The notes beneath the pieces were generated by a model. That model was given only the letters and a program-made list of their open reading frames with translations, was not told where the DNA came from and did not search any database. A program made the translations under genes and the position numbers. Source: Clostridiales bacterium (GTDB taxonomy: Bacteria; Bacillota; Clostridia; Christensenellales; Aristaeellaceae). Taken from it: a DNA stretch of 64,000 bases. The stretch covers positions 186,001-250,000 of the forward strand of contig SVGN01000001.1 in assembly GCA_015056315.1 (NCBI GenBank). The letters are read 5' to 3'. Positions 1-64,000 of the stretch are shown here, one piece after another; position 1 is the first letter of the stretch, and every line of letters starts with the position of its first letter.

Positions 1-1011
1 CAGCAGCCCTCCATCTCCTTTGAAAGCCTGCAGACCTCCCGGAGCATCCGTCACGACATGAAGGATGTAAAAGGGCAGGCGCTGGCCCGTGCTGCGCTGG
101 AGGTGGCTGCCGCAGGCGGCCATAACCTGCTGATGGTGGGCGTACCCGGCAGCGGCAAGACCATGCTGGCCCGTTGCCTGCCGGGCATCCTGCCGCCTCT
201 TTCCTACGGAGAGGCATTGGAGACCACCCTCATCCATTCCGCCTCCGGCGAGTTGGAGGCAGAAAGCACTTTGATGACCCAACGCCCCTTCCGCTCACCC
301 CACCATAACATCTCTATGGCGGCGATGATCGGCGGCGGCTCCAAGGCCAAGCCCGGCGAAGTATCCCTCGCCCATAACGGTGTTCTGTTTCTGGATGAGC
401 TGCCGGAGTTCCAGCGGCCAACGCTGGAGGCGCTGCGCCAGCCCATTGAGGATGGCTTTGTCAACATTACCCGTGTAAACGGCACCAACCGTTACCCCAG
501 CAGCTGTATGCTGGTTGCGGGTATGAATCCCTGTCCCTGCGGCAATTACGGCAGCAAGCGCAAGAACTGTACCTGCTCCGCCAACGAGATCAAGCGTTAT
601 CTGGGGCGCATCAGCGGCCCCTTGCTGGATCGTCTGGATATTCAGGTGGAGATGGATGCGGTCACCGTGGAGGAGATCGAGACCTCCGCCGTGCAGGAGG
701 ACAGCGCCACCATCCGTAAGCGGGTCATCCGGGCCCGTCAGCGGCAGCTGAAGCGCTATGCGGGCACCAGTATCTATTGCAATGCCCAGCTGGATCAGCA
801 GGGGCTGGAAAAGTGGTGCAAAATGGAGCCTGCCGCCAAGCAGCTGCTCATGCAGGCGGTGGAACGCTTCGACATCAGCATGCGCGCCTATGCCCGCATT
901 CGTAAAGTGGCCCTTACCATCGCCGACTTGAACGACCGGGATCTGATCACCGTGCAGGATATCGCCAAGGCGATCCAGTTCCGCAATGTGGATGGGCGGT
1001 ATTGGAAGTAA
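1..1011 (+). CDS. comM: YifB/ComM family Mg-chelatase-like AAA+ ATPase (3' part, cut by window edge)
   Basis: The reading frame is open from the first base, so the gene begins outside the window; the ATG at 58 is internal. The visible part holds the AAA+ module: Walker A GVPGSGKT, Walker B FLDELPEF, then the family-typical cysteine-rich stretch NPCPCGNYG...NCTCS and the sensor region GRISGPLLDRLDIQ. The C-terminal Mg-chelatase-like helical domain ends at a TAA. The family is about 500 residues, so roughly 170 N-terminal residues (the Lon-protease-like domain) are missing here. ComM is a hexameric helicase that promotes branch migration during natural transformation in other bacteria. The next gene is dprA, another transformation protein, which fits. 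A separate promoter follows at 1023, so dprA is not necessarily co-transcribed with it. Confidence 0.93.
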   Translation, partial: QQPSISFESLQTSRSIRHDMKDVKGQALARAALEVAAAGGHNLLMVGVPGSGKTMLARCLPGILPPLSYGEALETTLIHSASGELEAESTLMTQRPFRSPHHNISMAAMIGGGSKAKPGEVSLAHNGVLFLDELPEFQRPTLEALRQPIEDGFVNITRVNGTNRYPSSCMLVAGMNPCPCGNYGSKRKNCTCSANEIKRYLGRISGPLLDRLDIQVEMDAVTVEEIETSAVQEDSATIRKRVIRARQRQLKRYAGTSIYCNAQLDQQGLEKWCKMEPAAKQLLMQAVERFDISMRAYARIRKVALTIADLNDRDLITVQDIAKAIQFRNVDGRYWK

Positions 1012-1022
1012 GGCCGCCTGTA

Positions 1023-1051
1023 TTGTCAATCGGGCAGTTCTGTGCTACAAT
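1023..1051 (+). promoter_or_regulatory. Promoter of the dprA-topA-trmFO operon
   Basis: -35 TTGTCA (1023-1028), 17-bp spacer, -10 TACAAT (1046-1051) preceded by TGC, an extended -10. Transcription would begin near 1058, leaving a leader of about 130 nt before dprA. Confidence 0.7.
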
Positions 1052-1106
1052 GAATCATGGTTTCTGTGATCTGTTTTTCTTAAGGAAGTTGATTTTCGCT
1101 TGCAGA

Positions 1107-1138
1107 GGTCAAAACGTTGGTAATACAACGTTTTGACC
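1107..1138 (+). repeat. Perfect 13-bp inverted repeat in the dprA leader
   Basis: GGTCAAAACGTTG (1107-1119) and its exact complement CAACGTTTTGACC (1126-1138) flank a 6-nt loop. It lies between the promoter at 1023-1051 and the dprA start at 1188. It could be a terminator or attenuator (a T-rich stretch, with interruptions, follows to 1155), or a protein-binding palindrome. It also follows comM, so it may partly terminate that gene. Confidence 0.6.
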
Positions 1139-1187
1139 CTTTCGTGCCCCTTTTTGAAGAATGCTTGCGAAAGAAGGAGGGAAGCCT

Positions 1188-2282
1188 ATGGAACTGTCTC
1201 CGGAAAAGCGAGCGTTGCTCTGGCTTTCCTCTGCCGAAGTGTCTGCCCACAGAGTCTCAGCGCTGGTAGATCAGCTGGGCAGCGCCCGGGCTGTTTGGGA
1301 GGCTTTCTCCACCGATGCCTGCCCCAAATTCATGCCAAAGGCCAAAAAGACACTTGAGGAGCTGCATTCCGAAGCGAAGATCGATGCACTCATCCGTCGG
1401 CTGGAAGAAAAGCATGTCCATCTTCTCTTTGCAGACGATGAAGCCTTCCCGCCCCTTCTTGCGGAGATCCCCGATCCGCCGTTTCTGCTGTACTACGCAG
1501 GCAAGCCGGAATGCCTCACAAAGCCCTGCGTGGCGGTGGTCGGTACCCGTACGCCCAGCGATTACGGCAGGCATATGGCAGCCGATATCGCCCGTGGTCT
1601 GTGCGAGGCGGGAGTCACTGTGGTCAGCGGTCTTGCCCGGGGTATCGACTATGCGGCCCACGAAGGCGCTCTCAGTGTCAACGGCTGTACTGTGGGCGTA
1701 CTCGGCAGCGGCATCAACAGGCCGTATCCTTCCGAGCATACGCCCATGCTCAGGCAGATCGCTTCCGGCAAGGGGCTCATCATCAGCGAATTCCCGCTGG
1801 ATGCAACACCTATGCCTTTCCATTTTCCCTACCGCAACCGGATCATTGCCGGTCTCTCGGTGGGCACGGTGTTTGTTGAAGGGCGCATCCAGAGCGGGGG
1901 AATGCACACCGTTACCTCTGCGCTGGATCAGGGCAGGGAGGTATTCGCCGTGCCCGGGCAGACCGGGTACATCGGCGCAGAGGGCCCGCTGGCCATTATG
2001 CGCGAGGGCGCAAGGCTGGTTACCGGTGCCCGGGATATTCTGGAGGATCTGTCTCTGGTGCCGCTGATGCAGCCCCTCAGACGCCCCAAAAAGCAACCGC
2101 CGCTGCCGCCCCTGCAGCGGCAGATCATCCGCGCGCTGCGCATACAGCCCATGAATATCGATGAGCTGGCAGCTGCGCTGAAAACCGGCACGGACGAGAT
2201 CATGACGGAGGCCGGGATCATGGAGATCAGCGGACTGATCAGGCGCGAAGCCGGTAACAGCTTTGCTCTGCCCAATCAGTGA
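1188..2282 (+). CDS. dprA: DNA-processing protein DprA/Smf
   Basis: DprA binds incoming single-stranded DNA and loads RecA during transformation. The Rossmann-like core has the family signatures VVGTRTPSDYG, SGLARGIDYAAHEGAL, LGSGINRPYPSEH, EFPL and GGMHTVTSALDQGREVFAVPG. A C-terminal winged-helix part (about residues 300-364) follows, as in other DprA proteins. I chose ATG 1188 (MELSPEK) rather than the in-frame ATG 1161 because AAGGAGG (1174-1180) sits 7 nt before 1188, giving 364 residues. topA starts 25 bp downstream with its own AGGAGG, so the two probably form one operon. dprA beside topA is a common Firmicutes order. Confidence 0.95.
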   Translation: MELSPEKRALLWLSSAEVSAHRVSALVDQLGSARAVWEAFSTDACPKFMPKAKKTLEELHSEAKIDALIRRLEEKHVHLLFADDEAFPPLLAEIPDPPFLLYYAGKPECLTKPCVAVVGTRTPSDYGRHMAADIARGLCEAGVTVVSGLARGIDYAAHEGALSVNGCTVGVLGSGINRPYPSEHTPMLRQIASGKGLIISEFPLDATPMPFHFPYRNRIIAGLSVGTVFVEGRIQSGGMHTVTSALDQGREVFAVPGQTGYIGAEGPLAIMREGARLVTGARDILEDLSLVPLMQPLRRPKKQPPLPPLQRQIIRALRIQPMNIDELAAALKTGTDEIMTEAGIMEISGLIRREAGNSFALPNQ

Positions 2283-2307
2283 CCGATTTATTAGGAGGTT
2301 ATACACT

Positions 2308-4440
2308 ATGGCAGCTACTCAGGCACCCAAGCTGGTGATCGTGGAGTCTCCCGCCAAGGCCAAGACCATCGAGAAATTCCTCGGCAGAGGCTACCACGTA
2401 GAGGCTTCTCAGGGCCATGTGCGCGATCTGCCCAAGTCTCAGCTTGGCGTGGATACCGAGAACGATTTTGAGCCCAAGTACATCACCATTCGTGGGCGTG
2501 GAAAGATCCTTGCCAAGATCCGCAAAGAAGCCAAAGCGGCTTCCCGCATCTATCTCGCAACAGACCCTGACCGCGAGGGTGAAGCTATCTCCTGGCACCT
2601 GGCCAATCTGCTGGAGATCGACCCCAGCAAGGCCTGCCGTATCGAGTTTAACGAGATCACCAAAAAGGCGGTAAAGGAAGCCATCGAGCATCCCCGTCCC
2701 ATCGATATGGACCGCGTGGATGCCCAGCAGGCACGCCGCGCGCTGGATCGACTGGTGGGCTACAAGATCAGCCCTCTGCTGTGGGCCAAGATCAAGAAGG
2801 GCCTCTCTGCCGGTCGTGTGCAGAGCGTTGCCACCCGGCTCGTGGTGGAGCGCGAAAGAGAGATCGAGGCCTTCATTCCCGAAGAGTACTGGGATGTGAC
2901 CGCCACCTTCTCCGCACCCACCCAGAAGGGCCGCAAGATCAATTGCGAGGCCAAGCTGGTGAGCATGGACGGTAAAAAGGCCGTTATCATCAACGAGCAG
3001 GAGGCTGCCACCGCCAAGCGCCGCATCCTTGCCTCCAAGTTTACGATCGAAGGCGTTAAGAACGGCGATAAGCTCAAAAAGCCCCAGCCGCCCTTCACCA
3101 CCTCCAGTCTGCAGCAGGAAGCCAGCCGTAAGCTGAATTTCTCCACCGCCAAGACCATGCAGGTGGTGCAGCAGCTCTATGAAGGCATCGACCTTGGCAA
3201 GAACGGCACCGTTGGTCTGGTTACCTACATCCGTACCGACAGTGTACGCGTTTCCGACGAGGCCGTAGCCGCTGCCCGCAATGCCATCACCCAGCAGTTC
3301 GGCGTGGAGTACTGCCCCGAGACCCCCAACGTTTATAAGGGCCGCAAGAATGCGCAGGATGCCCACGAGGCCATCCGCCCCACCTATATGGAGCACACTC
3401 CCGAGGCGGTAAAGGAATACCTGACCCGTGAGCAGTTCAACCTGTACCGGCTCATCTATACCCGCTTCCTGGCCAGCCAGATGAAGCCTGCCGCCTTCCG
3501 CACCATGAGCGTGGATATCTGCTCCTCCAAGATCACCATGCGCTACTACGGCGAGCATATGTACTTTGCCGGTTACCGCGCCATCTACACCGAAAGCACC
3601 GACGATGAGCAGGAGACCAAGGAAAGCGTGCTGCCTGTGCTCAAGGAAAAGGATCCTGTAGCCTTCTCCTCTGTAGACACCCAGCAGCACTTCACTCAGC
3701 CCCCTGCCCGCTACACCGAGGCTTCTCTGGTGCGTACCCTGGAGGAAAAAGGCATCGGCCGCCCCAGCACCTATGCGCCCACCATTACCACCATCATTGC
3801 CCGCGGCTATGTTTCCCGCGAGAAGAAGCGGCTGTATCCCACCGAGCTGGGCTGCATGGTAACCGATATGATGCTGGAGTACTTTACCGATATCGTGGAT
3901 GTGGAGTTTACCGCCCAGCTGGAAGAGAAGCTGGATGCCATCGAAGAAGGCGACTCCGAGTGGAAGCAGATCCTGCGGGATTTCTACCCCAGCTTTGCCC
4001 AGACACTTTCCCGTGCCGAGAGCCGTATCGAAAAGATCACCGTCAAGGACGAAGTGAGCGATGTGCCCTGCGATAAGTGCGGTGCCATGATGGTCTACAA
4101 GATGGGCCGCTTCGGCAAGTTCCTTGCCTGCCCCAACTTCCCCGATTGCCGCAATGCAAAGCCCATCATCAACTACATTGCGGCCAAGTGCCCCAAATGC
4201 GGCAGCCGCCTGATGGAAAAGACCAGCAAGAAGAACCGTAAGTTCTACGGCTGCGAAAAGTACCCCGAGTGCGACTTCGTCAGCTGGGAGATGCCCATCA
4301 CTGACCGTTGCCCCCAGTGCGGCAGCTATATGGTGGAAAAACGCGGCAAGCATGGCGAGAGGATCCATCTCTGCGCCAATGAGACCTGCCGCTGCAAGGT
4401 GACCGTTAAAGACAGCGATGCAAAGGAGCAGGACGAATGA
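2308..4440 (+). CDS. topA: DNA topoisomerase I (type IA)
   Basis: This cytoplasmic enzyme relaxes negatively supercoiled DNA. The TOPRIM domain is N-terminal ([31 protein letters not shown]). The catalytic tyrosine is Y307 in [11 protein letters not shown]. Three C-terminal zinc ribbons follow, each with paired CxxC and CPxF/CxxxxxC cysteines, between about residue 590 and the end. Start ATG 2308 has AGGAGG at 2293-2298; an in-frame ATG at 2263 lies inside dprA and has no ribosome binding site. The product is 710 residues, normal for Firmicutes. The stop overlaps the trmFO start as ATGA, so translation is likely coupled. Confidence 0.97.
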
Positions 4441-5756
4441 GCGTAAAGGTCATCGGTGCAGGTCTGGCCGGTTGCGAGGCTGCATGGCAGCTGGCGCAGC
4501 GCGGCGTACCTGTTACCCTGTATGAAATGAAGCCCGTAAAGAAGTCGCCTGCCCATACGCTGGATACCATGGCGGAGCTGGTTTGCAGCAACAGCCTGCG
4601 CAGCAACCGCCTCTCCAACGCCGTAGGCCTTCTCAAAGAAGAGATGCGCCGCCTGGATTCCGTCATCATGGCCGCTGCGGATGAAAACGCAGTGCCTGCG
4701 GGCGGTGCACGGGCGGTGGATCGCAACGGTTTTTCCAAGAGCGTGGATCAGCGCATCCGTAACCATCCGCTCATCACCGTGGTGGAGGAGGAGGTAACGA
4801 AGATCCCCGAAGAGGGCGAAGTGATCATCGCCTCCGGCCCCCTCACCAGCGATGCCCTTTCCGAAGCCATCGCTGGCATCGAGGGTCTCTCCACCCTGCA
4901 TTTCTACGATGCGGCGGCCCCCATCGTTACCGCCGACAGCCTGGATATGACCAAGGTGTTCCGCATGTCCCGCTACGAGCGCGGCGACGATTACCTCAAC
5001 TGCCCGCTGGACAAGGACGAATATATGGCCTTCTGGCAGGAGCTGCTCAATGCTGAGACCGCCCCTGTGCATGGCTTTGAAGAAAAGTCTGTTTTCGAGG
5101 GCTGCATGCCCATCGAGAGCATGGCCAAGCGGGGCGAGATGGTCATGGCCTTCGGCCCCATGAAGCCCGTTGGCTTGAAGGATCCCCGTACGGGCAAGGA
5201 GCCCTATGCGGTGGTGCAGCTTCGTGCAGAAAATGCTGCCGGTACCCTGTACAACCTTGTGGGCTTCCAGACCCGGCTCATGTTTCCGGAGCAGCGCCGT
5301 GTGTTCGGCATGATCCCCGGCCTTGAAAATGCCGAGTTTGCCCGCTACGGCGTTATGCACCGCAATACCTTCTTAAACAGCCCCGGCGTGCTGGACAGCA
5401 CCTTCCGCATGCTGGCAGAGCCCCGCATCGCCTTTGCCGGGCAGATCACCGGCGTGGAGGGCTATGTGGAGAGCGCGGCAAGCGGCCTTTTGTGCGGCAT
5501 TGCCACCGCATACCGTGTAAACGGCAAGCAGATGCCCACCTTCAGCGGTAAGACCGCGATCGGTGCCATGGGCCGCTATGTGAGCACCCCCAATAAGCGC
5601 TTCCAGCCCATGAACTGCGCCTTTGGCCTGATCGATCAGCTGGAGGTGCAGCCGGGGCAGAAGCGTATCCGCAACAAGCAGCTGCGCTACGAAGCCATTG
5701 CCCAGCGCGCGCTGGAAGAGATCGATGCCATTGCCGCACAGATGAAGGCCGAGTAG
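4437..5756 (+). CDS. trmFO: Methylenetetrahydrofolate-tRNA-(uracil-54-C5)-methyltransferase TrmFO
   Basis: The enzyme forms ribothymidine at position 54 of tRNA using methylene-THF and FADH2. The FAD-binding GxGxxG motif lies at the N-terminus ([15 protein letters not shown]). Family signatures include [10 protein letters not shown], the central FEGCMPIE with the second conserved cysteine, and the C-terminal [17 protein letters not shown]. The length of 439 residues matches the family. It overlaps topA by 4 bp. A topA-trmFO-hslVU order is also known from other Firmicutes (for example Bacillus topA-trmFO-xerC-hslVU); here xerC is absent and a secreted hydrolase-like gene stands in that place. 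Confidence 0.96.
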
Positions 5757-5791
5757 ACCTCGCTGTACCGCATGATGCAAGGAGTTTTGTA

Positions 5792-7033
5792 ATGAAGAGG
5801 CTCGTTTCCGTTTTGGCAGCGGCAGTGCTGCTCTTCTGCCTGAGTGTAAGCCCCTGTTTGGCTGCCAAAATGGATGCGGATGTACCTGTATGGACGGAGG
5901 AGAATGTCCGTATCTACCTCAAGAGCTATGCCCGGGGCCAGGATATGGACCGGCTCTACAGCTACTATGATGTACAGATACGCCGCTATATGCCTGAGAG
6001 CACCTTTGAGAGCATGCTCACGGAGCTGCACTGGCTCACCGGCGGCTTTCTTGCGCTCGGTTCCTATTCCGCCTTTGCGGAGGAAGAACGGGGCACCATG
6101 ACCCATGTGGTGCATCTCCACATGGAAAAGCAGGATCTGGATGCGTATTTTACCCATCGGAACGCCGCAGACGATTGGGAGGTGCTCTCGCTGGAGTTCG
6201 TACCTGCCGAAAAGCAGGAAGTGGATCTGGGCTTTGTGGTGGGCGCTTCCGAAACGGATCTGATCCCGTACCGGGAATATGAGGTAGTGATCGGTCAGGG
6301 CAGTGAATACCCGCTCCCGGCGGTGATCACCCTGCCTGCACCCATCCCGGAGGGCGGCATTCCCACTGCCTGTGTGCTGGTACACGATGCCGGCCCCCTC
6401 GACAGGGATGCAACGATAGGGGAAACGCACTTTTTCCGGCATCTGGCACGGGAGCTTGCAGCCGCAGGCGTTGCCAGCATCCGCTATGATAAGCGCAGCT
6501 TTGCTTACCCGGAGCATCATCCGGTGGATGAGCAGCAAGAGACCGTCGAGGATGTGCTGCTGGCGCTGGAGGCGATCTCCGCACACAAATCCACTGCCGG
6601 GTGCAGTATCGTGCTGGCAGGGCACGGCGCAGGCGGCATCCTGGTGCCCACCATCGCTTCAAAGATGGCAGATAAGCCCGCCGGATTGCTGCTCATGGGC
6701 GCCTCACCGGCAAGCGACCCCGAAAAGGAGCATATCCGGCTCATCAGGGAGTTGGCATTGCCCACCTGCATCGTGCAGGGGCGCAACGATCCCTTTGTTA
6801 GCGAGGATGAGGGGCAAAGCATTTATGCCGATGGCCTGAAGCAATACGCTTTCGTCTCCTACACCTGCTTCAGGGGCCTTGACCACCTTTTGGCCAAAGA
6901 CAGCAGCACCGACGAAAACGGCAGACCGCTTTACAGCTTTGACGCTGGCATCGATATCCCCGCCGTGCGGGAGCTGGCCGCGTGGATGCTGTCTCTTGTG
7001 CCGCAAGAACAAACCATGGAGGTAGAACAATGA
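5792..7033 (+). CDS. Secreted DUF3887-like plus alpha/beta-hydrolase-fold protein, probably catalytically inactive
   Basis: A Sec signal peptide (residues 1-24, ending LAA before KMDAD) precedes a small alpha+beta domain (about 28-120) of the DUF3887 kind. An alpha/beta-hydrolase fold follows (about 175-410): [40 protein letters not shown] and LDHLL. In active relatives the nucleophile elbow is GHSxGG. Here it reads GHGAGG: the nucleophile residue 279 is Gly (codon GGC at 6626-6628), while the expected Asp and His (RNDP, GLDH) are present. A single base separates GGC from AGC (Ser). The gene lies between trmFO (35-bp gap) and hslV (4-bp overlap), so it is expressed with housekeeping genes. 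No substrate is proposed. Confidence 0.8.
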
Positions 7034-7560
7034 AGTTTATGGGAACCACCATCTGCGCCGTGCGTAGAGGCGATCAGGTGGCCATTGCCGGTGACGGTCA
7101 GGTCACCATGGGGGAAAGCACTGTTTTCAAATCCACCGCCAAAAAGGTGCGCCGCATCTACAACGGTCAGGTGGTACTTGGTTTTGCCGGTTCGGTAGCC
7201 GACGCCTTTACCCTGTGCGAGCGTTTTGAAGAGAAGCTCACCCAGTGCGCCGGTAATCTGGAGCGGGCAGCGGTAGCGCTTGCCCAGGAATGGCGCAGCG
7301 ATCATGCCCGCAAGCTGGAGAGCATGATGATCGTTGCCGATAAGACCAGCATGCTGGTGCTCAGCGGTACCGGCGAAGTGATGGATCCGGATGGCGGCGT
7401 GGCTGCTATCGGCTCCGGCGGCAACTATGCGTTGGCTGCAGCCCGCGCTCTGGTGGAGAACACCGACCTTTCTGCCGAGGATATCGCCGTAAAGGCGCTG
7501 GAGGTGGCAGCCTCCATCTGCGTATACACCAACGACCATATTTCTGTGGAGACCATATAG
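7030..7560 (+). CDS. hslV: ATP-dependent protease proteolytic subunit HslV
   Basis: HslV is the threonine-protease ring of the two-component HslVU protease. The protein shows [23 protein letters not shown] and [17 protein letters not shown], then SGTGEV and [16 protein letters not shown], all typical. The ATG at 7030 overlaps the preceding stop (ATGA) and has GGAGG at 7018-7022. It gives a short leader MKFMG before the catalytic TT pair; ATG 7039 is also possible and would leave MG before it. HslV needs an N-terminal Thr or, in Bacillus CodW, Ser, so the leader must be processed. Length 176 residues. hslU follows 10 bp downstream. Confidence 0.95.
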
Positions 7561-7570
7561 GAGGCCCGCC

Positions 7571-8941
7571 ATGAAGGAATTGACCCCCAGAGAGATCATG
7601 CATGAGCTGGATCGTTTTATCGTCGGCCAGCAGGATGCCAAGCGTGCGGTGGCCATCGCTCTGCGTAACCGCTACCGCCGCTCCAAGCTGGATGAGGAGA
7701 TGCGCAACGAGATCAGCCCCAAGAATATCCTGATGATCGGCCCCACCGGCGTGGGCAAGACCGAGATCGCCCGCCGCCTGGCCAAGCTGGTCAAGGCTCC
7801 GTTTATCAAGGTGGAGGCCACCAAGTTTACCGAGGTGGGCTATGTGGGCCGGGATGTAGAGAGTATCATCCGCGATCTGATGGAGAACGCCATCCGCATG
7901 GTGCGCAACGAGCGCATCGAGCAGGTAAAGACCCGCGCCTCCGTACTGGCAGAGGATCGTTTGGCCAATCTGCTGATCAATCCCCCCAAGAAGAATGCCA
8001 ATACCAACCCCTTCGAGTTCCTCATGGGCGGCAAGAAGGAGCCCGAACCTACTCAGGCCGAGCAGGCGCAGCTTGCCGTGCGCAAGGAGGATATGCTCAA
8101 GCAGCTGCGCGAAGGCCAGCTGGAGGAGCGGGAGATCGAGGTGGAGGTCGAGGACAGTATGCCCGAGCTGGAGGTGGGCGGCAGCTCCATCAAGCTGGGC
8201 GATATGATGGGCGGCATGATGCCCAAGAAGACCAAGATCCGCCGGGTAAAGGTAAAGGATGCCCGTAAGATCCTGATCGAAGAGGAATCCGATAAGCTGA
8301 TCGACGAAGATGAGGTGCGCGAGGAAGCCATCCGCAGAGCCGAGCAGCACGGCATCGTCTTTATCGACGAGATCGATAAGGTGGCAGGCCGTTCTGCCGG
8401 TGGCCACGGCCCGGATGTGAGCCGCGAGGGCGTGCAGCGCGACATCCTGCCCATTGTGGAGGGCAGCACCGTAAACACCAAGTACGGCCCTGTACGCACC
8501 GACTATATGCTGTTTATTGCAGCGGGCGCTTTCCATGTGGCAAAGGTGACCGACCTGATCCCCGAGCTGCAGGGCCGCTTCCCGGTGCACGTCAATCTCA
8601 AGAGCCTCACCAAGGAAGACTTCAAAGCCATCCTTACCCAGCCGGAAAACGCGCTTACCCGCCAGTACGAAGCGCTGCTGGGCGTGGATCGGGTCTTTAT
8701 CTCCTTTGAGGACAGCGCCATCGATGCCATCGCCAACGCCGCCTATGTGCTCAACGAGACCAAAGAGGATATCGGCGCCCGCCGCCTCCATGCGGTGTTC
8801 GAAAAGCTGCTGGAGGATATCAGCTTCAACGCCGGTGGCGACGAGATGCCCAATGTATACCTGAACATCAACGGCGATTATGTGATCGATCATCTTGGTC
8901 CCGATGAGGTGACCATGGATATGAAACGCTACATTCTCTGA
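7571..8941 (+). CDS. hslU: ATP-dependent protease ATPase subunit HslU
   Basis: This AAA+ unfoldase feeds substrates to HslV. Walker A is [13 protein letters not shown] and Walker B is IVFIDEIDKVAGRS. An inserted I-domain (about residues 110-245, charged and Met-rich) lies between them. The C-terminal sensor-2 region DIGARRLHAVFEKLLEDISF and the end KRYIL, which in HslU docks into HslV, are present. Length 456 residues is normal. The ribosome binding site AGGAGG overlaps the hslV stop. Confidence 0.97.
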   Translation: MKELTPREIMHELDRFIVGQQDAKRAVAIALRNRYRRSKLDEEMRNEISPKNILMIGPTGVGKTEIARRLAKLVKAPFIKVEATKFTEVGYVGRDVESIIRDLMENAIRMVRNERIEQVKTRASVLAEDRLANLLINPPKKNANTNPFEFLMGGKKEPEPTQAEQAQLAVRKEDMLKQLREGQLEEREIEVEVEDSMPELEVGGSSIKLGDMMGGMMPKKTKIRRVKVKDARKILIEEESDKLIDEDEVREEAIRRAEQHGIVFIDEIDKVAGRSAGGHGPDVSREGVQRDILPIVEGSTVNTKYGPVRTDYMLFIAAGAFHVAKVTDLIPELQGRFPVHVNLKSLTKEDFKAILTQPENALTRQYEALLGVDRVFISFEDSAIDAIANAAYVLNETKEDIGARRLHAVFEKLLEDISFNAGGDEMPNVYLNINGDYVIDHLGPDEVTMDMKRYIL

Positions 8942-8979
8942 TGCCTTGCCCGCCATAACTACGAAGGAGCGAAAACCGA

Positions 8980-10293
8980 ATGCGTACTTTGATCACCAAT
9001 ATCGTGCTCACCCCGGGTGTGACCACCGAAACCACGATCCCCTTTGTCTATGATGCACAGATCCAGATCGATGATAACCGCATCGTATATGCAGGCCCCC
9101 GGGCGGAGGCTCCCCGTTTCGAAGCGGACAAGACCATCGATGGCGAAGGCGCGCTGGCTATGCCCGGTCTTTGCAACCTGCATACCCATACCCCCATGAC
9201 CATGATGCGCAGCGCAGGCAGCGACCTGCCGCTGGAGCGCTGGCTCAACGAGATGGTCTGGCCTGTCGAAAAGTTCCTGACGGATGATTCGGTCAAGGCG
9301 GGCAGCGATCTGGGCATTCTGGAGATGCTCCGCTGCGGCACCACCTCCTTCAACGATATGTATTTCCGTATGGACCGCCTTGCCGAGAGCGTTGTGGACA
9401 GCGGCATCCGTGCCATGCTGGGCTACGGCGTGATCGATTTTGACGGCAGCTGCGCCGATCTGGAGCCCGGTATCGAGTTCGCCATGAAGTGGCAGCACGC
9501 AGCCAACGACCGCATCCGTGTCAACATCGCTCCCCACAGCGAGGCCGCCACCACCGAGGTGCTGCTGCTGCGGGCCAAAGCGGTGGCGGAGGAGATGCAG
9601 GTGCCCCTGCACATCCACATCTGCGAGACCAGTCTGGATCGTACCGGCTGCATCGACCGCCACGGCATCACCCCGGCGGTGTATCTGGAGAAGCTGGGCC
9701 TTTTGGATGTACCCGTCATCGCTGCCCATTGTGTATGGATGGATGATCAGGATATCGGGATCTTTGCCAAGCATGGTGTGTTCATTGCCCATAACCCGGT
9801 CAGCAACCTGAAGCTGGCCAGCGGCATCGCACCTATTTCCAAGATGCTGAATGCGGGCTGCCATGTGACTCTTGGCACCGATGGCGTTGCCAGCAACAAC
9901 AACCTGAACCTTTGGGAAGAGATCAAGCTGATGCCCCTTCTGCAAAAGGGCACGCTGCTGGATCCCACCGTGGTAACGCCCGCACAGACCCTTGCCGCAG
10001 CCACCAGCGTGGGTGCAAAGGCTCTGGGCTACGATGATCTGGGCCTTATCAAGGAAGGATACCTGGCCGATATCATTCTGGTGGATGTGGGGGATATGAA
10101 TATGTGCCCCGCCACCGAGATGGAGGGCAACCTGATCTACGCGGTGGAATCCCGCAATGTAAAGATGACCATGGTAGATGGCAAGGTGCTGTACCACAAC
10201 GGCAAATTCCTGACCATGGATGAGAAGAAGATCGTAGAGACCGCACATAAGGAAGCTCATGCCCTGATGGTAAGAGCAGGAAGAGCGAAGTGA
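8980..10293 (+). CDS. mtaD: 5-methylthioadenosine/S-adenosylhomocysteine deaminase-type amidohydrolase
   Basis: A metal-dependent amidohydrolase (TIM barrel) predicted to deaminate adenosine-type nucleosides such as MTA or SAH. Metal-binding and catalytic signatures are NLHTHTPMTMMR, the HSEA region (here PHSEAATTE), HIHICET, AHCVWMDD, HNPVSNLKLASGIAPI and LGTDGVASNNNLNLWEE. A small beta-sandwich is formed by the N- and C-termini. Length 437 residues fits MtaD. GAAGGAG (8963-8969) precedes ATG 8980. The gene is only 4 bp from the first glycosyltransferase, so it shares a transcript with them, although no functional link is obvious. Exact substrate cannot be told from sequence. Confidence 0.88.
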   Translation: MRTLITNIVLTPGVTTETTIPFVYDAQIQIDDNRIVYAGPRAEAPRFEADKTIDGEGALAMPGLCNLHTHTPMTMMRSAGSDLPLERWLNEMVWPVEKFLTDDSVKAGSDLGILEMLRCGTTSFNDMYFRMDRLAESVVDSGIRAMLGYGVIDFDGSCADLEPGIEFAMKWQHAANDRIRVNIAPHSEAATTEVLLLRAKAVAEEMQVPLHIHICETSLDRTGCIDRHGITPAVYLEKLGLLDVPVIAAHCVWMDDQDIGIFAKHGVFIAHNPVSNLKLASGIAPISKMLNAGCHVTLGTDGVASNNNLNLWEEIKLMPLLQKGTLLDPTVVTPAQTLAAATSVGAKALGYDDLGLIKEGYLADIILVDVGDMNMCPATEMEGNLIYAVESRNVKMTMVDGKVLYHNGKFLTMDEKKIVETAHKEAHALMVRAGRAK

Positions 10294-10297
10294 TCGA

Positions 10298-11497
10298 ATG
10301 AAGATTCTGGTGGTGAACCAGCACTACTGGCCGGAGAACTTCCGTGTTACCGAGATCTGCGAGGCGCTGGCCGCCCGCGGGCATCAGGTAACGGCACTGG
10401 TGGGGCTGCCCAACTATCCCACCGGGGTGATCCCCGAGGAATACAGGCGCTTCCGTAACCGGCGGCAGGAGAAGGGCGGCGTGCAGATACGCCGCTGTAT
10501 GGAGATCGGCCGCAGGCCCGGCAAGGTGGGGCTGGCTGTCAACTACGTCAGCTATATGACCTCTGCCACCCTGAAGGCCCTTTTCATGAAGAAGGATTTC
10601 GATGTGATCTATTCCTTCTCCACCTCTCCGGTGCTCATGAGCCTGCCCGGGGCGGTCTTGAAGCTGGTCACCGGCAAGCCGTATGTGATCTATGTGCTGG
10701 ATATCTGGCCCGCCTGCCTGGCAGCCATGAATGTGCCGCCGGAGAGCTTCTTTTACCGTTTCATGGGCAAGGTGAGCAAGTGGATCTACAAGCGTGCCAA
10801 TGTGCTGCTGTATTCCTCCAAGCGCTTCCAGCAGTATATGCAGCAGGTGCACGGTATCTCCATGCCGGATGAGCACTATATGCCCCAGTTTGCCGATGAG
10901 GTATTCGAGGGCGGGCTGCCCGCTGTGACCCACAGCGATGAGAAGCACCTGATGTTTGCCGGTAACATTGGCAAGATGCAGAATGTGGAGGTGCTTCTCC
11001 GAGCGGCTGCCATTTTGAAGAGCGAGCCTGTCCACTGGGATATCGTTGGCGACGGCACCAGCCTTGAAGCCTGTAAAGCCTTGGCAGAAGAGCTGGCGCT
11101 GGGTGAAAAGGTCACCTTCCACGGGCGTAAGCCCCTGGAGGAAATGCCCCGCTACTATGCCATGGCAGATGCCATGCTGGTGAGTATGCGGGATCATATC
11201 AGCGTGAACGATACATTGCCCGGCAAGGTGCAGAGCTACATGGCAGCGGGCAAGCCCGTGCTTGGCTCCATCGGCGGTGAGACCGCTTATGTGGTGGAGA
11301 ACGCCCGCTGCGGCTTCTGCGCTCCGCCGGACGACCCGGAAGCCTTTGCCCAAGTGGTACGCCGCTTTTTGGCTGCTCCCGAAACACATCGGGAGCTGGG
11401 CGAAAACGGACGCAGCCATTACGCTGCCTACTTTACCAAGCAATACCATATCGATAAGCTGGAAAAGCTGCTGAAAGTCCTGAGCGGGAAGGAGTAA
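10298..11497 (+). CDS. Family 4 glycosyltransferase, WbuB-like
   Basis: A GT-B fold retaining glycosyltransferase, probably at the cytoplasmic membrane face in surface glycan synthesis. The N-terminal acceptor domain starts MKILVVNQHYWPENF, typical of WbuB-like proteins (N-acetylhexosamine or N-acetylfucosamine transfer in O-antigen and capsule pathways). The C-terminal donor domain has MFAGNIGKMQNVEVLLRAA and the nucleotide-sugar segment SYMAAGKPVLGSIGGETAYVVE. It starts 4 bp after mtaD and is followed by two further glycosyltransferases, so this is a small glycan assembly operon. Sugar specificity cannot be assigned. Confidence 0.88.
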   Translation: MKILVVNQHYWPENFRVTEICEALAARGHQVTALVGLPNYPTGVIPEEYRRFRNRRQEKGGVQIRRCMEIGRRPGKVGLAVNYVSYMTSATLKALFMKKDFDVIYSFSTSPVLMSLPGAVLKLVTGKPYVIYVLDIWPACLAAMNVPPESFFYRFMGKVSKWIYKRANVLLYSSKRFQQYMQQVHGISMPDEHYMPQFADEVFEGGLPAVTHSDEKHLMFAGNIGKMQNVEVLLRAAAILKSEPVHWDIVGDGTSLEACKALAEELALGEKVTFHGRKPLEEMPRYYAMADAMLVSMRDHISVNDTLPGKVQSYMAAGKPVLGSIGGETAYVVENARCGFCAPPDDPEAFAQVVRRFLAAPETHRELGENGRSHYAAYFTKQYHIDKLEKLLKVLSGKE

Positions 11498-11500
11498 GCC

Positions 11501-12706
11501 ATGCGTGTTTATCAGCTGAATACCTTCTGCGGTATCAAAAGCACCGGGCGCATCGCCTGGGAGATCGGCAAGCTGGTGCTTGAGGATGGGGGAGCGGTGC
11601 GCATCGGCTACGGTGCGGGCGAACCCTCTGCCGAATCCGCGCCCCATTCCTACCGCATCGGCGGCAGGCTGGGGCGCAAGCTGCATGGTGCGCTGCGCAA
11701 GCTGGCAGACGGCGAAGGCCTTGGCAGCTTCTGGGCGACCCGTGCGCTCATCCGGGATATGAAAGCTTTCCAGCCGGAGCTGATCCATCTGCACAACATC
11801 CACGGGGCGTATCTGCATTTGCCCACACTGTTTGCCTACCTGCAAAAGGCAGGCAAGCCTGTGGTGTGGACGCTGCACGATTGCTGGCCCTTTACCGGGC
11901 ATTGTGCCTATTTCGATGCCAGCGGCTGCAAACGCTGGCAGACAGAGTGCTGCCACTGCCCCAGCCAAAAGCAGTACCCGGTCTGCGTCGGGCTGGATGG
12001 CAGCCGCCGCAACCACCGCATCAAGAAACGGCTGTTCCGGAAGCTCACCAACATGACCTTTGCAGCCCCGTGCCAATGGCTTGCGGAGCTGCTCAAGGAG
12101 TCCCATTTGAAGCAATACCCCTGCCGGGTCATCTATAACGGCGTAGACCGGCAGGTGTTCCGGCCGGTAGCTTCCGACCTTCGGCAGCGGTATGGGCTGG
12201 AGGGTAAAAAGCTGGTGCTGGCCGTGGCCTCCGATTGGGATGAGCGCAAGGGCCTTCCGTACCTGACGGAGGCTGCGCAGAAACTGGGCGAGGACTATCG
12301 CTTTGTGCTCATCGGCCTTTCGCCGGAGCAGATCGCGGCGCTGCCCGAAAATATGCTGGGCCTTGGCAGCACCGCCGATCCCCATGAGCTTGCCGCATGG
12401 TATACAGCAGCCGATTGCCTTGCCAACCCCACGCTGGAGGATAATATGCCCATGGTCGATCTGGAAGCGCTGGCCTGTGGTACCCCGGTAGCGGTCTTTG
12501 CCACCGGCGGCTGCCCGGAGGCCATTACGCCGGAATGCGGCATCGTTGTGCCAAAGGGCGATGCGGAAATGCTATGCAACGCCATCCGGGAGCTTTGCAG
12601 CCGCAGTGCCGCCATGGAGGCAGCCTGCTTGCAGCGCAGCAGCCTGTTCGATTCGGGGGATACCTTCCGGGCCTATCTTGAGCTGTATAAGGAGCTTTGC
12701 CAATGA
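11501..12706 (+). CDS. Family 4 glycosyltransferase
   Basis: Second GT-B enzyme of the operon, 401 residues. The N-terminal domain contains HLHNIHGAYLHLPTLFAYL and the cysteine-rich WTLHDCWPFTGHCAYFDASGC...CCHCPSQ, a pattern shared by a subset of GT4 enzymes in exopolysaccharide clusters. The donor domain has VASDWDERKGLPYL and the DNMPMVDLEALACGTPVAVFATGGCPEAI segment with the conserved E-x7-E pair. It begins 3 bp after the previous gene, preceded by GGAAGGAG, and its stop overlaps the next start (ATGA). Confidence 0.88.
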   Translation: MRVYQLNTFCGIKSTGRIAWEIGKLVLEDGGAVRIGYGAGEPSAESAPHSYRIGGRLGRKLHGALRKLADGEGLGSFWATRALIRDMKAFQPELIHLHNIHGAYLHLPTLFAYLQKAGKPVVWTLHDCWPFTGHCAYFDASGCKRWQTECCHCPSQKQYPVCVGLDGSRRNHRIKKRLFRKLTNMTFAAPCQWLAELLKESHLKQYPCRVIYNGVDRQVFRPVASDLRQRYGLEGKKLVLAVASDWDERKGLPYLTEAAQKLGEDYRFVLIGLSPEQIAALPENMLGLGSTADPHELAAWYTAADCLANPTLEDNMPMVDLEALACGTPVAVFATGGCPEAITPECGIVVPKGDAEMLCNAIRELCSRSAAMEAACLQRSSLFDSGDTFRAYLELYKELCQ

Positions 12707-13905
12707 ATGTGCTGTTGATGAGCCTTCTCTACCCGGATGAGGTCTATCAGGAAGTGGCGCAGAACAGCAAAACAGGTATGCAGAACCAGATCGACAGCTA
12801 CCAGAAGGCCTTCTGGGAGGGCATTTCCCAGTGCCTTTCGGAGGGTGAAACGCTGCGTGCGGTCAATGCGCTGCCGGTGGGCATCTTTCCCATCCATTAC
12901 CGGAAATGGCTGCTGCCAAGGGCTGCGTACCAAAACGGACAGATCACTGAGATGGGCGGCATCAACCTTCCTGTTATCAAACAGAAAATACGCCAAAAAC
13001 GCGCTGAGAAGGCCCTGCTTTCGTGGGCAGAGGCTTCGCCGGAAAACCGTACGGTGCTGGTCTACACCCTCTATTTGCCCTATTTGAAGGCCATTGCGGC
13101 GGTGAAGAAGCGTATCCCCGATCTCAAGGCGGCGGTGATCGTTACCGATCTGCCCAACGAGTACGGCCTTTCCTCCGGCAGAACAGGGCTGCTCAAGCGC
13201 ATCGAACAGCGCATGGGCAATGAACAGCTTTCTCTCTGCCGCCAAATGGATGGCTTCGTGCTGCTCACCCAGCCCATGGCAGAGGTGGTGCCCTGCGAAG
13301 GCAAAAAGACCATCGTCATCGAAGGGCTGATCCGGGAGGGGACACCTGTGCCCGCCGCAGAGAGCAGGGAGAGCCCCTTTGAGGTGCTTTACACCGGCAC
13401 CCTCAGCCCGGAGCTGGGCATACAGGAGCTGCTGGATGCCTTCGCCGCCCTGCCGGATGCCCGTTTGCGCATCTGCGGCGGCGGAGTGATGCAGCAGCAG
13501 GTGGAAAGCTTTGCGAAGCAGTACCCCAACATCGTTTTTGAGGGCTTTGTGCCCCACGAAAAAGCGCTGGCCCTGCAGGCCGGGGCGGATGCGCTGATCA
13601 ATCCCCGTTCACCGGCAGGGCTCTTTACACGGTACTCCTTCCCCAGCAAAACGCTGGAGTACATGCGCTCCGGTAAGCCGGTCATCTGCTATAAGCTGGA
13701 GGGTATTCCCGCAGACTACGACCCCTATCTGCAATACATCCCCGCACCGGGTGCGGATGGCATCCGGCAGGCGGTGGAGCAGCTGCAGAAGCTCACGCCC
13801 CGGCAGCGCAGTGAGCTGGGGCAGGCGGCCCTGCAGTATGTACTGGCCAGCAAGAACCCCGCAGCCCAGTGTAAGCGGCTGGTGGAGTGGCTCCGTTCAC
13901 TTTGA
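12703..13905 (+). CDS. Glycosyltransferase (GT4-like)
   Basis: Third glycosyltransferase of the operon, 400 residues. N-terminal MNVLLMSLLYPDEVYQEVA; donor domain with VLYTGTLSPELGIQELLDAFAAL, RLRICGGGVMQQQVESFAKQ and the SKTLEYMRSGKPVICYKLEGIP nucleotide-sugar segment. I chose ATG 12703, which overlaps the previous stop as ATGA and has AAGGAG at 12689-12694; an upstream TTG (12697) is in frame but less likely. The end overlaps the convergent gene at 13897 by 9 bp. Substrate unknown. Confidence 0.86.
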   Translation: MNVLLMSLLYPDEVYQEVAQNSKTGMQNQIDSYQKAFWEGISQCLSEGETLRAVNALPVGIFPIHYRKWLLPRAAYQNGQITEMGGINLPVIKQKIRQKRAEKALLSWAEASPENRTVLVYTLYLPYLKAIAAVKKRIPDLKAAVIVTDLPNEYGLSSGRTGLLKRIEQRMGNEQLSLCRQMDGFVLLTQPMAEVVPCEGKKTIVIEGLIREGTPVPAAESRESPFEVLYTGTLSPELGIQELLDAFAALPDARLRICGGGVMQQQVESFAKQYPNIVFEGFVPHEKALALQAGADALINPRSPAGLFTRYSFPSKTLEYMRSGKPVICYKLEGIPADYDPYLQYIPAPGADGIRQAVEQLQKLTPRQRSELGQAALQYVLASKNPAAQCKRLVEWLRSL

Positions 13906-14304
13906 CAGGCTACGATAGCTGCCCGTTCTCAGTTCTGCCTGCTTCATGCGGGCGATCACGGCATCGTATTGACGGTGCCGTGTTTTTTCTTGGGCAGTAT
14001 AATCGGCAGGCGCAGAAGGCGCAGCAGGTCGCCTCTGAACAAATACCTCAGGCGGCGGCTGGGGCCTTGAGGGCCGTTCCTCATGCGGTGGCATAGGCAT
14101 CTCGTTTCGCGTCTCCGTTGCGTGGCAGGGTTGAGAAGTTTGTGCCGCCTGCGCTGTGGGGGCGGGCGTTGTGTTCTCCCTGGTATGCTCATGCCCGGTA
14201 AGCTCTGCTTCTGTATATGGCAGACGGATGCTCTGGTATTCCATCCATTTCAGCTGCTTCTGTTCACTGGTCAGCGCTGTAAAAGGAGAAGTCTTTCTGG
14301 CCAT
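13897..14304 (-). CDS. Small proline-rich protein of unknown function
   Basis: Not recognised. About 135 residues beginning MARKTSPFTALTSEQKQLKWMEYQ, with a central Pro/Thr/Gln-rich low-complexity part and a basic helical C-terminus (QYDAVIARMKQAELRTGSY). The start is supported by GGAAAGGAGC just upstream on the minus strand; a longer in-frame extension to 14577 runs through a terminator and another gene and is not credible. No signal peptide or membrane segment. It converges on the glycosyltransferase operon. Existence rests on the ribosome binding site and an open frame, so it is moderately supported. Confidence 0.55.
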   Translation of the reverse strand: MARKTSPFTALTSEQKQLKWMEYQSIRLPYTEAELTGHEHTRENTTPAPTAQAAQTSQPCHATETRNEMPMPPHEERPSRPQPPPEVFVQRRPAAPSAPADYTAQEKTRHRQYDAVIARMKQAELRTGSYRSLSK

Positions 14305-14374
14305 CCAACCGGCTCCTTTCCTGTTGTCTGTGAACAGGTTATGTCTGTGAACGCAGAGTGTGCATGGGAAAAGC

Positions 14375-14409
14375 AAAAGGCGCACCACCAAACGGTGGAT
14401 GCGCCTTTT
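14375..14409 (-). terminator. Terminator after the secreted protein gene at 14423
   Basis: An AAAAGGCGC arm and its complement GCGCCTTTT enclose an inner CCACC/GGTGG stem. On the minus strand the hairpin is followed by T-rich sequence. Confidence 0.65.
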
Positions 14410-14422
14410 GCAACGCTGCGCC

Positions 14423-15286
14423 TCAGGGGTGCAGGTCGATGGGCTTGAATTCGATGCCGGGGAAGCAATCGAAGAAAAAGCTGTTGGGGTAAACATCGCC
14501 GGGGTTCTGCTCCTTGCGGATCTCGGCAGGTGTGTAATCGTAGTAAATACCGTCGATGCTGAAATAGGGGCATTCATCCATTGCCAGCATCAGTTCGAAG
14601 GTGGCACCCTCGCCGTTGGTCAGGGTGAGCATTCCATCGCCGTTGGGGCAGGAGGGGGCACGCATGTAGACAGCTCCGGAAAACCACTGTTCGATCTGGG
14701 CCAGCACGGCAGCATCGGTCACGGTCTCGGTGCGGCCGTCTGCCATGGTTACGGTGGCGGCGGTAAGGCCGGTCAGGCTGGAAACATCAAAGCTGGCATA
14801 TTGCAGCAGGGTATCCAGCATAGGCTGCAGGTAGACCACCAGATCTTCGCACTTGGCGTATCTGCGGTGCATGAAGGCAAAGTCTTCGCCGGTCTCGAAA
14901 CAGGTGTAGAGCAGATGGTCGCCGCCAAGCATCATCCACTCGGTGTGGTTGGATGCATCCACAATGGTGTAGCCTGCTTCCGGGTGCTCCTCCCAGAATT
15001 TCTCATCGATGGTGTAGTTGAGCAGCTTCAGCTCATCCAGCAGTGTGCGCAGCTCCTTCTGGGCGGCATCGTCCGGCGTGTAGTAGTAGGTCTCCCACAG
15101 CCCGAGCAGCTGAGGCGTCAGACGGATGCTCAGCTTGTCCTCGGCGGGGTCAAGCGTAAGCGTTGTGCCCTGGTAGGTAAAGGTCTCCTCGGCAACGGCA
15201 GTGCAGGTAGCCAACAGCATGAGCACCGTCATCAGCGCCAGAAGCTTGAAGGATGCGGCCTTGCGTGCGTTCCTTCGTACATTCAT
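14423..15286 (-). CDS. Secreted protein of unknown function
   Basis: Not recognised. 287 residues with a long basic Sec signal peptide (about residues 1-33, hydrophobic core LLALMTVLMLLATC, likely cut after AVA). The cysteine is not in a convincing lipobox. The mature part contains LTPQLLGLWETYYY, FWEEHPEAGYTIVDASNHTEWMMLGGDHLLYTCFETGEDFAFMHRRY and a C-terminal FFFDCFPGIEFKPIDLHP. AGGAGGAGC precedes the ATG. It lies 40 bp downstream of the YitT gene in the same direction and may share its promoter. It is followed by a clear terminator. Confidence 0.75.
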   Translation of the reverse strand: MNVRRNARKAASFKLLALMTVLMLLATCTAVAEETFTYQGTTLTLDPAEDKLSIRLTPQLLGLWETYYYTPDDAAQKELRTLLDELKLLNYTIDEKFWEEHPEAGYTIVDASNHTEWMMLGGDHLLYTCFETGEDFAFMHRRYAKCEDLVVYLQPMLDTLLQYASFDVSSLTGLTAATVTMADGRTETVTDAAVLAQIEQWFSGAVYMRAPSCPNGDGMLTLTNGEGATFELMLAMDECPYFSIDGIYYDYTPAEIRKEQNPGDVYPNSFFFDCFPGIEFKPIDLHP

Positions 15287-15326
15287 GGAAAGCTCCTCCT
15301 ATCATGTGGTGAAGGGCGGGGGGGCG

Positions 15327-16196
15327 TTACATCAGGCCCCGGAAGCCCTTGCCGATGATCTCTGTGGTATTGGTGATCAGAATAAAGCAGGAAGGGTCTA
15401 TCTGCTTGGCATGCTTGCGAAGCTGCACTGCCTGCGGTCTGTTGACCACCGTAAGGATAACGGTCTTATCCTCGTGGGTGAAAGCCCCTTCGCCCTTGAT
15501 GCGTGTAGCGCCTCTGTGCAGCTCGTTAACGATGAAGGCTACGATCTCATCCGGCTTGGAGGTGATCACCTGGAAGCACTTATGTACCTTGATGTTTTCC
15601 AGCACCATATCCACAATGACGGACTTGAGTGCCAGACCCAGAATGCTGAACAGACCCGTCTCCATACCAAACACCGCGCATGCAGCGATGGTAACGAGAA
15701 AATCTACCAGCAGCAGGCAGTTGCCGATATTGATGCTGGTCTTTCTCTTCAGCAGCATGGCAATGATATCGGTGCCGCCGCTGGAGGCCTGCATATTAAA
15801 GAGCATCGCGCTGCCGATAGCAGGCAGGGCTACGGAGAAGATCAGCTCCAGCAGAGGCTGATCGGTCATGGGCTCGCTCAGTGGTACAAGGGTCTCCAGA
15901 CCCCAGATGACACAGCTCATGAGTATGCTCACATAGGCCGTGCGCACACCGAAGGAGCGCCCCAAAAACAGGAAGCCCAACAGCAACAGCGCCTGATTGA
16001 TGATGAATACGAATGCACCGGCAGAAAGGTGGGGGGCCAGCTCGCCAAGAATGATGGAGATGCCGCTTACACCGCCGGTAGAAAAGTGGTTTGGAAACTT
16101 GAAAAAGTAGATGCCAACAGACATAATGACCGTAGCAAGGGTAAGCATCGCATAATCGGATAATACCTGTTTCGGTGTCAGCTTCTCTTGTTCCAT
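15327..16196 (-). CDS. YitT family membrane protein (DUF161/DUF2179)
   Basis: Five to six hydrophobic segments occupy about residues 12-200 (for example LSDYAMLTLATVIMSVGIYFF and FVFIINQALLLLGFLFLG), with the GGVSGISIIL motif after the first. A cytoplasmic DUF2179 domain follows (about 205-289, TSKPDEIVAFIVNELHRGATRIKGEGAFT). Family function is not established. I chose ATG 16196 (MEQEKL) because GAGAGG sits about 12 nt before it; ATG 16205 and a TTG further up are in frame. Its promoter is interlocked with that of the divergent fucosidase gene. Confidence 0.88.
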   Translation of the reverse strand: MEQEKLTPKQVLSDYAMLTLATVIMSVGIYFFKFPNHFSTGGVSGISIILGELAPHLSAGAFVFIINQALLLLGFLFLGRSFGVRTAYVSILMSCVIWGLETLVPLSEPMTDQPLLELIFSVALPAIGSAMLFNMQASSGGTDIIAMLLKRKTSINIGNCLLLVDFLVTIAACAVFGMETGLFSILGLALKSVIVDMVLENIKVHKCFQVITSKPDEIVAFIVNELHRGATRIKGEGAFTHEDKTVILTVVNRPQAVQLRKHAKQIDPSCFILITNTTEIIGKGFRGLM

Positions 16197-16221
16197 GTAT
16201 GGCATACCTCTCAAATAGGCG

Positions 16222-16250
16222 TTGTCATCATATCTATTTTATGCTATAAT
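16222..16250 (+). promoter_or_regulatory. Promoter of the fucosidase/xylosidase operon
   Basis: -35 TTGTCA (16222-16227), 17-bp spacer, -10 TATAAT (16245-16250) with extended TGC. Leader of about 190 nt to the fucosidase start. Confidence 0.72.
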
Positions 16251-16255
16251 AACAA
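16227..16255 (-). promoter_or_regulatory. Divergent promoter of the YitT gene, interlocked with the fucosidase promoter
   Basis: On the minus strand: -35 TTGTTA (16255-16250), 17-bp spacer, -10 TATGAT (16232-16227). The -10 of each promoter overlaps the -35 of the other, so both cannot be occupied at once. Confidence 0.62.
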
Positions 16256-16364
16256 TAAATGCAAGGTGATTTGAAAGGATATTTCCACGGAATCTTCTCT
16301 GGGATTGTTCTTTGGCTCGGTGCAAAGGTTTGCGCCACGTCCCCCGCCTTGCGGCACAGAACGG

Positions 16365-16390
16365 GACAGCGCCTTGGCGGCTGTCTTTTT
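16365..16390 (+). terminator. Attenuator-like hairpin in the fucosidase leader
   Basis: GACAGC (16365-16370) pairs with GCTGTC (16380-16385), extended by GCC/GGC with one bulged base, then TTTTT (16386-16390). It lies about 60 nt before the fucosidase ATG, downstream of the promoter. An upstream stem (about 16319-16336, GGTGCAAA/TTTGCGCC) could be an alternative structure. No T-box or known riboswitch motif was recognised. Confidence 0.5.
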
Positions 16391-16447
16391 CACTGCCATC
16401 ATTGCACTTTGCAGAGCTTCCTCTGCATATGAAAGGAGCTTTCTTTC

Positions 16448-17926
16448 ATGGATCGCGCCTGGTATCTTGCACAGATCGAACGTGTTATCTGCGAGGGCAA
16501 GTACAAGCCCAACTGGGCTTCTCTGGCAGAGCACCCCATTCCGGAATGGTACCGCCAAAAAAGGCTGGGCATCTTTCTGCACTGGGGCCCCTTCTCCATT
16601 CCTGCCTACCACGATTGGTACGCCCGCAACATGTATATCCAGGGTACGGACGAGTATGAGCACCACCTGAAGAACTGGGGCAGCCACAAGGATTTCGGCT
16701 ACCAGAACTTCATTCCCATGCTCAAAATGGAGAACTACGACCCCGAGGAGTGGGTCAGGCTGTTCCGGGAAGCCGGTGCAGACTACATCGTGCCCGTAGC
16801 GGAGCATCACGATGGCTTCCAGATGTACAAAAGCGAGCTTTCTCACTGGAACGCCGCCGAGATGGGCCCTCACCGCGATGTGATGGGTGAGCTGCTCACC
16901 CAGGCAGACCGCAGCGGCATGACGGTGGGCGCATCCTCTCACCGGGTGGAGCATTGCTGGTTCTTTGGCAACGGCAAGAAGTTCGAAAGCGATATCCCTC
17001 AGGTTGTGCCCAGGGACCATCTCTACTGGCCTGCCAACCCGGAGCCGGAAAACCAGCACGACATCAACGGTCAGCCCGCCCCCGACGACGAATTTATGAC
17101 CGATTGGCTGCTCCGCTGCTGCGAGATCGTGGATCGCTACCACCCCCGCATCCTGTATTTTGACTGGTGGATCCAGCATCAGGCCGTAAAACCCTACCTG
17201 ATGAAGTTTGCCGCTTACTATTACAACCGTGCCGAGGAATGGGGCGGCTGCGTGATCAACTACAAGCACGACGCCTTCCCCTTCGGCTGTGCCGTGCCGG
17301 ATGTGGAGCGGGGTCAGTTCTCCGAGGTAAAGCCCTTCCTGTGGCAATCCGATACCTCTGTTATGCGCGGCAGCTGGTGCTATTCCAGCCTGCCGGAGCG
17401 CGCACAGCACAAGGAGCCCAAAGAGATCATCTGGGATCTGGCAGACGTGGTCGCCAAGAACGGCCGCCTGCTGCTGAATGTAGGCCCCAAGCCCGACGGT
17501 ACCCTTGCCGAAAAGGATGTGGCCATCCTCAAGACTCTTGGCAGCTGGATGAAGGTAAACGGTGAGGCCATCCACGGCACCGGCATCTGGCGCTACGCCC
17601 AGGAGGGCCCCACCGCCATTCAGGAAGGCCAGTTTGCAGACGGGGTATCCCGCAACTTTACCAGCGAGGATATCCGCTTCACCTGCAAGGGCGATGCGGT
17701 CTACGCCATTGCGCTCGTCTGCCCTGAGGACGGCACCCTGCACATCCGCAGTATGCGCGAGGCTGATGCCAGCCACCTGCCGCTGTTCAGCGGCGCTGTC
17801 AAAGCGGTTACAGTGCTCGGCTGTGATGCCCCCATCACCTGGGAGCGGGATACCACCGCCCTCACCGTGCATCTGGGAGCCTACCGCAGCGAGCTGCCTG
17901 TAGTAGTCAAAATTACGGTCAATTGA
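16448..17926 (+). CDS. Alpha-L-fucosidase, GH29
   Basis: Retaining glycosidase releasing alpha-linked L-fucose. GH29 signatures: FLHWGPFSIPAYHDWYARNMY near residue 44, EHHDGFQMY at 119-127 and the nucleophile region ILYFDWWIQ with D239. A C-terminal beta-sandwich occupies about residues 385-492. No signal peptide, so it acts inside the cell on imported oligosaccharides. 492 residues is typical. A GAAAGGAGC site precedes the ATG. The GH31 gene follows 21 bp later. In GH29 the acid/base is poorly conserved, so it cannot be named with certainty. Confidence 0.93.
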   Translation: MDRAWYLAQIERVICEGKYKPNWASLAEHPIPEWYRQKRLGIFLHWGPFSIPAYHDWYARNMYIQGTDEYEHHLKNWGSHKDFGYQNFIPMLKMENYDPEEWVRLFREAGADYIVPVAEHHDGFQMYKSELSHWNAAEMGPHRDVMGELLTQADRSGMTVGASSHRVEHCWFFGNGKKFESDIPQVVPRDHLYWPANPEPENQHDINGQPAPDDEFMTDWLLRCCEIVDRYHPRILYFDWWIQHQAVKPYLMKFAAYYYNRAEEWGGCVINYKHDAFPFGCAVPDVERGQFSEVKPFLWQSDTSVMRGSWCYSSLPERAQHKEPKEIIWDLADVVAKNGRLLLNVGPKPDGTLAEKDVAILKTLGSWMKVNGEAIHGTGIWRYAQEGPTAIQEGQFADGVSRNFTSEDIRFTCKGDAVYAIALVCPEDGTLHIRSMREADASHLPLFSGAVKAVTVLGCDAPITWERDTTALTVHLGAYRSELPVVVKITVN

Positions 17927-17947
17927 TCGGTTTTGGAGGGAACACAT

Positions 17948-20194
17948 ATGAGATTTTCCAATGGTTACTGGATGACGAAACCCGATTATGTGATGAGCTA
18001 TGCCACTCAGTGCGTGCGCGTCACCAAGTCCGAAAAGGAGATGCAGGTCATCTCCGCCTGCCGCCCTGTTCGCCACCGCGGCGATGTGCTGGACGGCGGC
18101 TCCCTGACTGTCACCTTTTCTGCGCCCCGCAAGAATGTGATCCGCGTCAAAGTGACTCACTTCGCCGGTGCCAAGGTGAAGGAGCCCCGCTTTGAGACCT
18201 TCGAAGAGGATGTTACCCCCGTCATGAGCGAGACCGACCAGTTTGCCAGCTTTACCAGCGGCGAGCTGACCGCCCGCGTGCTCAAGGCCGATGGCCAGTG
18301 GCAGGTGGATTACATGGTGGGCGATAAGATCCTCACCACCAGCGGCTTCCGTGCCATGGGCCGTGCCCTGCGCAAGGAAGAGGGCCCCTGCTCCCTGCTG
18401 CCCCACGGCAAGAGCTACATGGTAGAATCCCTTATGCTGGATGTGGGCGAGAATGTCTACGGCCTGGGCGAGCGTTTCGGCGCTTATGTAAAGAACGGCC
18501 AGACCATCGATATGTGGAACGCCGATGGCGGCACTGCCAGCGAGCACGCCTACAAGAACATCCCCTTCTATATGACCAACCGCGGCTACGGCGTGCTGGT
18601 GGAGGATACCTCCGATGTCAGCTTCGAGGTAGCCAGCGAGAAGGTGGAGCGTGTACAGTTCTCCCACGAAGGCGAGACCATGGTGTACGATATCATCTAC
18701 GGCGGCACCCCCAAGGGCGTGCTGGATGTGTACACCGCCCTCACCGGCCGCCCCGCTCTGCTGCCTGCATGGAGCTTCGGCCTGTGGCTGTCCACCTCCT
18801 TTACCACCAACTACGATGAGGAGACCACCTCCTCCTTCATCAACGGCATGGCCGAGCGGGATATCCCCCTGAGCGTGTTCCACTTCGACTGCTACTGGAT
18901 GAAGGCCTTCAACTGGTGCGACTTTGAGTGGGATCCCGACGTGTTCCCGGATCCGGAAGGCATGCTCAAGCGTTATCACGAAAAGGGCCTCAAGCTCTGC
19001 TGCTGGATCAACCCCTACATCGGCCAGGCCAGCCCCCTGTTCAACGAGGGTATGGAGAAGGGCTATCTGCTCAAGAAGACCAACGGCGATGTGTGGCAGA
19101 CCGATATGTGGCAGGCCGGTATGGCCATTCTGGACGTAACCAACCCCGATGCCTGCGAGTGGTACGCAAGCTACCTGCGCAAGCTGATGGATATGGGCAT
19201 CGATTGTTTCAAGACCGACTTCGGCGAGCGCATCCCCGTACGTGATATCGCTTACTTCGACGGCTCCGACTCCCTGCATATGCACAACTACTATACCTTC
19301 CTGTACAATCAGCTGGTATTCAATGTTGTCAAGGAGAAGAAGGGCGAGGGCGAAGCCATCCTGTTTGCCCGCAGCGCTACGGTGGGCGGTCAGCAGTTCC
19401 CCGTGCACTGGGGCGGCGACAACAGCGCCACCTACGTTTCCATGGCTGAGACCCTGCGCGCCGGTCTGGGCATGAGCCACAGCGGCTTCGGCTTCTGGAG
19501 CCACGATATCTCCGGCTTCGAGTCCACCGCTCCTGCAGATGTGTATAAGCGCTGGTGCCAGTTCGGGCTCCTCTCCAGCCACAGCCGTCTGCACGGCTCC
19601 ACCAGCTACCGCGTGCCGTGGCTGTTCGACGAGGAAAGCTGCGATGTGGTGCGTAAGTTCACCAAGCTCAAGTGCCGCCTGATGCCTTACCTCTACGGTG
19701 CCGCTGTGGAAGCTCACGAAAAGGGCACCCCCATGCTGCGCCCCATGATGCTGGAGTTCCCCGAAGACCCTGCCTGCGAGATGCTGGATCGCCAGTACAT
19801 GCTGGGCGAGAGCCTGCTGGTGGCGCCCATCTTCAACAAGGAAGGCACCGTGCAGTACTACCTGCCCGATGGCGAGTGGATCAGCCTGCTCAGCGGCAAT
19901 AAGGTCGTCGGCGGCCATTGGCAGAACGAGACCCACGACTTCCTCTCCCTGCCCCTGATGGTGCGCCCCGGCACTGTGCTGCCCATGGGTGCCTGCGAGA
20001 ACTCTACCGAGTACGATTACACCGATGGCGTAGAGCTGCATGTGTACATGCTGGGCGAGGGCGAGACCGCTGTTTGCAAGATCCCCGCGCTGGATGGCAC
20101 GCTGGCTGCCACCTACACCGTTACCATCAAGAACGGCCAGGCTGTCGTGGAGACCGATTCCACCAAGCCCTACACCGTTGTTCTGCACAACTGA
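17948..20194 (+). CDS. yicI: Alpha-xylosidase of GH31, YicI-like
   Basis: Predicted to remove non-reducing alpha-xylosyl units, as in xyloglucan oligosaccharides. The N-terminal beta-sandwich starts MRFSNGYWMTKPDY, close to YicI, with GENVYGLGERFGAYVKNGQ at 168-185. The (beta/alpha)8 barrel carries the nucleophile D424 in FKTDFGERIP and acid/base D491 in GGDNSATY, which match YicI Asp416 and Asp482. YicI-type FDCYWMKAFNWCDFEWDP is also present. ATG 17948 has GGAGGG at 17935-17940; length 748 residues. No signal peptide. It is transcribed with the fucosidase and followed by a strong terminator. A general alpha-glucosidase activity remains possible. Confidence 0.92.
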   Translation: MRFSNGYWMTKPDYVMSYATQCVRVTKSEKEMQVISACRPVRHRGDVLDGGSLTVTFSAPRKNVIRVKVTHFAGAKVKEPRFETFEEDVTPVMSETDQFASFTSGELTARVLKADGQWQVDYMVGDKILTTSGFRAMGRALRKEEGPCSLLPHGKSYMVESLMLDVGENVYGLGERFGAYVKNGQTIDMWNADGGTASEHAYKNIPFYMTNRGYGVLVEDTSDVSFEVASEKVERVQFSHEGETMVYDIIYGGTPKGVLDVYTALTGRPALLPAWSFGLWLSTSFTTNYDEETTSSFINGMAERDIPLSVFHFDCYWMKAFNWCDFEWDPDVFPDPEGMLKRYHEKGLKLCCWINPYIGQASPLFNEGMEKGYLLKKTNGDVWQTDMWQAGMAILDVTNPDACEWYASYLRKLMDMGIDCFKTDFGERIPVRDIAYFDGSDSLHMHNYYTFLYNQLVFNVVKEKKGEGEAILFARSATVGGQQFPVHWGGDNSATYVSMAETLRAGLGMSHSGFGFWSHDISGFESTAPADVYKRWCQFGLLSSHSRLHGSTSYRVPWLFDEESCDVVRKFTKLKCRLMPYLYGAAVEAHEKGTPMLRPMMLEFPEDPACEMLDRQYMLGESLLVAPIFNKEGTVQYYLPDGEWISLLSGNKVVGGHWQNETHDFLSLPLMVRPGTVLPMGACENSTEYDYTDGVELHVYMLGEGETAVCKIPALDGTLAATYTVTIKNGQAVVETDSTKPYTVVLHN

Positions 20195-20210
20195 GGCTGA
20201 AACAGGCTTT

Positions 20211-20251
20211 CGGCAAGGGCCGCTTCCGTAGTTCGGAGGCGGCTTTTGCCG
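20211..20251 (+). terminator. Terminator after the alpha-xylosidase gene
   Basis: GCCGCTTCCG (20219-20228) pairs with CGGAGGCGGC (20234-20243) with one G-U, then TTTT; an outer CGGCAA/TTGCCG pair extends the stem. Confidence 0.8.
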
Positions 20252-20265
20252 TAGCCGGGTAAAAC

Positions 20266-20294
20266 TTGACAGAAACAGCGTTTTGTCGGATAAT
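20266..20294 (+). promoter_or_regulatory. Promoter of the MBOAT/DHHW/RCC1 unit
   Basis: -35 TTGACA (20266-20271), 17-bp spacer, -10 GATAAT (20289-20294). Transcription start near 20301, 30 nt before the TTG start codon. Confidence 0.72.
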
Positions 20295-20331
20295 CAATCG
20301 GAGTTCTGCCTGTTAAGGAAGGGATGCTGCG

Positions 20332-21729
20332 TTGGTATTTTCCAGTTTGACTTATCTGCTGTTGTTTATGCCCATTGTGGTCGGGCTTACATTTGTATCT
20401 AAGAAGCTTTCGTGGAAGAACATGGTGCTGCTCATCGCCTCTATCGTGTTTTACGGTTGGGGCGAGCCTGTGTGGGTATATGGGCTCATCCTGCTCGCTT
20501 TTTTGGTGTGGCTTTTCGCTACCTGTGTGCACCATGCCAAAGCCCGGTGGGTAAAGCGCATTTGCCTTGCCCTGGCTGTTATGGCTCCCATGAGCGTGCT
20601 TCTGTATACCAAATACGGCGGCTTTCTGCTGGGCGGGCTGCTCACGAAGCTGGGCCTGCCTATTATGCCTGCCAGCGAAATGCCGCTGGGCATCTCGTTC
20701 TTTACCTTCCAGATCATCACCTACGCGGTGGATGCTTACCGGGACGACCGGCTCTACCAACGCAGCCCGCTGAAGCTGCTGCTCTACGTTGCCTGCTTCC
20801 CACAGCTGGTGGCAGGCCCCATCGTATGCTACCGCGACATCAGTGAAGAGATCGACGAGCGGCAGACCACCCCGGATGATTTTGTTGCCGGTATGAAGCG
20901 CTTTGCCGTAGGCCTGGGCAAAAAGGTGCTGCTGGCCAACATCTGCGGCAAGGTGGTGGAGGCGGTCATTGCCAACCAGAGCCTGTATGGCATGAGCGTT
21001 GCCGGTGGTTGGTATATGGCCCTTCTGTACTCCCTGCAGATCTATTTCGATTTCTCCGGTTATTCGGATATGGCCATCGGCCTTGGCCGTATCTTTGGTT
21101 TCCACTATGCAGAGAACTTTAACTATCCCTACATCAGCACCGGCATCAGCGAGTTCTGGCGCAGGTGGCACATCTCGCTGGGGACGTTTTTCCGCGAGTA
21201 TCTGTACATCCCTCTGGGCGGCAACCGCAGGGGCAAGGCCAGGCAGGCCTTCAATCTGTTTGTGGTTTGGGCGCTCACCGGCCTGTGGCACGGTGCCAGC
21301 CTGAATTTCGTTCTTTGGGGGCTTTACTATTTCGTACTCATCGTGCTGGAGCGCTTTGTGTTTGGCGGCCTTCTGGCAAAGCTGCCCAAGCTGTTCAAGG
21401 GCATTTGCACCTATCTGCTGGTGCTGGTGGGCTGGGTCATCTTCTACTTTACCGATACCGCCCAGCTGGGCACCTACCTGGGCAGCCTGTTCGGCATTGG
21501 CGGCAATCTACCTCTTTACACTCAGGAACTGCTGATGGTGGTTCGTCAGTATTCCTTCCTGCCGCTGATCGCCCTCATTGCTGCCTTCCCGGTAAAGAAG
21601 CTCTTCTCCGAGCCTCTGCAGCAACGGCTGAAGCCCCTTGCCACCCTTTGGCTCACACTCGTCTTTATCCTTTCGGTAATGATGATCATCGGCCAAAGCT
21701 ACAACCCGTTTATCTATTTCCGTTTCTAA
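20332..21729 (+). CDS. MBOAT family membrane O-acyltransferase (AlgI/DltB/PatA-like)
   Basis: Multi-pass membrane protein that moves acyl (usually acetyl) groups across the membrane to an extracellular polymer. The start MVFSSLTYLLLFMPIVV is family-typical and uses TTG (20332) with AAGGAAGG upstream. Family signatures: PQLVAGPIVCYRD, YSLQIYFDFSGYSDMAIGLGRIFGF, NFNYPYIS, the WRRWHISLGTFFREYLYIPLGGNR segment, and the active-site histidine in LTGLWHGAS. About 11 hydrophobic segments, 465 residues. It is followed 12 bp later by a DHHW protein, the usual extracytoplasmic partner. Confidence 0.94.
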   Translation: MVFSSLTYLLLFMPIVVGLTFVSKKLSWKNMVLLIASIVFYGWGEPVWVYGLILLAFLVWLFATCVHHAKARWVKRICLALAVMAPMSVLLYTKYGGFLLGGLLTKLGLPIMPASEMPLGISFFTFQIITYAVDAYRDDRLYQRSPLKLLLYVACFPQLVAGPIVCYRDISEEIDERQTTPDDFVAGMKRFAVGLGKKVLLANICGKVVEAVIANQSLYGMSVAGGWYMALLYSLQIYFDFSGYSDMAIGLGRIFGFHYAENFNYPYISTGISEFWRRWHISLGTFFREYLYIPLGGNRRGKARQAFNLFVVWALTGLWHGASLNFVLWGLYYFVLIVLERFVFGGLLAKLPKLFKGICTYLLVLVGWVIFYFTDTAQLGTYLGSLFGIGGNLPLYTQELLMVVRQYSFLPLIALIAAFPVKKLFSEPLQQRLKPLATLWLTLVFILSVMMIIGQSYNPFIYFRF

Positions 21730-21741
21730 GGAGGTGCCTGT

Positions 21742-23352
21742 ATGAAAGAGGGGAAAGGGTCTTTCCTCGTTACGCTCTGGTGGCTGATCGGCTGCCTGTG
21801 CCTGGGCATTTTGCTCGTTGTATTGGCACCCAAGGAAGCACGGCCCTCCACTACAGAGAACCGTATGCTGGCGGGAGCTCCTGTTCTGAACAAAGAGAGC
21901 TTCTTCAGCGGAGAATTCTTTTCCGGTGTCGAGGATTATATGAGCGATGGCTTTTTTGAAAGAGAGACCATTATTGATTTTTCCGATGAGCTGCTCGCTT
22001 CTTTCGACCTGCGCACCGAAGAGCAGCGCCTCATTGCCGAAGAAGCTGAGATCGATCGTCTGCTGACCATGGATGCCAGCGGCGGGGAAGTTTCCGAAAC
22101 GGCTGCGGCTGCTGGCGCGGTTACCGACAAGACCATACCCGAACCAACCGCAGAACCTACCGCTGAGCCAACTCCTGAGCCTACTGCCGAGCCGACTCCC
22201 GAACCAACCGCCGAGCCGACTCCCGAACCAACCGCCGAGCCGACTCCTGAGCCCACCGCCGAACCGACTCCTGAGCCCACTGCTGAGCCTACGCCAGAAC
22301 CAACAACCGAGCTCACGCCCGAACCTACCGCAGAACCCACCGCCGAGCCTACCATCGAACCGACCCGGGCTGCAACGCCTGTTCCTACCCCCACAGTAAC
22401 GCCCACACCCTATGCGACCATGACCCCCGCACCCACCAAGGCGCCCAAGGAGATCGTGCCGCTGGAGGAAGGCTCTACCTATGCGCTGTACCTGATCCGG
22501 GATGAAAAGCGCAAGCACAAGAACTATACCTACCCAGCAGAAAACATCATGCATTTCGCCGGTAGCCTGAACTATCTCAAAACGCTGCTGCCGGAGGATG
22601 GCGAGATCCACTATATGCAGGTGCCTGTGGCGGCGGTTGGTACCCGTCTGTGCATCAACCGCTCCCAGTTCATCGGCTGGGAGAGCACAATGGAAGATGC
22701 GCTGCAATCTCAGGTGGAGGATAACATCTTCATTCATAACATACCCGCTATTCTGGAAAGCCACCTGGTGGCCAAGGAGAAGGATCTGTACTTCTTTACC
22801 GACCACCACTGGACGCCCAAGGGCGCATGGTATGCGCTGGAGGCCGTTATGCAGGCAAGAGGCCTGCCCGTTGTGGGCTACGACGAATACCAATACCAGC
22901 GCAAGCTGATGGACGACAACGGCTCCGGCACCGACGACTGGATCGAAGCGATGTACCCGCTGGCCCCTGTCAGCGGTGTTGTGATCACCGAGAAGACGGT
23001 GGAGCACGAAAGCATGCTCATCAATTATCGGGCCAAGGACTACATGGCTTTCCTGGATGGTACCAAAACGCCCTGGCGGCGTTTCGATACCGGCTACGGC
23101 ACCGACCGGAAGGCGCTTGTGATCTGCGACTCCTTCGGCAATGCCTTTGTGCCGTATCTGCTGCCGTATTACGACGAAGTACACATGACCGACCTGCGCA
23201 ACAGCTACTACGACGAGGAAGCGGCGGGCGGCACCTTCAGCGAGCTGGTCAGGTATCACGAGATCGATGATATCTATGTGGTGCTTTCCACCAGCAACGG
23301 CATCAACGCCCCCAACAGCCTGGATGTGTTCCGCAGCACCATTACCAAATAA
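21742..23352 (+). CDS. DHHW-family membrane-anchored protein with Pro-Thr-Glu repeat linker (putative polysaccharide acetylation partner)
   Basis: One N-terminal membrane anchor (about residues 8-28), a short helical part (40-110), a Pro-Thr-Glu/Ala repeat linker (about 133-230, mostly EPTPEPTA units), then a DHHW/AlgX-like SGNH-related domain (about 240-536). The name-giving motif is at 354-357 ([16 protein letters not shown]), and [13 protein letters not shown] is the probable SGNH serine block. These proteins act outside the membrane with MBOAT acyltransferases to acetylate exopolysaccharide or wall polymer. The linker length suggests the domain is held away from the membrane within the cell wall. 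AAGGAGG precedes the ATG. Confidence 0.88.
22138..22431 (+). repeat. Tandem Pro-Thr-Glu coding repeat
   Basis: Nucleotide repeat encoding about 100 residues of EPT(A/P) units within the DHHW protein. Codon-level variation (CCT/CCC/CCA) is high, so it has diverged rather than expanded recently. Prone to in-frame length change. Confidence 0.85.
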
Positions 23353-23368
23353 GAAAGGAGAGAGACCT

Positions 23369-24907
23369 ATGAACGCTCCCGCTGCCGGTGAACGCCGCTT
23401 TGCGCGCATCGCCGTCTGTGTTTCGCTGGTTCTGGCTTTTCTCCTGGTTGCAGCCGTTCTGGCTTATACAGCTTTCCGTCCGGCTCTCCTTGCTGCTCAG
23501 GCACGGGATTCTGCCTTCGGCGGCGACTATGAAACAGCAGTTCTGAAACTGAAGCCCCTGGAGGAAGCCGATCAGCAACGGTACTACGATTGCCTTTTGC
23601 AGGTGGCGCAGATCGCAGATTACCGCTCTGATTGGGCAACTGCCAAAGCCCTTCTGGAAGATACGCTCTCTCAGGGCGGCGATGGCGAAGCCTACACGGC
23701 TTTTATCCCCAAAGCTGAAGAGTTGCTCACCCAGTGTACATATCATCAGGCCATGGCGCTGTATGAGCAGGGGGCTTATACCAAGGCCTCTCAGCTTGCG
23801 GCCTCCTTGAGCGGCTACGAGCCTGCCGAAAAGCTGTATCGGCTTTCCTATCAGGCATATCTCGACAGCCAGCCCACTCCCCAGCCCACGCCGGTACCCA
23901 CTCCGGAGCCTACGCCAGAACCTACGCCAGAACCTACCCCAGAACCTACCCCCGAGCCTACTCCTGAACCAACACCCACCGTTGAGCCTACCCATACGCC
24001 CGCACCGCAGCAGAAAGAACCGGTAATAACTGCTACGTCTGCACCTACCGCGACACCTTTGCCCACTGCTACTCCGGAACCTACGCCAGAACCTACGCCA
24101 GAACCCACGCCAGAACCCACGCCGGAGCCTACACCCGTACCCACTGTATTGCCTGAGGGCCGTGTGGCGGTTGGCTACCATCATGCTGTGTTCCTCAAGG
24201 AGGATGGCACTGTGCTGGCCTATGGCGATAATACCTACGGCCAGACCGATGTTGGGCAGTGGAAGAATATCGTTGCGGTGGCTGCGGGTGCCTACCACAC
24301 GGTGGGCCTAACCGCAGATGGGCGGGTGCTGGCAACGGGAGACAACACCCACCGCCAGACTGATGTTGCCCTTTTCAGCGATGTGAGCGCTGTTGCAGCC
24401 AATGCCTGGAATACCTGCGTGCTTCTGAAGAACGGCCAGGTGATGACCGTCGGTTACAACAGCTATGATTTCCTTATGGAGCTGACGGGAGCCGAAGCTG
24501 TCTATGCAGGCAATTACGGCCTGATCGTGCGCAGCAACGGTACAAATGTTGCCTCTCATCCCGGCATTGCGCTGCCGGATGAGTGCGTCTCCGCTGCTGT
24601 ATCCCGCGGTTATGCCATGGGTATCGATGCCGATGGTCAGGTGCACAGTGTCGGCATCCCTCTGCCTGCCTGGGAGGATGTAGTGCGCATCAGCGCCGGA
24701 GATAATGCCGCCCTTGCCCTTACCAAAGACGGCCTTGTGCTCAGCCATGCTTTCGATATGCATGTGAAGTGCACTTTCGATTTCGGCCAGCCGGTGCTGG
24801 CGCTTTGCGCAGGGCCCAACCAGTATGCCTTTGTGCTGCAGGATGGCTCTCTTGAGATCCGCTGTGCAGACGGCAGCGTTATGAAGCCCGACGAGAAGCT
24901 CTGGTGA
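23369..24907 (+). CDS. Membrane-anchored RCC1-like repeat protein with Pro-Thr-Glu linkers
   Basis: 512 residues. One N-terminal membrane segment (about residues 12-34, [15 protein letters not shown]) is followed by an alpha-helical, TPR-like region (about 40-165). Two Pro-Thr-Glu linkers flank a short spacer (about 168-205 and 232-260). The C-terminal part has RCC1-type blades ([33 protein letters not shown], then [30 protein letters not shown]). Start ATG 23369 follows AAAGGAG; an in-frame upstream ATG (23267) lies inside the DHHW gene. It starts 16 bp after the DHHW gene. Function unknown; the shared linker type and operon suggest the same wall location. Confidence 0.82.
23870..24150 (+). 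repeat. Two Pro-Thr-Glu coding repeat blocks
   Basis: Blocks at about 23870-23985 and 24064-24147 encode PTPEPTPEP units, more uniform than the repeat in the upstream DHHW gene. Confidence 0.85.
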
Positions 24908-24934
24908 GCTTTCCTATATCCCCATAATGGTATA

Positions 24935-24987
24935 ACCCTCCTCCCGACCGGCGATGCTAAACGCATCTGAAGGGAGGAGGGTTTTTT
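24935..24987 (+). promoter_or_regulatory. Terminator-like hairpin containing the ribosome binding site of the next gene
   Basis: ACCCTCCTCCC (24935-24945) is the exact complement of GGGAGGAGGGT (24972-24982), followed by TTTTT and directly by the ATG at 24988. A second stem, GATGC/GCATC (24953-24957 and 24963-24967), lies inside the loop. AGGAGG (24975-24980), 7 nt before the ATG, is in the 3' arm. The element can end transcription from the upstream unit, and when transcribed would hide the ribosome binding site. Confidence 0.75.
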
Positions 24988-26178
24988 ATGCAGACTTTGT
25001 TGCAGGATGCCATAGGCCTTCGGGAAGAGCTGATCCGCCATCGGCGGGCGCTCCACGCCCGCCCGGAGACGGGGTTTGAGCTGCCTTATACGGCGGCTTA
25101 CGTACAGAAGGCTCTGGAAGCACTGGGCATACAGCCAAAGAAGGTAGGCAGGGCAGGGATCACAGCAAGCATCGGTACCGGCACACTCAGTGTATTGCTA
25201 AGAGCAGATATGGATGCTCTGCCGGTAAGGGAAGAAAGCGGGCTTCCGTTTGCAGCCTCCAATGGTAACATGCATGCCTGCGGGCATGACCTGCACACCG
25301 CTATGCTGCTGGGAGCCGCAGCGCTGCTGAAACAGCGGGAGAATGAGCTTGGCGGTGGGATCCTGCTGATGTTCCAGCCTGCCGAAGAGCTTCTGGCAGG
25401 CGCAGCGGATATGCTTGAAAACGGCCTTCTTGACGGTACGGAGATCAAAGCCGCACTGATGCTGCATGCAATGAATGCCCGGGAGATGCGACCAGGTACT
25501 GTGGTGATCCCACCTGGCGGGGTAAGTGCACCGGCAGCGGATTTCTTCCAGATCACTATGCGTGGGAAGGGTTCCCATGGGGGAATGCCGCACATGGGTA
25601 TCGACCCCATCAATGCGGGGGCACAGCTGGTGTGCGCCCTGCAAAGCATCAGCACCAGAGAGATGAGCCCCGTTGACACGCATGTGCTTACCATTTCCTC
25701 TTTTCTTGCTGGTGATGCAGCCAACGTAATGCCCGATCAGGCGGTGCTCAAAGGCAGTGTGCGCAGTTACGCACCGGAGACACAGCAGTACCTGAAAACG
25801 CGCATTGGCGAGATGGCAACGCTTGTGGCAAAGACCTTCCGTGGGGCAGCGGAGGTGCAATGGCTGAGCGGTTGCCCCACACTGGTAAACGATCCGGTGC
25901 TGGCAGAGACAGCAGAGAAGCTGCTGCCTGCACTGGTGGGCGAAGAGCGGGTACTGGTATCAGGCAGGCTGAAGGGCAGCACAGCCCGCTCCGTGGGGTC
26001 CGAGGATTTCGCAAACATCACCCACCGGGTGCCTTCGCTGATGCTGGCCATCGCTGCGGGCGGGCTTTCCGACTATCCGCTCCACAATCCGGGCATCGTT
26101 TTCAACGAGGAAGCATTGCCGTACGGCGCTGCGGTATATGCGGGGTTTGCCCTTGGTATGCTGAACAGAGCCACGTAA
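24988..26178 (+). CDS. M20D family amidohydrolase/aminoacylase-type metallopeptidase
   Basis: Cytosolic dinuclear-metal hydrolase of the N-acyl-amino-acid amidohydrolase/IAA-amino-acid hydrolase group. Signatures: RRALHARPETGFELPYTA at the N-terminus, LLRADMDALPVREESGLPFAASNGNMHACGHDLHTAMLLGAA with metal ligands, MFQPAEE, MLHAMN and GSEDFANITHRVPSLM near the C-terminus. The lid domain is at about 180-290 (GKGSHGGMPHMGIDPINAG). 396 residues. The substrate cannot be inferred. Translation may be controlled by the hairpin around its ribosome binding site. A bidirectional terminator follows. Confidence 0.9.
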   Translation: MQTLLQDAIGLREELIRHRRALHARPETGFELPYTAAYVQKALEALGIQPKKVGRAGITASIGTGTLSVLLRADMDALPVREESGLPFAASNGNMHACGHDLHTAMLLGAAALLKQRENELGGGILLMFQPAEELLAGAADMLENGLLDGTEIKAALMLHAMNAREMRPGTVVIPPGGVSAPAADFFQITMRGKGSHGGMPHMGIDPINAGAQLVCALQSISTREMSPVDTHVLTISSFLAGDAANVMPDQAVLKGSVRSYAPETQQYLKTRIGEMATLVAKTFRGAAEVQWLSGCPTLVNDPVLAETAEKLLPALVGEERVLVSGRLKGSTARSVGSEDFANITHRVPSLMLAIAAGGLSDYPLHNPGIVFNEEALPYGAAVYAGFALGMLNRAT

Positions 26179-26185
26179 CAGACAG

Positions 26186-26227
26186 AAAAAAGACCTGCCG
26201 ACAACGGAAGCACGGCAGGTTTTTTTC
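26186..26227. terminator. Bidirectional terminator between convergent genes
   Basis: ACCTGCCG (26193-26200) pairs with CGGCAGGT (26213-26220), with A-run before and T-run after. It serves both the M20 gene (+) and the RyR-like gene (-). Confidence 0.8.
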
Positions 26228-26233
26228 TGTTTA

Positions 26234-28483
26234 TCAGGTGTTGAGCCAGAACAGGCTGAGCACATTGGCAGCCTCGGTGTTCTCGCTGGCCTTCAGGATC
26301 GCGTCTGTCATCTGTACGATGTCCCTGTCGCTCTTCTTGAAATCGATAAAGAGCATGGATGCCAGCCTGCGGGCGGTCTTCTTCTCGCTGTTTTGCGCAT
26401 CCGGCAGCAGGCTGCCGATCTTGTCTGCCAGCGTGTTGGTGCCGGAAGCAAGGGTGCTTTTCAGCTCCTGCATCAGTGGGCGGTTATCTGCGTAGAGGCT
26501 GCGCAGCTTGTTTGCCGCCATGTCGTGCAGCTTCAGCGAGAGCAGATCCAGTTCATCCTTCTTGGCTGTGGGATCCCACGCACTGCCGGGGGCGCTTTGT
26601 TCGCTGGTCACCAGACAGGGGTGCAGGAACAGGTCCAGGCTTCTGTGTGTATTGGTGCCCTTGAAGAAGTACCCCTCCAGCTGTTTATCGGTGGGTTTTG
26701 AGAAACCGTCCAGCATGGCGTAGGCAGCCCAGCGGTAATGCTCCACATCGGTGAGCAGATCCTCCGCCTCGGTTTTGCATGCCGCATTTTTCAGTACATG
26801 GTTTCTGTAATCGATCTGCAATGCAGCAGCCAAAGAGGCGCGGCGGTCGTAGGAGCTGTTCATAAAGGAGGTAAAGCTGCTGCGCATGCGTTCCAGATCC
26901 GGCTTCGGGCCAAGAAGGTCGAATGCGTTGCTGTATGTGCAGTTGATATAGAAGGCCTTGCGGAGCAGCTCATGGCCGAAAAGCACTTCGGTGCTGTATT
27001 GCTGCTTCAGGTTGCCTACCGGCAGCATGGAGCAATGCACGATACCGGTGTCCTCACCGGAGGGCAGGCTGCGGACGCAAACATCATGCAGCAACGGATC
27101 CAGCACATTGTATACAATGGCTACCTTCTGTTTTGCCCGTTCGGGATCCACCAGCTTCTGCCGCTCGATCTGCAGCTTGATCTGCCGGGCCAGCTGGATG
27201 TTCAGCTTGTCATCCTCGTACGCCAGCAGAACATAGTGCACATCCTTCAGCAGTGCATCGTTTGCAACGGCCATGGGATCGCTGAGGGTCTCGAAATGCA
27301 GTGAACCGATGCGGCGAACCAGCTCGGAATCCTCCGCCAGCATGGGCATGGTGCGGTACAGCTTTTGGCGGCTGGCTTCCGCCTCCACATCTGCCACGGT
27401 AACGGAGAAGGAGCAGTTCTCCACCTGCCCGCAGGGAATGCAGTTGCGCAGGAAATGGGTCGCAAGGCGCGTGTTGCCGGCGATCAGCACATTCAGCTTG
27501 CCGTGGCCTGCATCATCTCTGGCTACATAGCTCCACAACGGGTGCTTGTCCAGAATGTGTACAGCAAGGTTCTCCTTGGTGTTCAGCATACAGATGATGC
27601 GGTTCTGGGTATTCTCCGCCAGAGTGATGTACTGCTCCGAAAGCTGATCCACCACCTTTTCGGCGTGGCGGGAGTTGGCAAAGATGAAATAGTGCAGGGC
27701 ACGGTCCTTGCGCGCGCCTGTGACGGAGCCGCTCTTCTCCAGCAGCTGCATCAGCCGGTTCAGGTTGTGCTGCTCGGAGGGGTGGCACAGAATGCAGTTG
27801 ATGTGGGAAGCGTTCATGGGGAAAAACTTGCAGCTCAACGCTTCACGGTACTGCAACAGCTTCTTGAAGGAGGCACCTTCTACCTTTTCTTCCATTTCGG
27901 CATCGGCCTGGCCGTCGGTGGTGGCAAAGCAGATATAGGCCTTTACATGGTTTTCATCCAGGGTTTTCTGAATGCTCTCTGCCAGCAGGAGAGATTCCTG
28001 CGTCATATCCGAAAAGAAGAATACAGGCCCTCTGTGGAACCAGTGCAGCCAAAAGCGCCCAAGCGCGGAGGAGATGGTCTTGATCACCGCAAAGGCACAC
28101 AGCAGCGGGCACAGGGCATGTTGGGCAATGCAGTAGGATGCGTAGATCTGCCCGGATGCACTGGCTGTTTGCAGATTGCCAAGAAACTGACCGTCGATCA
28201 GCTCGATGCCCGTTTCGATGGCCTTATCAAGATCGCCGCCAAGGCCGACCGTCTGTATGCCGATGACCACGCTGTGCACGGTGCTGTCCAGCACAGTCTC
28301 GCCGAAATCCCGGTAGATGGGAATACGGATCACCGTGACCGAAAGGATGCACAATGCGGTGATCACACTCAGGCGGATGGGGGATCTGTGATGGTTCCGG
28401 AAGCGATAGATGGTAAGAATGGCAGCCGCAGCAAGCAGCAGTATCGAGACCGGCATACGGATGAGGAATGGGTTTTGCAGCAT
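26234..28483 (-). CDS. Membrane protein with two Rossmann-like (RCK/TrkA-N type) domains and a RyR-like domain
   Basis: 749 residues. Hydrophobic segments at about 10-26, 36-54 and 117-141 anchor it; an amphipathic, Gly-rich stretch (VVIGIQTVGLGGDLD, 72-86) lies between the second and third. Two Rossmann-like units follow: one from about 152 (GPVFFFSDMTQESLLLAESI) and one from about 329 (KLNVLIAGNTRLATHFL). The layout resembles tandem RCK domains of gated ion channels. About residues 579-629 (VEHYRWAAYAMLDGF...FLHPCLVT) look like the ryanodine-receptor (RyR) repeat, with its conserved W and HP-LV elements. ATG 28483 follows AAGGAGA. It is divergent from the TIR gene. Domain names are from pattern reading only; channel activity is inferred. 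Confidence 0.72.
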   Translation of the reverse strand: MLQNPFLIRMPVSILLLAAAAILTIYRFRNHHRSPIRLSVITALCILSVTVIRIPIYRDFGETVLDSTVHSVVIGIQTVGLGGDLDKAIETGIELIDGQFLGNLQTASASGQIYASYCIAQHALCPLLCAFAVIKTISSALGRFWLHWFHRGPVFFFSDMTQESLLLAESIQKTLDENHVKAYICFATTDGQADAEMEEKVEGASFKKLLQYREALSCKFFPMNASHINCILCHPSEQHNLNRLMQLLEKSGSVTGARKDRALHYFIFANSRHAEKVVDQLSEQYITLAENTQNRIICMLNTKENLAVHILDKHPLWSYVARDDAGHGKLNVLIAGNTRLATHFLRNCIPCGQVENCSFSVTVADVEAEASRQKLYRTMPMLAEDSELVRRIGSLHFETLSDPMAVANDALLKDVHYVLLAYEDDKLNIQLARQIKLQIERQKLVDPERAKQKVAIVYNVLDPLLHDVCVRSLPSGEDTGIVHCSMLPVGNLKQQYSTEVLFGHELLRKAFYINCTYSNAFDLLGPKPDLERMRSSFTSFMNSSYDRRASLAAALQIDYRNHVLKNAACKTEAEDLLTDVEHYRWAAYAMLDGFSKPTDKQLEGYFFKGTNTHRSLDLFLHPCLVTSEQSAPGSAWDPTAKKDELDLLSLKLHDMAANKLRSLYADNRPLMQELKSTLASGTNTLADKIGSLLPDAQNSEKKTARRLASMLFIDFKKSDRDIVQMTDAILKASENTEAANVLSLFWLNT

Positions 28484-28526
28484 AGATATTCTCCTTGTTA
28501 ACAGCATGTACCGGGGCAATGAAGCC

Positions 28527-28555
28527 ATTATAGCACAGGCGGCACCCGCGGGCAA
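28527..28555 (-). promoter_or_regulatory. Promoter of the RyR-like membrane protein gene
   Basis: Minus strand: -35 TTGCCC (28555-28550), 17-bp spacer, -10 TATAAT (28532-28527) with extended TGC. Confidence 0.65.
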
Positions 28556-28593
28556 GAAACACACCTTTCCTGATGACTTTGGCATGCTTCTTA

Positions 28594-28623
28594 TTGACAG
28601 CTTTGGTTTTGGGTTGCTATAAT
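28594..28623 (+). promoter_or_regulatory. Promoter of the TIR/beta-propeller gene
   Basis: -35 TTGACA (28594-28599), 18-bp spacer, -10 TATAAT (28618-28623) with extended TGC. Near-consensus, so constitutive expression is likely unless repressed. The two divergent -35 elements are 38 bp apart. Confidence 0.75.
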
Positions 28624-28668
28624 TCAAATAAGTATAATATGTTAATTTGCTTACAAAGGGGGTCTGTT

Positions 28669-31600
28669 GTGAAAAGCCCGAACAGTACCTATTTGATCGA
28701 AAACCAAAAGCGTTTCGATTACTACGCGTTTATCAGCTATAAGCATCTGGATAAGCGCTGGGCAAAGTGGGTGCAGAAGCAGCTGGAGTACTACCGGCTG
28801 CCAAACCAGCTGTGCAAGGCACACAGCACGCCCAAGCACATCATGCCGGTTTTCCGCGATGAGACCGACCTGGCAGGCGGCAAGAACGTGAAGGATCACC
28901 TGCTGGACAAGATCAACCGCAGTAAATACCTGATCGTGATCTGCTCCCGCAATATGCAGACATCGCCCAAGTATATCGATTATGAGATTGAGTCTTTTTT
29001 GGCTGCGGGCAACCCATCCTCCCGTATCCTGCCGCTGATCGTGGATGGAGAAGCCAACTCCCGGGATCCGGAGAAGGAATGCCTGCCGCCCGCCCTCAAG
29101 GCCATGGGCGAGAATATGCCGCTCGGCATCACCATGAACCACAAAAGGCGCAAGGATACGGTGCTCAAGCTGATCGCCTCCATTCTGGAGCTGGAGCTTT
29201 CCTCCCTTCGCTCTCACGACCAGGAACGGAAGAACCGCCGTATCATTGCTTCGCTGTGCGGCGGTCTTGCAGCCTCTCTGGCTCTTGGCGGCTTCATTGC
29301 CTGGGAGGGCCTGAAGGTGAAGCAGGCCGGTATGCGCGAGCAGCTCACCTATGCTGAGGATACCTTCCGGCAGGGAGACAGGCTCAACGCCGCAAGGCAG
29401 ACCGCAGCGGTGGAAGCTGACTATCTGCCTCTGATGGATCAGGAGATCCTTGAGAACGCCCAGGAGCTGAAACTGCTCTCTGCCATTCATCCCAAATACA
29501 GACCGGTGGTCAGCCTTGCCCCCGTTACGGCAGACAGCCGCCTGCTCTTTACCGCAGACGGCGCGTATGTGATGGTGATCACCGAAAATACGGTGCAGAA
29601 ATTCGATATGCAGGGCCGCAGTGTTATGCGCTATGAGGTGTCCCAGCACGCACACCGGATCGTGGATGTATGCGCAGACGGTATTCATGCGGCGGTGGTC
29701 AGCTTCTATCTGCCCGGGCTGGAGGGCTCTCACCTCTGGTTGTGGAACATGGAGACAGATACCGCTGTATGTGAGTTGGTATCCAGCGCCGCTTACGACC
29801 AGAACGATGCCAAGATGGGCTATCTGGGCGGTGTGGTGGATGCGGCCTTCAGCCCGGACGGTTCCCTGGTCTGCGCCTGGCGGGACGGCGACGGTTACTA
29901 CAACCAAAACGACGAGCTGGCCGCCTGGAATGCCCAGACCGGTGAAAAGCTATTCAGCTTCTCCGGCGAGCTGCTGGGTAAGATGAACCAGCCCTACGAG
30001 GTAGAAGCCTTCGAGTTTATCGGCTCCGATACTCTTCACTGGATGGGCAGCAGCAACCATGTCTTCTATACCCTTGGGGATGAAGCCCCTGTTGCCATCC
30101 CCAAGAACCGTATGCCCAGAAAGGTCAGCGGCGGTGCACAGAAGGAATGGTCGCTGACGCATATGCGCTACACCATGGCATACGATGCAGAAAGCGGTCT
30201 TGTTACCCTGACCGATCTGGCAGACGGGAATAGGCTGGAGATCCCCGGAGCGACGGAATGTATTTATGTGGAAGGCGGCAGCAAGCTCCTGCTCTTTGGA
30301 AACCATGAGGGGGAAAGCTGCTCCCTTTGGCAGGTAGATCTGCCTACCCTGAGTCTTGATAACTGTATCGAAGACTTTGCTGTTGTTTGCCGGGGCAAGA
30401 CCCTTACCTCTGCCGACTACTTGCCCGGCAGCCCGTATCTGTACCTTACGCTGAATAACAGCGAGCTATACCGCCTCACCCTTGCCGATGGCACATGGCT
30501 GCCCATTGGCGGGGCAGCGGCTTATACGCCGATCGCCCACATCGGAACAACGGATGTGCTGGCTGCCTCCCTCAGCGGCAAGACCGGCATTCTGGAGGTG
30601 GAGGGCACGAGCGTACGTCGGTATATCATCGACGAACGGATCGATGAGCTTTCCGAAACGGCCGTGTTTTCTGCGACCCATATGGCAATGGCGCATAACG
30701 GCTCCTATTTCCTCTATCCGCGTGAGCATCCCGGTACGGCTCTGGTAACGGGTCTTTCTGCGGGTAGCGGAGTCTATACCGCAGCCGGGAGCGGTGGCCG
30801 GCTGGTCGTGCAGGGCAGCGGCAACGAGCTGCGTATATGGAACGGTGATGCGCTTTCAGCGAACCTGACCCTCGATAATGCAGTCTGCGGCGTATGGGTC
30901 GGCAGCGATACGGTGCTGGCTCTGACCGAAACGGAGATTCTGCTTTACGATGCAGGCGGGAACCTGTTGCGTTCTGCCGCCCCGGCTGAGGGGCAGCTCT
31001 ACTGCTCCTTCAAGGCCTCCGGGGATGGCAGCCGTATTCTTGTGTTGAGCAAGGAAGATGCGGTATTCGGCAATAGGCCGTACCACCTTACGCTGCTCAA
31101 CGGTTCCGATCTCGGCCCGATTGCCCGGGTAACGGATCGGGTGCATGCAGCTTCCTCCAGTGCCTATGAGATCGCATACGATCTCTCCGACGATGGCAAG
31201 TGGATCGGCGCTGTGGAACGCATCTCCGAAGAGGGCGAGGAGCAGTACCAGCTCTCCACCGGCGTTTTCAGCGGTAAGGATGGTTCTCTGCTGGCCCAGA
31301 GCCAGAGCATCAATAATGCCGATGTGCCGGTGTTCGACCTGATCGGCGTAGCCAACGGCATCGCTTCCGCCTACCGCCAGCAGTATGTTACCTTTGGCGC
31401 AGGCGATACCATGCTGAGCGGTCTGCAATACGGCACCTGGATCTTCGACCTTGCTGCCATGGAGACCCGGAGCTTCCTGTCCGAGGGCACCAACTGCGAT
31501 GCCCTGCCCGTGCTGATGCGCAACGGCCGTTTGCTGTACCCGGCCAGCGGCCTGCATGTGTGGGATACAACTCACGGCAAGCTGGAAGCGACCCTGGCCC

Positions 31601-31842
31601 ATACCGTAGCCGAGACCGATATCAACGCCATGCTGAAGCCCGAGAACCAGAACCGGCTGTATCTTTCCGATGATGAGAAATGGTTGGTCTTCACCGGGGC
31701 GGAGGATACGTGGCTCTACCGTACCGACGATTGGAGCAGACAAACAGTGCTGGCAGCCCAGCCCTGCCGCATCCTGTATTTGGATAGTACCCTGCTGATC
31801 TACAACACGCCCGATGGGCTGTTTCGCTTTGAATTACCGTAG
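28669..31842 (+). CDS. TIR domain - transmembrane - beta-propeller (WD40-like) protein
   Basis: 1057 residues from GTG 28669, with AAAGGGGG at 28655-28662; no ATG fits better. The TIR domain spans about residues 15-130: FDYYAFISYKHLDKRW, the BB-loop region PVFRDETDLAGG, KYLIVICSRNMQTSPKYIDYEIESFL (candidate catalytic Glu E106) and ILPLIVDG. One transmembrane helix lies at about 192-212, with the TIR side probably cytoplasmic. A short helical part and then about 750 residues of WD40/quinoprotein-like repeats follow (e.g. AAFSPDGSLVCAWRDGDG). Bacterial TIR domains are commonly NADases or adaptors in defence. Here an extracytoplasmic propeller could be the sensor. Partnership with the divergent gene is inferred. 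Confidence 0.8.
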   Translation: MKSPNSTYLIENQKRFDYYAFISYKHLDKRWAKWVQKQLEYYRLPNQLCKAHSTPKHIMPVFRDETDLAGGKNVKDHLLDKINRSKYLIVICSRNMQTSPKYIDYEIESFLAAGNPSSRILPLIVDGEANSRDPEKECLPPALKAMGENMPLGITMNHKRRKDTVLKLIASILELELSSLRSHDQERKNRRIIASLCGGLAASLALGGFIAWEGLKVKQAGMREQLTYAEDTFRQGDRLNAARQTAAVEADYLPLMDQEILENAQELKLLSAIHPKYRPVVSLAPVTADSRLLFTADGAYVMVITENTVQKFDMQGRSVMRYEVSQHAHRIVDVCADGIHAAVVSFYLPGLEGSHLWLWNMETDTAVCELVSSAAYDQNDAKMGYLGGVVDAAFSPDGSLVCAWRDGDGYYNQNDELAAWNAQTGEKLFSFSGELLGKMNQPYEVEAFEFIGSDTLHWMGSSNHVFYTLGDEAPVAIPKNRMPRKVSGGAQKEWSLTHMRYTMAYDAESGLVTLTDLADGNRLEIPGATECIYVEGGSKLLLFGNHEGESCSLWQVDLPTLSLDNCIEDFAVVCRGKTLTSADYLPGSPYLYLTLNNSELYRLTLADGTWLPIGGAAAYTPIAHIGTTDVLAASLSGKTGILEVEGTSVRRYIIDERIDELSETAVFSATHMAMAHNGSYFLYPREHPGTALVTGLSAGSGVYTAAGSGGRLVVQGSGNELRIWNGDALSANLTLDNAVCGVWVGSDTVLALTETEILLYDAGGNLLRSAAPAEGQLYCSFKASGDGSRILVLSKEDAVFGNRPYHLTLLNGSDLGPIARVTDRVHAASSSAYEIAYDLSDDGKWIGAVERISEEGEEQYQLSTGVFSGKDGSLLAQSQSINNADVPVFDLIGVANGIASAYRQQYVTFGAGDTMLSGLQYGTWIFDLAAMETRSFLSEGTNCDALPVLMRNGRLLYPASGLHVWDTTHGKLEATLAHTVAETDINAMLKPENQNRLYLSDDEKWLVFTGAEDTWLYRTDDWSRQTVLAAQPCRILYLDSTLLIYNTPDGLFRFELP

Positions 31843-31867
31843 AACCATACCGAAAGGAGAATGACAC

Positions 31868-32494
31868 ATGAAAAAACTGCTTTCTCTCAGCCTTGCGCTG
31901 CTTCTGATGCTGCTGGCGCTCGTACCTTCCGGGGCATTGGCTCAGCAGATCTACACCAGCGAGACCCTCACCACCATCAACGATGTATTCTTCACCTACA
32001 TGCTCGCTCTTTGCCAAGGGGAGCCCGAGATCGATATGGTGGGTACCACCGGTCTCATCCAGTACAGCGACAACAGCTTCACTTACGGATACAACGATGT
32101 GGGCGTGATCCACGGCGGTGCCTACAGCCAGAAGAACACGGTCACGCTGGGTATGGGTACCGGCCTTGAGGAGAACGAGGACCATTGGTACATGTCTCTC
32201 ACCTTCAGCCCGGAGGCTTCCGACCTGACCATTCAGGGCTGCGGCTATGCTTTTATGCTGGCCTGCGGTCAGGTGGGTCTGCAGCTGCCCGAGGATATGG
32301 ATGAGAGCAGCGATCTCGTCTGGGGCATGCTGGATGTGCTCTTCTCTCAGGATGAGATCGCCATCGAGATGAACGGTCTGGTGTTCATCCACAAGGCGCT
32401 GGAGGGCGGCAGCCACCTGCTCGCTGTAGATTCGCTGCCCTACTATAACGGCTTTTACTATAACAGCATCGAAAACTATTATGTGATCGAGTAA
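31868..32494 (+). CDS. Small secreted protein of unknown function
   Basis: Not recognised. 208 residues with a clear signal peptide (MKKLLSLSLALLLMLLALVPSGALA, cut before QQIY). The mature part is acidic, without cysteines in a pattern, and ends FYYNSIENYYVIE. GAAAGGAGA precedes the ATG. It starts 25 bp after the TIR gene and is followed by a terminator, so it is probably the last gene of that transcript. A soluble extracytoplasmic partner is possible but nothing in the sequence proves it. Confidence 0.72.
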   Translation: MKKLLSLSLALLLMLLALVPSGALAQQIYTSETLTTINDVFFTYMLALCQGEPEIDMVGTTGLIQYSDNSFTYGYNDVGVIHGGAYSQKNTVTLGMGTGLEENEDHWYMSLTFSPEASDLTIQGCGYAFMLACGQVGLQLPEDMDESSDLVWGMLDVLFSQDEIAIEMNGLVFIHKALEGGSHLLAVDSLPYYNGFYYNSIENYYVIE

Positions 32495-32506
32495 GCACGC
32501 AGCCCA

Positions 32507-32538
32507 CCCTCCGCCAAACTGTGGCGGAGGGGATTTTT
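32507..32538 (+). terminator. Terminator of the TIR transcript
   Basis: CCCTCCGCCA (32507-32516) pairs with TGGCGGAGGG (32522-32531); a T-run follows. Confidence 0.85.
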
Positions 32539-32574
32539 GTGCCCGAATAACGCGAGTTATTGTTCGATACCGTC

Positions 32575-32602
32575 TTGTTATTCCGGCAGGATGTGCTATA
32601 AT
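32575..32602 (+). promoter_or_regulatory. Promoter of the glycosidase-like gene
   Basis: -35 TTGTTA (32575-32580), 16-bp spacer, -10 TATAAT (32597-32602) with extended TGC. A small stem TTCGGT/ACCGAA (32615-32630) lies in the leader. Confidence 0.65.
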
Positions 32603-32649
32603 GCAGCCAACAGCTTCGGTAAAAACCGAATATATCAGGAGGATGCGCA

Positions 32650-34425
32650 ATGGGTAACTATCGCAATTTCAAACTGGTGGTCTATTTTGTTGCACACGGA
32701 ACCATTACTGAGACCCGGGAAAAGCTGGAGAAGGAGATTGCTTTCTTCAAACGGCATATGCGGCTGGATAAGGTGTATCTGGAGCCCTTCCGCTCCGGCG
32801 ATTTTGCCTCCCACAAGCAGGTGGAGCTCTGCCGTGCTGTGTTCGAAGAAAACGGCATCGAAGTGGCGGGCGGCATCACTACCACCATCGGTACGCCGGA
32901 AGGGGATGCGCCCAAACAGCGCTTGTTCGATACCTTCTGCTATAACGACTCCAAGATGACCGAGCGTCTTAAGGAGGTCTCCTCTTTCCTGGGTGAACAC
33001 TTCTCCGAGTTCATCATCGACGATTTCTTCTTTACCAACTGCACCTGCGAAGCCTGCCGGGCCGGGCGGGACAGCTTCAACGCAGCCCACGGCATCGCCG
33101 ATGGCAGCTGGCAGGAATACCGCTTGGATCTGATGGAGCGGGTGAGCCGGGAATACATCATTGAGCCTGCCCGGGCCAAGAACCCCGATATCCGGATCAC
33201 CATCAAGTACCCCAACTGGGCAGAGAGCTACCAGGAGACCGGCTACAACCCTGCCGCCCAGCGCAAGCTGTTCGATAACGTGTATACCGGCACCGAGACC
33301 CGTGATTATGTGACCACTGACCAGCACCTGCCCCGTTACCTGAGTTACAGCCTGATGACCTATTTCGAAAACATGTGGCCCGGCCACAACGGCGGCGGGT
33401 GGTTCGACCCCTACGATCTGCATGTGATGGAGCAGTATCTGGAGCAGGCTTACCTTACCGCCTTCTCCAAGCCCAAAGAGCTGATGATGTTCTGTTTCCA
33501 GTCGCTGGTGGATACCATGCGGGTGCCCGCGCTCGGCTTCCAGCTGGATAAGCTGGATGAGACGCTGGATCACGCAGGTGACCCCATCGGTATTTCCTGC
33601 TATCTGCCCGATAACAGCCAGGGCGAGGATAACATTCAGGATTTCCTCGGTATGGTAGGCTTCCCGATCGTGTGTACGCCGTACTTCCCGGAGAATGCAC
33701 CCTCCATTTTGCTCACCCGTGCAGCTGCCTGTGATAAGGATATCGTATCGAAGCTGGAAGCCTATGTTGCTGGCGGCGGCAAAGCAATCGTGACCAACGG
33801 CTTTGTAGAAGCAACGGCAGATCGGGGCATCTACCGCATCACCTCTGTGCGTATGCGCGGCCGCCGCATCAGCGGGCGGGATTACCGTATCGAGACCACG
33901 CCCCGCAACGGTCGTACCGCGCTCACCTTCCCCAAGGGGCGGGAGGAGATCACGGTGCCGGTTGCCGAGTTCCGCAACAACGCCACTTGGGCGCTGGTCA
34001 AAGTTGGCAGTGGGCAGGAAAGCTACGGCATTCTGCTGAAGGATACCTACGGCAAGGGGCAGATGTACACCCTTACCGTACCCGAAAGCTTCCCGGATGT
34101 GTACAAGCTCCCCTCCGAGGTGCTCACCCGCCTGCATGCAGAATTCCCGGTGGGCGGTGTGTATCTGGAGGCAGAGGGACAGATCAGCCTGTTTGTTTAC
34201 GATAACGATACCTTCATCGTGTACCCTTATGTGGAATGGGGCGCACAGCCTGCATACGTTAAAGTGCATGTAACGGGCAAGGCCTCCGCGCTGCTCCTGC
34301 CCACCCAGAAGAACGAAAAGGGTGGGGCAAGGCGCATCCTGCCGCTGTATGCCAATGACGAAAAGACCGTCTTTGAGCTTTATACCATGCCCGGCCAGTA
34401 CGTGATCTACAAGATCGAACGATAA
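32650..34425 (+). CDS. Putative TIM-barrel glycoside-hydrolase-like protein, family not identified
   Basis: 591 residues without signal peptide. The N-terminal part reads like a (beta/alpha)8 barrel: KLVVYFVAHG, KVYLEPFRS, VAGGITTTIG and FIIDDFFFTNCTCEACR, where D124-D125 at a strand end are followed by a Cys cluster (C131, C133, C136). ITIKYPNW and YTGTETRD also match barrel strands. A middle part (about 365-400, LEAYVAGGGKAIVTNGFVE) resembles the flavodoxin-like domain seen after barrels in some glycosidases. The C-terminus (about 480-591) looks like a beta-sandwich. AGGAGG precedes the ATG. No glycosidase family can be named; the two Asp are candidate catalytic residues by inference only. 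Confidence 0.7.
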   Translation: MGNYRNFKLVVYFVAHGTITETREKLEKEIAFFKRHMRLDKVYLEPFRSGDFASHKQVELCRAVFEENGIEVAGGITTTIGTPEGDAPKQRLFDTFCYNDSKMTERLKEVSSFLGEHFSEFIIDDFFFTNCTCEACRAGRDSFNAAHGIADGSWQEYRLDLMERVSREYIIEPARAKNPDIRITIKYPNWAESYQETGYNPAAQRKLFDNVYTGTETRDYVTTDQHLPRYLSYSLMTYFENMWPGHNGGGWFDPYDLHVMEQYLEQAYLTAFSKPKELMMFCFQSLVDTMRVPALGFQLDKLDETLDHAGDPIGISCYLPDNSQGEDNIQDFLGMVGFPIVCTPYFPENAPSILLTRAAACDKDIVSKLEAYVAGGGKAIVTNGFVEATADRGIYRITSVRMRGRRISGRDYRIETTPRNGRTALTFPKGREEITVPVAEFRNNATWALVKVGSGQESYGILLKDTYGKGQMYTLTVPESFPDVYKLPSEVLTRLHAEFPVGGVYLEAEGQISLFVYDNDTFIVYPYVEWGAQPAYVKVHVTGKASALLLPTQKNEKGGARRILPLYANDEKTVFELYTMPGQYVIYKIER

Positions 34426-34466
34426 AAGATGAGGCGGGCAGCTCAGAACATGCTGAGCTGCTCGCC
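34424..34466 (-). terminator. Terminator overlapping the 3' end of the radical SAM gene
   Basis: GGCGGGCAGCTCAG (34433-34446) pairs with CTGAGCTGCTCGCC (34453-34466) except one mismatch; loop AACATG. On the minus strand a CTTTT run follows. The stem contains the last codons and the stop of the gene, and may also end the + strand transcript. Confidence 0.65.
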
Positions 34467-35315
34467 TTCTGCTTTGCTGTGGGGAAATTCGTGGAGGTAC
34501 GCAAATACGTCCTCCGGTTTGTTCAGCATTCCGTAACGATCGGTCACCTTCAGGAAGTGCTGCATCAGTTTGGGGTGGTTGTCGCTGGTGCATTCGTAGG
34601 CGTTTCCAAAACGCTGAATGTAGCGCTGCTTCATGCCGGGAAAGTGGCGATCCAGCGCCTGATAGAAGTACTCCCGATCTCCGTCCCGGATGGTGGTGCC
34701 GAAGCCGAAGTTCATGATCCCTTTGACGCCCGCATCGATGCAGAGCTCCAGAAGCCCCCGCAGGTTCTCTTCCGTATCGTTGATGAAGGGAAGAATGGGG
34801 CAGAGCCATACCACTGTGGGTATGCCCGCCTTCTGCAGCTCCTTGAGCACCTGATACCGGCGCTGCGTGCCGCAGACATTCGGCTCCAGAATGCTGCACA
34901 GCTGCTCATCGAAGGTCGTCAGCGTGATCTGCACCACGCACTTGGCCTTTTGCTCAATGGCATTGAGCAGATCCAGATCCCGCAGGATCAGGTCGCTCTT
35001 GGTTTGTACCGCAGCACCAAAGCCGTACCTTTGGATGATCTCCAGACACCGCCTTGTGAACTGCAGCTCTTTTTCGCAATGCATATAGGGGTCGCTCATG
35101 GCCCCGGTGCCGATCATGCAGCGCTTACGTTTGCTGCGAAGAGCGGCTTCCAGAAGTGCGGGGGCATTCTCTTTTACTTCGATGTCTTCAAAGGCGTGGG
35201 TCATATGGTAACAGGTGCTGCGGCTATCGCAATAAATGCAGCCATGCGTGCAGCCTCTATAGATATTCATACCGTTGTGCTGGGAGAGGAGTCCCTTTGC
35301 GGTAACAAAATGCAT
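34443..35315 (-). CDS. SPL-type radical SAM protein
   Basis: 290 residues. The [4Fe-4S] cluster motif is RGCTHGCIYCDS (CxxxCxxC) near residue 21, in the form seen in the spore-photoproduct-lyase-like/Rv2578c family. GTGAMSDPYMHCEKEL and TKSDLILRDLDLL follow, as does ITLTTFDEQL. Family members are of uncertain function; true spore photoproduct lyase is longer and differs at the cluster. The gene has a TAACAAAATGC context at its start with a GGGGG-rich upstream region. It lies downstream of the TPR gene in the same direction, separated by a terminator. Confidence 0.85.
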   Translation of the reverse strand: MHFVTAKGLLSQHNGMNIYRGCTHGCIYCDSRSTCYHMTHAFEDIEVKENAPALLEAALRSKRKRCMIGTGAMSDPYMHCEKELQFTRRCLEIIQRYGFGAAVQTKSDLILRDLDLLNAIEQKAKCVVQITLTTFDEQLCSILEPNVCGTQRRYQVLKELQKAGIPTVVWLCPILPFINDTEENLRGLLELCIDAGVKGIMNFGFGTTIRDGDREYFYQALDRHFPGMKQRYIQRFGNAYECTSDNHPKLMQHFLKVTDRYGMLNKPEDVFAYLHEFPHSKAEGEQLSMF

Positions 35316-35330
35316 GGCATCACCCCCTTC

Positions 35331-35361
35331 AAAAAAGCCCGGAGTGCACGATGCTCCGGGC
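35331..35361 (-). terminator. Terminator of the TPR gene
   Basis: GCCCGGAG (35337-35344) pairs with CTCCGGGC (35354-35361); on the minus strand six T follow. Confidence 0.85.
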
Positions 35362-35385
35362 TGCTGATATATATATTTGCGGAAA

Positions 35386-36075
35386 TCAGGCGTTCAGGCT
35401 GTTCAGCAGGGTCTGTACCATTTCTTTGCTGGCATAGTTGAGCGGAGAGAAGCGGCCCTCCAGCGCGGTCTCCAGCTTTTCTGCGGCAGCTTCCTTGTCG
35501 CCTGCTTCCAGATCGTACTGGGCGAGGAAATACAGCGTATCGATCTGCCCGGGCTTGATCTCCAGCGCCTTCTCGAAATAGCCCTTGGCGGTCTCCTTAT
35601 CGCCCAGCAGACGGTAGTAGAGCTGGCCCAGATTATCCAGCGTGATGGAGTCCTCGTCGTCGTACTCGTAGGCTTCCATATTGTAGGCCATGGCCTTTTC
35701 GGCATCCCCGGCTTCGATATACAGGTACCCCAGGGTCTCGTAGATCATGCCGCTGGGCTTCTTCTGGTGCTGGCGCTCCAAAAGATCGATGCCCTTCTGC
35801 AATTCGCCCATCTTGTAAACGCAGGCAGCGTAGTTTACGAAAAGCTGGTTCTTCTGGTCGGGGTTCATAGGCAGCTTCTGGTATTCCACCAGCATCTCGC
35901 GAGCCTTGGCATACTCACCATTGCGGATGAGCAGAACACTGTAGGGCAGAAAAACAGCAGGATCGCGGTGGCCCTCATTGAGCACTTCCTGGTAGAGCTT
36001 CATGGCTTCTTCGATACGGCCCTCCTGATGAGCCTTTCGTGCCTTCTGTGCTTTGAATACGGTCAAAAATCCCAT
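35386..36075 (-). CDS. Tetratricopeptide repeat protein
   Basis: 229 residues made almost wholly of TPR helical hairpins, e.g. ARKAHQEGRIEEAMKLYQEVL, YETLGYLYIEAGDAEKAMAYNMEA and LDNLGQLYYRLLGDKETAKGYFEKALEIKPG. No signal peptide or membrane segment, so a cytoplasmic scaffold. AAGGAGAACG precedes the ATG. It follows mrfB by 151 bp on the same strand and ends at a strong terminator. Partner unknown. Confidence 0.85.
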   Translation of the reverse strand: MGFLTVFKAQKARKAHQEGRIEEAMKLYQEVLNEGHRDPAVFLPYSVLLIRNGEYAKAREMLVEYQKLPMNPDQKNQLFVNYAACVYKMGELQKGIDLLERQHQKKPSGMIYETLGYLYIEAGDAEKAMAYNMEAYEYDDEDSITLDNLGQLYYRLLGDKETAKGYFEKALEIKPGQIDTLYFLAQYDLEAGDKEAAAEKLETALEGRFSPLNYASKEMVQTLLNSLNA

Positions 36076-36226
36076 GATGATCGTTCTCCTTCCAAATGGT
36101 ACGCCATAAGGCGATCTATGTTACGGCGCACAGGCGCAAACAGACATAACAATATTTACATTCGACGGCGGTGCGGCAAGTCCTGCACAGAATCGTTCGA
36201 AGACGTGGCACCGGCGGGTGCAGGGG

Positions 36227-37390
36227 TCATTCCGCAGCTTGGGTGCGTGCGATCAGCTTGCGGCGAAGCCTTGCGTAGCGCAGCTTAAGTGCGGCTTGCT
36301 TTTCTACCAGCTCCTCCGTTCGCTTGAGGGCAGGCTCTGCAAGCATCAGTAATGCCTGGCGGGTGTAGTGCATGGCCTGCTCCGGGTCGTGCATCTGGTG
36401 CTCGCAAAGCTTGGCAAGTGCCTCGTAGGCATAGATGGGGTCATCGCCGCGGGTGAGCATGGCTTTGCAGAGCTTGTAGGCTGTCTCGGTCTGCCCCTGC
36501 CTTTTGGCGTTGATCGACATGGCACGGAAGGCCTGTGCCCGGGTCTCACCTTTGGCGCAGAGACGGTAGCACTTGGTGGCACGATCCACATCTCCGCTGC
36601 GCTCGCACATACGGGCCAGGGAAAGCAGATCCTCCGGCTGGGCGACCTCTTCGGGCTGGGCCATCAGCCTGCATAATTCGTAAAACAACTGCGCCAGGCT
36701 GACGATATCCTGCCGGTTATGCTCCAGTACTTTTTCCATTGGGCCGAAGTCTCGATCCTTCAGGTACTGAAAATAGGCCTGGGGTACCATGGCACCGGGC
36801 AGATCATCCTCGCGCTCCACGCCGAGCAGCTGGTTTTCCAGCCGCCCCAGCGTACATTGGCGAAGCCGGAGCTTCCATAGCCTGCGGGCAGGGTACAGTA
36901 CATCCGCGTGAGTAGCAGGGATCGCATCCTCTCTCATTCGGTTCATGACCAGTCGGCTGCGCAGAAGGGGCACATCGAAGCTCTTGCCGTTGAAGGTGCA
37001 GATGACGGGAAAACGCTTCATGCGTGCAGTGAGCAGTTTGAGCATCTCTGTCTCCTGGTGGTAATCGTGTATGAGCATCTGCTCCACTACAAAGCCCGCA
37101 GGGGTAAAGTAACCAAGCCCGATCTGGAATGCAACCGTGCCCACGCCGCCGGAAAGCCCGGTGGTCTCGGTATCCAGAAAGAGGATATCCTCCGGGGCTA
37201 CCTTATGGGGAAACGGGCATTCGAACACCTTCTCAAGGATCTCCGGCGTGGCATGTCTGCGGTCGCAAAAGACCGTTACCGGGTAGAGGTGATCCTTGCG
37301 GTAGAAGGTCGCTATGGGGGCATTTGTTTTGGGCTCCGGCTTTTTTCCGGCGGCATCCATCATGCGCAGTTTGTTGAGTAATCCGGCCAT
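36227..37390 (-). CDS. mrfB: MrfB/YprB family 3'-5' exonuclease with TPR-like C-terminus
   Basis: RNase H-like DEDD exonuclease, partner of MrfA. Exonuclease motifs: LFLDTETTGLSGGVGTVAFQ (ExoI, with the D-x-E pair) and ICTFNGKSFDVPLL (ExoII); HNRQDIVSLAQL (ExoIII with the last Asp). A helical repeat region at about 245-345 resembles TPR. In Bacillus subtilis MrfA and MrfB repair mitomycin C lesions independently of UvrABC. The start overlaps the mrfA stop by one base (TGATG), so they are translationally coupled. 387 residues. Confidence 0.87.
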   Translation of the reverse strand: MAGLLNKLRMMDAAGKKPEPKTNAPIATFYRKDHLYPVTVFCDRRHATPEILEKVFECPFPHKVAPEDILFLDTETTGLSGGVGTVAFQIGLGYFTPAGFVVEQMLIHDYHQETEMLKLLTARMKRFPVICTFNGKSFDVPLLRSRLVMNRMREDAIPATHADVLYPARRLWKLRLRQCTLGRLENQLLGVEREDDLPGAMVPQAYFQYLKDRDFGPMEKVLEHNRQDIVSLAQLFYELCRLMAQPEEVAQPEDLLSLARMCERSGDVDRATKCYRLCAKGETRAQAFRAMSINAKRQGQTETAYKLCKAMLTRGDDPIYAYEALAKLCEHQMHDPEQAMHYTRQALLMLAEPALKRTEELVEKQAALKLRYARLRRKLIARTQAAE

Positions 37391-39660
37391 CAGGCAAGCA
37401 GCTCCTTCAGTACAGCGATGGCACGCTGTTTGCCGCCTTCGCCGATCTCTGCCAGCGGGCCCACACAGGCGGGGCAGCCATCCTGGCAGGAGCAGCCGGT
37501 AGCGACCTTCAGCGCTTCCTCCAGCAGCATTTCCTGCATCTGATAGGCTTTCTCGCTCAGACCAACGCCGCCGGGGAAGGAATCGTAAAGGAAGATGGTT
37601 GGCTTATCGGTAATGGGGGCCTTTACCTGATAGACCACATGCACATCCTTTGTGGCGCACATCAGGTACAGCGGGGCAACGATGCCCAGCAGATTGCTTA
37701 CGCCCACCAGAGCGCCTTGCAGGTCGTCGTTGGAATATTTGCCGGTAAGGCTGTCGGGGATCGTCCACCACATGCCTACGGTATGCATATCGGTCTGGGG
37801 CAGACGCACTACACCAAAGCCCAGGTTCTCGTGGGTATCCAGCTTCATCTTCTTAAAGATCTTCACAATGGTGCTCACCCGCAGCTCGCCAAGCGTAAGC
37901 CCGGTACCGTTGGCAAGCTGCTTGTGGTCCAGATCGTCGAGGATGTGGAGGCTCACGTTCATATCCGCATCGGTGTAATAGTCTACATCCACCGCACGGA
38001 TATACGCTTTGCAGGCATCGTAATCCAGCTTCTCCACCTGATACTGGCGCGCTTCGTGCATGTAAATGGCGTTCTCGTGCAAAAGCATGGGAACTGTGAA
38101 ACGATCCATTTCGCCAACAACACGGTGATGAGCCGGGTTTGTGATATCGATAATGATGTAGTTCTCTGCCGTGGCACTGCGGAGGCTGATCTCGCCCGAG
38201 GGCAGTTCCTCCTCCATCCAGTAGTATTTGCCGTCCAGATGGCGCAGGATGTTGCTTTCGGTAAGGTATTCCAGAAACTGATCCGTATCCTTCACGTTGC
38301 CGAAGGTCTCGCCCTCTTCGAAAGGCAGCTCGTAAGCGGAGCATTTCAGGTGAGAGGTGAGCACGTAGAGGTTATCCGGCTGCACCAGTGCATGCTCCGG
38401 CGAGGCCTGGAAGAAATAATCCGGGTTTTCGATGATGTATTGATCCAGCGGGGCAGAAGAAGCCACCATGATGGTAAGCGCCGTATCCTTGCGGCGGCCC
38501 GCTCGGCCTGCCTGCTGCCAGGTGCTGGCAATGGTACCGGGGTAACCGCACAGCACACAGGCGGACAGGGAGCCGATATCGATGCCCAGCTCCAGCGCGT
38601 TGGTGGAAATGACCATATCCACCTCGCCCGCGCGAAGCCCCCGTTCGATCTCGTGCCGCTCGCCGGGCAGATAGCCGCCACGGTAGCCGCGTACACGCCC
38701 TGAAAAGCCGTATGCGTTCTTTACGCAATCCTTCATGTAGCGGGTAAGCACCTCTACCTGTATACGGCTTTTGCAGAACACGATGGTAGGGATGCCGTTG
38801 CTCAGCAGCTTTTCGGAAACATGGCGCACCTCCGGCACCACGCCCTTGCGGATGCCCAGCTGACGGTTGACGACCGGGGGATTATAGAACACGAAATGCC
38901 TTTCGCCCATGGGAGCGCCGTTGTTGGTAACAGCAGTGATCTCCCGCCCGGTAAGCGCACAGGCCAGCTCTGCCGGGTTGGCAATGGTGGCGCTGCAAAG
39001 AATGAACTGGGGCTTGGAGCCGTAGAAGCTGCAAAGGCGCAGCAGACGGCGGAGCACATTGGCCAGGTGGCTGCCAAAGATGCCGCGGTAGGTATGGATC
39101 TCGTCAATGACGATGTACTTCAGGTTTTCGAACAGTTTTACCCATTTGGTGTGGTGGGGCAGTATATTGGCATGCAGCATATCCGGGTTGGTGACTACAA
39201 TATGCCCCGCCTGACGGATGGCCTTGCGGGCAGCGCCCTGGGTATCGCCATCGTAGGTGTAGGCTTTGATGTCCACCTCCAGCTCCTCGATCATGCTGTA
39301 GAGGCCGCTTACCTGATCGGCGCTCAGGGCTTTGGTGGGGAACAGGTACAGCGCACGGGCATCCGGGTTTTTGAGAATAGCGGAGACCACAGGCAGGTTG
39401 TAGCACATGGTCTTACCGCTGGCGGTAGGCGTGACCACGACAAAATCCCGGCCCTGCTGTGCAAGCCGGTAGCATTCTGCCTGATGGGTATACAGCCGAT
39501 GGATGGCCCGTTTGCGCAGAACTGTCTTGATGCGCTCGTCCATCTCCTCGGGGTAATCGGCGTACTTGCCATCGGTAGCGGGCAGGGTACGCCATTCCGT
39601 TACACATTTCATAAAGGAGGCATCCTGTTTCAGGCTGCCGATCAATTGATCCAGATTCAT
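37390..39660 (-). CDS. mrfA: MrfA/YprA family DExH helicase
   Basis: SF2 helicase, 756 residues. Motif I VVTPTASGKTMCYNLPV, motif II IDEIH (VIDEIHTYRG), motif III LCSATIANP, motif IV-VI IVFCKSRIQ, STNALELGIDIGSL and QQAGRAGRR. The C-terminal DUF1998-type part ends with the four-cysteine cluster CSCQDGCPACVG, which in MrfA binds zinc. ATG 39660 (MNLDQL) is chosen; upstream in-frame codons lie across the promoter. It is the first gene of a mrfA-mrfB operon and acts on DNA damage in the cytoplasm. Confidence 0.9.
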   Translation of the reverse strand: MNLDQLIGSLKQDASFMKCVTEWRTLPATDGKYADYPEEMDERIKTVLRKRAIHRLYTHQAECYRLAQQGRDFVVVTPTASGKTMCYNLPVVSAILKNPDARALYLFPTKALSADQVSGLYSMIEELEVDIKAYTYDGDTQGAARKAIRQAGHIVVTNPDMLHANILPHHTKWVKLFENLKYIVIDEIHTYRGIFGSHLANVLRRLLRLCSFYGSKPQFILCSATIANPAELACALTGREITAVTNNGAPMGERHFVFYNPPVVNRQLGIRKGVVPEVRHVSEKLLSNGIPTIVFCKSRIQVEVLTRYMKDCVKNAYGFSGRVRGYRGGYLPGERHEIERGLRAGEVDMVISTNALELGIDIGSLSACVLCGYPGTIASTWQQAGRAGRRKDTALTIMVASSAPLDQYIIENPDYFFQASPEHALVQPDNLYVLTSHLKCSAYELPFEEGETFGNVKDTDQFLEYLTESNILRHLDGKYYWMEEELPSGEISLRSATAENYIIIDITNPAHHRVVGEMDRFTVPMLLHENAIYMHEARQYQVEKLDYDACKAYIRAVDVDYYTDADMNVSLHILDDLDHKQLANGTGLTLGELRVSTIVKIFKKMKLDTHENLGFGVVRLPQTDMHTVGMWWTIPDSLTGKYSNDDLQGALVGVSNLLGIVAPLYLMCATKDVHVVYQVKAPITDKPTIFLYDSFPGGVGLSEKAYQMQEMLLEEALKVATGCSCQDGCPACVGPLAEIGEGGKQRAIAVLKELLA

Positions 39661-39718
39661 TGCTATCGATGCCCTTTCATGCGCGTTTTTCGAAAAGCGA
39701 ACATTTGTACGCAGACCC

Positions 39719-39747
39719 ATTATAACAGGTATGCAGATGGTAGGCAA
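39719..39747 (-). promoter_or_regulatory. Promoter of mrfA-mrfB
   Basis: Minus strand: -35 TTGCCT (39747-39742), 17-bp spacer, -10 TATAAT (39724-39719) with extended TGT. No LexA-type operator was seen. Confidence 0.65.
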
Positions 39748-39796
39748 GGGAAACATGCATCTTGCGCAGCGGAAATGCAACATGCGTCCGAAGCCC

Positions 39797-39824
39797 TTGA
39801 AAATACAGGGATAACTGTTACAAT
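39797..39824 (+). promoter_or_regulatory. Promoter of the LytTR-DUF3021-CPBP operon
   Basis: -35 TTGAAA (39797-39802), 16-bp spacer, -10 TACAAT (39819-39824), followed by GAAAGGAG and the ATG at 39849, so the leader is very short. Confidence 0.6.
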
Positions 39825-39848
39825 AACAAACGAAAGGAGCTGGATGCC

Positions 39849-40301
39849 ATGCAGCTGAAGACCATTGAGAACAAAGCCTGCACCGAACCGTGCATAACGG
39901 TGGAGTACAGCGAAATGACTCCGCCTGTGGAGAGGGTGATCGGTTATGTACACTATATTGCCAGGCAGAATACCGGCCTTTCAGCCTCTGCCGACGGAGA
40001 GCTTTTCTCCGTTGACCCGGCGGAGGTGCTGTATATCGAATCCATCGATCGAAAGACTTTTCTCTACACCGAAGCTAAGGTATACGAAACCGGGCTGAAG
40101 CTGTATGAGCTGGAAGGGGCATATGCGGAGTATATGCGCGCTTCCAAAAACAGCATCATCAATATTGAACGGATCCGTTCCATCCGGCCGGAATTCGGAG
40201 CCCGGCTGCTTGCCACCATGGATAATGGCGAGAAGCTGTTCGTATCGCGGCAATATGCCGCAGTACTCAAAGAAAAGCTTGGTTTGGGAGGAGCACGGTA
40301 A
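39849..40301 (+). CDS. LytTR-domain transcriptional regulator
   Basis: 150 residues. The LytTR DNA-binding domain covers about residues 45-145: VDPAEVLYIESIDRKTFLYTEAKVYETGLKLYELE and FMRASKN-like YMRASKNSIINIERIRSIRPEFGARL, then VSRQYAAVLKEKL. There is no receiver domain, as in the stand-alone LytTR proteins that pair with DUF3021 membrane proteins. The stop overlaps the next start by one base (TAATG). Likely controls its own operon. Confidence 0.9.
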   Translation: MQLKTIENKACTEPCITVEYSEMTPPVERVIGYVHYIARQNTGLSASADGELFSVDPAEVLYIESIDRKTFLYTEAKVYETGLKLYELEGAYAEYMRASKNSIINIERIRSIRPEFGARLLATMDNGEKLFVSRQYAAVLKEKLGLGGAR

Positions 40302-40738
40302 TGAAACGTTTCTGTCAGAATGCGCTTTCGCAGATCGGAAGCACCTATGCGATCATGATGGCTGTATTTACGCTGATCAGCATCCTCAATGGGGTAGAGG
40401 CAGTACCGGTTGCACGACTTGGGCAGCTTTGCATCCTTTCGGTGATCGGCGGTACGCTGATGGAGATCGCCTTTGGGAAGATCGTGTTTCGGAGGATGGC
40501 CGATGCAAAACGGGTATGCCTGTTCATTGTTCCCTTCTGCGTGGTAACGCTCCTGTTTGCGCTGGGCTATGGCTGGATCACCCGGACGGATGCGTTGAGC
40601 ACTTACCTGAGATTTTTCGCAATTTTTCTGGCGTGTGGTGTGTTGAGCGTTATTCTGTTCGACATCGAACACCATTTGCGGGGCAGGAAGTATACAGAAA
40701 AGCTGAAGGCCTACCAGCAGAGAGGAAAACAATCATGA
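40301..40738 (+). CDS. DUF3021 membrane protein
   Basis: 145 residues with four hydrophobic segments (about 17-31, 42-58, 73-93, 105-125) and a charged C-terminal tail, as in DUF3021. These proteins are almost always next to LytTR regulators and are thought to modulate them. The gene is translationally coupled to both neighbours (TAATG upstream, ATGA downstream). Confidence 0.85.
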   Translation: MKRFCQNALSQIGSTYAIMMAVFTLISILNGVEAVPVARLGQLCILSVIGGTLMEIAFGKIVFRRMADAKRVCLFIVPFCVVTLLFALGYGWITRTDALSTYLRFFAIFLACGVLSVILFDIEHHLRGRKYTEKLKAYQQRGKQS

Positions 40739-41592
40739 AGAGCACAAGAAATGTATTGGAGAACGCCGTTCTCGGTCTTGCGGCCATGTTTGGCTGTTAC
40801 TGGCTCTGGGCGGTATTGCTGGCCCCAAGGCTTCAATGGCCTGTGATGACTGAAAAGCTCATTGGTCTTGCGTGCCTCTATGGAATCGGCTTTGGTTTGT
40901 TTCTGCTGATCGGCAAGCCGGGCGAGGGAGAGCCGCAGAGGCAAAAAAAACTGCTGCCGCTGAAAACAGGGGCCTTCTGTGTGCTGCTCCAGTTTACAGC
41001 CATCATGCTCATGAGTCTTGTGAACAATCTGCTGAACGCTGTTGGTCTGATAAAGCAACCGGCAGCGCTCGAAAGCACAACGCCCTATATGCTGTTTATG
41101 CTGCTGGTCTTCAATCCGGTCATGGAGGAGCTGGTCTTCCGCAAGCTGCTTGGCAGGCTGCTGCTGCCGCTGGGCAATGGTGTGTATCTGTTGGTTTCCG
41201 CATTCTGCTTTGGCGTGGTGCATGCTGTTTCACTTGGTATACCGCAGGTTTTGTACACCTTTTTGCTGGGCTTGATTTGGGGCTGGGTCTACCTGAAAAC
41301 AGGCCGTTTCCGGCTCGTGGTACTCCTGCACAGCCTTTCCAATCTGTTCGGCAGCGTGATCCTGCAGGCGTTGATGGGGATCTCCGAAATGGCTGCGGGT
41401 CTGTACGGCATGCTGATGATGGTACTGGGTGCCATCGGCTTGTCTCTGCTCATCGCCAACAGAAAAAAGATCATTGCCCGGGAAAAAGACAATTTGTTCG
41501 GGGCAGGGGAGTGGCGTATGCTGCTGACCGCTCCCGGTATATGGGTATATCTCCTGCTGACCGTTTGTATGATGGTACTGAAAGCTTGGTAA
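40735..41592 (+). CDS. CPBP family intramembrane glutamic metalloprotease
   Basis: 285 residues, about eight transmembrane helices. The Abi/CPBP motifs are present: EELVFRKLL (EExxxR) in about residues 123-131, FCFGVVHAV (FxxxH) about 155-163 and LHSLSNLFG (HxxxN) about 198-206. The ATG at 40735 overlaps the DUF3021 stop; a longer in-frame extension runs antisense-free across the two upstream genes and is not the real start. CPBP proteins include CAAX prenyl proteases and bacteriocin self-immunity proteins; the substrate here is unknown. Its stop touches a large terminator. Confidence 0.88.
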   Translation: MKSTRNVLENAVLGLAAMFGCYWLWAVLLAPRLQWPVMTEKLIGLACLYGIGFGLFLLIGKPGEGEPQRQKKLLPLKTGAFCVLLQFTAIMLMSLVNNLLNAVGLIKQPAALESTTPYMLFMLLVFNPVMEELVFRKLLGRLLLPLGNGVYLLVSAFCFGVVHAVSLGIPQVLYTFLLGLIWGWVYLKTGRFRLVVLLHSLSNLFGSVILQALMGISEMAAGLYGMLMMVLGAIGLSLLIANRKKIIAREKDNLFGAGEWRMLLTAPGIWVYLLLTVCMMVLKAW

Positions 41593-41640
41593 ACAAACGA
41601 ACCGACCGACCCAAAAACGGGCCGGTCGGTTCGTTTGTTT
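41591..41640. terminator. Large bidirectional terminator between the CPBP gene and clpC
   Basis: An 18-bp perfect inverted repeat (41591-41608 and 41623-41640, arm begins AAACAAACGAACC) plus an inner CCC/GGG. It overlaps the stop codons of both convergent genes. Confidence 0.88.
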
Positions 41641-44134
41641 ACACCGTTTCGACGGTTTCGGAGGCGAGCTGGTCGGTGCCTTTCGTTTCTGCGGCTTTTT
41701 CGAAGCTGATCTTGTTGGCATCGTCCACATAGAGGCGTACCTTGTCGCCAAGGGCGATCTTGCCTGCAATGATCTCTTCGCTGAGGGCATCCTCTACGCT
41801 GCGCTGAATGGCGCGGCGGAGGGGTCTGGCACCGTAGTTGGGGTCGTAGCCATCCTCTGCCAGCTTTGCGATCACATCATCGCCGTAGCTCAGCTCCATG
41901 CCACGATCCATCAGGCGCTTGCTGACGCTCTTGAGCAGCAGACCGGTGATCTGCTTGATGTCGTCCGGCTCCAGCGCGTGGAACACGATCAGGTCGTCCA
42001 GACGGTTGATGAACTCTGGACGGAAGATGTCCTTCACCTCGGCCATGACTCTCTCCTTCATGGCTTCGTAGTCTCTGGCGGTATCCATGGTGCCGCCAAA
42101 GCCCAGCTTTCGGGTGGAGGTGATGCTGCTGGCACCGGCGTTGGAGGTCATCACGATGATGGTGTTCTTGAAGTTGACCACACGGCCGGTGTTATCGGTC
42201 AGGCGGCCATCGTCCAGGATCTGCAGCAGAATGTTGAATACATCCGGGTGCGCCTTTTCCACTTCGTCGAACAGCACAACGCTGTAGGGCTTGTTGCGAA
42301 CCTTTTGGGTAAGCTGACCGCCCTCGTCGTAGCCCACATAGCCGGGAGGTGAACCCACCAGACGGGATACGCTGTGCTTCTCCATATATTCGCTCATATC
42401 GATGCGGATCACGGCGTTTTCGTCGTCGAACATTACCTCGCCGAGGGCGCGGCACAGTTCGGTCTTACCTACGCCGGTGGGCCCAAGGAAAATGAAGGAG
42501 CCAATGGGGCGTTTGGGATCCTGCAAGCCCGCACGGGCACGGCGCAGCGCACGGCTTACGGCGCTGATCGCTTCCTCCTGGCCCACAACGCGCTGGTGCA
42601 GCAGCTCCTCCATATGCAGGAGGCGCTGGCTTTCGTCCTCGGTCATTTTCTTAACAGGTACACCCGTCCAGCTGGCTACGATCTGGGCAATATCCTCGTC
42701 GGTCACCACGTCCTGCGAGGCGTTTTTGCGCTGCTCCCACTGGGCGCGGGCCTGCGCTACCTCTTCCTTGAGGGCACGCTCCTCATCGCGGAGCCTGGCG
42801 GCGGTCTCGAAATCCTGGTGGCCGATGGCCTCATCCTTTTCGGTCTTCAGGGTCTTGAGCCGCTCCTCCTGCGCCTTTACATCCGGCGGGGCGGTGTAGC
42901 TGGTCAAGCGTACACGGGAGGCGGCTTCGTCCATCAGGTCGATAGCCTTATCCGGCAGAAAACGGTCGCTGATGTAGCGGTCGGCCAGTGTAACGGAGGC
43001 TTCCAGCGCTTCATCGGTGATCTTTACCTTGTGGTGGGCTTCGTACCGATCGCGCAGCCCTTTCAGGATGGCCAGAGCCTCTTCGGTAGTGGGCTCACCA
43101 ACGGTCACCGGCTGGAAACGGCGCTCCAGCGCGGCATCCTTCTCGATATTCTTGCGGTACTCGTCGATGGTGGTGGCACCGATGCACTGCAGCTCGCCGC
43201 GGGCGAGCGCGGGCTTGAGGATGTTGGCAGCATCCATACTGCCTTCGGCCTTGCCTGCGCCGATCAGGGTGTGCAGCTCGTCGATAAACAGAATGATGTT
43301 GCCCTGCTTGTGTACTTCCTTTACGGTATCCTTCAGCCGCTCTTCAAACTCGCCCCGGTATTTGCTGCCCGCGATCATGCTGCCAAGGTCGAGAGACAGC
43401 AGGCGCTTGCCGCTCAGGGTCTCGGGCACTCTGCCGGATACGATCAGCTGGGCCAGCCCCTCTACAACAGCGCTTTTGCCCACACCGGGCTCGCCAATGA
43501 GCACCGGGTTGTTCTTGGTGCGGCGGCTCATGATCTGCATGATGCGCTCCATTTCGTTGGTGCGCCCGATGACGGGATCCAGCTCGCCATCCTGGGCGGC
43601 CTTGGTCAGATCCCGGCAGTACTGCTCCAGGCGGCTGCCGCCCTGCTTGCTGCCTTCGGTTTCACCCTCCCCGGCTCCGTCGTTGGCGTCGGGCTGGTTT
43701 TCTTTGAGGCCTTCGTAGATCTGACGCTGTAGCGCCTGGGTATCCAGATTCATCTCCCTCAGCAAGCTGACGGCAACACCTTCGCCCTCCCGGAGCAGGG
43801 AGAGCCAGAGATGCTCGGTACCAACAAAGCTGTGGCCCAGCTTACGGCTTTCCAGCACGCTGCCCTCCAGGATCTTTTTGCTGCGGGGGGTAAGATCCAC
43901 ACGGCCGCTGGGCATGTGCTTGCCTTCACCCAGAAGGGTGCGGATGCGTTCTATAACAGTATTATAGGTAATGTGCTCAGGCAGCAGCTTGCTGACCAGC
44001 GGGCCCGGCTCCTTGAGCAGACCCAAAAGAAAGTGTTCGGTACCCACATAGGCTTGCTTCAGCTCGATCGCTGCTTGATGGGCTTCGGAAATGGCACGCT
44101 GTGCCCGTTGGGTAAAGCGTCCAAAAATTGCCAT
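41639..44134 (-). CDS. clpC: ATP-dependent Clp protease ATP-binding subunit ClpC
   Basis: Hsp100 unfoldase, 831 residues. N domain ([28 protein letters not shown]), AAA-1 with Walker [14 protein letters not shown], a middle UVR-containing linker (about 425-465), and AAA-2 with [16 protein letters not shown]. The C-terminal D2 small domain ends [24 protein letters not shown] 44134 has AGGAGG 8 nt upstream. It is the last gene of the ctsR-mcsA-mcsB-clpC operon. The ClpP-binding loop could not be confirmed by eye. Confidence 0.97.
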
Positions 44135-44147
44135 AGGCAAAACCTCC

Positions 44148-45188
44148 TTAATTCTCGTTGGCAGCAGGTGGGGAGAAGGGTCTCTCCACCGTGCGCTGCA
44201 AGGCTTCCCGAATGATGCGGCAGCGGGCTTCCTTTACTTCCATCTGGGAGGGCTGCCGCTGCATGTATTGCTGTACGTGCGCATCCTGCGCGGTGGTCAG
44301 CAGTCTGTCGATCTGCTCAATGGAGTGGGGGATCAGCTCCAGGGCAGCACCGAGGCGCAGGTCGCTCCAACGCTGCATGAACTCTTTTTCGTCCATTACG
44401 ATGGCATAGCGCATCAGGCCGTAGCTGCGCATGATGGCATCCTTCAGCTCCAGAGCGTGGTTTTCCAGGCAGCGCTGGCGCAGCTTGTTTTCCATGGCAA
44501 TCAACTGCCTGCCGACCACGGATACGGCTTCCACGATGTCTTTTTCGGAGCGCCCCAGCGTTACTTGATTGCTCACTTGGTATACGCTGCCAAGAGCATC
44601 GCTGCCTTCGCCGTAGATGCCGCGCAGGGTAAGCCCCAGCTTGGCAACGCTCTGGTTTACGCTGCCCATCTGTTTGAACCTGTCCAGCATGGGCAGGTGC
44701 AGCATCAGCGAGGCTCTCAGCCCGGTGCCCGCATTGGTGGGGCAGGAGGTAAGGTAGCCCAGCTGGGGATCGAAGCTGAAGCCCTGCACCCGTTCGAGCG
44801 CTTCCTCGGCCTCGAAAGCTTCTTTGGCAGCCGAGCCAAGCTCCAGCTTGTTTACCATGACCTGAATGCGGAGATGATCCTCTTCGTTGATCATGATGCT
44901 GACACGCTGATCATCCCGGATCAGCGCAGCACCGGCAGCGCTGTTTTTGAGCAGATCTTTGCTGATCAGGTGCTGCTCCACCAACGCCATCTGGTCGGTG
45001 GCAGAGGTCTCGGAGAGCAGGTGTAGCTCGTAGCGCCCGCCGGGGGCTTCCTGCATGGCATCGACCGCTCTGGCGATACAAAGATCGGAATTGGCGCTTT
45101 TACCGGGGCGTGCAAAGGGCAGATCAGCGTAGTTGCGGGCCAGACGCACCCTGCCGGAGACCAGTACGCTTTTTTCGGTAAGCATCAT
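44148..45188 (-). CDS. mcsB: Protein-arginine kinase McsB
   Basis: Phosphagen-kinase-like enzyme that phosphorylates arginines on CtsR and on misfolded proteins to mark them for ClpCP. 346 residues. Signatures: [16 protein letters not shown], the catalytic-loop segment [12 protein letters not shown] and [23 protein letters not shown]. The start overlaps the mcsA stop (ATGA); a second ATG three bases on is possible. clpC begins 14 bp downstream. Confidence 0.96.
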
Positions 45189-45748
45189 GTGGGTTCACCT
45201 GCTTCCTCGCTTAAGGCACGTATCTCGTCACGATAGTGTGCCGCAGCTTCGAAGTTTTCAACAGCCACAGCCTCATCCATTTTTTGTCGAAGCTCTTCGA
45301 TCTGTTTTTGCCGAAGTTCAAGGGCGGTTGGCTCCTTGGGTTCGGCGGGGGCAGCATCCATCCCGGCAGGGATGCTTTCCTCCGAGGCGGGCGTATAGCC
45401 GGTGGGGAAGCGGCCCACATGCTGAGAACTGCCGTGGATGCGCTGCAGCATGGGCTTCAGTTCCTTTTGGAAATCCTGATAGCACATGGCGCAGCCAAGC
45501 CTGCCGGTGCGCTCGAACTCGCTGTAGGAAAGGCCGCAATGGCTGCATACCGTTTGCTCCTCCTGCTTGTGTGCAGCGCCCAGCATACCCAGAATAGAGC
45601 TCAGAAAGCTGGGTATGTTGCCTTGGGTAAAGCCGGATTCCATTTTCTTCATGCATTCGTTGCAGAGGTGCCTGTTGCTGGTCTCGCCGCCGGAGGTGAT
45701 GGTGACGGAAAACACAGCCGGGTTTTTGCCGCATTCGTCGCAGATCAT
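45185..45748 (-). CDS. mcsA: McsA, zinc-finger activator of McsB
   Basis: 187 residues. Two zinc-binding cysteine pairs: MICDECGKN with HLCNECMKK, and CSHCGLSYSEFERTGRLGCAMCY. A UVR motif (about residues 145-180, LRQKQIEELRQKMDEAVAVENFEAAAHYRDEI) is at the C-terminus. McsA stimulates McsB kinase and binds ClpC. Overlaps ctsR and mcsB by 4 bp each. Confidence 0.95.
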   Translation of the reverse strand: MICDECGKNPAVFSVTITSGGETSNRHLCNECMKKMESGFTQGNIPSFLSSILGMLGAAHKQEEQTVCSHCGLSYSEFERTGRLGCAMCYQDFQKELKPMLQRIHGSSQHVGRFPTGYTPASEESIPAGMDAAPAEPKEPTALELRQKQIEELRQKMDEAVAVENFEAAAHYRDEIRALSEEAGEPT

Positions 45749-46236
45749 GCTCTTCCCTCCCCGCCGGTGCCGGCATCCTTATGGGCAAGCTGCATCAGCA
45801 TGCTTTTCAGGATCTTGGCACGCAGAGCGTTTTTCATATCGATGGTGATGGGCAGTGAAAGCGCCTGCCCGGTGATGGCGCTCTGCATAAGCAGCGCTTC
45901 CTGCTTGGTGGCCAGCTCCCGCTCATATAGCTGCTGGATCAGGTTGGCGGCAGCGTGCTCGTCTATGCTGTCGCCGATTCGCTCCAGCACGGCATAAAGC
46001 AGCTGCCGGCCGCTGTCGTGCGCAATGCGGAAAATACGGATGTAGCCGCCGCCGCCGCGGCGGGACTCGATCACATACCCATGCTCGGGCGTGAATCGGG
46101 TGGCCAGTACATAGTTGATCTGAGAAGGGGCACAGCGAAAATACTCCGCCAGCTCGTTTCTCTTCAGTTCGATCTGGTGGTCGTCCTCCACCATCATGGT
46201 TTTGATAAACTGCTCTATTGCATCGCTGAGGCGCAT
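45745..46236 (-). CDS. ctsR: Transcriptional repressor CtsR
   Basis: 163 residues. Winged-helix N-terminus MRLSDAIEQFI...LKRNELAEYFRCAPSQINYVLATRF and the CtsR glycine wing ESRRGGGGYIRIFRI, which reads the operator. C-terminal dimerisation domain follows. ATG 46236 has AAGGAGGG upstream; a longer in-frame extension crosses the promoter. CtsR represses clp genes and is inactivated by heat or by McsB. An operator in its own promoter indicates autoregulation. Confidence 0.96.
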   Translation of the reverse strand: MRLSDAIEQFIKTMMVEDDHQIELKRNELAEYFRCAPSQINYVLATRFTPEHGYVIESRRGGGGYIRIFRIAHDSGRQLLYAVLERIGDSIDEHAAANLIQQLYERELATKQEALLMQSAITGQALSLPITIDMKNALRAKILKSMLMQLAHKDAGTGGEGRA

Positions 46237-46270
46237 GGCAGGATCCCTCCTTGGTGCGTGGGTCGGTTGG

Positions 46271-46287
46271 TTAGACCATCTTTGACC
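46271..46287 (-). promoter_or_regulatory. CtsR operator
   Basis: On the minus strand GGTCAAA-GAT-GGTCTAA, matching the CtsR tandem heptamer (A/G)GTCAAA-NAN-(A/G)GTCAAA with one mismatch. It covers the predicted transcription start. Confidence 0.85.
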
Positions 46288-46293
46288 AAAGAC

Positions 46294-46322
46294 AGTATAA
46301 CATGAACACGACAGAATTGCAA
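46294..46322 (-). promoter_or_regulatory. Promoter of the ctsR operon
   Basis: Minus strand: -35 TTGCAA (46322-46317), 17-bp spacer, -10 TATACT (46299-46294), just upstream of the CtsR operator. Confidence 0.75.
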
Positions 46323-46380
46323 CGGCAGCCGCCGGGGAAGAAATAACGCTGTATACAATAAGCAAAACCCTTCCAAACGG

Positions 46381-46410
46381 TTGAATGGACACTCGCAGAT
46401 GTGATATACT
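46381..46410 (+). promoter_or_regulatory. Promoter of the beta-phosphoglucomutase gene
   Basis: -35 TTGAAT (46381-46386), 18-bp spacer, -10 TATACT (46405-46410), with GAAAGG and ATG at 46461. Confidence 0.55.
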
Positions 46411-46460
46411 GTAATAGTGGTTTCTCAGCAACAATATCATAACGAAAGGTTGATGCGACA

Positions 46461-47108
46461 ATGGATCATCCTGTTCTGGGCGTTATCTTCGATCTGGATG
46501 GCGTTATCGTTTCCACCGATAACTGCCACTATCTGGCGTGGAAGAAAATGGCCGATGAAGAGGGCATACCCTTCGACCGTACCATTAACGAGCGCCTGCG
46601 CGGCGTAAGCCGTATGGAGAGCCTTGCCATTATTCTGGAAAAGGCAGAGAAGACCTATACCGATGCCGAGAAGGATGCTCTGGCAGCCCGTAAGAACGGC
46701 TATTATGTAGAGCTGATCGGCAGCCTTACCCCTGAGGATATGCTGCTGGGTGCCATGGATACCCTGCGCACCCTTCGGGAAAAAGGCATCAAGATCGCCA
46801 TTGGCTCCTCCAGCCGGAATACGCCGATCATTCTCAGGCAGATCGGACTGGATACCTACTTCGATGCTGTTGCGGACGGGAATGCCATCTCCCGCAGCAA
46901 GCCGGATCCCGAAGTGTTCCTGTTGGCGGCAGACCTGCTGGGCCTTGCCCCGGAAAACTGCCTGGTGGTGGAGGATGCGGATGCGGGCGTGGAGGCAGCA
47001 CTGGCAGGCGGTATGCGTGTACTGGGCGTAGGCGGCGCGGCCAAAAACCCCAAAGCCATCTTTGCCGCAGAGAGCCTTGCTCAATTGGATATCACAACTG
47101 TTCTGTAA
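46461..47108 (+). CDS. pgmB: Beta-phosphoglucomutase (HAD superfamily)
   Basis: Interconverts beta-glucose 1-phosphate and glucose 6-phosphate, usually in maltose, trehalose or other disaccharide phosphorolysis. HAD motif I FDLDGVIVSTD, with the cap-domain RGVSRMESL that is diagnostic of beta-PGM; motif II GSSSRNTPIIL, motif III KPDPEVFL and motif IV VVEDADAGVEAA. 215 residues. No phosphorylase gene is in the window. tldD follows 26 bp later with its own AAGGAGG. Confidence 0.92.
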   Translation: MDHPVLGVIFDLDGVIVSTDNCHYLAWKKMADEEGIPFDRTINERLRGVSRMESLAIILEKAEKTYTDAEKDALAARKNGYYVELIGSLTPEDMLLGAMDTLRTLREKGIKIAIGSSSRNTPIILRQIGLDTYFDAVADGNAISRSKPDPEVFLLAADLLGLAPENCLVVEDADAGVEAALAGGMRVLGVGGAAKNPKAIFAAESLAQLDITTVL

Positions 47109-47134
47109 AAAACATTCATAAGGAGGACGAACAC

Positions 47135-48523
47135 ATGCTGAACCAAGCAACAGCGCAGATCGTTCTGGAAGCTGCGCTGTCCACCGGCGGCGATTTTGCC
47201 GAGATCTTCATGGAAGACCGCCGCAACAACTCGCTCGTGCTGCAGGATAACCGTCTGGAGAGCGTAAACTCCGGGCGCATCCATGGTGCGGGTATCCGTG
47301 TCTACCACAAGCTGACCGCCTATTACGCCTACACCAACGATACCAGCCGCGAAGGTCTGGTACGCTGTGCACTGGAGGCCGCCTCTGCCGTTAAGGCCGG
47401 AGACGAGCGTACCCAGTGCGCCCAGCTGGTAAAGCAGGATGTGCGGAATGCGCACTACATCGCCATGGCTCCCAGCCAGACCGATACCAAGCTGAAGGCA
47501 GACATCCTTCGCGCCGCCAACAACAGCGCCCGCGCTGTAAGTGATGAGATCTCCCAGGTCATCTGCTCCTACCGCGACAGCGAGCAGGATGTGGTCATTG
47601 CCAACAGCGAAGGCCTCTTCGTTACCGATACCCGCGTGTATTCCCGCATGGCCTGCCAGGCGATCGCCGCCAGCGGCTCCGAAAACCAGAGCGGCTTCGA
47701 GGGCCCCGGCGCTTGCAAGGGCTTTGAGCACTTCCTCAACACTGTTAACCCCGAAGTGACCGGCCGCCAGGCTGCAGGCACTGCCGTTAAGATGCTGCAC
47801 GCTCCTGTTTGCCCCGCCGGCACCATGCCCGTTGTGATCGGCGACGGCTTCGGCGGCGTTATCTTCCACGAAGCCTGCGGCCACAGCCTGGAGGCTACCA
47901 GCGTGGCACTGGGCATGAGCGAATTCTGCGGCAAGCTGGGCCAGCAGGTGGCTGCTCCCTGCGTTACCGCCATCGATGACGGCACCATCCCCAACGAATG
48001 GGGCAGCGAGAACGTGGACGACGAAGGTACTCCCACCACTCGTCTGGTGCTGATCGAGAACGGCATCCTGAAGAACTACATGGTAGACCGTCTCAACGGC
48101 CGCCGCATGGGCATGGCTCCCACCGGCAGTGCCCGCCGCGAGAGCTACCAGTATGCGCCTACCTCCCGTATGCGCAACACCTTCATCGCCGGCGGCAGCG
48201 ACGATCCCGCCGAGATGATCTCCACCATGGGCGATGGCCTCTACGCTGCCAAGATGGGCGGCGGCTCTGTTAACCCCGCTACCGGCGAGTTCAACTTTGC
48301 CGTTAATGAAGGCTATCTGGTCAAGGATGGTAAGATCACCACGCCGGTACGCGGTGCCAGCCTGATCGGCAAGGGCAACGAGATCCTCATGCAGATCGAC
48401 CGCGTAGGCCGTACCATGTCTATGGCACAGGGTATGTGCGGCAGCATGAGCGGCAGTGTGCCCACCAACGTAGGCCAGCCCTTTATCCGCGTCAAGTCCA
48501 TCATCGTCGGCGGACGTGCCTGA
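47135..48523 (+). CDS. tldD: TldD family metalloprotease subunit
   Basis: 462 residues. The active-site motif HEACGHSLEA (HExxxH) is at about residue 247 after FGGVIF, with the later GTIPNEWGSENVDDEGTPT and QYAPTSRMRNTFI regions typical of TldD. It forms a heterodimeric zinc protease with TldE/PmbA, known in other bacteria for processing microcin B17 and degrading unfolded peptides. The partner gene lies 12 bp downstream. No RiPP precursor was recognised nearby. Confidence 0.94.
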   Translation: MLNQATAQIVLEAALSTGGDFAEIFMEDRRNNSLVLQDNRLESVNSGRIHGAGIRVYHKLTAYYAYTNDTSREGLVRCALEAASAVKAGDERTQCAQLVKQDVRNAHYIAMAPSQTDTKLKADILRAANNSARAVSDEISQVICSYRDSEQDVVIANSEGLFVTDTRVYSRMACQAIAASGSENQSGFEGPGACKGFEHFLNTVNPEVTGRQAAGTAVKMLHAPVCPAGTMPVVIGDGFGGVIFHEACGHSLEATSVALGMSEFCGKLGQQVAAPCVTAIDDGTIPNEWGSENVDDEGTPTTRLVLIENGILKNYMVDRLNGRRMGMAPTGSARRESYQYAPTSRMRNTFIAGGSDDPAEMISTMGDGLYAAKMGGGSVNPATGEFNFAVNEGYLVKDGKITTPVRGASLIGKGNEILMQIDRVGRTMSMAQGMCGSMSGSVPTNVGQPFIRVKSIIVGGRA

Positions 48524-48535
48524 GGAGGTTAGAGT

Positions 48536-49870
48536 ATGCAAGATTTTCTGAATAAATTGCTGAAGACCGCCCAGGAGGCGGGCATCGAAGCCGCAGAAGC
48601 CTACATCGTAGAAAAGGACAGCTTCTCTGTTCTTACCAACTGCGGCGAACTGATCGATTACCAATCCAACATGACCCGCGGTCTGGGTTTCCGCGGTATG
48701 GTGAACGGCCGTATGGGCTATGCCTCTACCGAGGCCTTCGACGATGAGTCTGTGGCTCAACTGGTAAAGGGCGTGCTGGAAAGTGCCCAGCTCTGCGAGG
48801 ATACCGATACCGAGTTCCTGCACAAGGGCGATGATCAGGTGCCCGAGCTGGACCTGTACAACCCTGAGCTGGATAACGTCTCCGCTGCCGATAAGCTGGC
48901 CATGGTCCACAAGCTGGATGAAGCCTGCCGCGCAGAGGATCCCCGTGTAAAGAACGGCTACAACGTAGTCGAGACCAGCAAGGCCAAGGTACGCATCGTG
49001 AACACCTACGGCATGGATCGCAGCTTTACCGAGAACATCGCCGTGCTGCAGGCTGAGGTCAACACCGAGGATAACGGCTTTGTTTCCTCCTCCGGCCACC
49101 TTGCTTACGACCGCGATATCAACGCTCTGGATGTGAACGCCCTGGCTAAGGAGGCCGTAAAGCGCTCTATCGACGGCCTGCACGCTTCCTCTGTTCCCTC
49201 CGGCAAGTACCGCACCGTGATCCATCACGATGCCATGGTAAGCCTGTTGGGCGTGTTCAACAGCATCTTCTCCGCAGAATCTGCCCAGAAGGGTATGAGC
49301 CTGCTCAAGGGCAAGCTGGGCGAGACCATCGCCGCGCCCTGCGTTACCATCACCGACGACCCGCTCCTGCCCGACGGCCCCAACAGCCGCCCCTTCGATG
49401 CAGAGGGTGTTGCCTCCAAGGCTCATGTGGTGGTGGAGAATGGTGTGTTCCGCACCTTCCTGCACAACCTGAAGACCGCCTATAAGGATGGCGTTGAGAC
49501 CACCGGCAACGCAGGCAAGTCCGGCTATGCTTCCTCTGTGTATGTAAAGCCCTCTAACTTTTTCTTTGCCAAGGGCGAGAAGAGCTTTGAGGAGCTTCTG
49601 GCAGAAGTGGGCGATGGCCTGGTCATTACCAGCGTAAGCGGCCTGCATGCGGGTGCCAATGCGGTCAGCGGCGATTTCTCCCTGCTCTCCAAGGGCTACA
49701 CCATCAAGGATGGCAAGCGCGAAAAGAGTGTTGAGCAGATCACTGTGGCGGGCAACTTCTACGAGGTGCTCAAGAGCATCGTAGCCTTTGCCGACGACCT
49801 CACCTTCCCCGGCAGCGCCATGGGCAGCCCCAGCGCCTACGTGGGCGAGCTTTCCGTATCCGGCAGCTGA
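48536..49870 (+). CDS. pmbA: TldE/PmbA family metalloprotease partner subunit
   Basis: 444 residues, with the same fold as TldD but without the HExxxH zinc motif, as expected. Signatures include RGLGFRGMVNGRMGYAST, KPSNFFFAKGEKSFEELLAEVGDGLVITSVSGLHAGANAVSGDFSLLSKGY and a C-terminal GSPSAYVGELSVSG. AGGAGG lies between the genes. A terminator follows at 49886. Confidence 0.94.
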   Translation: MQDFLNKLLKTAQEAGIEAAEAYIVEKDSFSVLTNCGELIDYQSNMTRGLGFRGMVNGRMGYASTEAFDDESVAQLVKGVLESAQLCEDTDTEFLHKGDDQVPELDLYNPELDNVSAADKLAMVHKLDEACRAEDPRVKNGYNVVETSKAKVRIVNTYGMDRSFTENIAVLQAEVNTEDNGFVSSSGHLAYDRDINALDVNALAKEAVKRSIDGLHASSVPSGKYRTVIHHDAMVSLLGVFNSIFSAESAQKGMSLLKGKLGETIAAPCVTITDDPLLPDGPNSRPFDAEGVASKAHVVVENGVFRTFLHNLKTAYKDGVETTGNAGKSGYASSVYVKPSNFFFAKGEKSFEELLAEVGDGLVITSVSGLHAGANAVSGDFSLLSKGYTIKDGKREKSVEQITVAGNFYEVLKSIVAFADDLTFPGSAMGSPSAYVGELSVSGS

Positions 49871-49885
49871 ACCGCATAACAAAAG

Positions 49886-49924
49886 AACCGTCCCGGAGCC
49901 TTGCAAAAGGTCGGGACGGTTTTC
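49886..49924 (+). terminator. Terminator of the tldD-tldE transcript
   Basis: AACCGTCCCG (49886-49895) pairs with CGGGACGGTT (49912-49921), followed by TTT. Confidence 0.85.
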
Positions 49925-50650
49925 TTGTGTAACGAAAACCCCCGCTTCGAGCGGGGGTTCAGAAAGCTTAAAGCTATGAGTCCATTCGTAAAGCTCCATG
50001 GTAGAATAGTAGAAGGTCTGCCAACCGCTACTAAAGAAAAGGAGAATACGAATGGACAAGAATACTTTAGCACATACCACATGGGAATGTAAATATCACG
50101 TAGTGTTTGCACCAAAATATCGGAGACAAATCGTTTATGGGAAGTTGAAAACAGAAATAGGGAAAATCCTGAGAACCCTTTGCGAGAGAAAGGGTGTAGA
50201 GATCATAGAGGCAGAGGCTTGCCCGGATCATATTCATATGCTACTGAATATACCACCCAAGTATAGCGTATCGGAGTTTATGGGATATTTGAAAGGAAAA
50301 AGCTCATTGATGATCTTCGACCGATTTGCCAATCTGAAATACAGATATGGGAATCGTCAGTTTTGGTGCCGCGGATATTACGTAACAACGGTAGGAAGAA
50401 ACAAGAAGGCTGTGGAAGAATATATCCGCAATCAATTACAGGAAGATAAGGAATATGAACAACTGACAATGAAAGAGCTAATCGACCCGTTTACGGGTGA
50501 GCGAGACCCAAAGGGCAAAAAATAAGCCGCCCCTTTAGGGGCAGCCTGTAGAAATGGTGCGGTTGGCAGATTTTCAGAGCGCTCTTAGCGCTGCCGGTAG
50601 TTCGCCCTTATAGGGCGTAATCAAGCCACCGGCTAAGCCGGTGGTTATGA
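49922..50650 (+). mobile_element. IS200-type insertion sequence (single transposase, hairpin ends)
   Basis: The element holds one TnpA gene and subterminal palindromes: left AACCCCCGCT/AGCGGGGGTT (49937-49959) and right CCACCGGCT/AGCCGGTGG (50626-50644). Further small stems GCCCCT/AGGGGC (50529-50542) and GCCCT/AGGGC (50604-50616) lie in the right part. Its interior is clearly more AT-rich than the flanks. No TnpB gene. Exact ends are approximate because IS200 makes no target duplication. Confidence 0.8.
50052..50525 (+). CDS. tnpA: IS200/IS605 family Y1 transposase TnpA
   Basis: 157 residues. HUH motif PDHIHML with H60 and H62, and the likely catalytic tyrosine Y124 in VEEYIRNQ. N-terminus TTWECKYHVVFAPKYRRQIVYGKL is family-typical. 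Y1 transposases cut and join single-stranded DNA at the hairpin ends. The gene appears intact, with AAAGGAG before the ATG. Codon use is AT-richer than the neighbours, consistent with transfer. Confidence 0.95.
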   Translation: MDKNTLAHTTWECKYHVVFAPKYRRQIVYGKLKTEIGKILRTLCERKGVEIIEAEACPDHIHMLLNIPPKYSVSEFMGYLKGKSSLMIFDRFANLKYRYGNRQFWCRGYYVTTVGRNKKAVEEYIRNQLQEDKEYEQLTMKELIDPFTGERDPKGKK

Positions 50651-51211
50651 CTATGCTTTTGATAGTTTGTCGGCACGGATGGGTTCATTGGGATGGGTTT
50701 CAGTAGAGCCGATGGTCTTTCGCATCCATACGGCATCCAGCCAGCGCCCATGCTTAAAGGAGACCCTGGGGAACACAGCCATCTCTTCAAAGCCAAAGCT
50801 GCGGTGAAAAGCCAGGCTGGCTTCGTTTTCGCTGCAGATGCAAGCAACAGCATTCACAAAGCCCTGGGTCTTCAACTGCGCCAGCAGCTTTTCGTAGAGC
50901 ATACGGCCAATGCCGGCATGTCTGGGTGCATCCGGGTGCAGGTAGATGGTCAACTCCACCGTATAGCGGTAGCCGGATTGAGGCCGCATGGGTTCGGCGT
51001 TGGCAAAGCCAAGGAACTGCCCTTCTGCTTCCGCGGCAAAGAACGGATACACCGCCGAAAGCTCCTGGATCTGCCTGCGGTATTCCTCAAGGGTTTTTGG
51101 TGTTTCGTGAAAGGTGGCCACCGAATGGAGTATGTAATGGGTGTAGATCTGCCGGAGCATTTCCGCATCCTCCAGGCAGATGGGGCGAATGGTCACATCC
51201 ACAGCCGTCAC
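50651..51211 (-). CDS. GNAT family N-acetyltransferase, phosphinothricin-acetyltransferase-like
   Basis: 186 residues. GNAT fold: IRPICLEDAEMLRQIYTHYI at the N-terminus, FLGFANAEPMRPQSGYRYTVELTIYLHP, the acetyl-CoA loop RHAGIGRMLYEKLL, ACICSENEASLAFHRSFGFEEM and the PAT-like FPRVSFKHGRWLDAVWMRK. It starts with GTG, overlapping the NFACT stop (4 bp). The stop codon is within a few bases of the IS right end, so the last 15-20 residues may differ from the ancestral protein. Substrate (phosphinothricin, methionine sulfoximine or others) is not certain. Confidence 0.85.
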   Translation of the reverse strand: MTAVDVTIRPICLEDAEMLRQIYTHYILHSVATFHETPKTLEEYRRQIQELSAVYPFFAAEAEGQFLGFANAEPMRPQSGYRYTVELTIYLHPDAPRHAGIGRMLYEKLLAQLKTQGFVNAVACICSENEASLAFHRSFGFEEMAVFPRVSFKHGRWLDAVWMRKTIGSTETHPNEPIRADKLSKA

Positions 51212-52971
51212 CGTCCCTGATCCAGCTTTGCAGCTGCTTTCATGATCTGTGCCTGGTCTGCCTGCGTAAGACCGATGATGGCGGTCTGGAAGTGGGTATA
51301 GGTGACCATGCCCGCCGCTGCATTGGCAGATTTCTTTACATATTTACGCTTGGTATAGTCCACCGGCAGAGCGGGGTGGTTGCGGCCCTTGCTGTAATAG
51401 GCGGCCAGCTTGCAGGCGTAGAGCAGCGTTTCATCGGAGGGTTCGCTTTCGCTGCGGATGATCACATGGGAACCGGGTATGCCCTGGGCATGCAGCCAGG
51501 TCTCATTGCCGCGGGCGTGCAGGGTGAGACGGTCGTTCTGCATGGAATTTTTGCCAACCTCGATCAGCGTACCGTCGGGGGCTGTAAAACGGTAAGGCTT
51601 GCCTTCGGGCAGCTTTTTCTTTTTACGCTGGGAAGCGTCCGGGCGAAGGAAGCCGTTTTCGGTGAGCACATAGCGCACCTCCGCCAGATCGGCGGAGCTC
51701 TCGCATTTATCCAGATCGTCCAGCGCACCCTCCAGAAGGGCCAGATCTCGGTCAATCTGCACCAGCTGCTGCTCTGCGTACTGCTCGGCTACCTTAGCCT
51801 TGCGGTATTTCTTGTAATAGCTCTGAGCGTTCTGCACGGGGGTGAGCCGGGTAGAGACCGGTATGGTGACCATAGGCAGGTTTTCATCGTAGTAGTTTTG
51901 CAGGGTGACGCTTTCCTGCCCCTTGCCCAGCAGGTGCAGGTTGGCGGTTAGCAAGTCGCCGTAGATGCGGTTCTGTTCGGTCTTGTCTGCATTGGCAAGG
52001 GTCTCCAGCATGATGGCCTTTTTCTTTTCGGTACGCTCCAGTGCGCTCTTGATGTGCTTTTGCAGGCCAAGGCTCTTTTGCTGCATACGCATGCGCAGAT
52101 CCCGGCCCAGATAGAAGGCATCCATCGCAGCGCTCAGGGTCTCAGCGGGCTTCTGGTTATCCGCATCCCTCGTAAGGTAAGGGAAGGGGAAAAAGTCTAT
52201 GGCAAGACCGGCATCGTCGTACTGGGTGACCGGCTTGGCGAGTTCGGCGGCATTGGTGTAGAAATCGGAAAGTTGTGCGGATATTACAGCAATATTCAAC
52301 TCATTGCAGGGGGCCTGAGCATCCAGACCAAGCTGTGCACACACCTCCTTGGAGCATACGGAAGCCATACCGGCTACGCATTCCATCAGGGCTTTGGAGA
52401 GGGGCATGCTCAGCTGCCCAAGGCGCTGGGCAAGCGCCTCTGCGCTCATGCTCTCGGGGGTCAGCTTGTCCGGCTGGGGCGGCAGCTGATAGATGCCGCC
52501 GGGCAGCACAGTGCGTACACGGCTCATCTCGCTGTTTACATGGCGGATCGCATCAATGATCACACCTTCATGGTTGACCAGCGTCAGGTTGCTGTGGCGG
52601 CCCATGATCTCCAGATACAGCTTCTTCTGTACATGGTCGCTCATTTCGTCCATACAGTCGAAGGTGATGACCAAAATGCGGTCACCGGCCACCTGGGCTA
52701 CATCCGTAATACGGGCACCCATCAAATGCTTTCGGAGAAGCATGCAGAACATGGGCGGCTCCACAGGGTTTTCATAGGTCTGCACCGTCAACTGTGCACG
52801 GGCCTGATTTGCATTTGCATTCAGCAGCAGCTTATGGTTGCTGCCGCCGGAGCGGATACCCAGCACCAGCGCATCGCGCTCGGGCTGGTTTACTTTGTCT
52901 ACACGCCCCCCCAGCAGTGCAGCATGCAGCTCCCGCTGCATATAGGAGAGGGTAAAGCCATCCATAGGCAT
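51208..52971 (-). CDS. rqcH: NFACT family protein (RqcH/FbpA-type)
   Basis: 587 residues. NFACT-N domain (MDGFTLSYMQRELHAALLGGRVDKVNQPE, PPMFCMLLRKHLMGARI), the helix-hairpin-helix/coiled-coil middle (about 250-430) and the NFACT-R domain (YRFTAPDGTLIEVGKN, WLHAQGIPGSHVIIRSE). In Bacillus RqcH adds alanine tails to peptides on stalled large ribosomal subunits; older names are fibronectin-binding protein A. ATG 52971 has GGAAGGAGG 8 nt upstream; ATG 52965 is an alternative. The GNAT gene is coupled downstream. Confidence 0.92.
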   Translation of the reverse strand: MPMDGFTLSYMQRELHAALLGGRVDKVNQPERDALVLGIRSGGSNHKLLLNANANQARAQLTVQTYENPVEPPMFCMLLRKHLMGARITDVAQVAGDRILVITFDCMDEMSDHVQKKLYLEIMGRHSNLTLVNHEGVIIDAIRHVNSEMSRVRTVLPGGIYQLPPQPDKLTPESMSAEALAQRLGQLSMPLSKALMECVAGMASVCSKEVCAQLGLDAQAPCNELNIAVISAQLSDFYTNAAELAKPVTQYDDAGLAIDFFPFPYLTRDADNQKPAETLSAAMDAFYLGRDLRMRMQQKSLGLQKHIKSALERTEKKKAIMLETLANADKTEQNRIYGDLLTANLHLLGKGQESVTLQNYYDENLPMVTIPVSTRLTPVQNAQSYYKKYRKAKVAEQYAEQQLVQIDRDLALLEGALDDLDKCESSADLAEVRYVLTENGFLRPDASQRKKKKLPEGKPYRFTAPDGTLIEVGKNSMQNDRLTLHARGNETWLHAQGIPGSHVIIRSESEPSDETLLYACKLAAYYSKGRNHPALPVDYTKRKYVKKSANAAAGMVTYTHFQTAIIGLTQADQAQIMKAAAKLDQGR

Positions 52972-53141
52972 GAAAAATGCCTCCTTCCCGAAATTGGCAG
53001 GCGGCAGGATGCTTCCGCCGGGATCGATACAGAAAATGATAGCACACCAATGGAAAAATCGCAAATCCTCGTGTGGCTGTCATGCGGGAGCAAAACTGCA
53101 CATAGGCTTTGAGTGCAATCGACAGGCGAGGAGTGGAGAAT

Positions 53142-54164
53142 ATGAAGATCAAACGGGCGGATATTGAACGGATATTGATTTTGTGTGCAGCAGTGCTGGT
53201 AGTGGTGCTTGCCCTGCAGGGAAATAACCAGACCACCTCACAAGTGCTGGTGGATCAGACTCAGGTGCCGGTAACTCAAACGCTGGCCGAGAACACAGGC
53301 GAAACGGTCGCCACTGTTGTTTATTATCAGGACGGAGATAACTATCTGGTGCCGGTGACCCGTCAGATCCCCAAGACGGACGGCATTGCCAAAGCGACCC
53401 TTTCGATGATGGTGAAGAGCCCGGAAAACGATATGCAGGCAGCACGACTCGGCCTGCGCACAGTGGTGCCGGAGGGGACTACCTTCGATATCGACATCCG
53501 GGATGGCAGAGCCAATGTGAATTTGAGCAAAGAAGCCCTTTCCTGCGCAAGTGCTGCGGAAGAAAATCTTATGGTGGAGGCTGTGACCAATACCATGATG
53601 TGCTTTGCCTCGGTTGAGGAGGTCACCTTGCAGTTTGATGGGCAAAAGAGAAGCAAGCTCACCTTCGGTACGGATGTGAGCGGTGTTTTTGCCAGCGCCG
53701 CTCCAAATTTGGAAAGTATCGAGACCTTTGCTGAGGATGCGAAGCAAGTTTCTCTGTATTTTCCCTCCCAGACCGGCAGGCTGCTGGTGCCGGTTACCCG
53801 CACGGTCTACAGCAATGCCGACCCCACTACGGCAATGCTTGAGCTTGCCAAGGGGCCCAGGGATGACAGCGGTCTGGAGCGTGCCCTGCCGGAGACCTGC
53901 GGCATCAAAAACGTTACCATGAAGGATGGCATTGTTACCGTAGACTTTACCAAGGAGTTTGCCTCCGCGATGCAAAGTGCCGATGGCGGCAGACAGGCGA
54001 TCCGTGCCATACTGTTCACCTGTTCACAGTTTCCCGGGGTGCAAAAGGTACAGGTGCTGGTAGAGGGTGAAAAGCAGGAGCTCCAGCCGGAAACGGAAAC
54101 CACGTTCATCAACGAGGAGCAGGAGGTAATGGCGCAATACCCCGGTGTTGTAGAGCTTGATTGA
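53142..54164 (+). CDS. Membrane-anchored protein with two GerMN domains
   Basis: 340 residues. One N-terminal hydrophobic segment (about residues 10-27, ILILCAAVLVVVLAL) anchors it outside the membrane. Two GerMN repeats follow: about 60-175 (VVYYQDGDNYLVPVTRQIPK...KATLSMMV) and about 195-320 (VSLYFPSQTGRLLVPVTRTVYS...AMLELAKGP, VTVDFTKEF). GerM acts in spore coat and germination in Bacillus, and the domain is also found in LpqB-type proteins. ATG 53142 is preferred because the part before it is not hydrophobic and GGAG lies close upstream. Ends at a strong hairpin. It is adjacent to a Spo0A-like gene. Confidence 0.85.
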   Translation: MKIKRADIERILILCAAVLVVVLALQGNNQTTSQVLVDQTQVPVTQTLAENTGETVATVVYYQDGDNYLVPVTRQIPKTDGIAKATLSMMVKSPENDMQAARLGLRTVVPEGTTFDIDIRDGRANVNLSKEALSCASAAEENLMVEAVTNTMMCFASVEEVTLQFDGQKRSKLTFGTDVSGVFASAAPNLESIETFAEDAKQVSLYFPSQTGRLLVPVTRTVYSNADPTTAMLELAKGPRDDSGLERALPETCGIKNVTMKDGIVTVDFTKEFASAMQSADGGRQAIRAILFTCSQFPGVQKVQVLVEGEKQELQPETETTFINEEQEVMAQYPGVVELD

Positions 54165-54166
54165 CA

Positions 54167-54215
54167 AAACAGAGCTTTACCGCAGCTGGTTGGCTGAGGT
54201 AAAGCTCTGTTTGTA
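54167..54215 (+). terminator. Terminator of the GerMN gene
   Basis: AAACAGAGCTTTACC (54167-54181) pairs exactly with GGTAAAGCTCTGTTT (54198-54212). The stop codon lies directly before it. Confidence 0.85.
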
Positions 54216-54304
54216 AATGGGCTGAGTCGTTTTTTTCGAAAAAAGGACAAAAAGATCGAAAATGTACGAAGATGATAAAAAGGCTTCCATTTTCGATTGT
54301 TTCC

Positions 54305-54313
54305 TGCTATAAT
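54305..54313 (+). promoter_or_regulatory. Extended -10 promoter of the spo0A-like gene
   Basis: TGC-TATAAT at 54305-54313; no good -35 at 17 bp (TTCCAT at 54285-54290). The region before it (54230-54300) is unusually rich in A and TCGAA-like words. Confidence 0.5.
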
Positions 54314-54337
54314 CATACAGAGTAACTCAAAGTACTA

Positions 54338-54358
54338 AACTGTACTGTGAGTACAGTT
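54338..54358 (+). promoter_or_regulatory. Palindrome in the spo0A leader
   Basis: AACTGTACT and its complement AGTACAGTT separated by GTG, lying between the predicted transcription start and the ATG at 54388. Related partial words (AGTAACT, AGTACT) precede it. The symmetry suits a dimeric repressor or an RNA hairpin. Confidence 0.5.
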
Positions 54359-54387
54359 GCGATAGTTTACGAAAGGAAGCGACAAAA

Positions 54388-55218
54388 ATGGATGCCATCA
54401 GGATCATCATCGCGGAAAATGACGAAAAACAACGAAAGGAGTTGGCGCGGCTTCTGGAGGGCTGCCCAATGCTGAGCATAGTTGGCGAAACCGGGGAGGG
54501 AGCTGAAGCGGTCAGGATGGTGATCGCCAAGCGGCCCGATCTGCTCATCTGCAATATGATTCTGCCCTTCTACGACGCACCTGCTGTGCTGGAGCAGCTG
54601 CACCGGCAGATGGAGAAGCTGCCCAAGGTGGTGGTCATTTCCTCTGTGCAGCAGGAGAGCTACATCTCCAAAGCCTTCCAAAGCGGAGCGGATGAGTACA
54701 TGATCAAGCCCCTGAACAGACAGCTGCTGCTTCGCCGCATGGGAGAACTGATGGAATCAAGCGAGCTGCTTGCTTATGCCGACGCGCCCGCTCATCCGGC
54801 AGCCGAGGCGGAAGAACAAGCGCTCAGCAGGGAAGAACGGCTCCGACAGGCGATCTCTGCGCTGTTTCTGAAGATCGGCCTTCCGGCACATCTGCTGGGC
54901 TACCGCTTTGCGCTGGAAGCAGTGCTGATGCTGGTGGAGGATCCTAAACTGATGAAGAACCGTACCAAGGTGCTGTATCCTGCCGTGGCTTCGCTGCACG
55001 ATACCTCCGCCTTTTGTGTGGAGCGCGCCATACGCCATGTGATCACCTTAACGTGGGAGAGGGGCATCGCGGAACGCTTTATCAAAGAGCAGGGGCAGAA
55101 CAGCAGATTGCATCTGCCCGTTGACAGACCCACCAGCGGTGAGTTTATCGCACTGATGGCTGAGTACATTCGTCCCAGAAGAAGAGGTAGTCAACAGGTG
55201 ACCGACGGTCAGCACTGA
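54388..55218 (+). CDS. spo0A: Spo0A-like response regulator with degenerate receiver domain
   Basis: 276 residues: receiver domain (about 1-125), linker, Spo0A C-terminal DNA-binding domain (about 150-262). The effector shows LFLKIGLPAHLLGYRFALEAVLMLVEDP, TKVLYPAVASLHDTSAFCVERAIRHVI and DRPTSGEFIALMAEYIR, matching Spo0A. In the receiver, phospho-acceptor Asp56 of Bacillus corresponds to N56 here (DLLICNMILP; codon AAT 54553-54555). The acidic pocket reads AENDE instead of VADDN, while the Lys of IKPL is kept. Activation by phosphorelay is therefore doubtful. It may be a paralogue beside a normal Spo0A elsewhere, or the master regulator of a lineage with altered sporulation control. Confidence 0.87.
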   Translation: MDAIRIIIAENDEKQRKELARLLEGCPMLSIVGETGEGAEAVRMVIAKRPDLLICNMILPFYDAPAVLEQLHRQMEKLPKVVVISSVQQESYISKAFQSGADEYMIKPLNRQLLLRRMGELMESSELLAYADAPAHPAAEAEEQALSREERLRQAISALFLKIGLPAHLLGYRFALEAVLMLVEDPKLMKNRTKVLYPAVASLHDTSAFCVERAIRHVITLTWERGIAERFIKEQGQNSRLHLPVDRPTSGEFIALMAEYIRPRRRGSQQVTDGQH

Positions 55219-55225
55219 GCGCGGG

Positions 55226-55987
55226 TCAATCGCCGATGATAGCGTTCAGGCCCTGGATCAGCTTCTGGGCGCAATCCTGAGCGAACCCCTCCTTGCGGGC
55301 TTTATCCGGCAGCTCGATGAGCAATGCACCTTCCGTAACTTCGGCAAGCCATTGGGAGAGCATGCCGCCGCTCTTGTACTCTGTGTGCTTGAAGCCGAAA
55401 GCATCCATAAAGGGCTGCGCAAGTGTTTCGTCGCCATAGACACGGTTGATCCAGCCGTGGATATCGGCACCGTAGGTGGGGGAGAGCTGCTCCACCAGAT
55501 CGCGCAGCGCCTGAGCTTCCTTACTGGAGAAGGGCTCCTCTCCGGTCAGGTACCGGGGGGTGCGCATACGCTTCCAGCCAACGGGGAAATCCCGATTGAT
55601 GTCGATGCCGTCGGCGTTGCAGCGACCAAAGCTGTCTTTGGAGGTACCGGCCTCCTGGCCATCCGGGTTGGCGGCAGGTACGATGTACAGTACGAAATCG
55701 CCCAGCTGGTCGGGGTTAGCACGGTAGTGCTCGATCATCAGCCCGGCGATCTCGGTGAGTACTTTGCCATCCCGCTTGAAGCTGTCCTCAAAGCCGTGGA
55801 TGGCAAATACCAACAGGAACGACTTGGCAGCCCCCGGGTCTCCTACGCGGTGGCAAAGCAGCTCCCGCTCCTGTACGGAGGTACCGTAGGAGAACACTTC
55901 GTAGAGGGGATCGGTCTCTTCGGCCAATGCCGGGGTGAAGCCGGTTACCAAAAGGAACACCATAAACAGCAGCAGGATGCGTTTCAT
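55226..55987 (-). CDS. Secreted M14-family metallocarboxypeptidase
   Basis: 253 residues with a signal peptide (MKRILLLFMVFLLVTGFTPALA, cut before EETD). Zinc ligands HGFE (FAIHGFEDSF, HxxE) and the later His in GADIHGW; substrate-binding DINRDFPVGW and catalytic Glu in LLIELPDKA. The small size fits the murein tripeptide amidase/gamma-D-glutamyl-diaminopimelate peptidase group, so it probably trims cell-wall peptides. It converges on spo0A with only 7 bp between stops. Its promoter is clear. Confidence 0.85.
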   Translation of the reverse strand: MKRILLLFMVFLLVTGFTPALAEETDPLYEVFSYGTSVQERELLCHRVGDPGAAKSFLLVFAIHGFEDSFKRDGKVLTEIAGLMIEHYRANPDQLGDFVLYIVPAANPDGQEAGTSKDSFGRCNADGIDINRDFPVGWKRMRTPRYLTGEEPFSSKEAQALRDLVEQLSPTYGADIHGWINRVYGDETLAQPFMDAFGFKHTEYKSGGMLSQWLAEVTEGALLIELPDKARKEGFAQDCAQKLIQGLNAIIGD

Positions 55988-56033
55988 CGGTATAGCCCTC
56001 CGTGCGGGGTGGATCGGTGATAGATTCAAAGGG

Positions 56034-56062
56034 ATTATATCACGACCTATAGTACATTTCAA
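56034..56062 (-). promoter_or_regulatory. Promoter of the M14 peptidase gene
   Basis: Minus strand: -35 TTGAAA (56062-56057), 17-bp spacer, -10 TATAAT (56039-56034). Confidence 0.7.
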
Positions 56063-56077
56063 TATCGAAATATCGAA
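56062..56077. repeat. Tandem ATATCGAA repeat next to the M14 -35 element
   Basis: Two perfect head-to-tail copies of ATATCGAA (56062-56069, 56070-56077), abutting the -35. The core TATCGAA differs from the Spo0A box (TGNCGAA) at one base. Confidence 0.55.
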
Positions 56078-56080
56078 TGC

Positions 56081-56129
56081 AGAAAAAGGAAATCCCGGAC
56101 CATGTGTGCACGGTCCGGGATTTCCTTTT
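56081..56129. terminator. Bidirectional terminator downstream of the efflux ATPase
   Basis: GGAAATCCCGGACC (56088-56101) pairs exactly with GGTCCGGGATTTCC (56112-56125), with an A-run before and TTTT after. Confidence 0.85.
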
Positions 56130-56133
56130 GGTA

Positions 56134-57984
56134 TTACTTTGCTTCTTTCATTTGAAGGGTCCGCATTGCGTTGAGGATCGCCAGTACGCTTACGCCAACA
56201 TCGGCAAAAACAGCCATCCACATGCCTGCGATGCCCAGTGCGGCTAGAACCAGCACCAAAGCCTTGATACCCAGCGCAAAAACGATGTTCTGTCGGGCAA
56301 TGGAAAGAGTCTTGCGGCTGATCTTCATCGCGGTTGCGATCTTGGCAGGGTCGTCATCCATCAGCACCACATCGGCGGCTTCAACAGCGGCATTACTGCC
56401 CATAGCGCCCATAGCAATGCCGATATCCGCCCGGGTGAGCACAGGAGCATCGTTGATGCCATCGCCTACGAAGGCTACATGTTTGCCTGCGGGTTTCTGA
56501 GCCAGCAGTTCCTCCAGTTTTGCCACCTTGCCATCGGGCAGCAGCTGGGCGTGTGTCCCGTCGAGACCCAATGCGTTGGCCACGTGCTTAGCGTTCTCGC
56601 TGCTGTCGCCGGTGAGCATGACCAGCTGCTCCACGCCGAGGTTACGCATCGTTTCGAGTGCGGGCTTTGCGCTTGTCTTCAGCCGGTCTTCCACTACGAT
56701 ATGCCCAAGATAGCGCTTGCCAAGAGAAACGTGCACTACGGTACCGCCGTGCTCATGGGCATCGGTTTCGATGCCCTGCGCATCCATCAGCCGCCGATTG
56801 CCAACGGCAGCCGTTTCGCCCTTGTATTCGCAAACGATGCCGTGGCCTGCGATCTCCTGCACATTCCGGGCAGCATCACTGTTGGTGAGCTCTGCCGCGT
56901 AACGGCACACAGATCGGCTGATGGGGTGGGTGGAGTGGCTTTCGGCTGCCGCCGCCACTCGCAGCAGGTCTTCTTCGGCTCCGTCACAGGGGTGCAGCGC
57001 GGTAACGCTGAAGCTGCCCTCGGTAAGGGTGCCGGTCTTATCCATTACGATGGCCCAGGTGTTGGCAAGTGCCTCCAGATAGTTGCTGCCCTTCATAAGG
57101 ATGCCGTGCCTGCTGGCTGCGCCGATGCCGCCGAAAAAGCTGAGGGGCACGGAGATGACCAGCGCACAGGGGCAGCTCACCACCAGAAAGCTGAGCGCCC
57201 GGTGCCCGCACTCCGCCCAGGAGCCACCAAAAAACAACGGTGGCAGAAGGAACAGAAGCAGAGCGGCAATACACACCGCAGGGGTGTAATAACGGGCAAA
57301 ACGGGTAATGAAGCTCTCTGCCTGAGATTTCTTATCGGCAGCGCTTTCTACCAGCTCCAGAATGCGGGCTACGGTAGAATCGGCGTACTCTTTCTCGGCC
57401 CGGAGCTCAAGCTCGCCGTTCAGGTTGATGCAGCCGCCGGCAACGGAATCGCCGGGCTGCACGTCTCTTGGCAGGCTTTCGCCGGTAAGCGCTGCGGTAT
57501 TCAGTGCAGAGACGCCGGAAAGCACGATGCCATCCAACGGGATCTTTTCGCCGGGCTTCACCACCAGCACTTCGCCCACAGCCACATCGGAAGGATCCAC
57601 CTCTACGGGCTTTCCATCCCTGATGACGGTGGCGGTCTCGGGGCAGATGTCCATCAGATCGGCAATGGATGCGCGGGAACGGCCTACCGCATAGCTCTGG
57701 AACCATTCGCCCAGCTGGTAGAATACCATTACGGCAACGGCTTCCGCATGCTCACCGATGATCAGCGCACCGATGGAGGCAATGGCCATGAGGAAGTTCT
57801 CGTCAAAAATCTGGCCCCGAAGAATACCCTGCATCGCTTCCTTGAGCACATCGTAGCCGGAAAGAATGTAGGCGGCCAGCAGGAGTATGAGGCTGGGGAC
57901 GGGGGTATGACACAGAACGCCTGCGATCAGCAGAGCAGCGCTCAGCCCGATGCGGATCAGGTTCCGCTTTTGCTTACGGCTCAT
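56134..57984 (-). CDS. Heavy-metal (Zn/Cd/Pb-type) P1B ATPase without N-terminal metal-binding domain
   Basis: 616 residues. Six to eight transmembrane helices with the metal-site motif CPC (271-273, VVSCPCALV), actuator loop TGES (167-170), phosphorylation D315 in DKTGTL, and GDGINDAP in the P domain. No N-terminal HMA domain; instead a separate HMA protein is encoded just upstream. The HP locus is SHSTHPIS. The ArsR/SmtB repressor in the same operon and the sequence type suggest Zn/Cd/Pb rather than Cu. AAAGGAG precedes the ATG. Confidence 0.92.
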   Translation of the reverse strand: MSRKQKRNLIRIGLSAALLIAGVLCHTPVPSLILLLAAYILSGYDVLKEAMQGILRGQIFDENFLMAIASIGALIIGEHAEAVAVMVFYQLGEWFQSYAVGRSRASIADLMDICPETATVIRDGKPVEVDPSDVAVGEVLVVKPGEKIPLDGIVLSGVSALNTAALTGESLPRDVQPGDSVAGGCINLNGELELRAEKEYADSTVARILELVESAADKKSQAESFITRFARYYTPAVCIAALLLFLLPPLFFGGSWAECGHRALSFLVVSCPCALVISVPLSFFGGIGAASRHGILMKGSNYLEALANTWAIVMDKTGTLTEGSFSVTALHPCDGAEEDLLRVAAAAESHSTHPISRSVCRYAAELTNSDAARNVQEIAGHGIVCEYKGETAAVGNRRLMDAQGIETDAHEHGGTVVHVSLGKRYLGHIVVEDRLKTSAKPALETMRNLGVEQLVMLTGDSSENAKHVANALGLDGTHAQLLPDGKVAKLEELLAQKPAGKHVAFVGDGINDAPVLTRADIGIAMGAMGSNAAVEAADVVLMDDDPAKIATAMKISRKTLSIARQNIVFALGIKALVLVLAALGIAGMWMAVFADVGVSVLAILNAMRTLQMKEAK

Positions 57985-58008
57985 CAGGATCGGCTCCTTT
58001 ATGAAAGA

Positions 58009-58227
58009 TCACTTTACCAGCGTGCAATCAGGCTCCACCTGCTTGATGGCTTTTTCGGCCTTGGCAACGATCTCATCCATTCGGCCTTCTTCGCATTCGA
58101 TGGTGAGGCGCTGGGTCATAAAGCTGATGGTGGCTTTGGTAACGCCATCCAGCTTGTTGATGGCGGCTTCCATCTTTGCGGCACAGTTGGCACAATCCAG
58201 GTCCTTCAGCCTAAATACCTTCTTCAT
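58009..58227 (-). CDS. Stand-alone heavy-metal-associated (HMA) domain protein
   Basis: 72 residues, one HMA fold: LKDLDCANCAAKMEAAINKLDGVTKATISFMTQRLTIE, with the CxxC metal site. This probably supplies the metal domain missing from the ATPase, 24 bp downstream. The Asp before CANC is seen in Zn/Cd-type HMA domains. AAGGAGG precedes the ATG. Confidence 0.92.
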   Translation of the reverse strand: MKKVFRLKDLDCANCAAKMEAAINKLDGVTKATISFMTQRLTIECEEGRMDEIVAKAEKAIKQVEPDCTLVK

Positions 58228-58266
58228 TGCTATGATCCTCCTTCAATATCTGCACGGTTGGCGGGG

Positions 58267-58626
58267 TCACTCTTCCGTAACGTGCTCAACGCCCTGATCC
58301 AGCATAGTACGCACATGAGCGTCTGCCAGAGAGTAGAAGATGGTTTTTCCGTCCCGGCGGCTCTTGACCAGCTTGTTGCGCTTGAGCACGCTGAGCTGGT
58401 GAGAGATGGCGCTCTGGGTCATGTTGAGCAGGGTGGCGATATCGCATACGCACATTTCGCTTACAAACAGGCAGTAGAGAATGCGGATGCGGGTGGAATC
58501 ACCGAAGACCTTGAACAGCTCGCTCAGGTCGAACAGCACCTCTTCGCTGGGCATCTGGCGGTTTACATCCTCAACGATCTCGCCGTGCACATGCAGGTAA
58601 TCGCAGAGCTCTTTTTCGTTAGACAT
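58267..58626 (-). CDS. ArsR/SmtB family metal-sensing repressor (CadC/SmtB-like)
   Basis: 119 residues. Winged helix with the CVCD metal-sensing box (SEMCVCDIATLLNMTQSAISHQLSVLKRNKLVKSRRDGKTIFY), plus acidic/His N- and C-terminal segments (HVHGE and DAHVRTMLDQGVEHVTEE) that suit an alpha-5 Zn site. First gene of the repressor-chaperone-ATPase operon; likely released from DNA by Zn or Cd. Confidence 0.92.
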   Translation of the reverse strand: MSNEKELCDYLHVHGEIVEDVNRQMPSEEVLFDLSELFKVFGDSTRIRILYCLFVSEMCVCDIATLLNMTQSAISHQLSVLKRNKLVKSRRDGKTIFYSLADAHVRTMLDQGVEHVTEE

Positions 58627-58655
58627 GGTACATCCTCCTAACGTTTGAATCGTCG

Positions 58656-58683
58656 TTCATATGAATAATAACTCATATATTCA
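58656..58683 (-). promoter_or_regulatory. Predicted ArsR/SmtB operator
   Basis: Inverted repeat ATATGA (58659-58664) / TCATAT (58673-58678) with an 8-bp gap, and a second TGAATA (58662-58667) / TATTCA (58678-58683). It lies 30-57 bp before the repressor ATG and resembles SmtB-type operators. Confidence 0.65.
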
Positions 58684-58761
58684 TGTATGTCAAGTTCGAA
58701 ATTGATTAATGACGAAAAAAGAAAATTGTGTTAAGATGGCATGCGTACAGGAGGGATAACG

Positions 58762-59544
58762 ATGATCCGCATGATTGCCAGCGATCTGGACGGAACGCTG
58801 CTTGAGCCCGTGGAGCACTTGCCGGACGGGCTTTTTGATACCCTTGAAGAGCTTGATAAGCTCGGCATCACCTTTGTTGCAGCCAGCGGCAGACAGTACG
58901 ATAACCTGCGCCGTCTGTTTGCTCCTGCTGCCCGCAGGATGGGCTTCATTTGTGAAAACGGCGCTTTGAATATGCTCCGGGGCAAAGAGATAAAGCTGCA
59001 GGGCATTGAAAGAGAAATGGGGCTTGCGATCATTCGCAGGCTGATGGAACTGCCGGTGTGCATCCTTGTAAGTGGAAGGCATACCTGTTATGTTTCGCCC
59101 GAAAACCGTGCTTTTACCGATGATATGGTCTACCGCCTGCGCAATACCATCGCCGTTGTGGACAGGCTGGACCAGATCGACGACGATATTCTGAAGATCT
59201 CCGCTTTTGCGCCCGATGGCGTGGCTTCTTTTGCCCCTGCATTGGAAAGAGAGTGGAGCCACCGGTTGAATGCGGTGGTCTCCGGCAGGTGCTGGTTCGA
59301 TTTCGGTACCGCCTCCAAGGAGACGGGCATCAAAGCCCTGATGGAAACGCTCTCTCTTGCTCCGGATGAGGTGGTTGCTTTTGGCGACCAGTTCAACGAT
59401 GTGACCATGCTGGATGCGGTAGGCCACCCTTATTTGATGGAGAATGCTTCCCAGCAACTCAAAACCCGGGGGTACCGCCTTTGCAGCAAGGTGCTGCCGG
59501 TACTCCGGAGCATTGTTGAAAACAGGGGAGAACTGCCGCTGTGA
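58762..59544 (+). CDS. Cof-type HAD hydrolase (sugar-phosphate phosphatase family)
   Basis: 260 residues. HAD IIB protein: motif I ASDLDGTLLEP, motif II AASGRQYDN, cap domain in the middle, and the motif IV GDQFNDVTMLDAVGHPYLMENA. Lys of motif III is in the SKETGIKAL segment. ATG 58762 has GGAGGG upstream; an in-frame ATG at 58741 has none. Substrate unknown, probably a phosphosugar or cofactor phosphate. A ROK repressor gene follows after 71 bp with its own promoter. Confidence 0.88.
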   Translation: MIRMIASDLDGTLLEPVEHLPDGLFDTLEELDKLGITFVAASGRQYDNLRRLFAPAARRMGFICENGALNMLRGKEIKLQGIEREMGLAIIRRLMELPVCILVSGRHTCYVSPENRAFTDDMVYRLRNTIAVVDRLDQIDDDILKISAFAPDGVASFAPALEREWSHRLNAVVSGRCWFDFGTASKETGIKALMETLSLAPDEVVAFGDQFNDVTMLDAVGHPYLMENASQQLKTRGYRLCSKVLPVLRSIVENRGELPL

Positions 59545-59552
59545 AAGGCCTG

Positions 59553-59580
59553 TTGAAGAAACGGAATAATATGTTATAAT
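59553..59580 (+). promoter_or_regulatory. Promoter of the ROK repressor gene
   Basis: -35 TTGAAG (59553-59558), 16-bp spacer, -10 TATAAT (59575-59580) with extended TGT. Confidence 0.6.
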
Positions 59581-59615
59581 GAAAACGATCATCTACAAGA
59601 GAGGGTATCAGGGAT

Positions 59616-60842
59616 ATGCGCAGACAATTGGCCAATAATCAGATCGCAATGCCGTCGGATCTGAAGCGGGTAAACCGTCATAAGATCCTGGAGGTGTTCC
59701 GCTCCGGCGAAACGCTTACGGCTGCCGATATTCACGAAGCCACTCACATCAGCCGCCCTACGGTCATGCGCGCGCTCCAGCATTTTTGCAAGACGGGCGT
59801 GCTGAAATCTGTAGGCCTTGGCAATGCTACCAGTGTTGGCGGTAAAAAGCCGGAACAGTTCACCTTTGGCGACAACAGAAAGATCCTTTCCATTTCGCTC
59901 TGGCCGCAGACCATCACCTTTGCGCTGTGCGGCCTGGTGGGAGATATCAGCGAGCTTACCCAGTACGAGCACGAGCTGGAAAACGATTTGGAAGCCGCCT
60001 TCGCTTCCCTGAACAGCTATGTGCAGGATTACTACCGGGAGCAGAAGATCACCACCAAAGATCTGTACGGCGTGGTGCTGAACCTGCCGGGTACAGTTGA
60101 TTACGACCGCCTGCTGCTGCGTTACAACCCTAAGGCACCCGGCTGGGGCACCGATATTGCCATGGAGCCGCATCTGCGTGCCATCTTTGGCGATGATGTG
60201 GCCCTCTTCGTGGATAACGCCGGTAAAGCTGTTGGCCGTGCTGTGCTGCTGGATAACCCGGAGTACAATGAACGGCGTCTCTTAACGGTATTCTCCACCT
60301 GGGGCATCTCCGCCTGCATGATCGAGCGTGGGCATGTGCTCAATGGGCGCGATTCCCTGATCGGCGAGATCGGCCATGCAGTGATCAGCGACAGCGTGGA
60401 GACCACCTGCACCTGCGGCAAGAGCGGCTGTCTGGAAAGCCTGGTAAGCATCAAGCGCATCCGTCAGATGCTGAAGGATGCAGGCGATGAAGATCTGGGC
60501 ACCGGCGAAAAGGTCACCTTCCAGAGCCTTTTTGCTGCCTCCGAAAACGGCCACAAGCTGGCAAGGAGCATCGTCGGCTATGTTGCGCATTGCTTTGCCA
60601 CGGTGATGCACAATCTGGCCCTTACCTACAACCAGGATACGGTCATCTTCCAGGGTGACTTTGCCTATGCAGACCGGCATTTCGACGAGTGCCTCAAACA
60701 AGAGCTGAGCCAGTTCCGCTACTTTGAGGGCGAGCCGGGCTTTACCATCGACTACGACCGCCGCCAGCTCACCAAGCTGGCTGCGCGCGGCGATTCGGCC
60801 CTGATGCAGCGGCTTTATTTCGCATCCTTCATCAATGATTGA
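59616..60842 (+). CDS. ROK family transcriptional repressor (XylR/NagC type)
   Basis: 408 residues. N-terminal winged HTH (about 15-70, SGETLTAADIHEATHISRPTVMRALQHF), then a ROK domain with the zinc motif TCTCGKSGCLESL. This domain architecture is that of sugar-responsive repressors. Its target could be the glycosidase genes in this window, such as the GH3 gene 1.5 kb away, but that is inference. ATG 59616 is chosen because the HTH begins after a normal basic arm. It ends at a 20-bp perfect-stem terminator. Confidence 0.88.
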   Translation: MRRQLANNQIAMPSDLKRVNRHKILEVFRSGETLTAADIHEATHISRPTVMRALQHFCKTGVLKSVGLGNATSVGGKKPEQFTFGDNRKILSISLWPQTITFALCGLVGDISELTQYEHELENDLEAAFASLNSYVQDYYREQKITTKDLYGVVLNLPGTVDYDRLLLRYNPKAPGWGTDIAMEPHLRAIFGDDVALFVDNAGKAVGRAVLLDNPEYNERRLLTVFSTWGISACMIERGHVLNGRDSLIGEIGHAVISDSVETTCTCGKSGCLESLVSIKRIRQMLKDAGDEDLGTGEKVTFQSLFAASENGHKLARSIVGYVAHCFATVMHNLALTYNQDTVIFQGDFAYADRHFDECLKQELSQFRYFEGEPGFTIDYDRRQLTKLAARGDSALMQRLYFASFIND

Positions 60843-60870
60843 TCTGCCAAAACGGCGGTATACCAAACAG

Positions 60871-60916
60871 AAACGCACTCACCCACCGTGAAAGCTCACG
60901 GTGGGTGAGTGCGTTT
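60871..60916. terminator. Bidirectional terminator between ROK gene and cysteine desulfurase
   Basis: A 20-bp perfect stem (60871-60890 with 60897-60916; arm begins AAACGCACTCACC) around a 6-nt loop AAAGCT. Confidence 0.9.
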
Positions 60917-60919
60917 TCG

Positions 60920-62026
60920 TTACAGGCTGCCGTAGAGAGCAGTCAGTGTCTGCACGGTCGTTTTGATGTCGCTTTCGGTTGTGGCTCTGCCGGGGGAGAA
61001 ACGCAGCACGCAGGCTGCATCCTTTTCCGAAAGCCCCATGGCACGGTATACATGGCTGGGCTGTGCAAGCCGGGCGGCACAGGCTGCACCGCCGGAAAGC
61101 TGTATGCCGGCAAGATCCAGCTTTGCGATGGCATATTCGGATGGGAGGCCCGGCAGCAGAACGGCGCATACACCAGGCACGCGATTCGCATCCGCCCCCA
61201 GCATACGGCAACCTGGGATCGCGGTATGAAGTTCCTGTATAAGCGATCGCACCAAAGCCTGTTCCCTGAGAGCCCGCTGCTGCAGATCGATCATGGCCAG
61301 TTCTGCGGCTACCTTGAACCCGGCAATAGCGGGCACGTTTTCGGTGCCGGAGCGCCGTCCGTTTTCCTGACCGCCGCCATGGATCAGCGCAGTGTGCCCG
61401 ATGCCTGTGCGGATATACAGAAAGCCAACACCCCTGGGCCCGTACAGCTTATGGGCGGATGCGCACAAAAAGTCTGCTTGTATCTGCTTTGCCGCAACAG
61501 GGATATGCCCGAAAGCCTGCACCGCATCGCAATGGAACAGGATGCGGCGGCTGCGCGCCAGCCTGCCGATCTCCTCCACAGGATGGATCAAGCCTGTTTC
61601 GTTGTTTACATACTGTACAGAAATAAGCGCTGTATCGGGTGTGATAGCCTTTTCAACCGCTTCGGGCAGAATAACGCCGTTTGCATCCGGCTCGACGAGG
61701 GTGATATGGCATTTGTGGGCTCCGGCAGCCTCCAGTACAGAAGCATGCTCGATGGCGGAAATGACCACATGCTTCCCTTCCATACCAGCAAACACCCAGT
61801 TGTTGGCCTCTGTGCCGCCGGAGGTGAACGTAAGCTCGTTGCGATCGCAGCCGATGGCGCTTGCAAGCACTTCCCTGGTCTGGCGGAGCACCTTTCTGGC
61901 TTCGCCTGCGGCAGAGTACGCAGCGGAGGGATTGGCGGTGCATTCACGCATGCACTGGGCAACTGCCTCGATCACCTGGGGAGCAGGTGGGGTAGTGGCG
62001 GCATGGTCGAGATAGATAGCGTGCAT
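60920..62026 (-). CDS. Cysteine desulfurase (NifS/IscS family)
   Basis: 368 residues. PLP enzyme that takes sulfur from cysteine for Fe-S clusters or tRNA thiolation. YLDHAATTPP at the N-terminus, TSGGTEANNWV, the PLP-lysine region CASAHKLYGPRGVGFLY and a catalytic cysteine in LSGGAACAARLAQPSHV. The loop differs somewhat from the canonical SGSACSSG. AGGAGG precedes the ATG. No iscU or mnm gene lies next to it here, so its role is open. Confidence 0.9.
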   Translation of the reverse strand: MHAIYLDHAATTPPAPQVIEAVAQCMRECTANPSAAYSAAGEARKVLRQTREVLASAIGCDRNELTFTSGGTEANNWVFAGMEGKHVVISAIEHASVLEAAGAHKCHITLVEPDANGVILPEAVEKAITPDTALISVQYVNNETGLIHPVEEIGRLARSRRILFHCDAVQAFGHIPVAAKQIQADFLCASAHKLYGPRGVGFLYIRTGIGHTALIHGGGQENGRRSGTENVPAIAGFKVAAELAMIDLQQRALREQALVRSLIQELHTAIPGCRMLGADANRVPGVCAVLLPGLPSEYAIAKLDLAGIQLSGGAACAARLAQPSHVYRAMGLSEKDAACVLRFSPGRATTESDIKTTVQTLTALYGSL

Positions 62027-62409
62027 GCGGTTACCTCCTGTGGTTGATCATGGATGCATTATAGCATGGAGCAGCAAAAAACAACAGGGGAGCATTGGTG
62101 AATGTGCTTCACGCTGTAGCGGAGGTGTATAAGAAATGGGTATCTATTGTCCTAACCGATGTTCGGTGAAAACAGCTATGGTTTCCGGCGCTGTATGCAA
62201 TACCGTCTTTTGTGCTAATTGCCTATAGAAAAAGCGCATATATTTTTCGTCCTGATACTTGACAATATGCGTATTTTGCCGTACCATTATGTAAAGTTAT
62301 GTAACATCATTACCGAACCATGTCATGGAGGGTAGAGAGGTCATCCCGGAGCCACTGGTTTTACGTTGGAATGATCCGTTTGCCCTTATCATTGAAAGGA
62401 GTTTTTCCC
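62027..62409. promoter_or_regulatory. 383-bp intergenic region with divergent promoters
   Basis: Minus strand: extended -10 TGC-TATAAT (62063-62058) for the desulfurase, with a poor -35 (TTGTTT, 62084-62079). Plus strand: TTGACA (62259-62264), 17-bp spacer, TACCAT (62282-62287) for the GH3 gene. Two head-to-tail TTATGTAA copies (62287-62294 and 62297-62304) spaced 10 bp apart follow. Between about 62090 and 62250 nothing is recognised. Confidence 0.5.
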
Positions 62410-64000
62410 ATGAACCGTGATTTGGCGAAACAGAAGGCAGAAGCGCTGGTAGCGCAGATGACAGTAGAAGAGGTGGCCAGCCAGCTCCGCTTCGATGCAC
62501 CCGCCATCGAGCGTCTGGGCGTACCGGCATACAATTGGTGGAACGAGGCCCTGCACGGCGTGGCCCGCGCAGGCGTAGCCACCAGCTTCCCCCAGGCCAT
62601 CGGCATTGCTGCGGCTTTTGATCCTCAGCTGGTAAAGGAGCTTGGCGATATTGCCGCCACCGAAGGCCGTGCCAAGTATAACGCTTCCGCCCGCCATGGC
62701 GACCGGGATATTTACAAGGGCCTCACCTTCTGGTCTCCCAACGTGAACATTTTCCGCGATCCCCGCTGGGGCCGCGGCCATGAGACCTACGGCGAAGATC
62801 CTTACCTCACCTCCCGCTTGGGTGTTGCCTATGTGCAGGGCCTGCAGGGCGATGGGGAAGTGCTCAAGTCTGCTGCCTGTGCCAAGCACTTTGCGGTGCA
62901 CTCCGGCCCCGAGGCGCTGCGCCATGAGTTCAATGCCGTATCCGATAAGAAGGATATGGCCGAGACCTACCTGCCCGCCTTCAAGGCGCTGGTACAGGAA
63001 GCCAAGGTGGAATCTGTCATGGGTGCCTACAACCGCACCAACGACGAGCCCTGCTGCGGCAGCAAGGCGCTGATGGTTGATACCCTGCGCGGTGAGTGGG
63101 GCTTCGAAGGCCACTATGTATCCGACTGCTGGGCCATCCGCGATTTCCACGAGGCACATCACGTGACCGATACCCCCGAAGAATCCGCCGCGCTGGCTCT
63201 GAAAATGGGCTGCGACGTCAACTGTGGCAACACCTATCTTTACATGATGAAGGCCTACGAGAAGGGCCTGGTCACCGAAGAGCAGCTGCGCACCTCCGCG
63301 GTACGCCTCTTCACCACCCGCTACCTGCTGGGCATCATGGAAGGCAGTGAGTTCGACAGCATCCCCTACACGAAGGTAGAGTGCGCCGAGCACATCGCCA
63401 AGGCACGGGAAGCCACCGAGAAGAGCTGCGTGCTCCTCAAAAACGACGGTCTCCTGCCTCTGGATGCTTCCAAACTCAAGACCGTTGGTGTGATCGGCCC
63501 CAATGCCAATAACCGTGTTTCCCTCATTGGTAACTACCACGGCACCTCTTCCCGTTACATCACTGTGCTGGAAGGCCTGCAGGATGCTTTGGGCGACGAT
63601 GTACGCGTGCTCTATTCCGAAGGCTGCCACCTGTTCAAGGATCGCGTTGAGAACCTTGGCATGGCCAACGACCGTATCTCCGAAGCACTCACCGTTGCGG
63701 AAGAATCCGACGTGGTGGTGCTGGTGGTGGGTCTGGACGAGACAATGGAAGGCGAGCAGGGTGATACCGGTAATGCCGATGCCTCCGGCGATAAGCTGAG
63801 CCTGCTGCTCTCCGAGACTCAGCGCACCATGATGGATGCTGTTCTCAGCGTGGGCAAGCCCACCGTCATCTGCCTGATGGCTGGCAGCTCCATCGACCTG
63901 GGCGCTGCTGCCGACAAGGCAAACGCCGTTCTTCTGGGCTGGTATCCCGGTGCCCGCGGCGGTAAGACCATTGCCGATATCCTGCTGGGCAAGCTGTCTC
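62410..64000 (+). CDS. GH3 family glycosidase (beta-glucosidase/beta-xylosidase type), 5' part
   Basis: The frame is open to the window end, with 530 residues visible. N-terminal GH3 barrel: AYNWWNEALHGVARAG, FWSPNVNIFRDPRWGRGHETYGEDPYLTSRLG, KHFAVHSGPE, and the nucleophile D239 in YVSDCWAI. The alpha/beta sandwich domain begins about residue 355 (EKSCVLLKNDGLLPL, VGVIGPNA). No signal peptide, so intracellular. ATG 62410 has AAAGGAG 8 nt upstream. The WNEALHG element is common in xylan-degrading GH3 enzymes, but beta-glucosidase is possible. The family usually has 700 or more residues. Confidence 0.92.
   Translation, partial: MNRDLAKQKAEALVAQMTVEEVASQLRFDAPAIERLGVPAYNWWNEALHGVARAGVATSFPQAIGIAAAFDPQLVKELGDIAATEGRAKYNASARHGDRDIYKGLTFWSPNVNIFRDPRWGRGHETYGEDPYLTSRLGVAYVQGLQGDGEVLKSAACAKHFAVHSGPEALRHEFNAVSDKKDMAETYLPAFKALVQEAKVESVMGAYNRTNDEPCCGSKALMVDTLRGEWGFEGHYVSDCWAIRDFHEAHHVTDTPEESAALALKMGCDVNCGNTYLYMMKAYEKGLVTEEQLRTSAVRLFTTRYLLGIMEGSEFDSIPYTKVECAEHIAKAREATEKSCVLLKNDGLLPLDASKLKTVGVIGPNANNRVSLIGNYHGTSSRYITVLEGLQDALGDDVRVLYSEGCHLFKDRVENLGMANDRISEALTVAEESDVVVLVVGLDETMEGEQGDTGNADASGDKLSLLLSETQRTMMDAVLSVGKPTVICLMAGSSIDLGAAADKANAVLLGWYPGARGGKTIADILLGKLS

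Follow-up and report, generated by a model that had tools for sequence, protein, structure and literature searches.

In a window of 64,000 nucleotides from a Clostridiales bacterium we find a divergent pair of accessory genes which in our judgement probably forms a module for TIR signalling whose effector is a channel-like membrane protein. One gene codes for a TIR protein with a single membrane helix (P0001), the other for a protein with three membrane helices, a tandem RCK ring and a RyR region (P0002). The role of P0002 is best explained as that of a membrane effector gated by a nucleotide. According to independent work, RyR domains bind cADPR isomers made by TIR proteins (PMC13232231, available part). 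The coordinates are collected in Table 1.

Table 1. Features of the gene pair and its surroundings (positions within the window)
Feature	Position	Strand	Basis
P0001: long, beta-rich protein of 1057 aa with TIR and one TM, start codon GTG	28669..31842	+	
TIR domain, residues 21-131	28729..29061	+	Pfam TIR_2, E 6.2e-12
Candidate catalytic Glu E106	28984-28986	+	invariant in A3
Single transmembrane helix, residues 192-210	29242..29298	+	
Beta-rich region, residues 290-1057, probably WD40-like propeller, probably outside the membrane	29536..31839	+	
P0002: membrane protein of 749 aa with 3TM, tandem RCK and RyR, start codon ATG	26234..28483	-	
Membrane part, helices 5-29, 38-58, 108-149	28037..28471	-	model and hydrophobicity
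Pore-loop-like helix and loop, residues 64-86, ..HSVVIGIQTVGLGGDLD	28226..28294	-	alignment and model
Gating-ring region of two RCK units in tandem (TrkA-like Rossmann), residues 151-505	26969..28033	-	model, fold search
RyR (R12-like) region with inserts, residues 570-740	26264..26776	-	family profile
H582 to W585 of P0002	26729-26740	-	
H621 of P0002	26621-26623	-	
Sigma-70-type promoter of P0001, TTGACA-18-TATAAT, 12/12, TG ahead of -10	28594-28623	+	
Sigma-70-type promoter of P0002, TTGCCC-17-TATAAT, 10/12, TG ahead of -10	28555-28527	-	
Accessory cassette between M20-like gene and 591-aa gene	26179..32649		
M20-like gene	24988-26178		named by eye
591-aa gene	32650-34425		
208-aa protein, signal-peptide-like start, part of cassette	31868..32494	+	start by eye
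Terminator-like hairpin 3' of the 208-aa gene	32507..32531	+	
Likely bidirectional terminator, a hairpin with runs of A and T where the M20-like gene and P0002 converge	26193..26220		by eye, outside the hairpin-scan list

Gene layout and the TIR protein

Both open reading frames lie back to back, as the sequence-only reading had it, and their likely starts, read by eye, are inside the listed frames: GTG at 28669 preceded by AAAGGGGG for P0001 and ATG at 28483 preceded by AAGGAGA for P0002. Strong and closely spaced divergent promoters had also been claimed. A promoter scan of positions 26000-32700 gave five sites as compared with 3.5 (sd 2.0) in shuffled sequences, and since this number is not above chance, it is the position and the quality of the two sites on which the claim stands.

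The pair sits in a cassette together with the gene for a 208-aa protein, which begins 25 bp after P0001. In four genomes of the same genus the two flanking genes are only 118-159 bp apart. When six neighbouring genes were compared with Pfam, we found RCC1, DHHW, GH31 and alpha-L-fucosidase families and two genes without a match over the cutoff; these neighbours thus give no sign of a defence island.

A TIR domain, a membrane helix and a beta-propeller had been proposed for P0001. The first two are clearly there. The putative catalytic residue E106 is identical in all 15 rows of A3, so that P0001 combines the two features expected from the sequence of a TIR domain with NADase activity, the profile match and the catalytic Glu. 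PADLOC returned weak ThsB matches only (best 2.8e-5). Five K/R are found in the 15 residues before the helix and three in the 15 after it, a distribution which weakly favours a TIR domain inside the cell. The propeller is in part confirmed. The A3 family profile matches WD40 propellers of the PDB (best 2ymu, 2.5e-24) and the secondary structure is predicted to be mostly beta, at low confidence, but the P0001 sequence by itself reaches a WD40 structure with E 0.079 at best and the model is poor (mean pLDDT 45.2 over the whole protein and for the most part 25-50 within the beta region). We therefore base the propeller on the family and on the secondary structure.

An outer propeller could also belong to a pair with purely physiological tasks, that is envelope, osmotic or K+ homeostasis in place of phage defence, in which P0001 would sense the state of the envelope and the channel-like protein would adjust the ion balance. 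The probable sensor outside the membrane and the four of six checked neighbours from non-defence families are in keeping with this idea, as are the fold matches of P0002 to TrkA, GsuK and Slo1, all handlers of K+. However, the patchy occurrence as a cassette (in 1-2 of the 17 genomes of the genus, with closely spaced flanks elsewhere) and the varied parts of the TIR partners resemble conflict genes, and the one-locus TIR/receptor pairs described in the available part of PMC12847820 are defence systems. A physiological pair thus appears unlikely to us.

Membrane part, RCK ring and RyR region of P0002

The model of P0002 (mean pLDDT 85.7, pTM 0.83) contains the three membrane segments and the two Rossmann-like units that had been noticed before, and a helical C-terminus. 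The earlier guess of an RCK fold was correct, as both the model and the fold search demonstrate, with TrkA, GsuK and Slo1 among the matches listed. Searches of Pfam, NCBIfam and the PDB with the single sequence gave no useful match. A plain soluble regulator of the TrkA type is ruled out by the three membrane helices and by a pore-helix-like segment predicted between helices 2 and 3. Residues 64-86, which include this segment, can be aligned with the pores of sister channels, which carry TVGYGD, yet without conservation of the K+ filter: P0002 has QTVGLGGDLD in place of a TVGYGD-type selectivity filter. The membrane part alone gave no profile match to the membrane parts of K+ channels (probability 0.4%). 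Thus, P0002 shares the tandem RCK gating ring with RCK-gated K+ channels and, for want of the filter and of a membrane-part match, is not classed as a K+ channel proper.

The missing filter motif raises the question whether P0002 could be a non-conducting regulatory subunit, which detects the messenger and then controls a separate channel, or which simply disturbs the membrane when it clusters. In five loci (L032, L034, L039, L098 and L099) a P0002-type gene is indeed found near a gene for a complete 2TM K+ channel-RCK-RyR protein, and five sister K+ channel genes have a TVGYGD-type filter. For TM-macro ThsA it has been proposed that the protein oligomerises and disturbs the membrane without a classical channel (PMC11204291, available part). 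The P2-profile search for RyR-bearing channels, however, detected no K+ channel-RyR gene next to the pair of the window, nor next to the other TIR-adjacent pairs, and the predicted pore-helix-like segment speaks for a pore in P0002 itself. We consider a non-conducting subunit somewhat unlikely.

The RyR-like repeat is recognised at the level of the family and not from P0002 alone. The family profile matches ryanodine receptors with 1.7e-15, and against the RyR proteins that pass Pfam hhalign gives a probability of 97.5 for the window clade, 90.3 for P0002 and L024 alone and 0.2 for a decoy TIR. In a scan of six relatives with the Pfam RyR domain (PF02026), L027 and L028 pass and the other four do not. 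The sequence of P0002 by itself has no Pfam match and reaches E 13 with a local RyR HMM. RyR structures are absent among the 50 matches listed in each of two fold searches with P0002. RCK proteins take up these places, and the RyR assignment is neither strengthened nor ruled out by this result.

A useful comparison is the glycosidase RyDEP, a small soluble viral antagonist with an H75/D117 dyad and the residues W78 and H100 (PMC13232231, available part). Its RyR (R12) domain, which the same source links to TIR-made cADPR isomers, has the H..W and H ligand residues also seen in P0002, where H582, W585 and H621 are present. The equivalent of D117 is uncertain, because D637 is at +16 from H621 and the RyDEP residue at +17. 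In contrast to RyDEP, the RyR domain here forms the end of a host membrane protein encoded beside a TIR gene.

RyR domains of the RyDEP type break down or sequester 2'/3'cADPR (PMC13232231, available part), and P0002 might by analogy act as a brake, which binds or hydrolyses a cADPR messenger and limits self-damage, while the TIR protein would kill through loss of NAD+ or send its signal to another target. Standalone RyR genes for 92-103 aa in four TIR loci (L025, L026, L158, L159) and the exact H-W-H-D spacing of RyDEP in 14 of 104 RyR-type proteins would agree with this role. Yet P0002 does not keep this spacing, the membrane part and the RCK ring of P0002 and its kin would be needless for a sponge, and in the sister loci a RyR domain of this kind is part of a genuine K+ channel. 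The small separate genes are better candidates for a brake, and for P0002 we hold this function to be distinctly unlikely.

Association with TIR genes

A TIR gene lies within 600 bp of 19 of the 32 P0002-type proteins, the window included, as compared with 3 of 57 others. The set of 32 was drawn from the tree after the adjacency had been seen. When the proteins are instead divided by profile score alone and counted by hand, the figures are 16 of 36 (score at least 99, window included) and 7 of 64 (lower scores); four rows from L032 and L034 were left out of the lower group, because both loci were found through TIR.

Could the pair be two unrelated accessory genes which happen to use a common divergent promoter region? 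The nearest relative of P0002, L024, is one of the 13 of 32 P0002-type proteins without a TIR gene within 600 bp, and no further case of the pairing was met within the genus. Against this stand the counts given above, the low background, with only six TIR genes in the 749 kb of retrieved sequence that lie farther than 2 kb from focal genes, and the repetition of the divergent layout in L083 and L088. Chance adjacency is contradicted by the TIR-neighbour counts, and we regard it as highly improbable.

Co-occurrence in related genomes, as predicted for a working pair, is thus seen across the order but not inside the genus. Among 17 genus genomes P0001 is found in one and P0002-type proteins in two, and the second of these genomes, G011, has no TIR gene in the fetched 20 kb. 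Six of ten loci with TIR-TM proteins (L030-L039, out of 14 other places) have no RyR neighbour. The family is concentrated in the order of the window (85 of 396), and a phylum-wide sample searched with A1 is therefore too thin: of its 398 genomes two gave a match, one of them being that of the window. A scan of genome contigs with P0002 alone gave no relative, and the plasmid collection held no match to the K+ channel-RyR and P0002-type queries.

Known systems and proposed mechanism

Among the closest known systems are the Thoeris anti-phage systems, in particular type II with TIR and TM-macro ThsA, where a TIR gene likewise adjoins a receptor gene and a membrane protein is thought to respond to an ADPR-derived messenger. 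The window encodes a TIR domain with the catalytic Glu beside the gene of the putative receptor P0002. However, this receptor carries RyR and RCK and is channel-like, whereas Thoeris receptors have a macro domain or SLOG, and the TIR protein, unlike in Thoeris, is membrane-anchored with a large, probably outer, domain. Since P0002 matches nothing in Pfam or NCBIfam and no ThsA type in PADLOC, and since its fold is RCK, we do not file the pair as Thoeris type I, II or IV. Effector definitions of newer types, such as type VI, are reportedly found in Yirmiya 2025. The effectors of types I, II and IV are SIR2-SLOG, TM-macro or caspase-like ThsA proteins (PMC12847820, PMC12948488 and PMC11204291, available parts). 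RCK-gated K+ channels and TrkA (GsuK, MthK, Slo1/BK, DMI1/CASTOR) also have a tandem RCK ring after TM, pore helix and TM; P0002 differs by its additional N-terminal helix, the C-terminal RyR domain and the lack of the K+ filter motif. Our literature searches brought up the RyDEP preprint and found no TIR-RyR effector pair; PMC8195603 mentions ryanodine receptors in its references alone.

For the nucleotide-gated effector we suggest the following course of events. P0001 would sit in the membrane with the TIR domain facing the cytosol and the beta-propeller probably outside. Once triggered, the TIR domain would use NAD+ to make a messenger derived from ADP-ribose, most probably an isomer of cyclic ADPR. 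Binding of this messenger to the RyR domain of P0002 would move the attached RCK gating ring. In a P0002 tetramer the pore could be built from the second helix, the pore-loop helix and the third helix, and opening or another change of this pore would lead to a loss of membrane potential or ion balance, so that growth stops, possibly in defence against viruses.

Tentatively, and with somewhat less than even confidence, we extend this to a class of bacterial TIR systems with a messenger-gated RyR-domain ion channel as effector: diverse TIR-fused sensors would produce an isomer of cyclic ADP-ribose, and the membrane would be opened by a RyR domain that sits on the RCK gating ring of a 3TM subunit, in some cases together with a true K+ channel as partner. 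If true, bacteria would have their own counterpart to the animal axis of cADPR and ryanodine receptor, which is itself disputed. Animal ryanodine receptors, in whose modulation cADPR has been implicated (PMC13232231, available part), have RyR repeats homologous to the P0002 family in a cation-channel-like context. No other shared domain was seen, and the combination of RyR repeat and channel looks independent in bacteria and animals. The complete K+ channel-RCK-RyR protein of the sister loci brings an electrical readout within reach.

P0001, P0002 and their domains

P0001 and P0002 are divergent, with 185 bp between their starts and a good-quality promoter on each side (see table); the genome holding them is a 3.09 Mb draft, 80% complete. 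The Pfam search places TIR_2 on residues 21-131 of P0001 (E 6.2e-12), the ThsB_TIR and TIR models likewise exceed their cutoffs, TIR by a small margin, and Glu106 is unchanged in all 15 rows of the family alignment A3. A single hydrophobic helix follows (residues 192-210). The TIR domain and membrane helix of the sequence-only reading are thus confirmed. The remainder is predicted to be mostly beta. A3 as a profile matches WD40 propellers (2ymu, 2.5e-24), although P0001 as a single sequence reaches E 0.079 against a WD40 structure and its structure model (mean pLDDT 45.2) is poor outside TIR and helix. The proposed beta-propeller is likely; we put it no higher since the WD40 signal stems from the family. 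A 208-aa protein with a signal-peptide-like start (31868-32494) is encoded 25 bp 3′ of P0001; family searches gave it no significant match.

The RyR-like repeat suggested for P0002 emerges at the family level, whereas P0002 by itself has no RyR match in Pfam and gives E 13 with a local RyR HMM. The P0002-family profile A2 matches solved ryanodine-receptor repeats (1.7e-15). Compared profile to profile with Pfam-passing RyR domains, the window clade scores 97.5% and P0002 plus L024 alone 90.3%; the comparison with a TIR decoy gives 0.2%. A PF02026 scan of six P0002-type relatives found L027 and L028 above the cutoff, L025 and L026 below it, and no match in L024 and L029. The phage RyR-domain enzyme RyDEP is described as handling the cADPR isomers 2′/3′cADPR via H75, W78, H100 and D117 (PMC13232231). 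At the columns of the first three, A2 has His in 34/35, Trp in 34/35 and His in 31/35 rows (H582, W585 and H621 of P0002). In P0002 the equivalent of D117 is uncertain. The exact RyDEP spacing occurs in 14 of 104 RyR-type proteins, including all five K+ channel ones described below. Small standalone RyR genes (92-103 aa) lie within or adjoining TIR loci; they are candidate off switches, encoded by the host and acting as sponges or hydrolases of the messenger.

Coordinates of features in the window and other loci (L-numbers); each K+ channel gene encodes a complete 2TM K+ channel with TVGYGD, RCK and C-terminal RyR
Feature	Locus	Position	Strand	Detail
P0001	window	start GTG 28669	+	1057 aa
P0002	window	start ATG 28483	-	749 aa
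Sigma-70-type promoter, P0001 side	window	28594-28623	+	good quality
Sigma-70-type promoter, P0002 side	window	28555-28527	-	good quality
Small standalone RyR gene	L025	9571-9882
Small standalone RyR gene	L026	8671-8949
Small standalone RyR gene	L158	4252-4563
Small standalone RyR gene	L159	2134-2430
Small standalone RyR gene	L174	7214-7504
K+ channel-RCK-RyR gene	L032	4172-5911
K+ channel-RCK-RyR gene	L034	11927-13468
K+ channel-RCK-RyR gene	L039	13447-14988
K+ channel-RCK-RyR gene	L098	2346-3932
K+ channel-RCK-RyR gene	L099	2980-4728
Second TIR-like gene	L092	6904-8010		by eye
Second TIR-like gene	L093	2977-4053		by eye
Second TIR-like gene	L076	10269-11402		by eye

Linkage to TIR genes

Within the order, 85 of 396 genomes match the P0002-family profile A1 and 169 match TIR_2. 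The fetched loci hold 104 RyR-type proteins. TIR genes at a distance of at most 600 bp accompany 19/32 P0002-type members (18/31 with the window left out), a set taken from the tree once adjacency was already known, 0/8 longer RyR-type proteins and 3/57 others (P0002-type versus others, Fisher p 2.6e-8). Seven genes stand outside this test. Five encode the K+ channels; the other two, P0002-type genes in L032 and L034, were omitted because TIR had led to those loci. Split by profile score alone (hand count), the figures are 16/36 versus 7/64; the background is 6 TIR genes in 749 kb at >2 kb from focal genes. TIR-adjacent pairs are spread over deep tree branches. Co-occurrence thus holds in the order, yet only one or two of 17 genus genomes carry the genes. 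Neither gene order nor orientation is constant: of 20 pairs within 2 kb, five are divergent (window, L083, L088, L098 and, with an intervening gene, L027) and 15 are arranged otherwise.

Outside the order, PF02026 matched 14 of 216 genomes of the class. All 17 neighbourhoods (L158-L174) were fetched, some clipped by contig ends, and four contain a TIR gene. In L158 and L159, genes for membrane RyR, small RyR and TIR proteins form operon-like sets; L174 has a TIR-TM protein divergent from a 96-aa RyR protein, and L172 a small RyR gene with TIR about 1 kb off. No TIR gene was seen in the other 13, including L167-L169, which encode full-length matches to the P0002 profile.

TIR joined to a single TM and a long C-terminal part, as in the window, recurs in L083, L088, L087, L102, L103 and L038. 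Elsewhere TIR is fused to an FtsK/SpoIIIE ATPase (L025) or an AAA_16-type ATPase (L080; TIR_2 and NACHT under cutoffs) or, both by eye, to MORN-like (L026) or leucine-rich repeats (L027). The sensor side varies across loci while the output side remains alike.

Three loci have a second TIR-like gene (358-377 aa) 5′ of short TIR and P0002-type genes, an arrangement reminiscent of Thoeris loci that contain two ThsB genes. Longer RyR relatives that lack TIR (L090:10418-14757, L130:723-3041) have neighbours resembling VWA, PP2C and kinase genes by eye; receptors of the RyR type may have a part in non-TIR systems too. The P0002-type gene L089:9564-10325, without a TIR neighbour, lies two genes from an NAD synthetase-like gene (by eye).

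K+ channel relatives and a putative effector

In five loci an extra gene adjoins TIR and P0002-type genes; its product combines a 2TM K+ channel (Ion_trans_2, 1.8e-13 to 3.8e-15) with RyR at the C-terminus. Four of these proteins meet the RyR cutoff, L039 with no margin, and L098 is slightly below it. These proteins are probably the cleanest test objects in the whole family. A2 aligns with them across P0002 59-721 (prob 99.95, E 1.4e-37), QTVGLGGDL of P0002 faces TVGYGDL, and the membrane parts alone give no significant match in profile comparison. P0002 therefore has an RCK-channel layout without the K+ filter.

The best reading of P0002 is a messenger-gated membrane effector, because ADPR-derived messengers from TIR are described as activating same-operon receptors in Thoeris types I, II and IV (PMC12847820; cf. 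PMC11204291) and RyR domains of phage proteins as binding 2′/3′cADPR (PMC13232231). Reaction, ligand, ion, trigger and benefit are all what we infer for this model. P0002 may conduct, or may instead be a regulatory or membrane-perturbing subunit. The P0001-P0002 pair would be a further form of TIR-messenger-effector systems. A TIR-RyR effector pair did not turn up in those parts of the literature searched; the preprint Yirmiya 2025 (cited by PMC13232231) lay beyond them and bears directly on the topic, so we make no priority claim.

Accessory location of the cassette

The flanking M20-like and 591-aa genes are 6471 bp apart in the window, enclosing P0002, P0001 and the 208-aa gene; in four genomes of the genus (G001, G006, G009, G011) 118-159 bp separate their orthologues. 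Among the 17 genus genomes P0001 occurs in one and P0002-type genes in two. Most simply, the lineage of the window gained the cassette; repeated loss is the less parsimonious alternative.

The 591-aa protein (32650-34425) is well conserved in four genus genomes (78-84% identity) and had no Pfam match at E 1. The 5′ neighbour of the M20-like gene (23267-24907) encodes a surface-type protein that, by eye, begins with a hydrophobic helix and has a Pro-Thr spacer. It carries RCC1 repeats (Pfam RCC1_2, 8.4e-32) and is another propeller-like protein.
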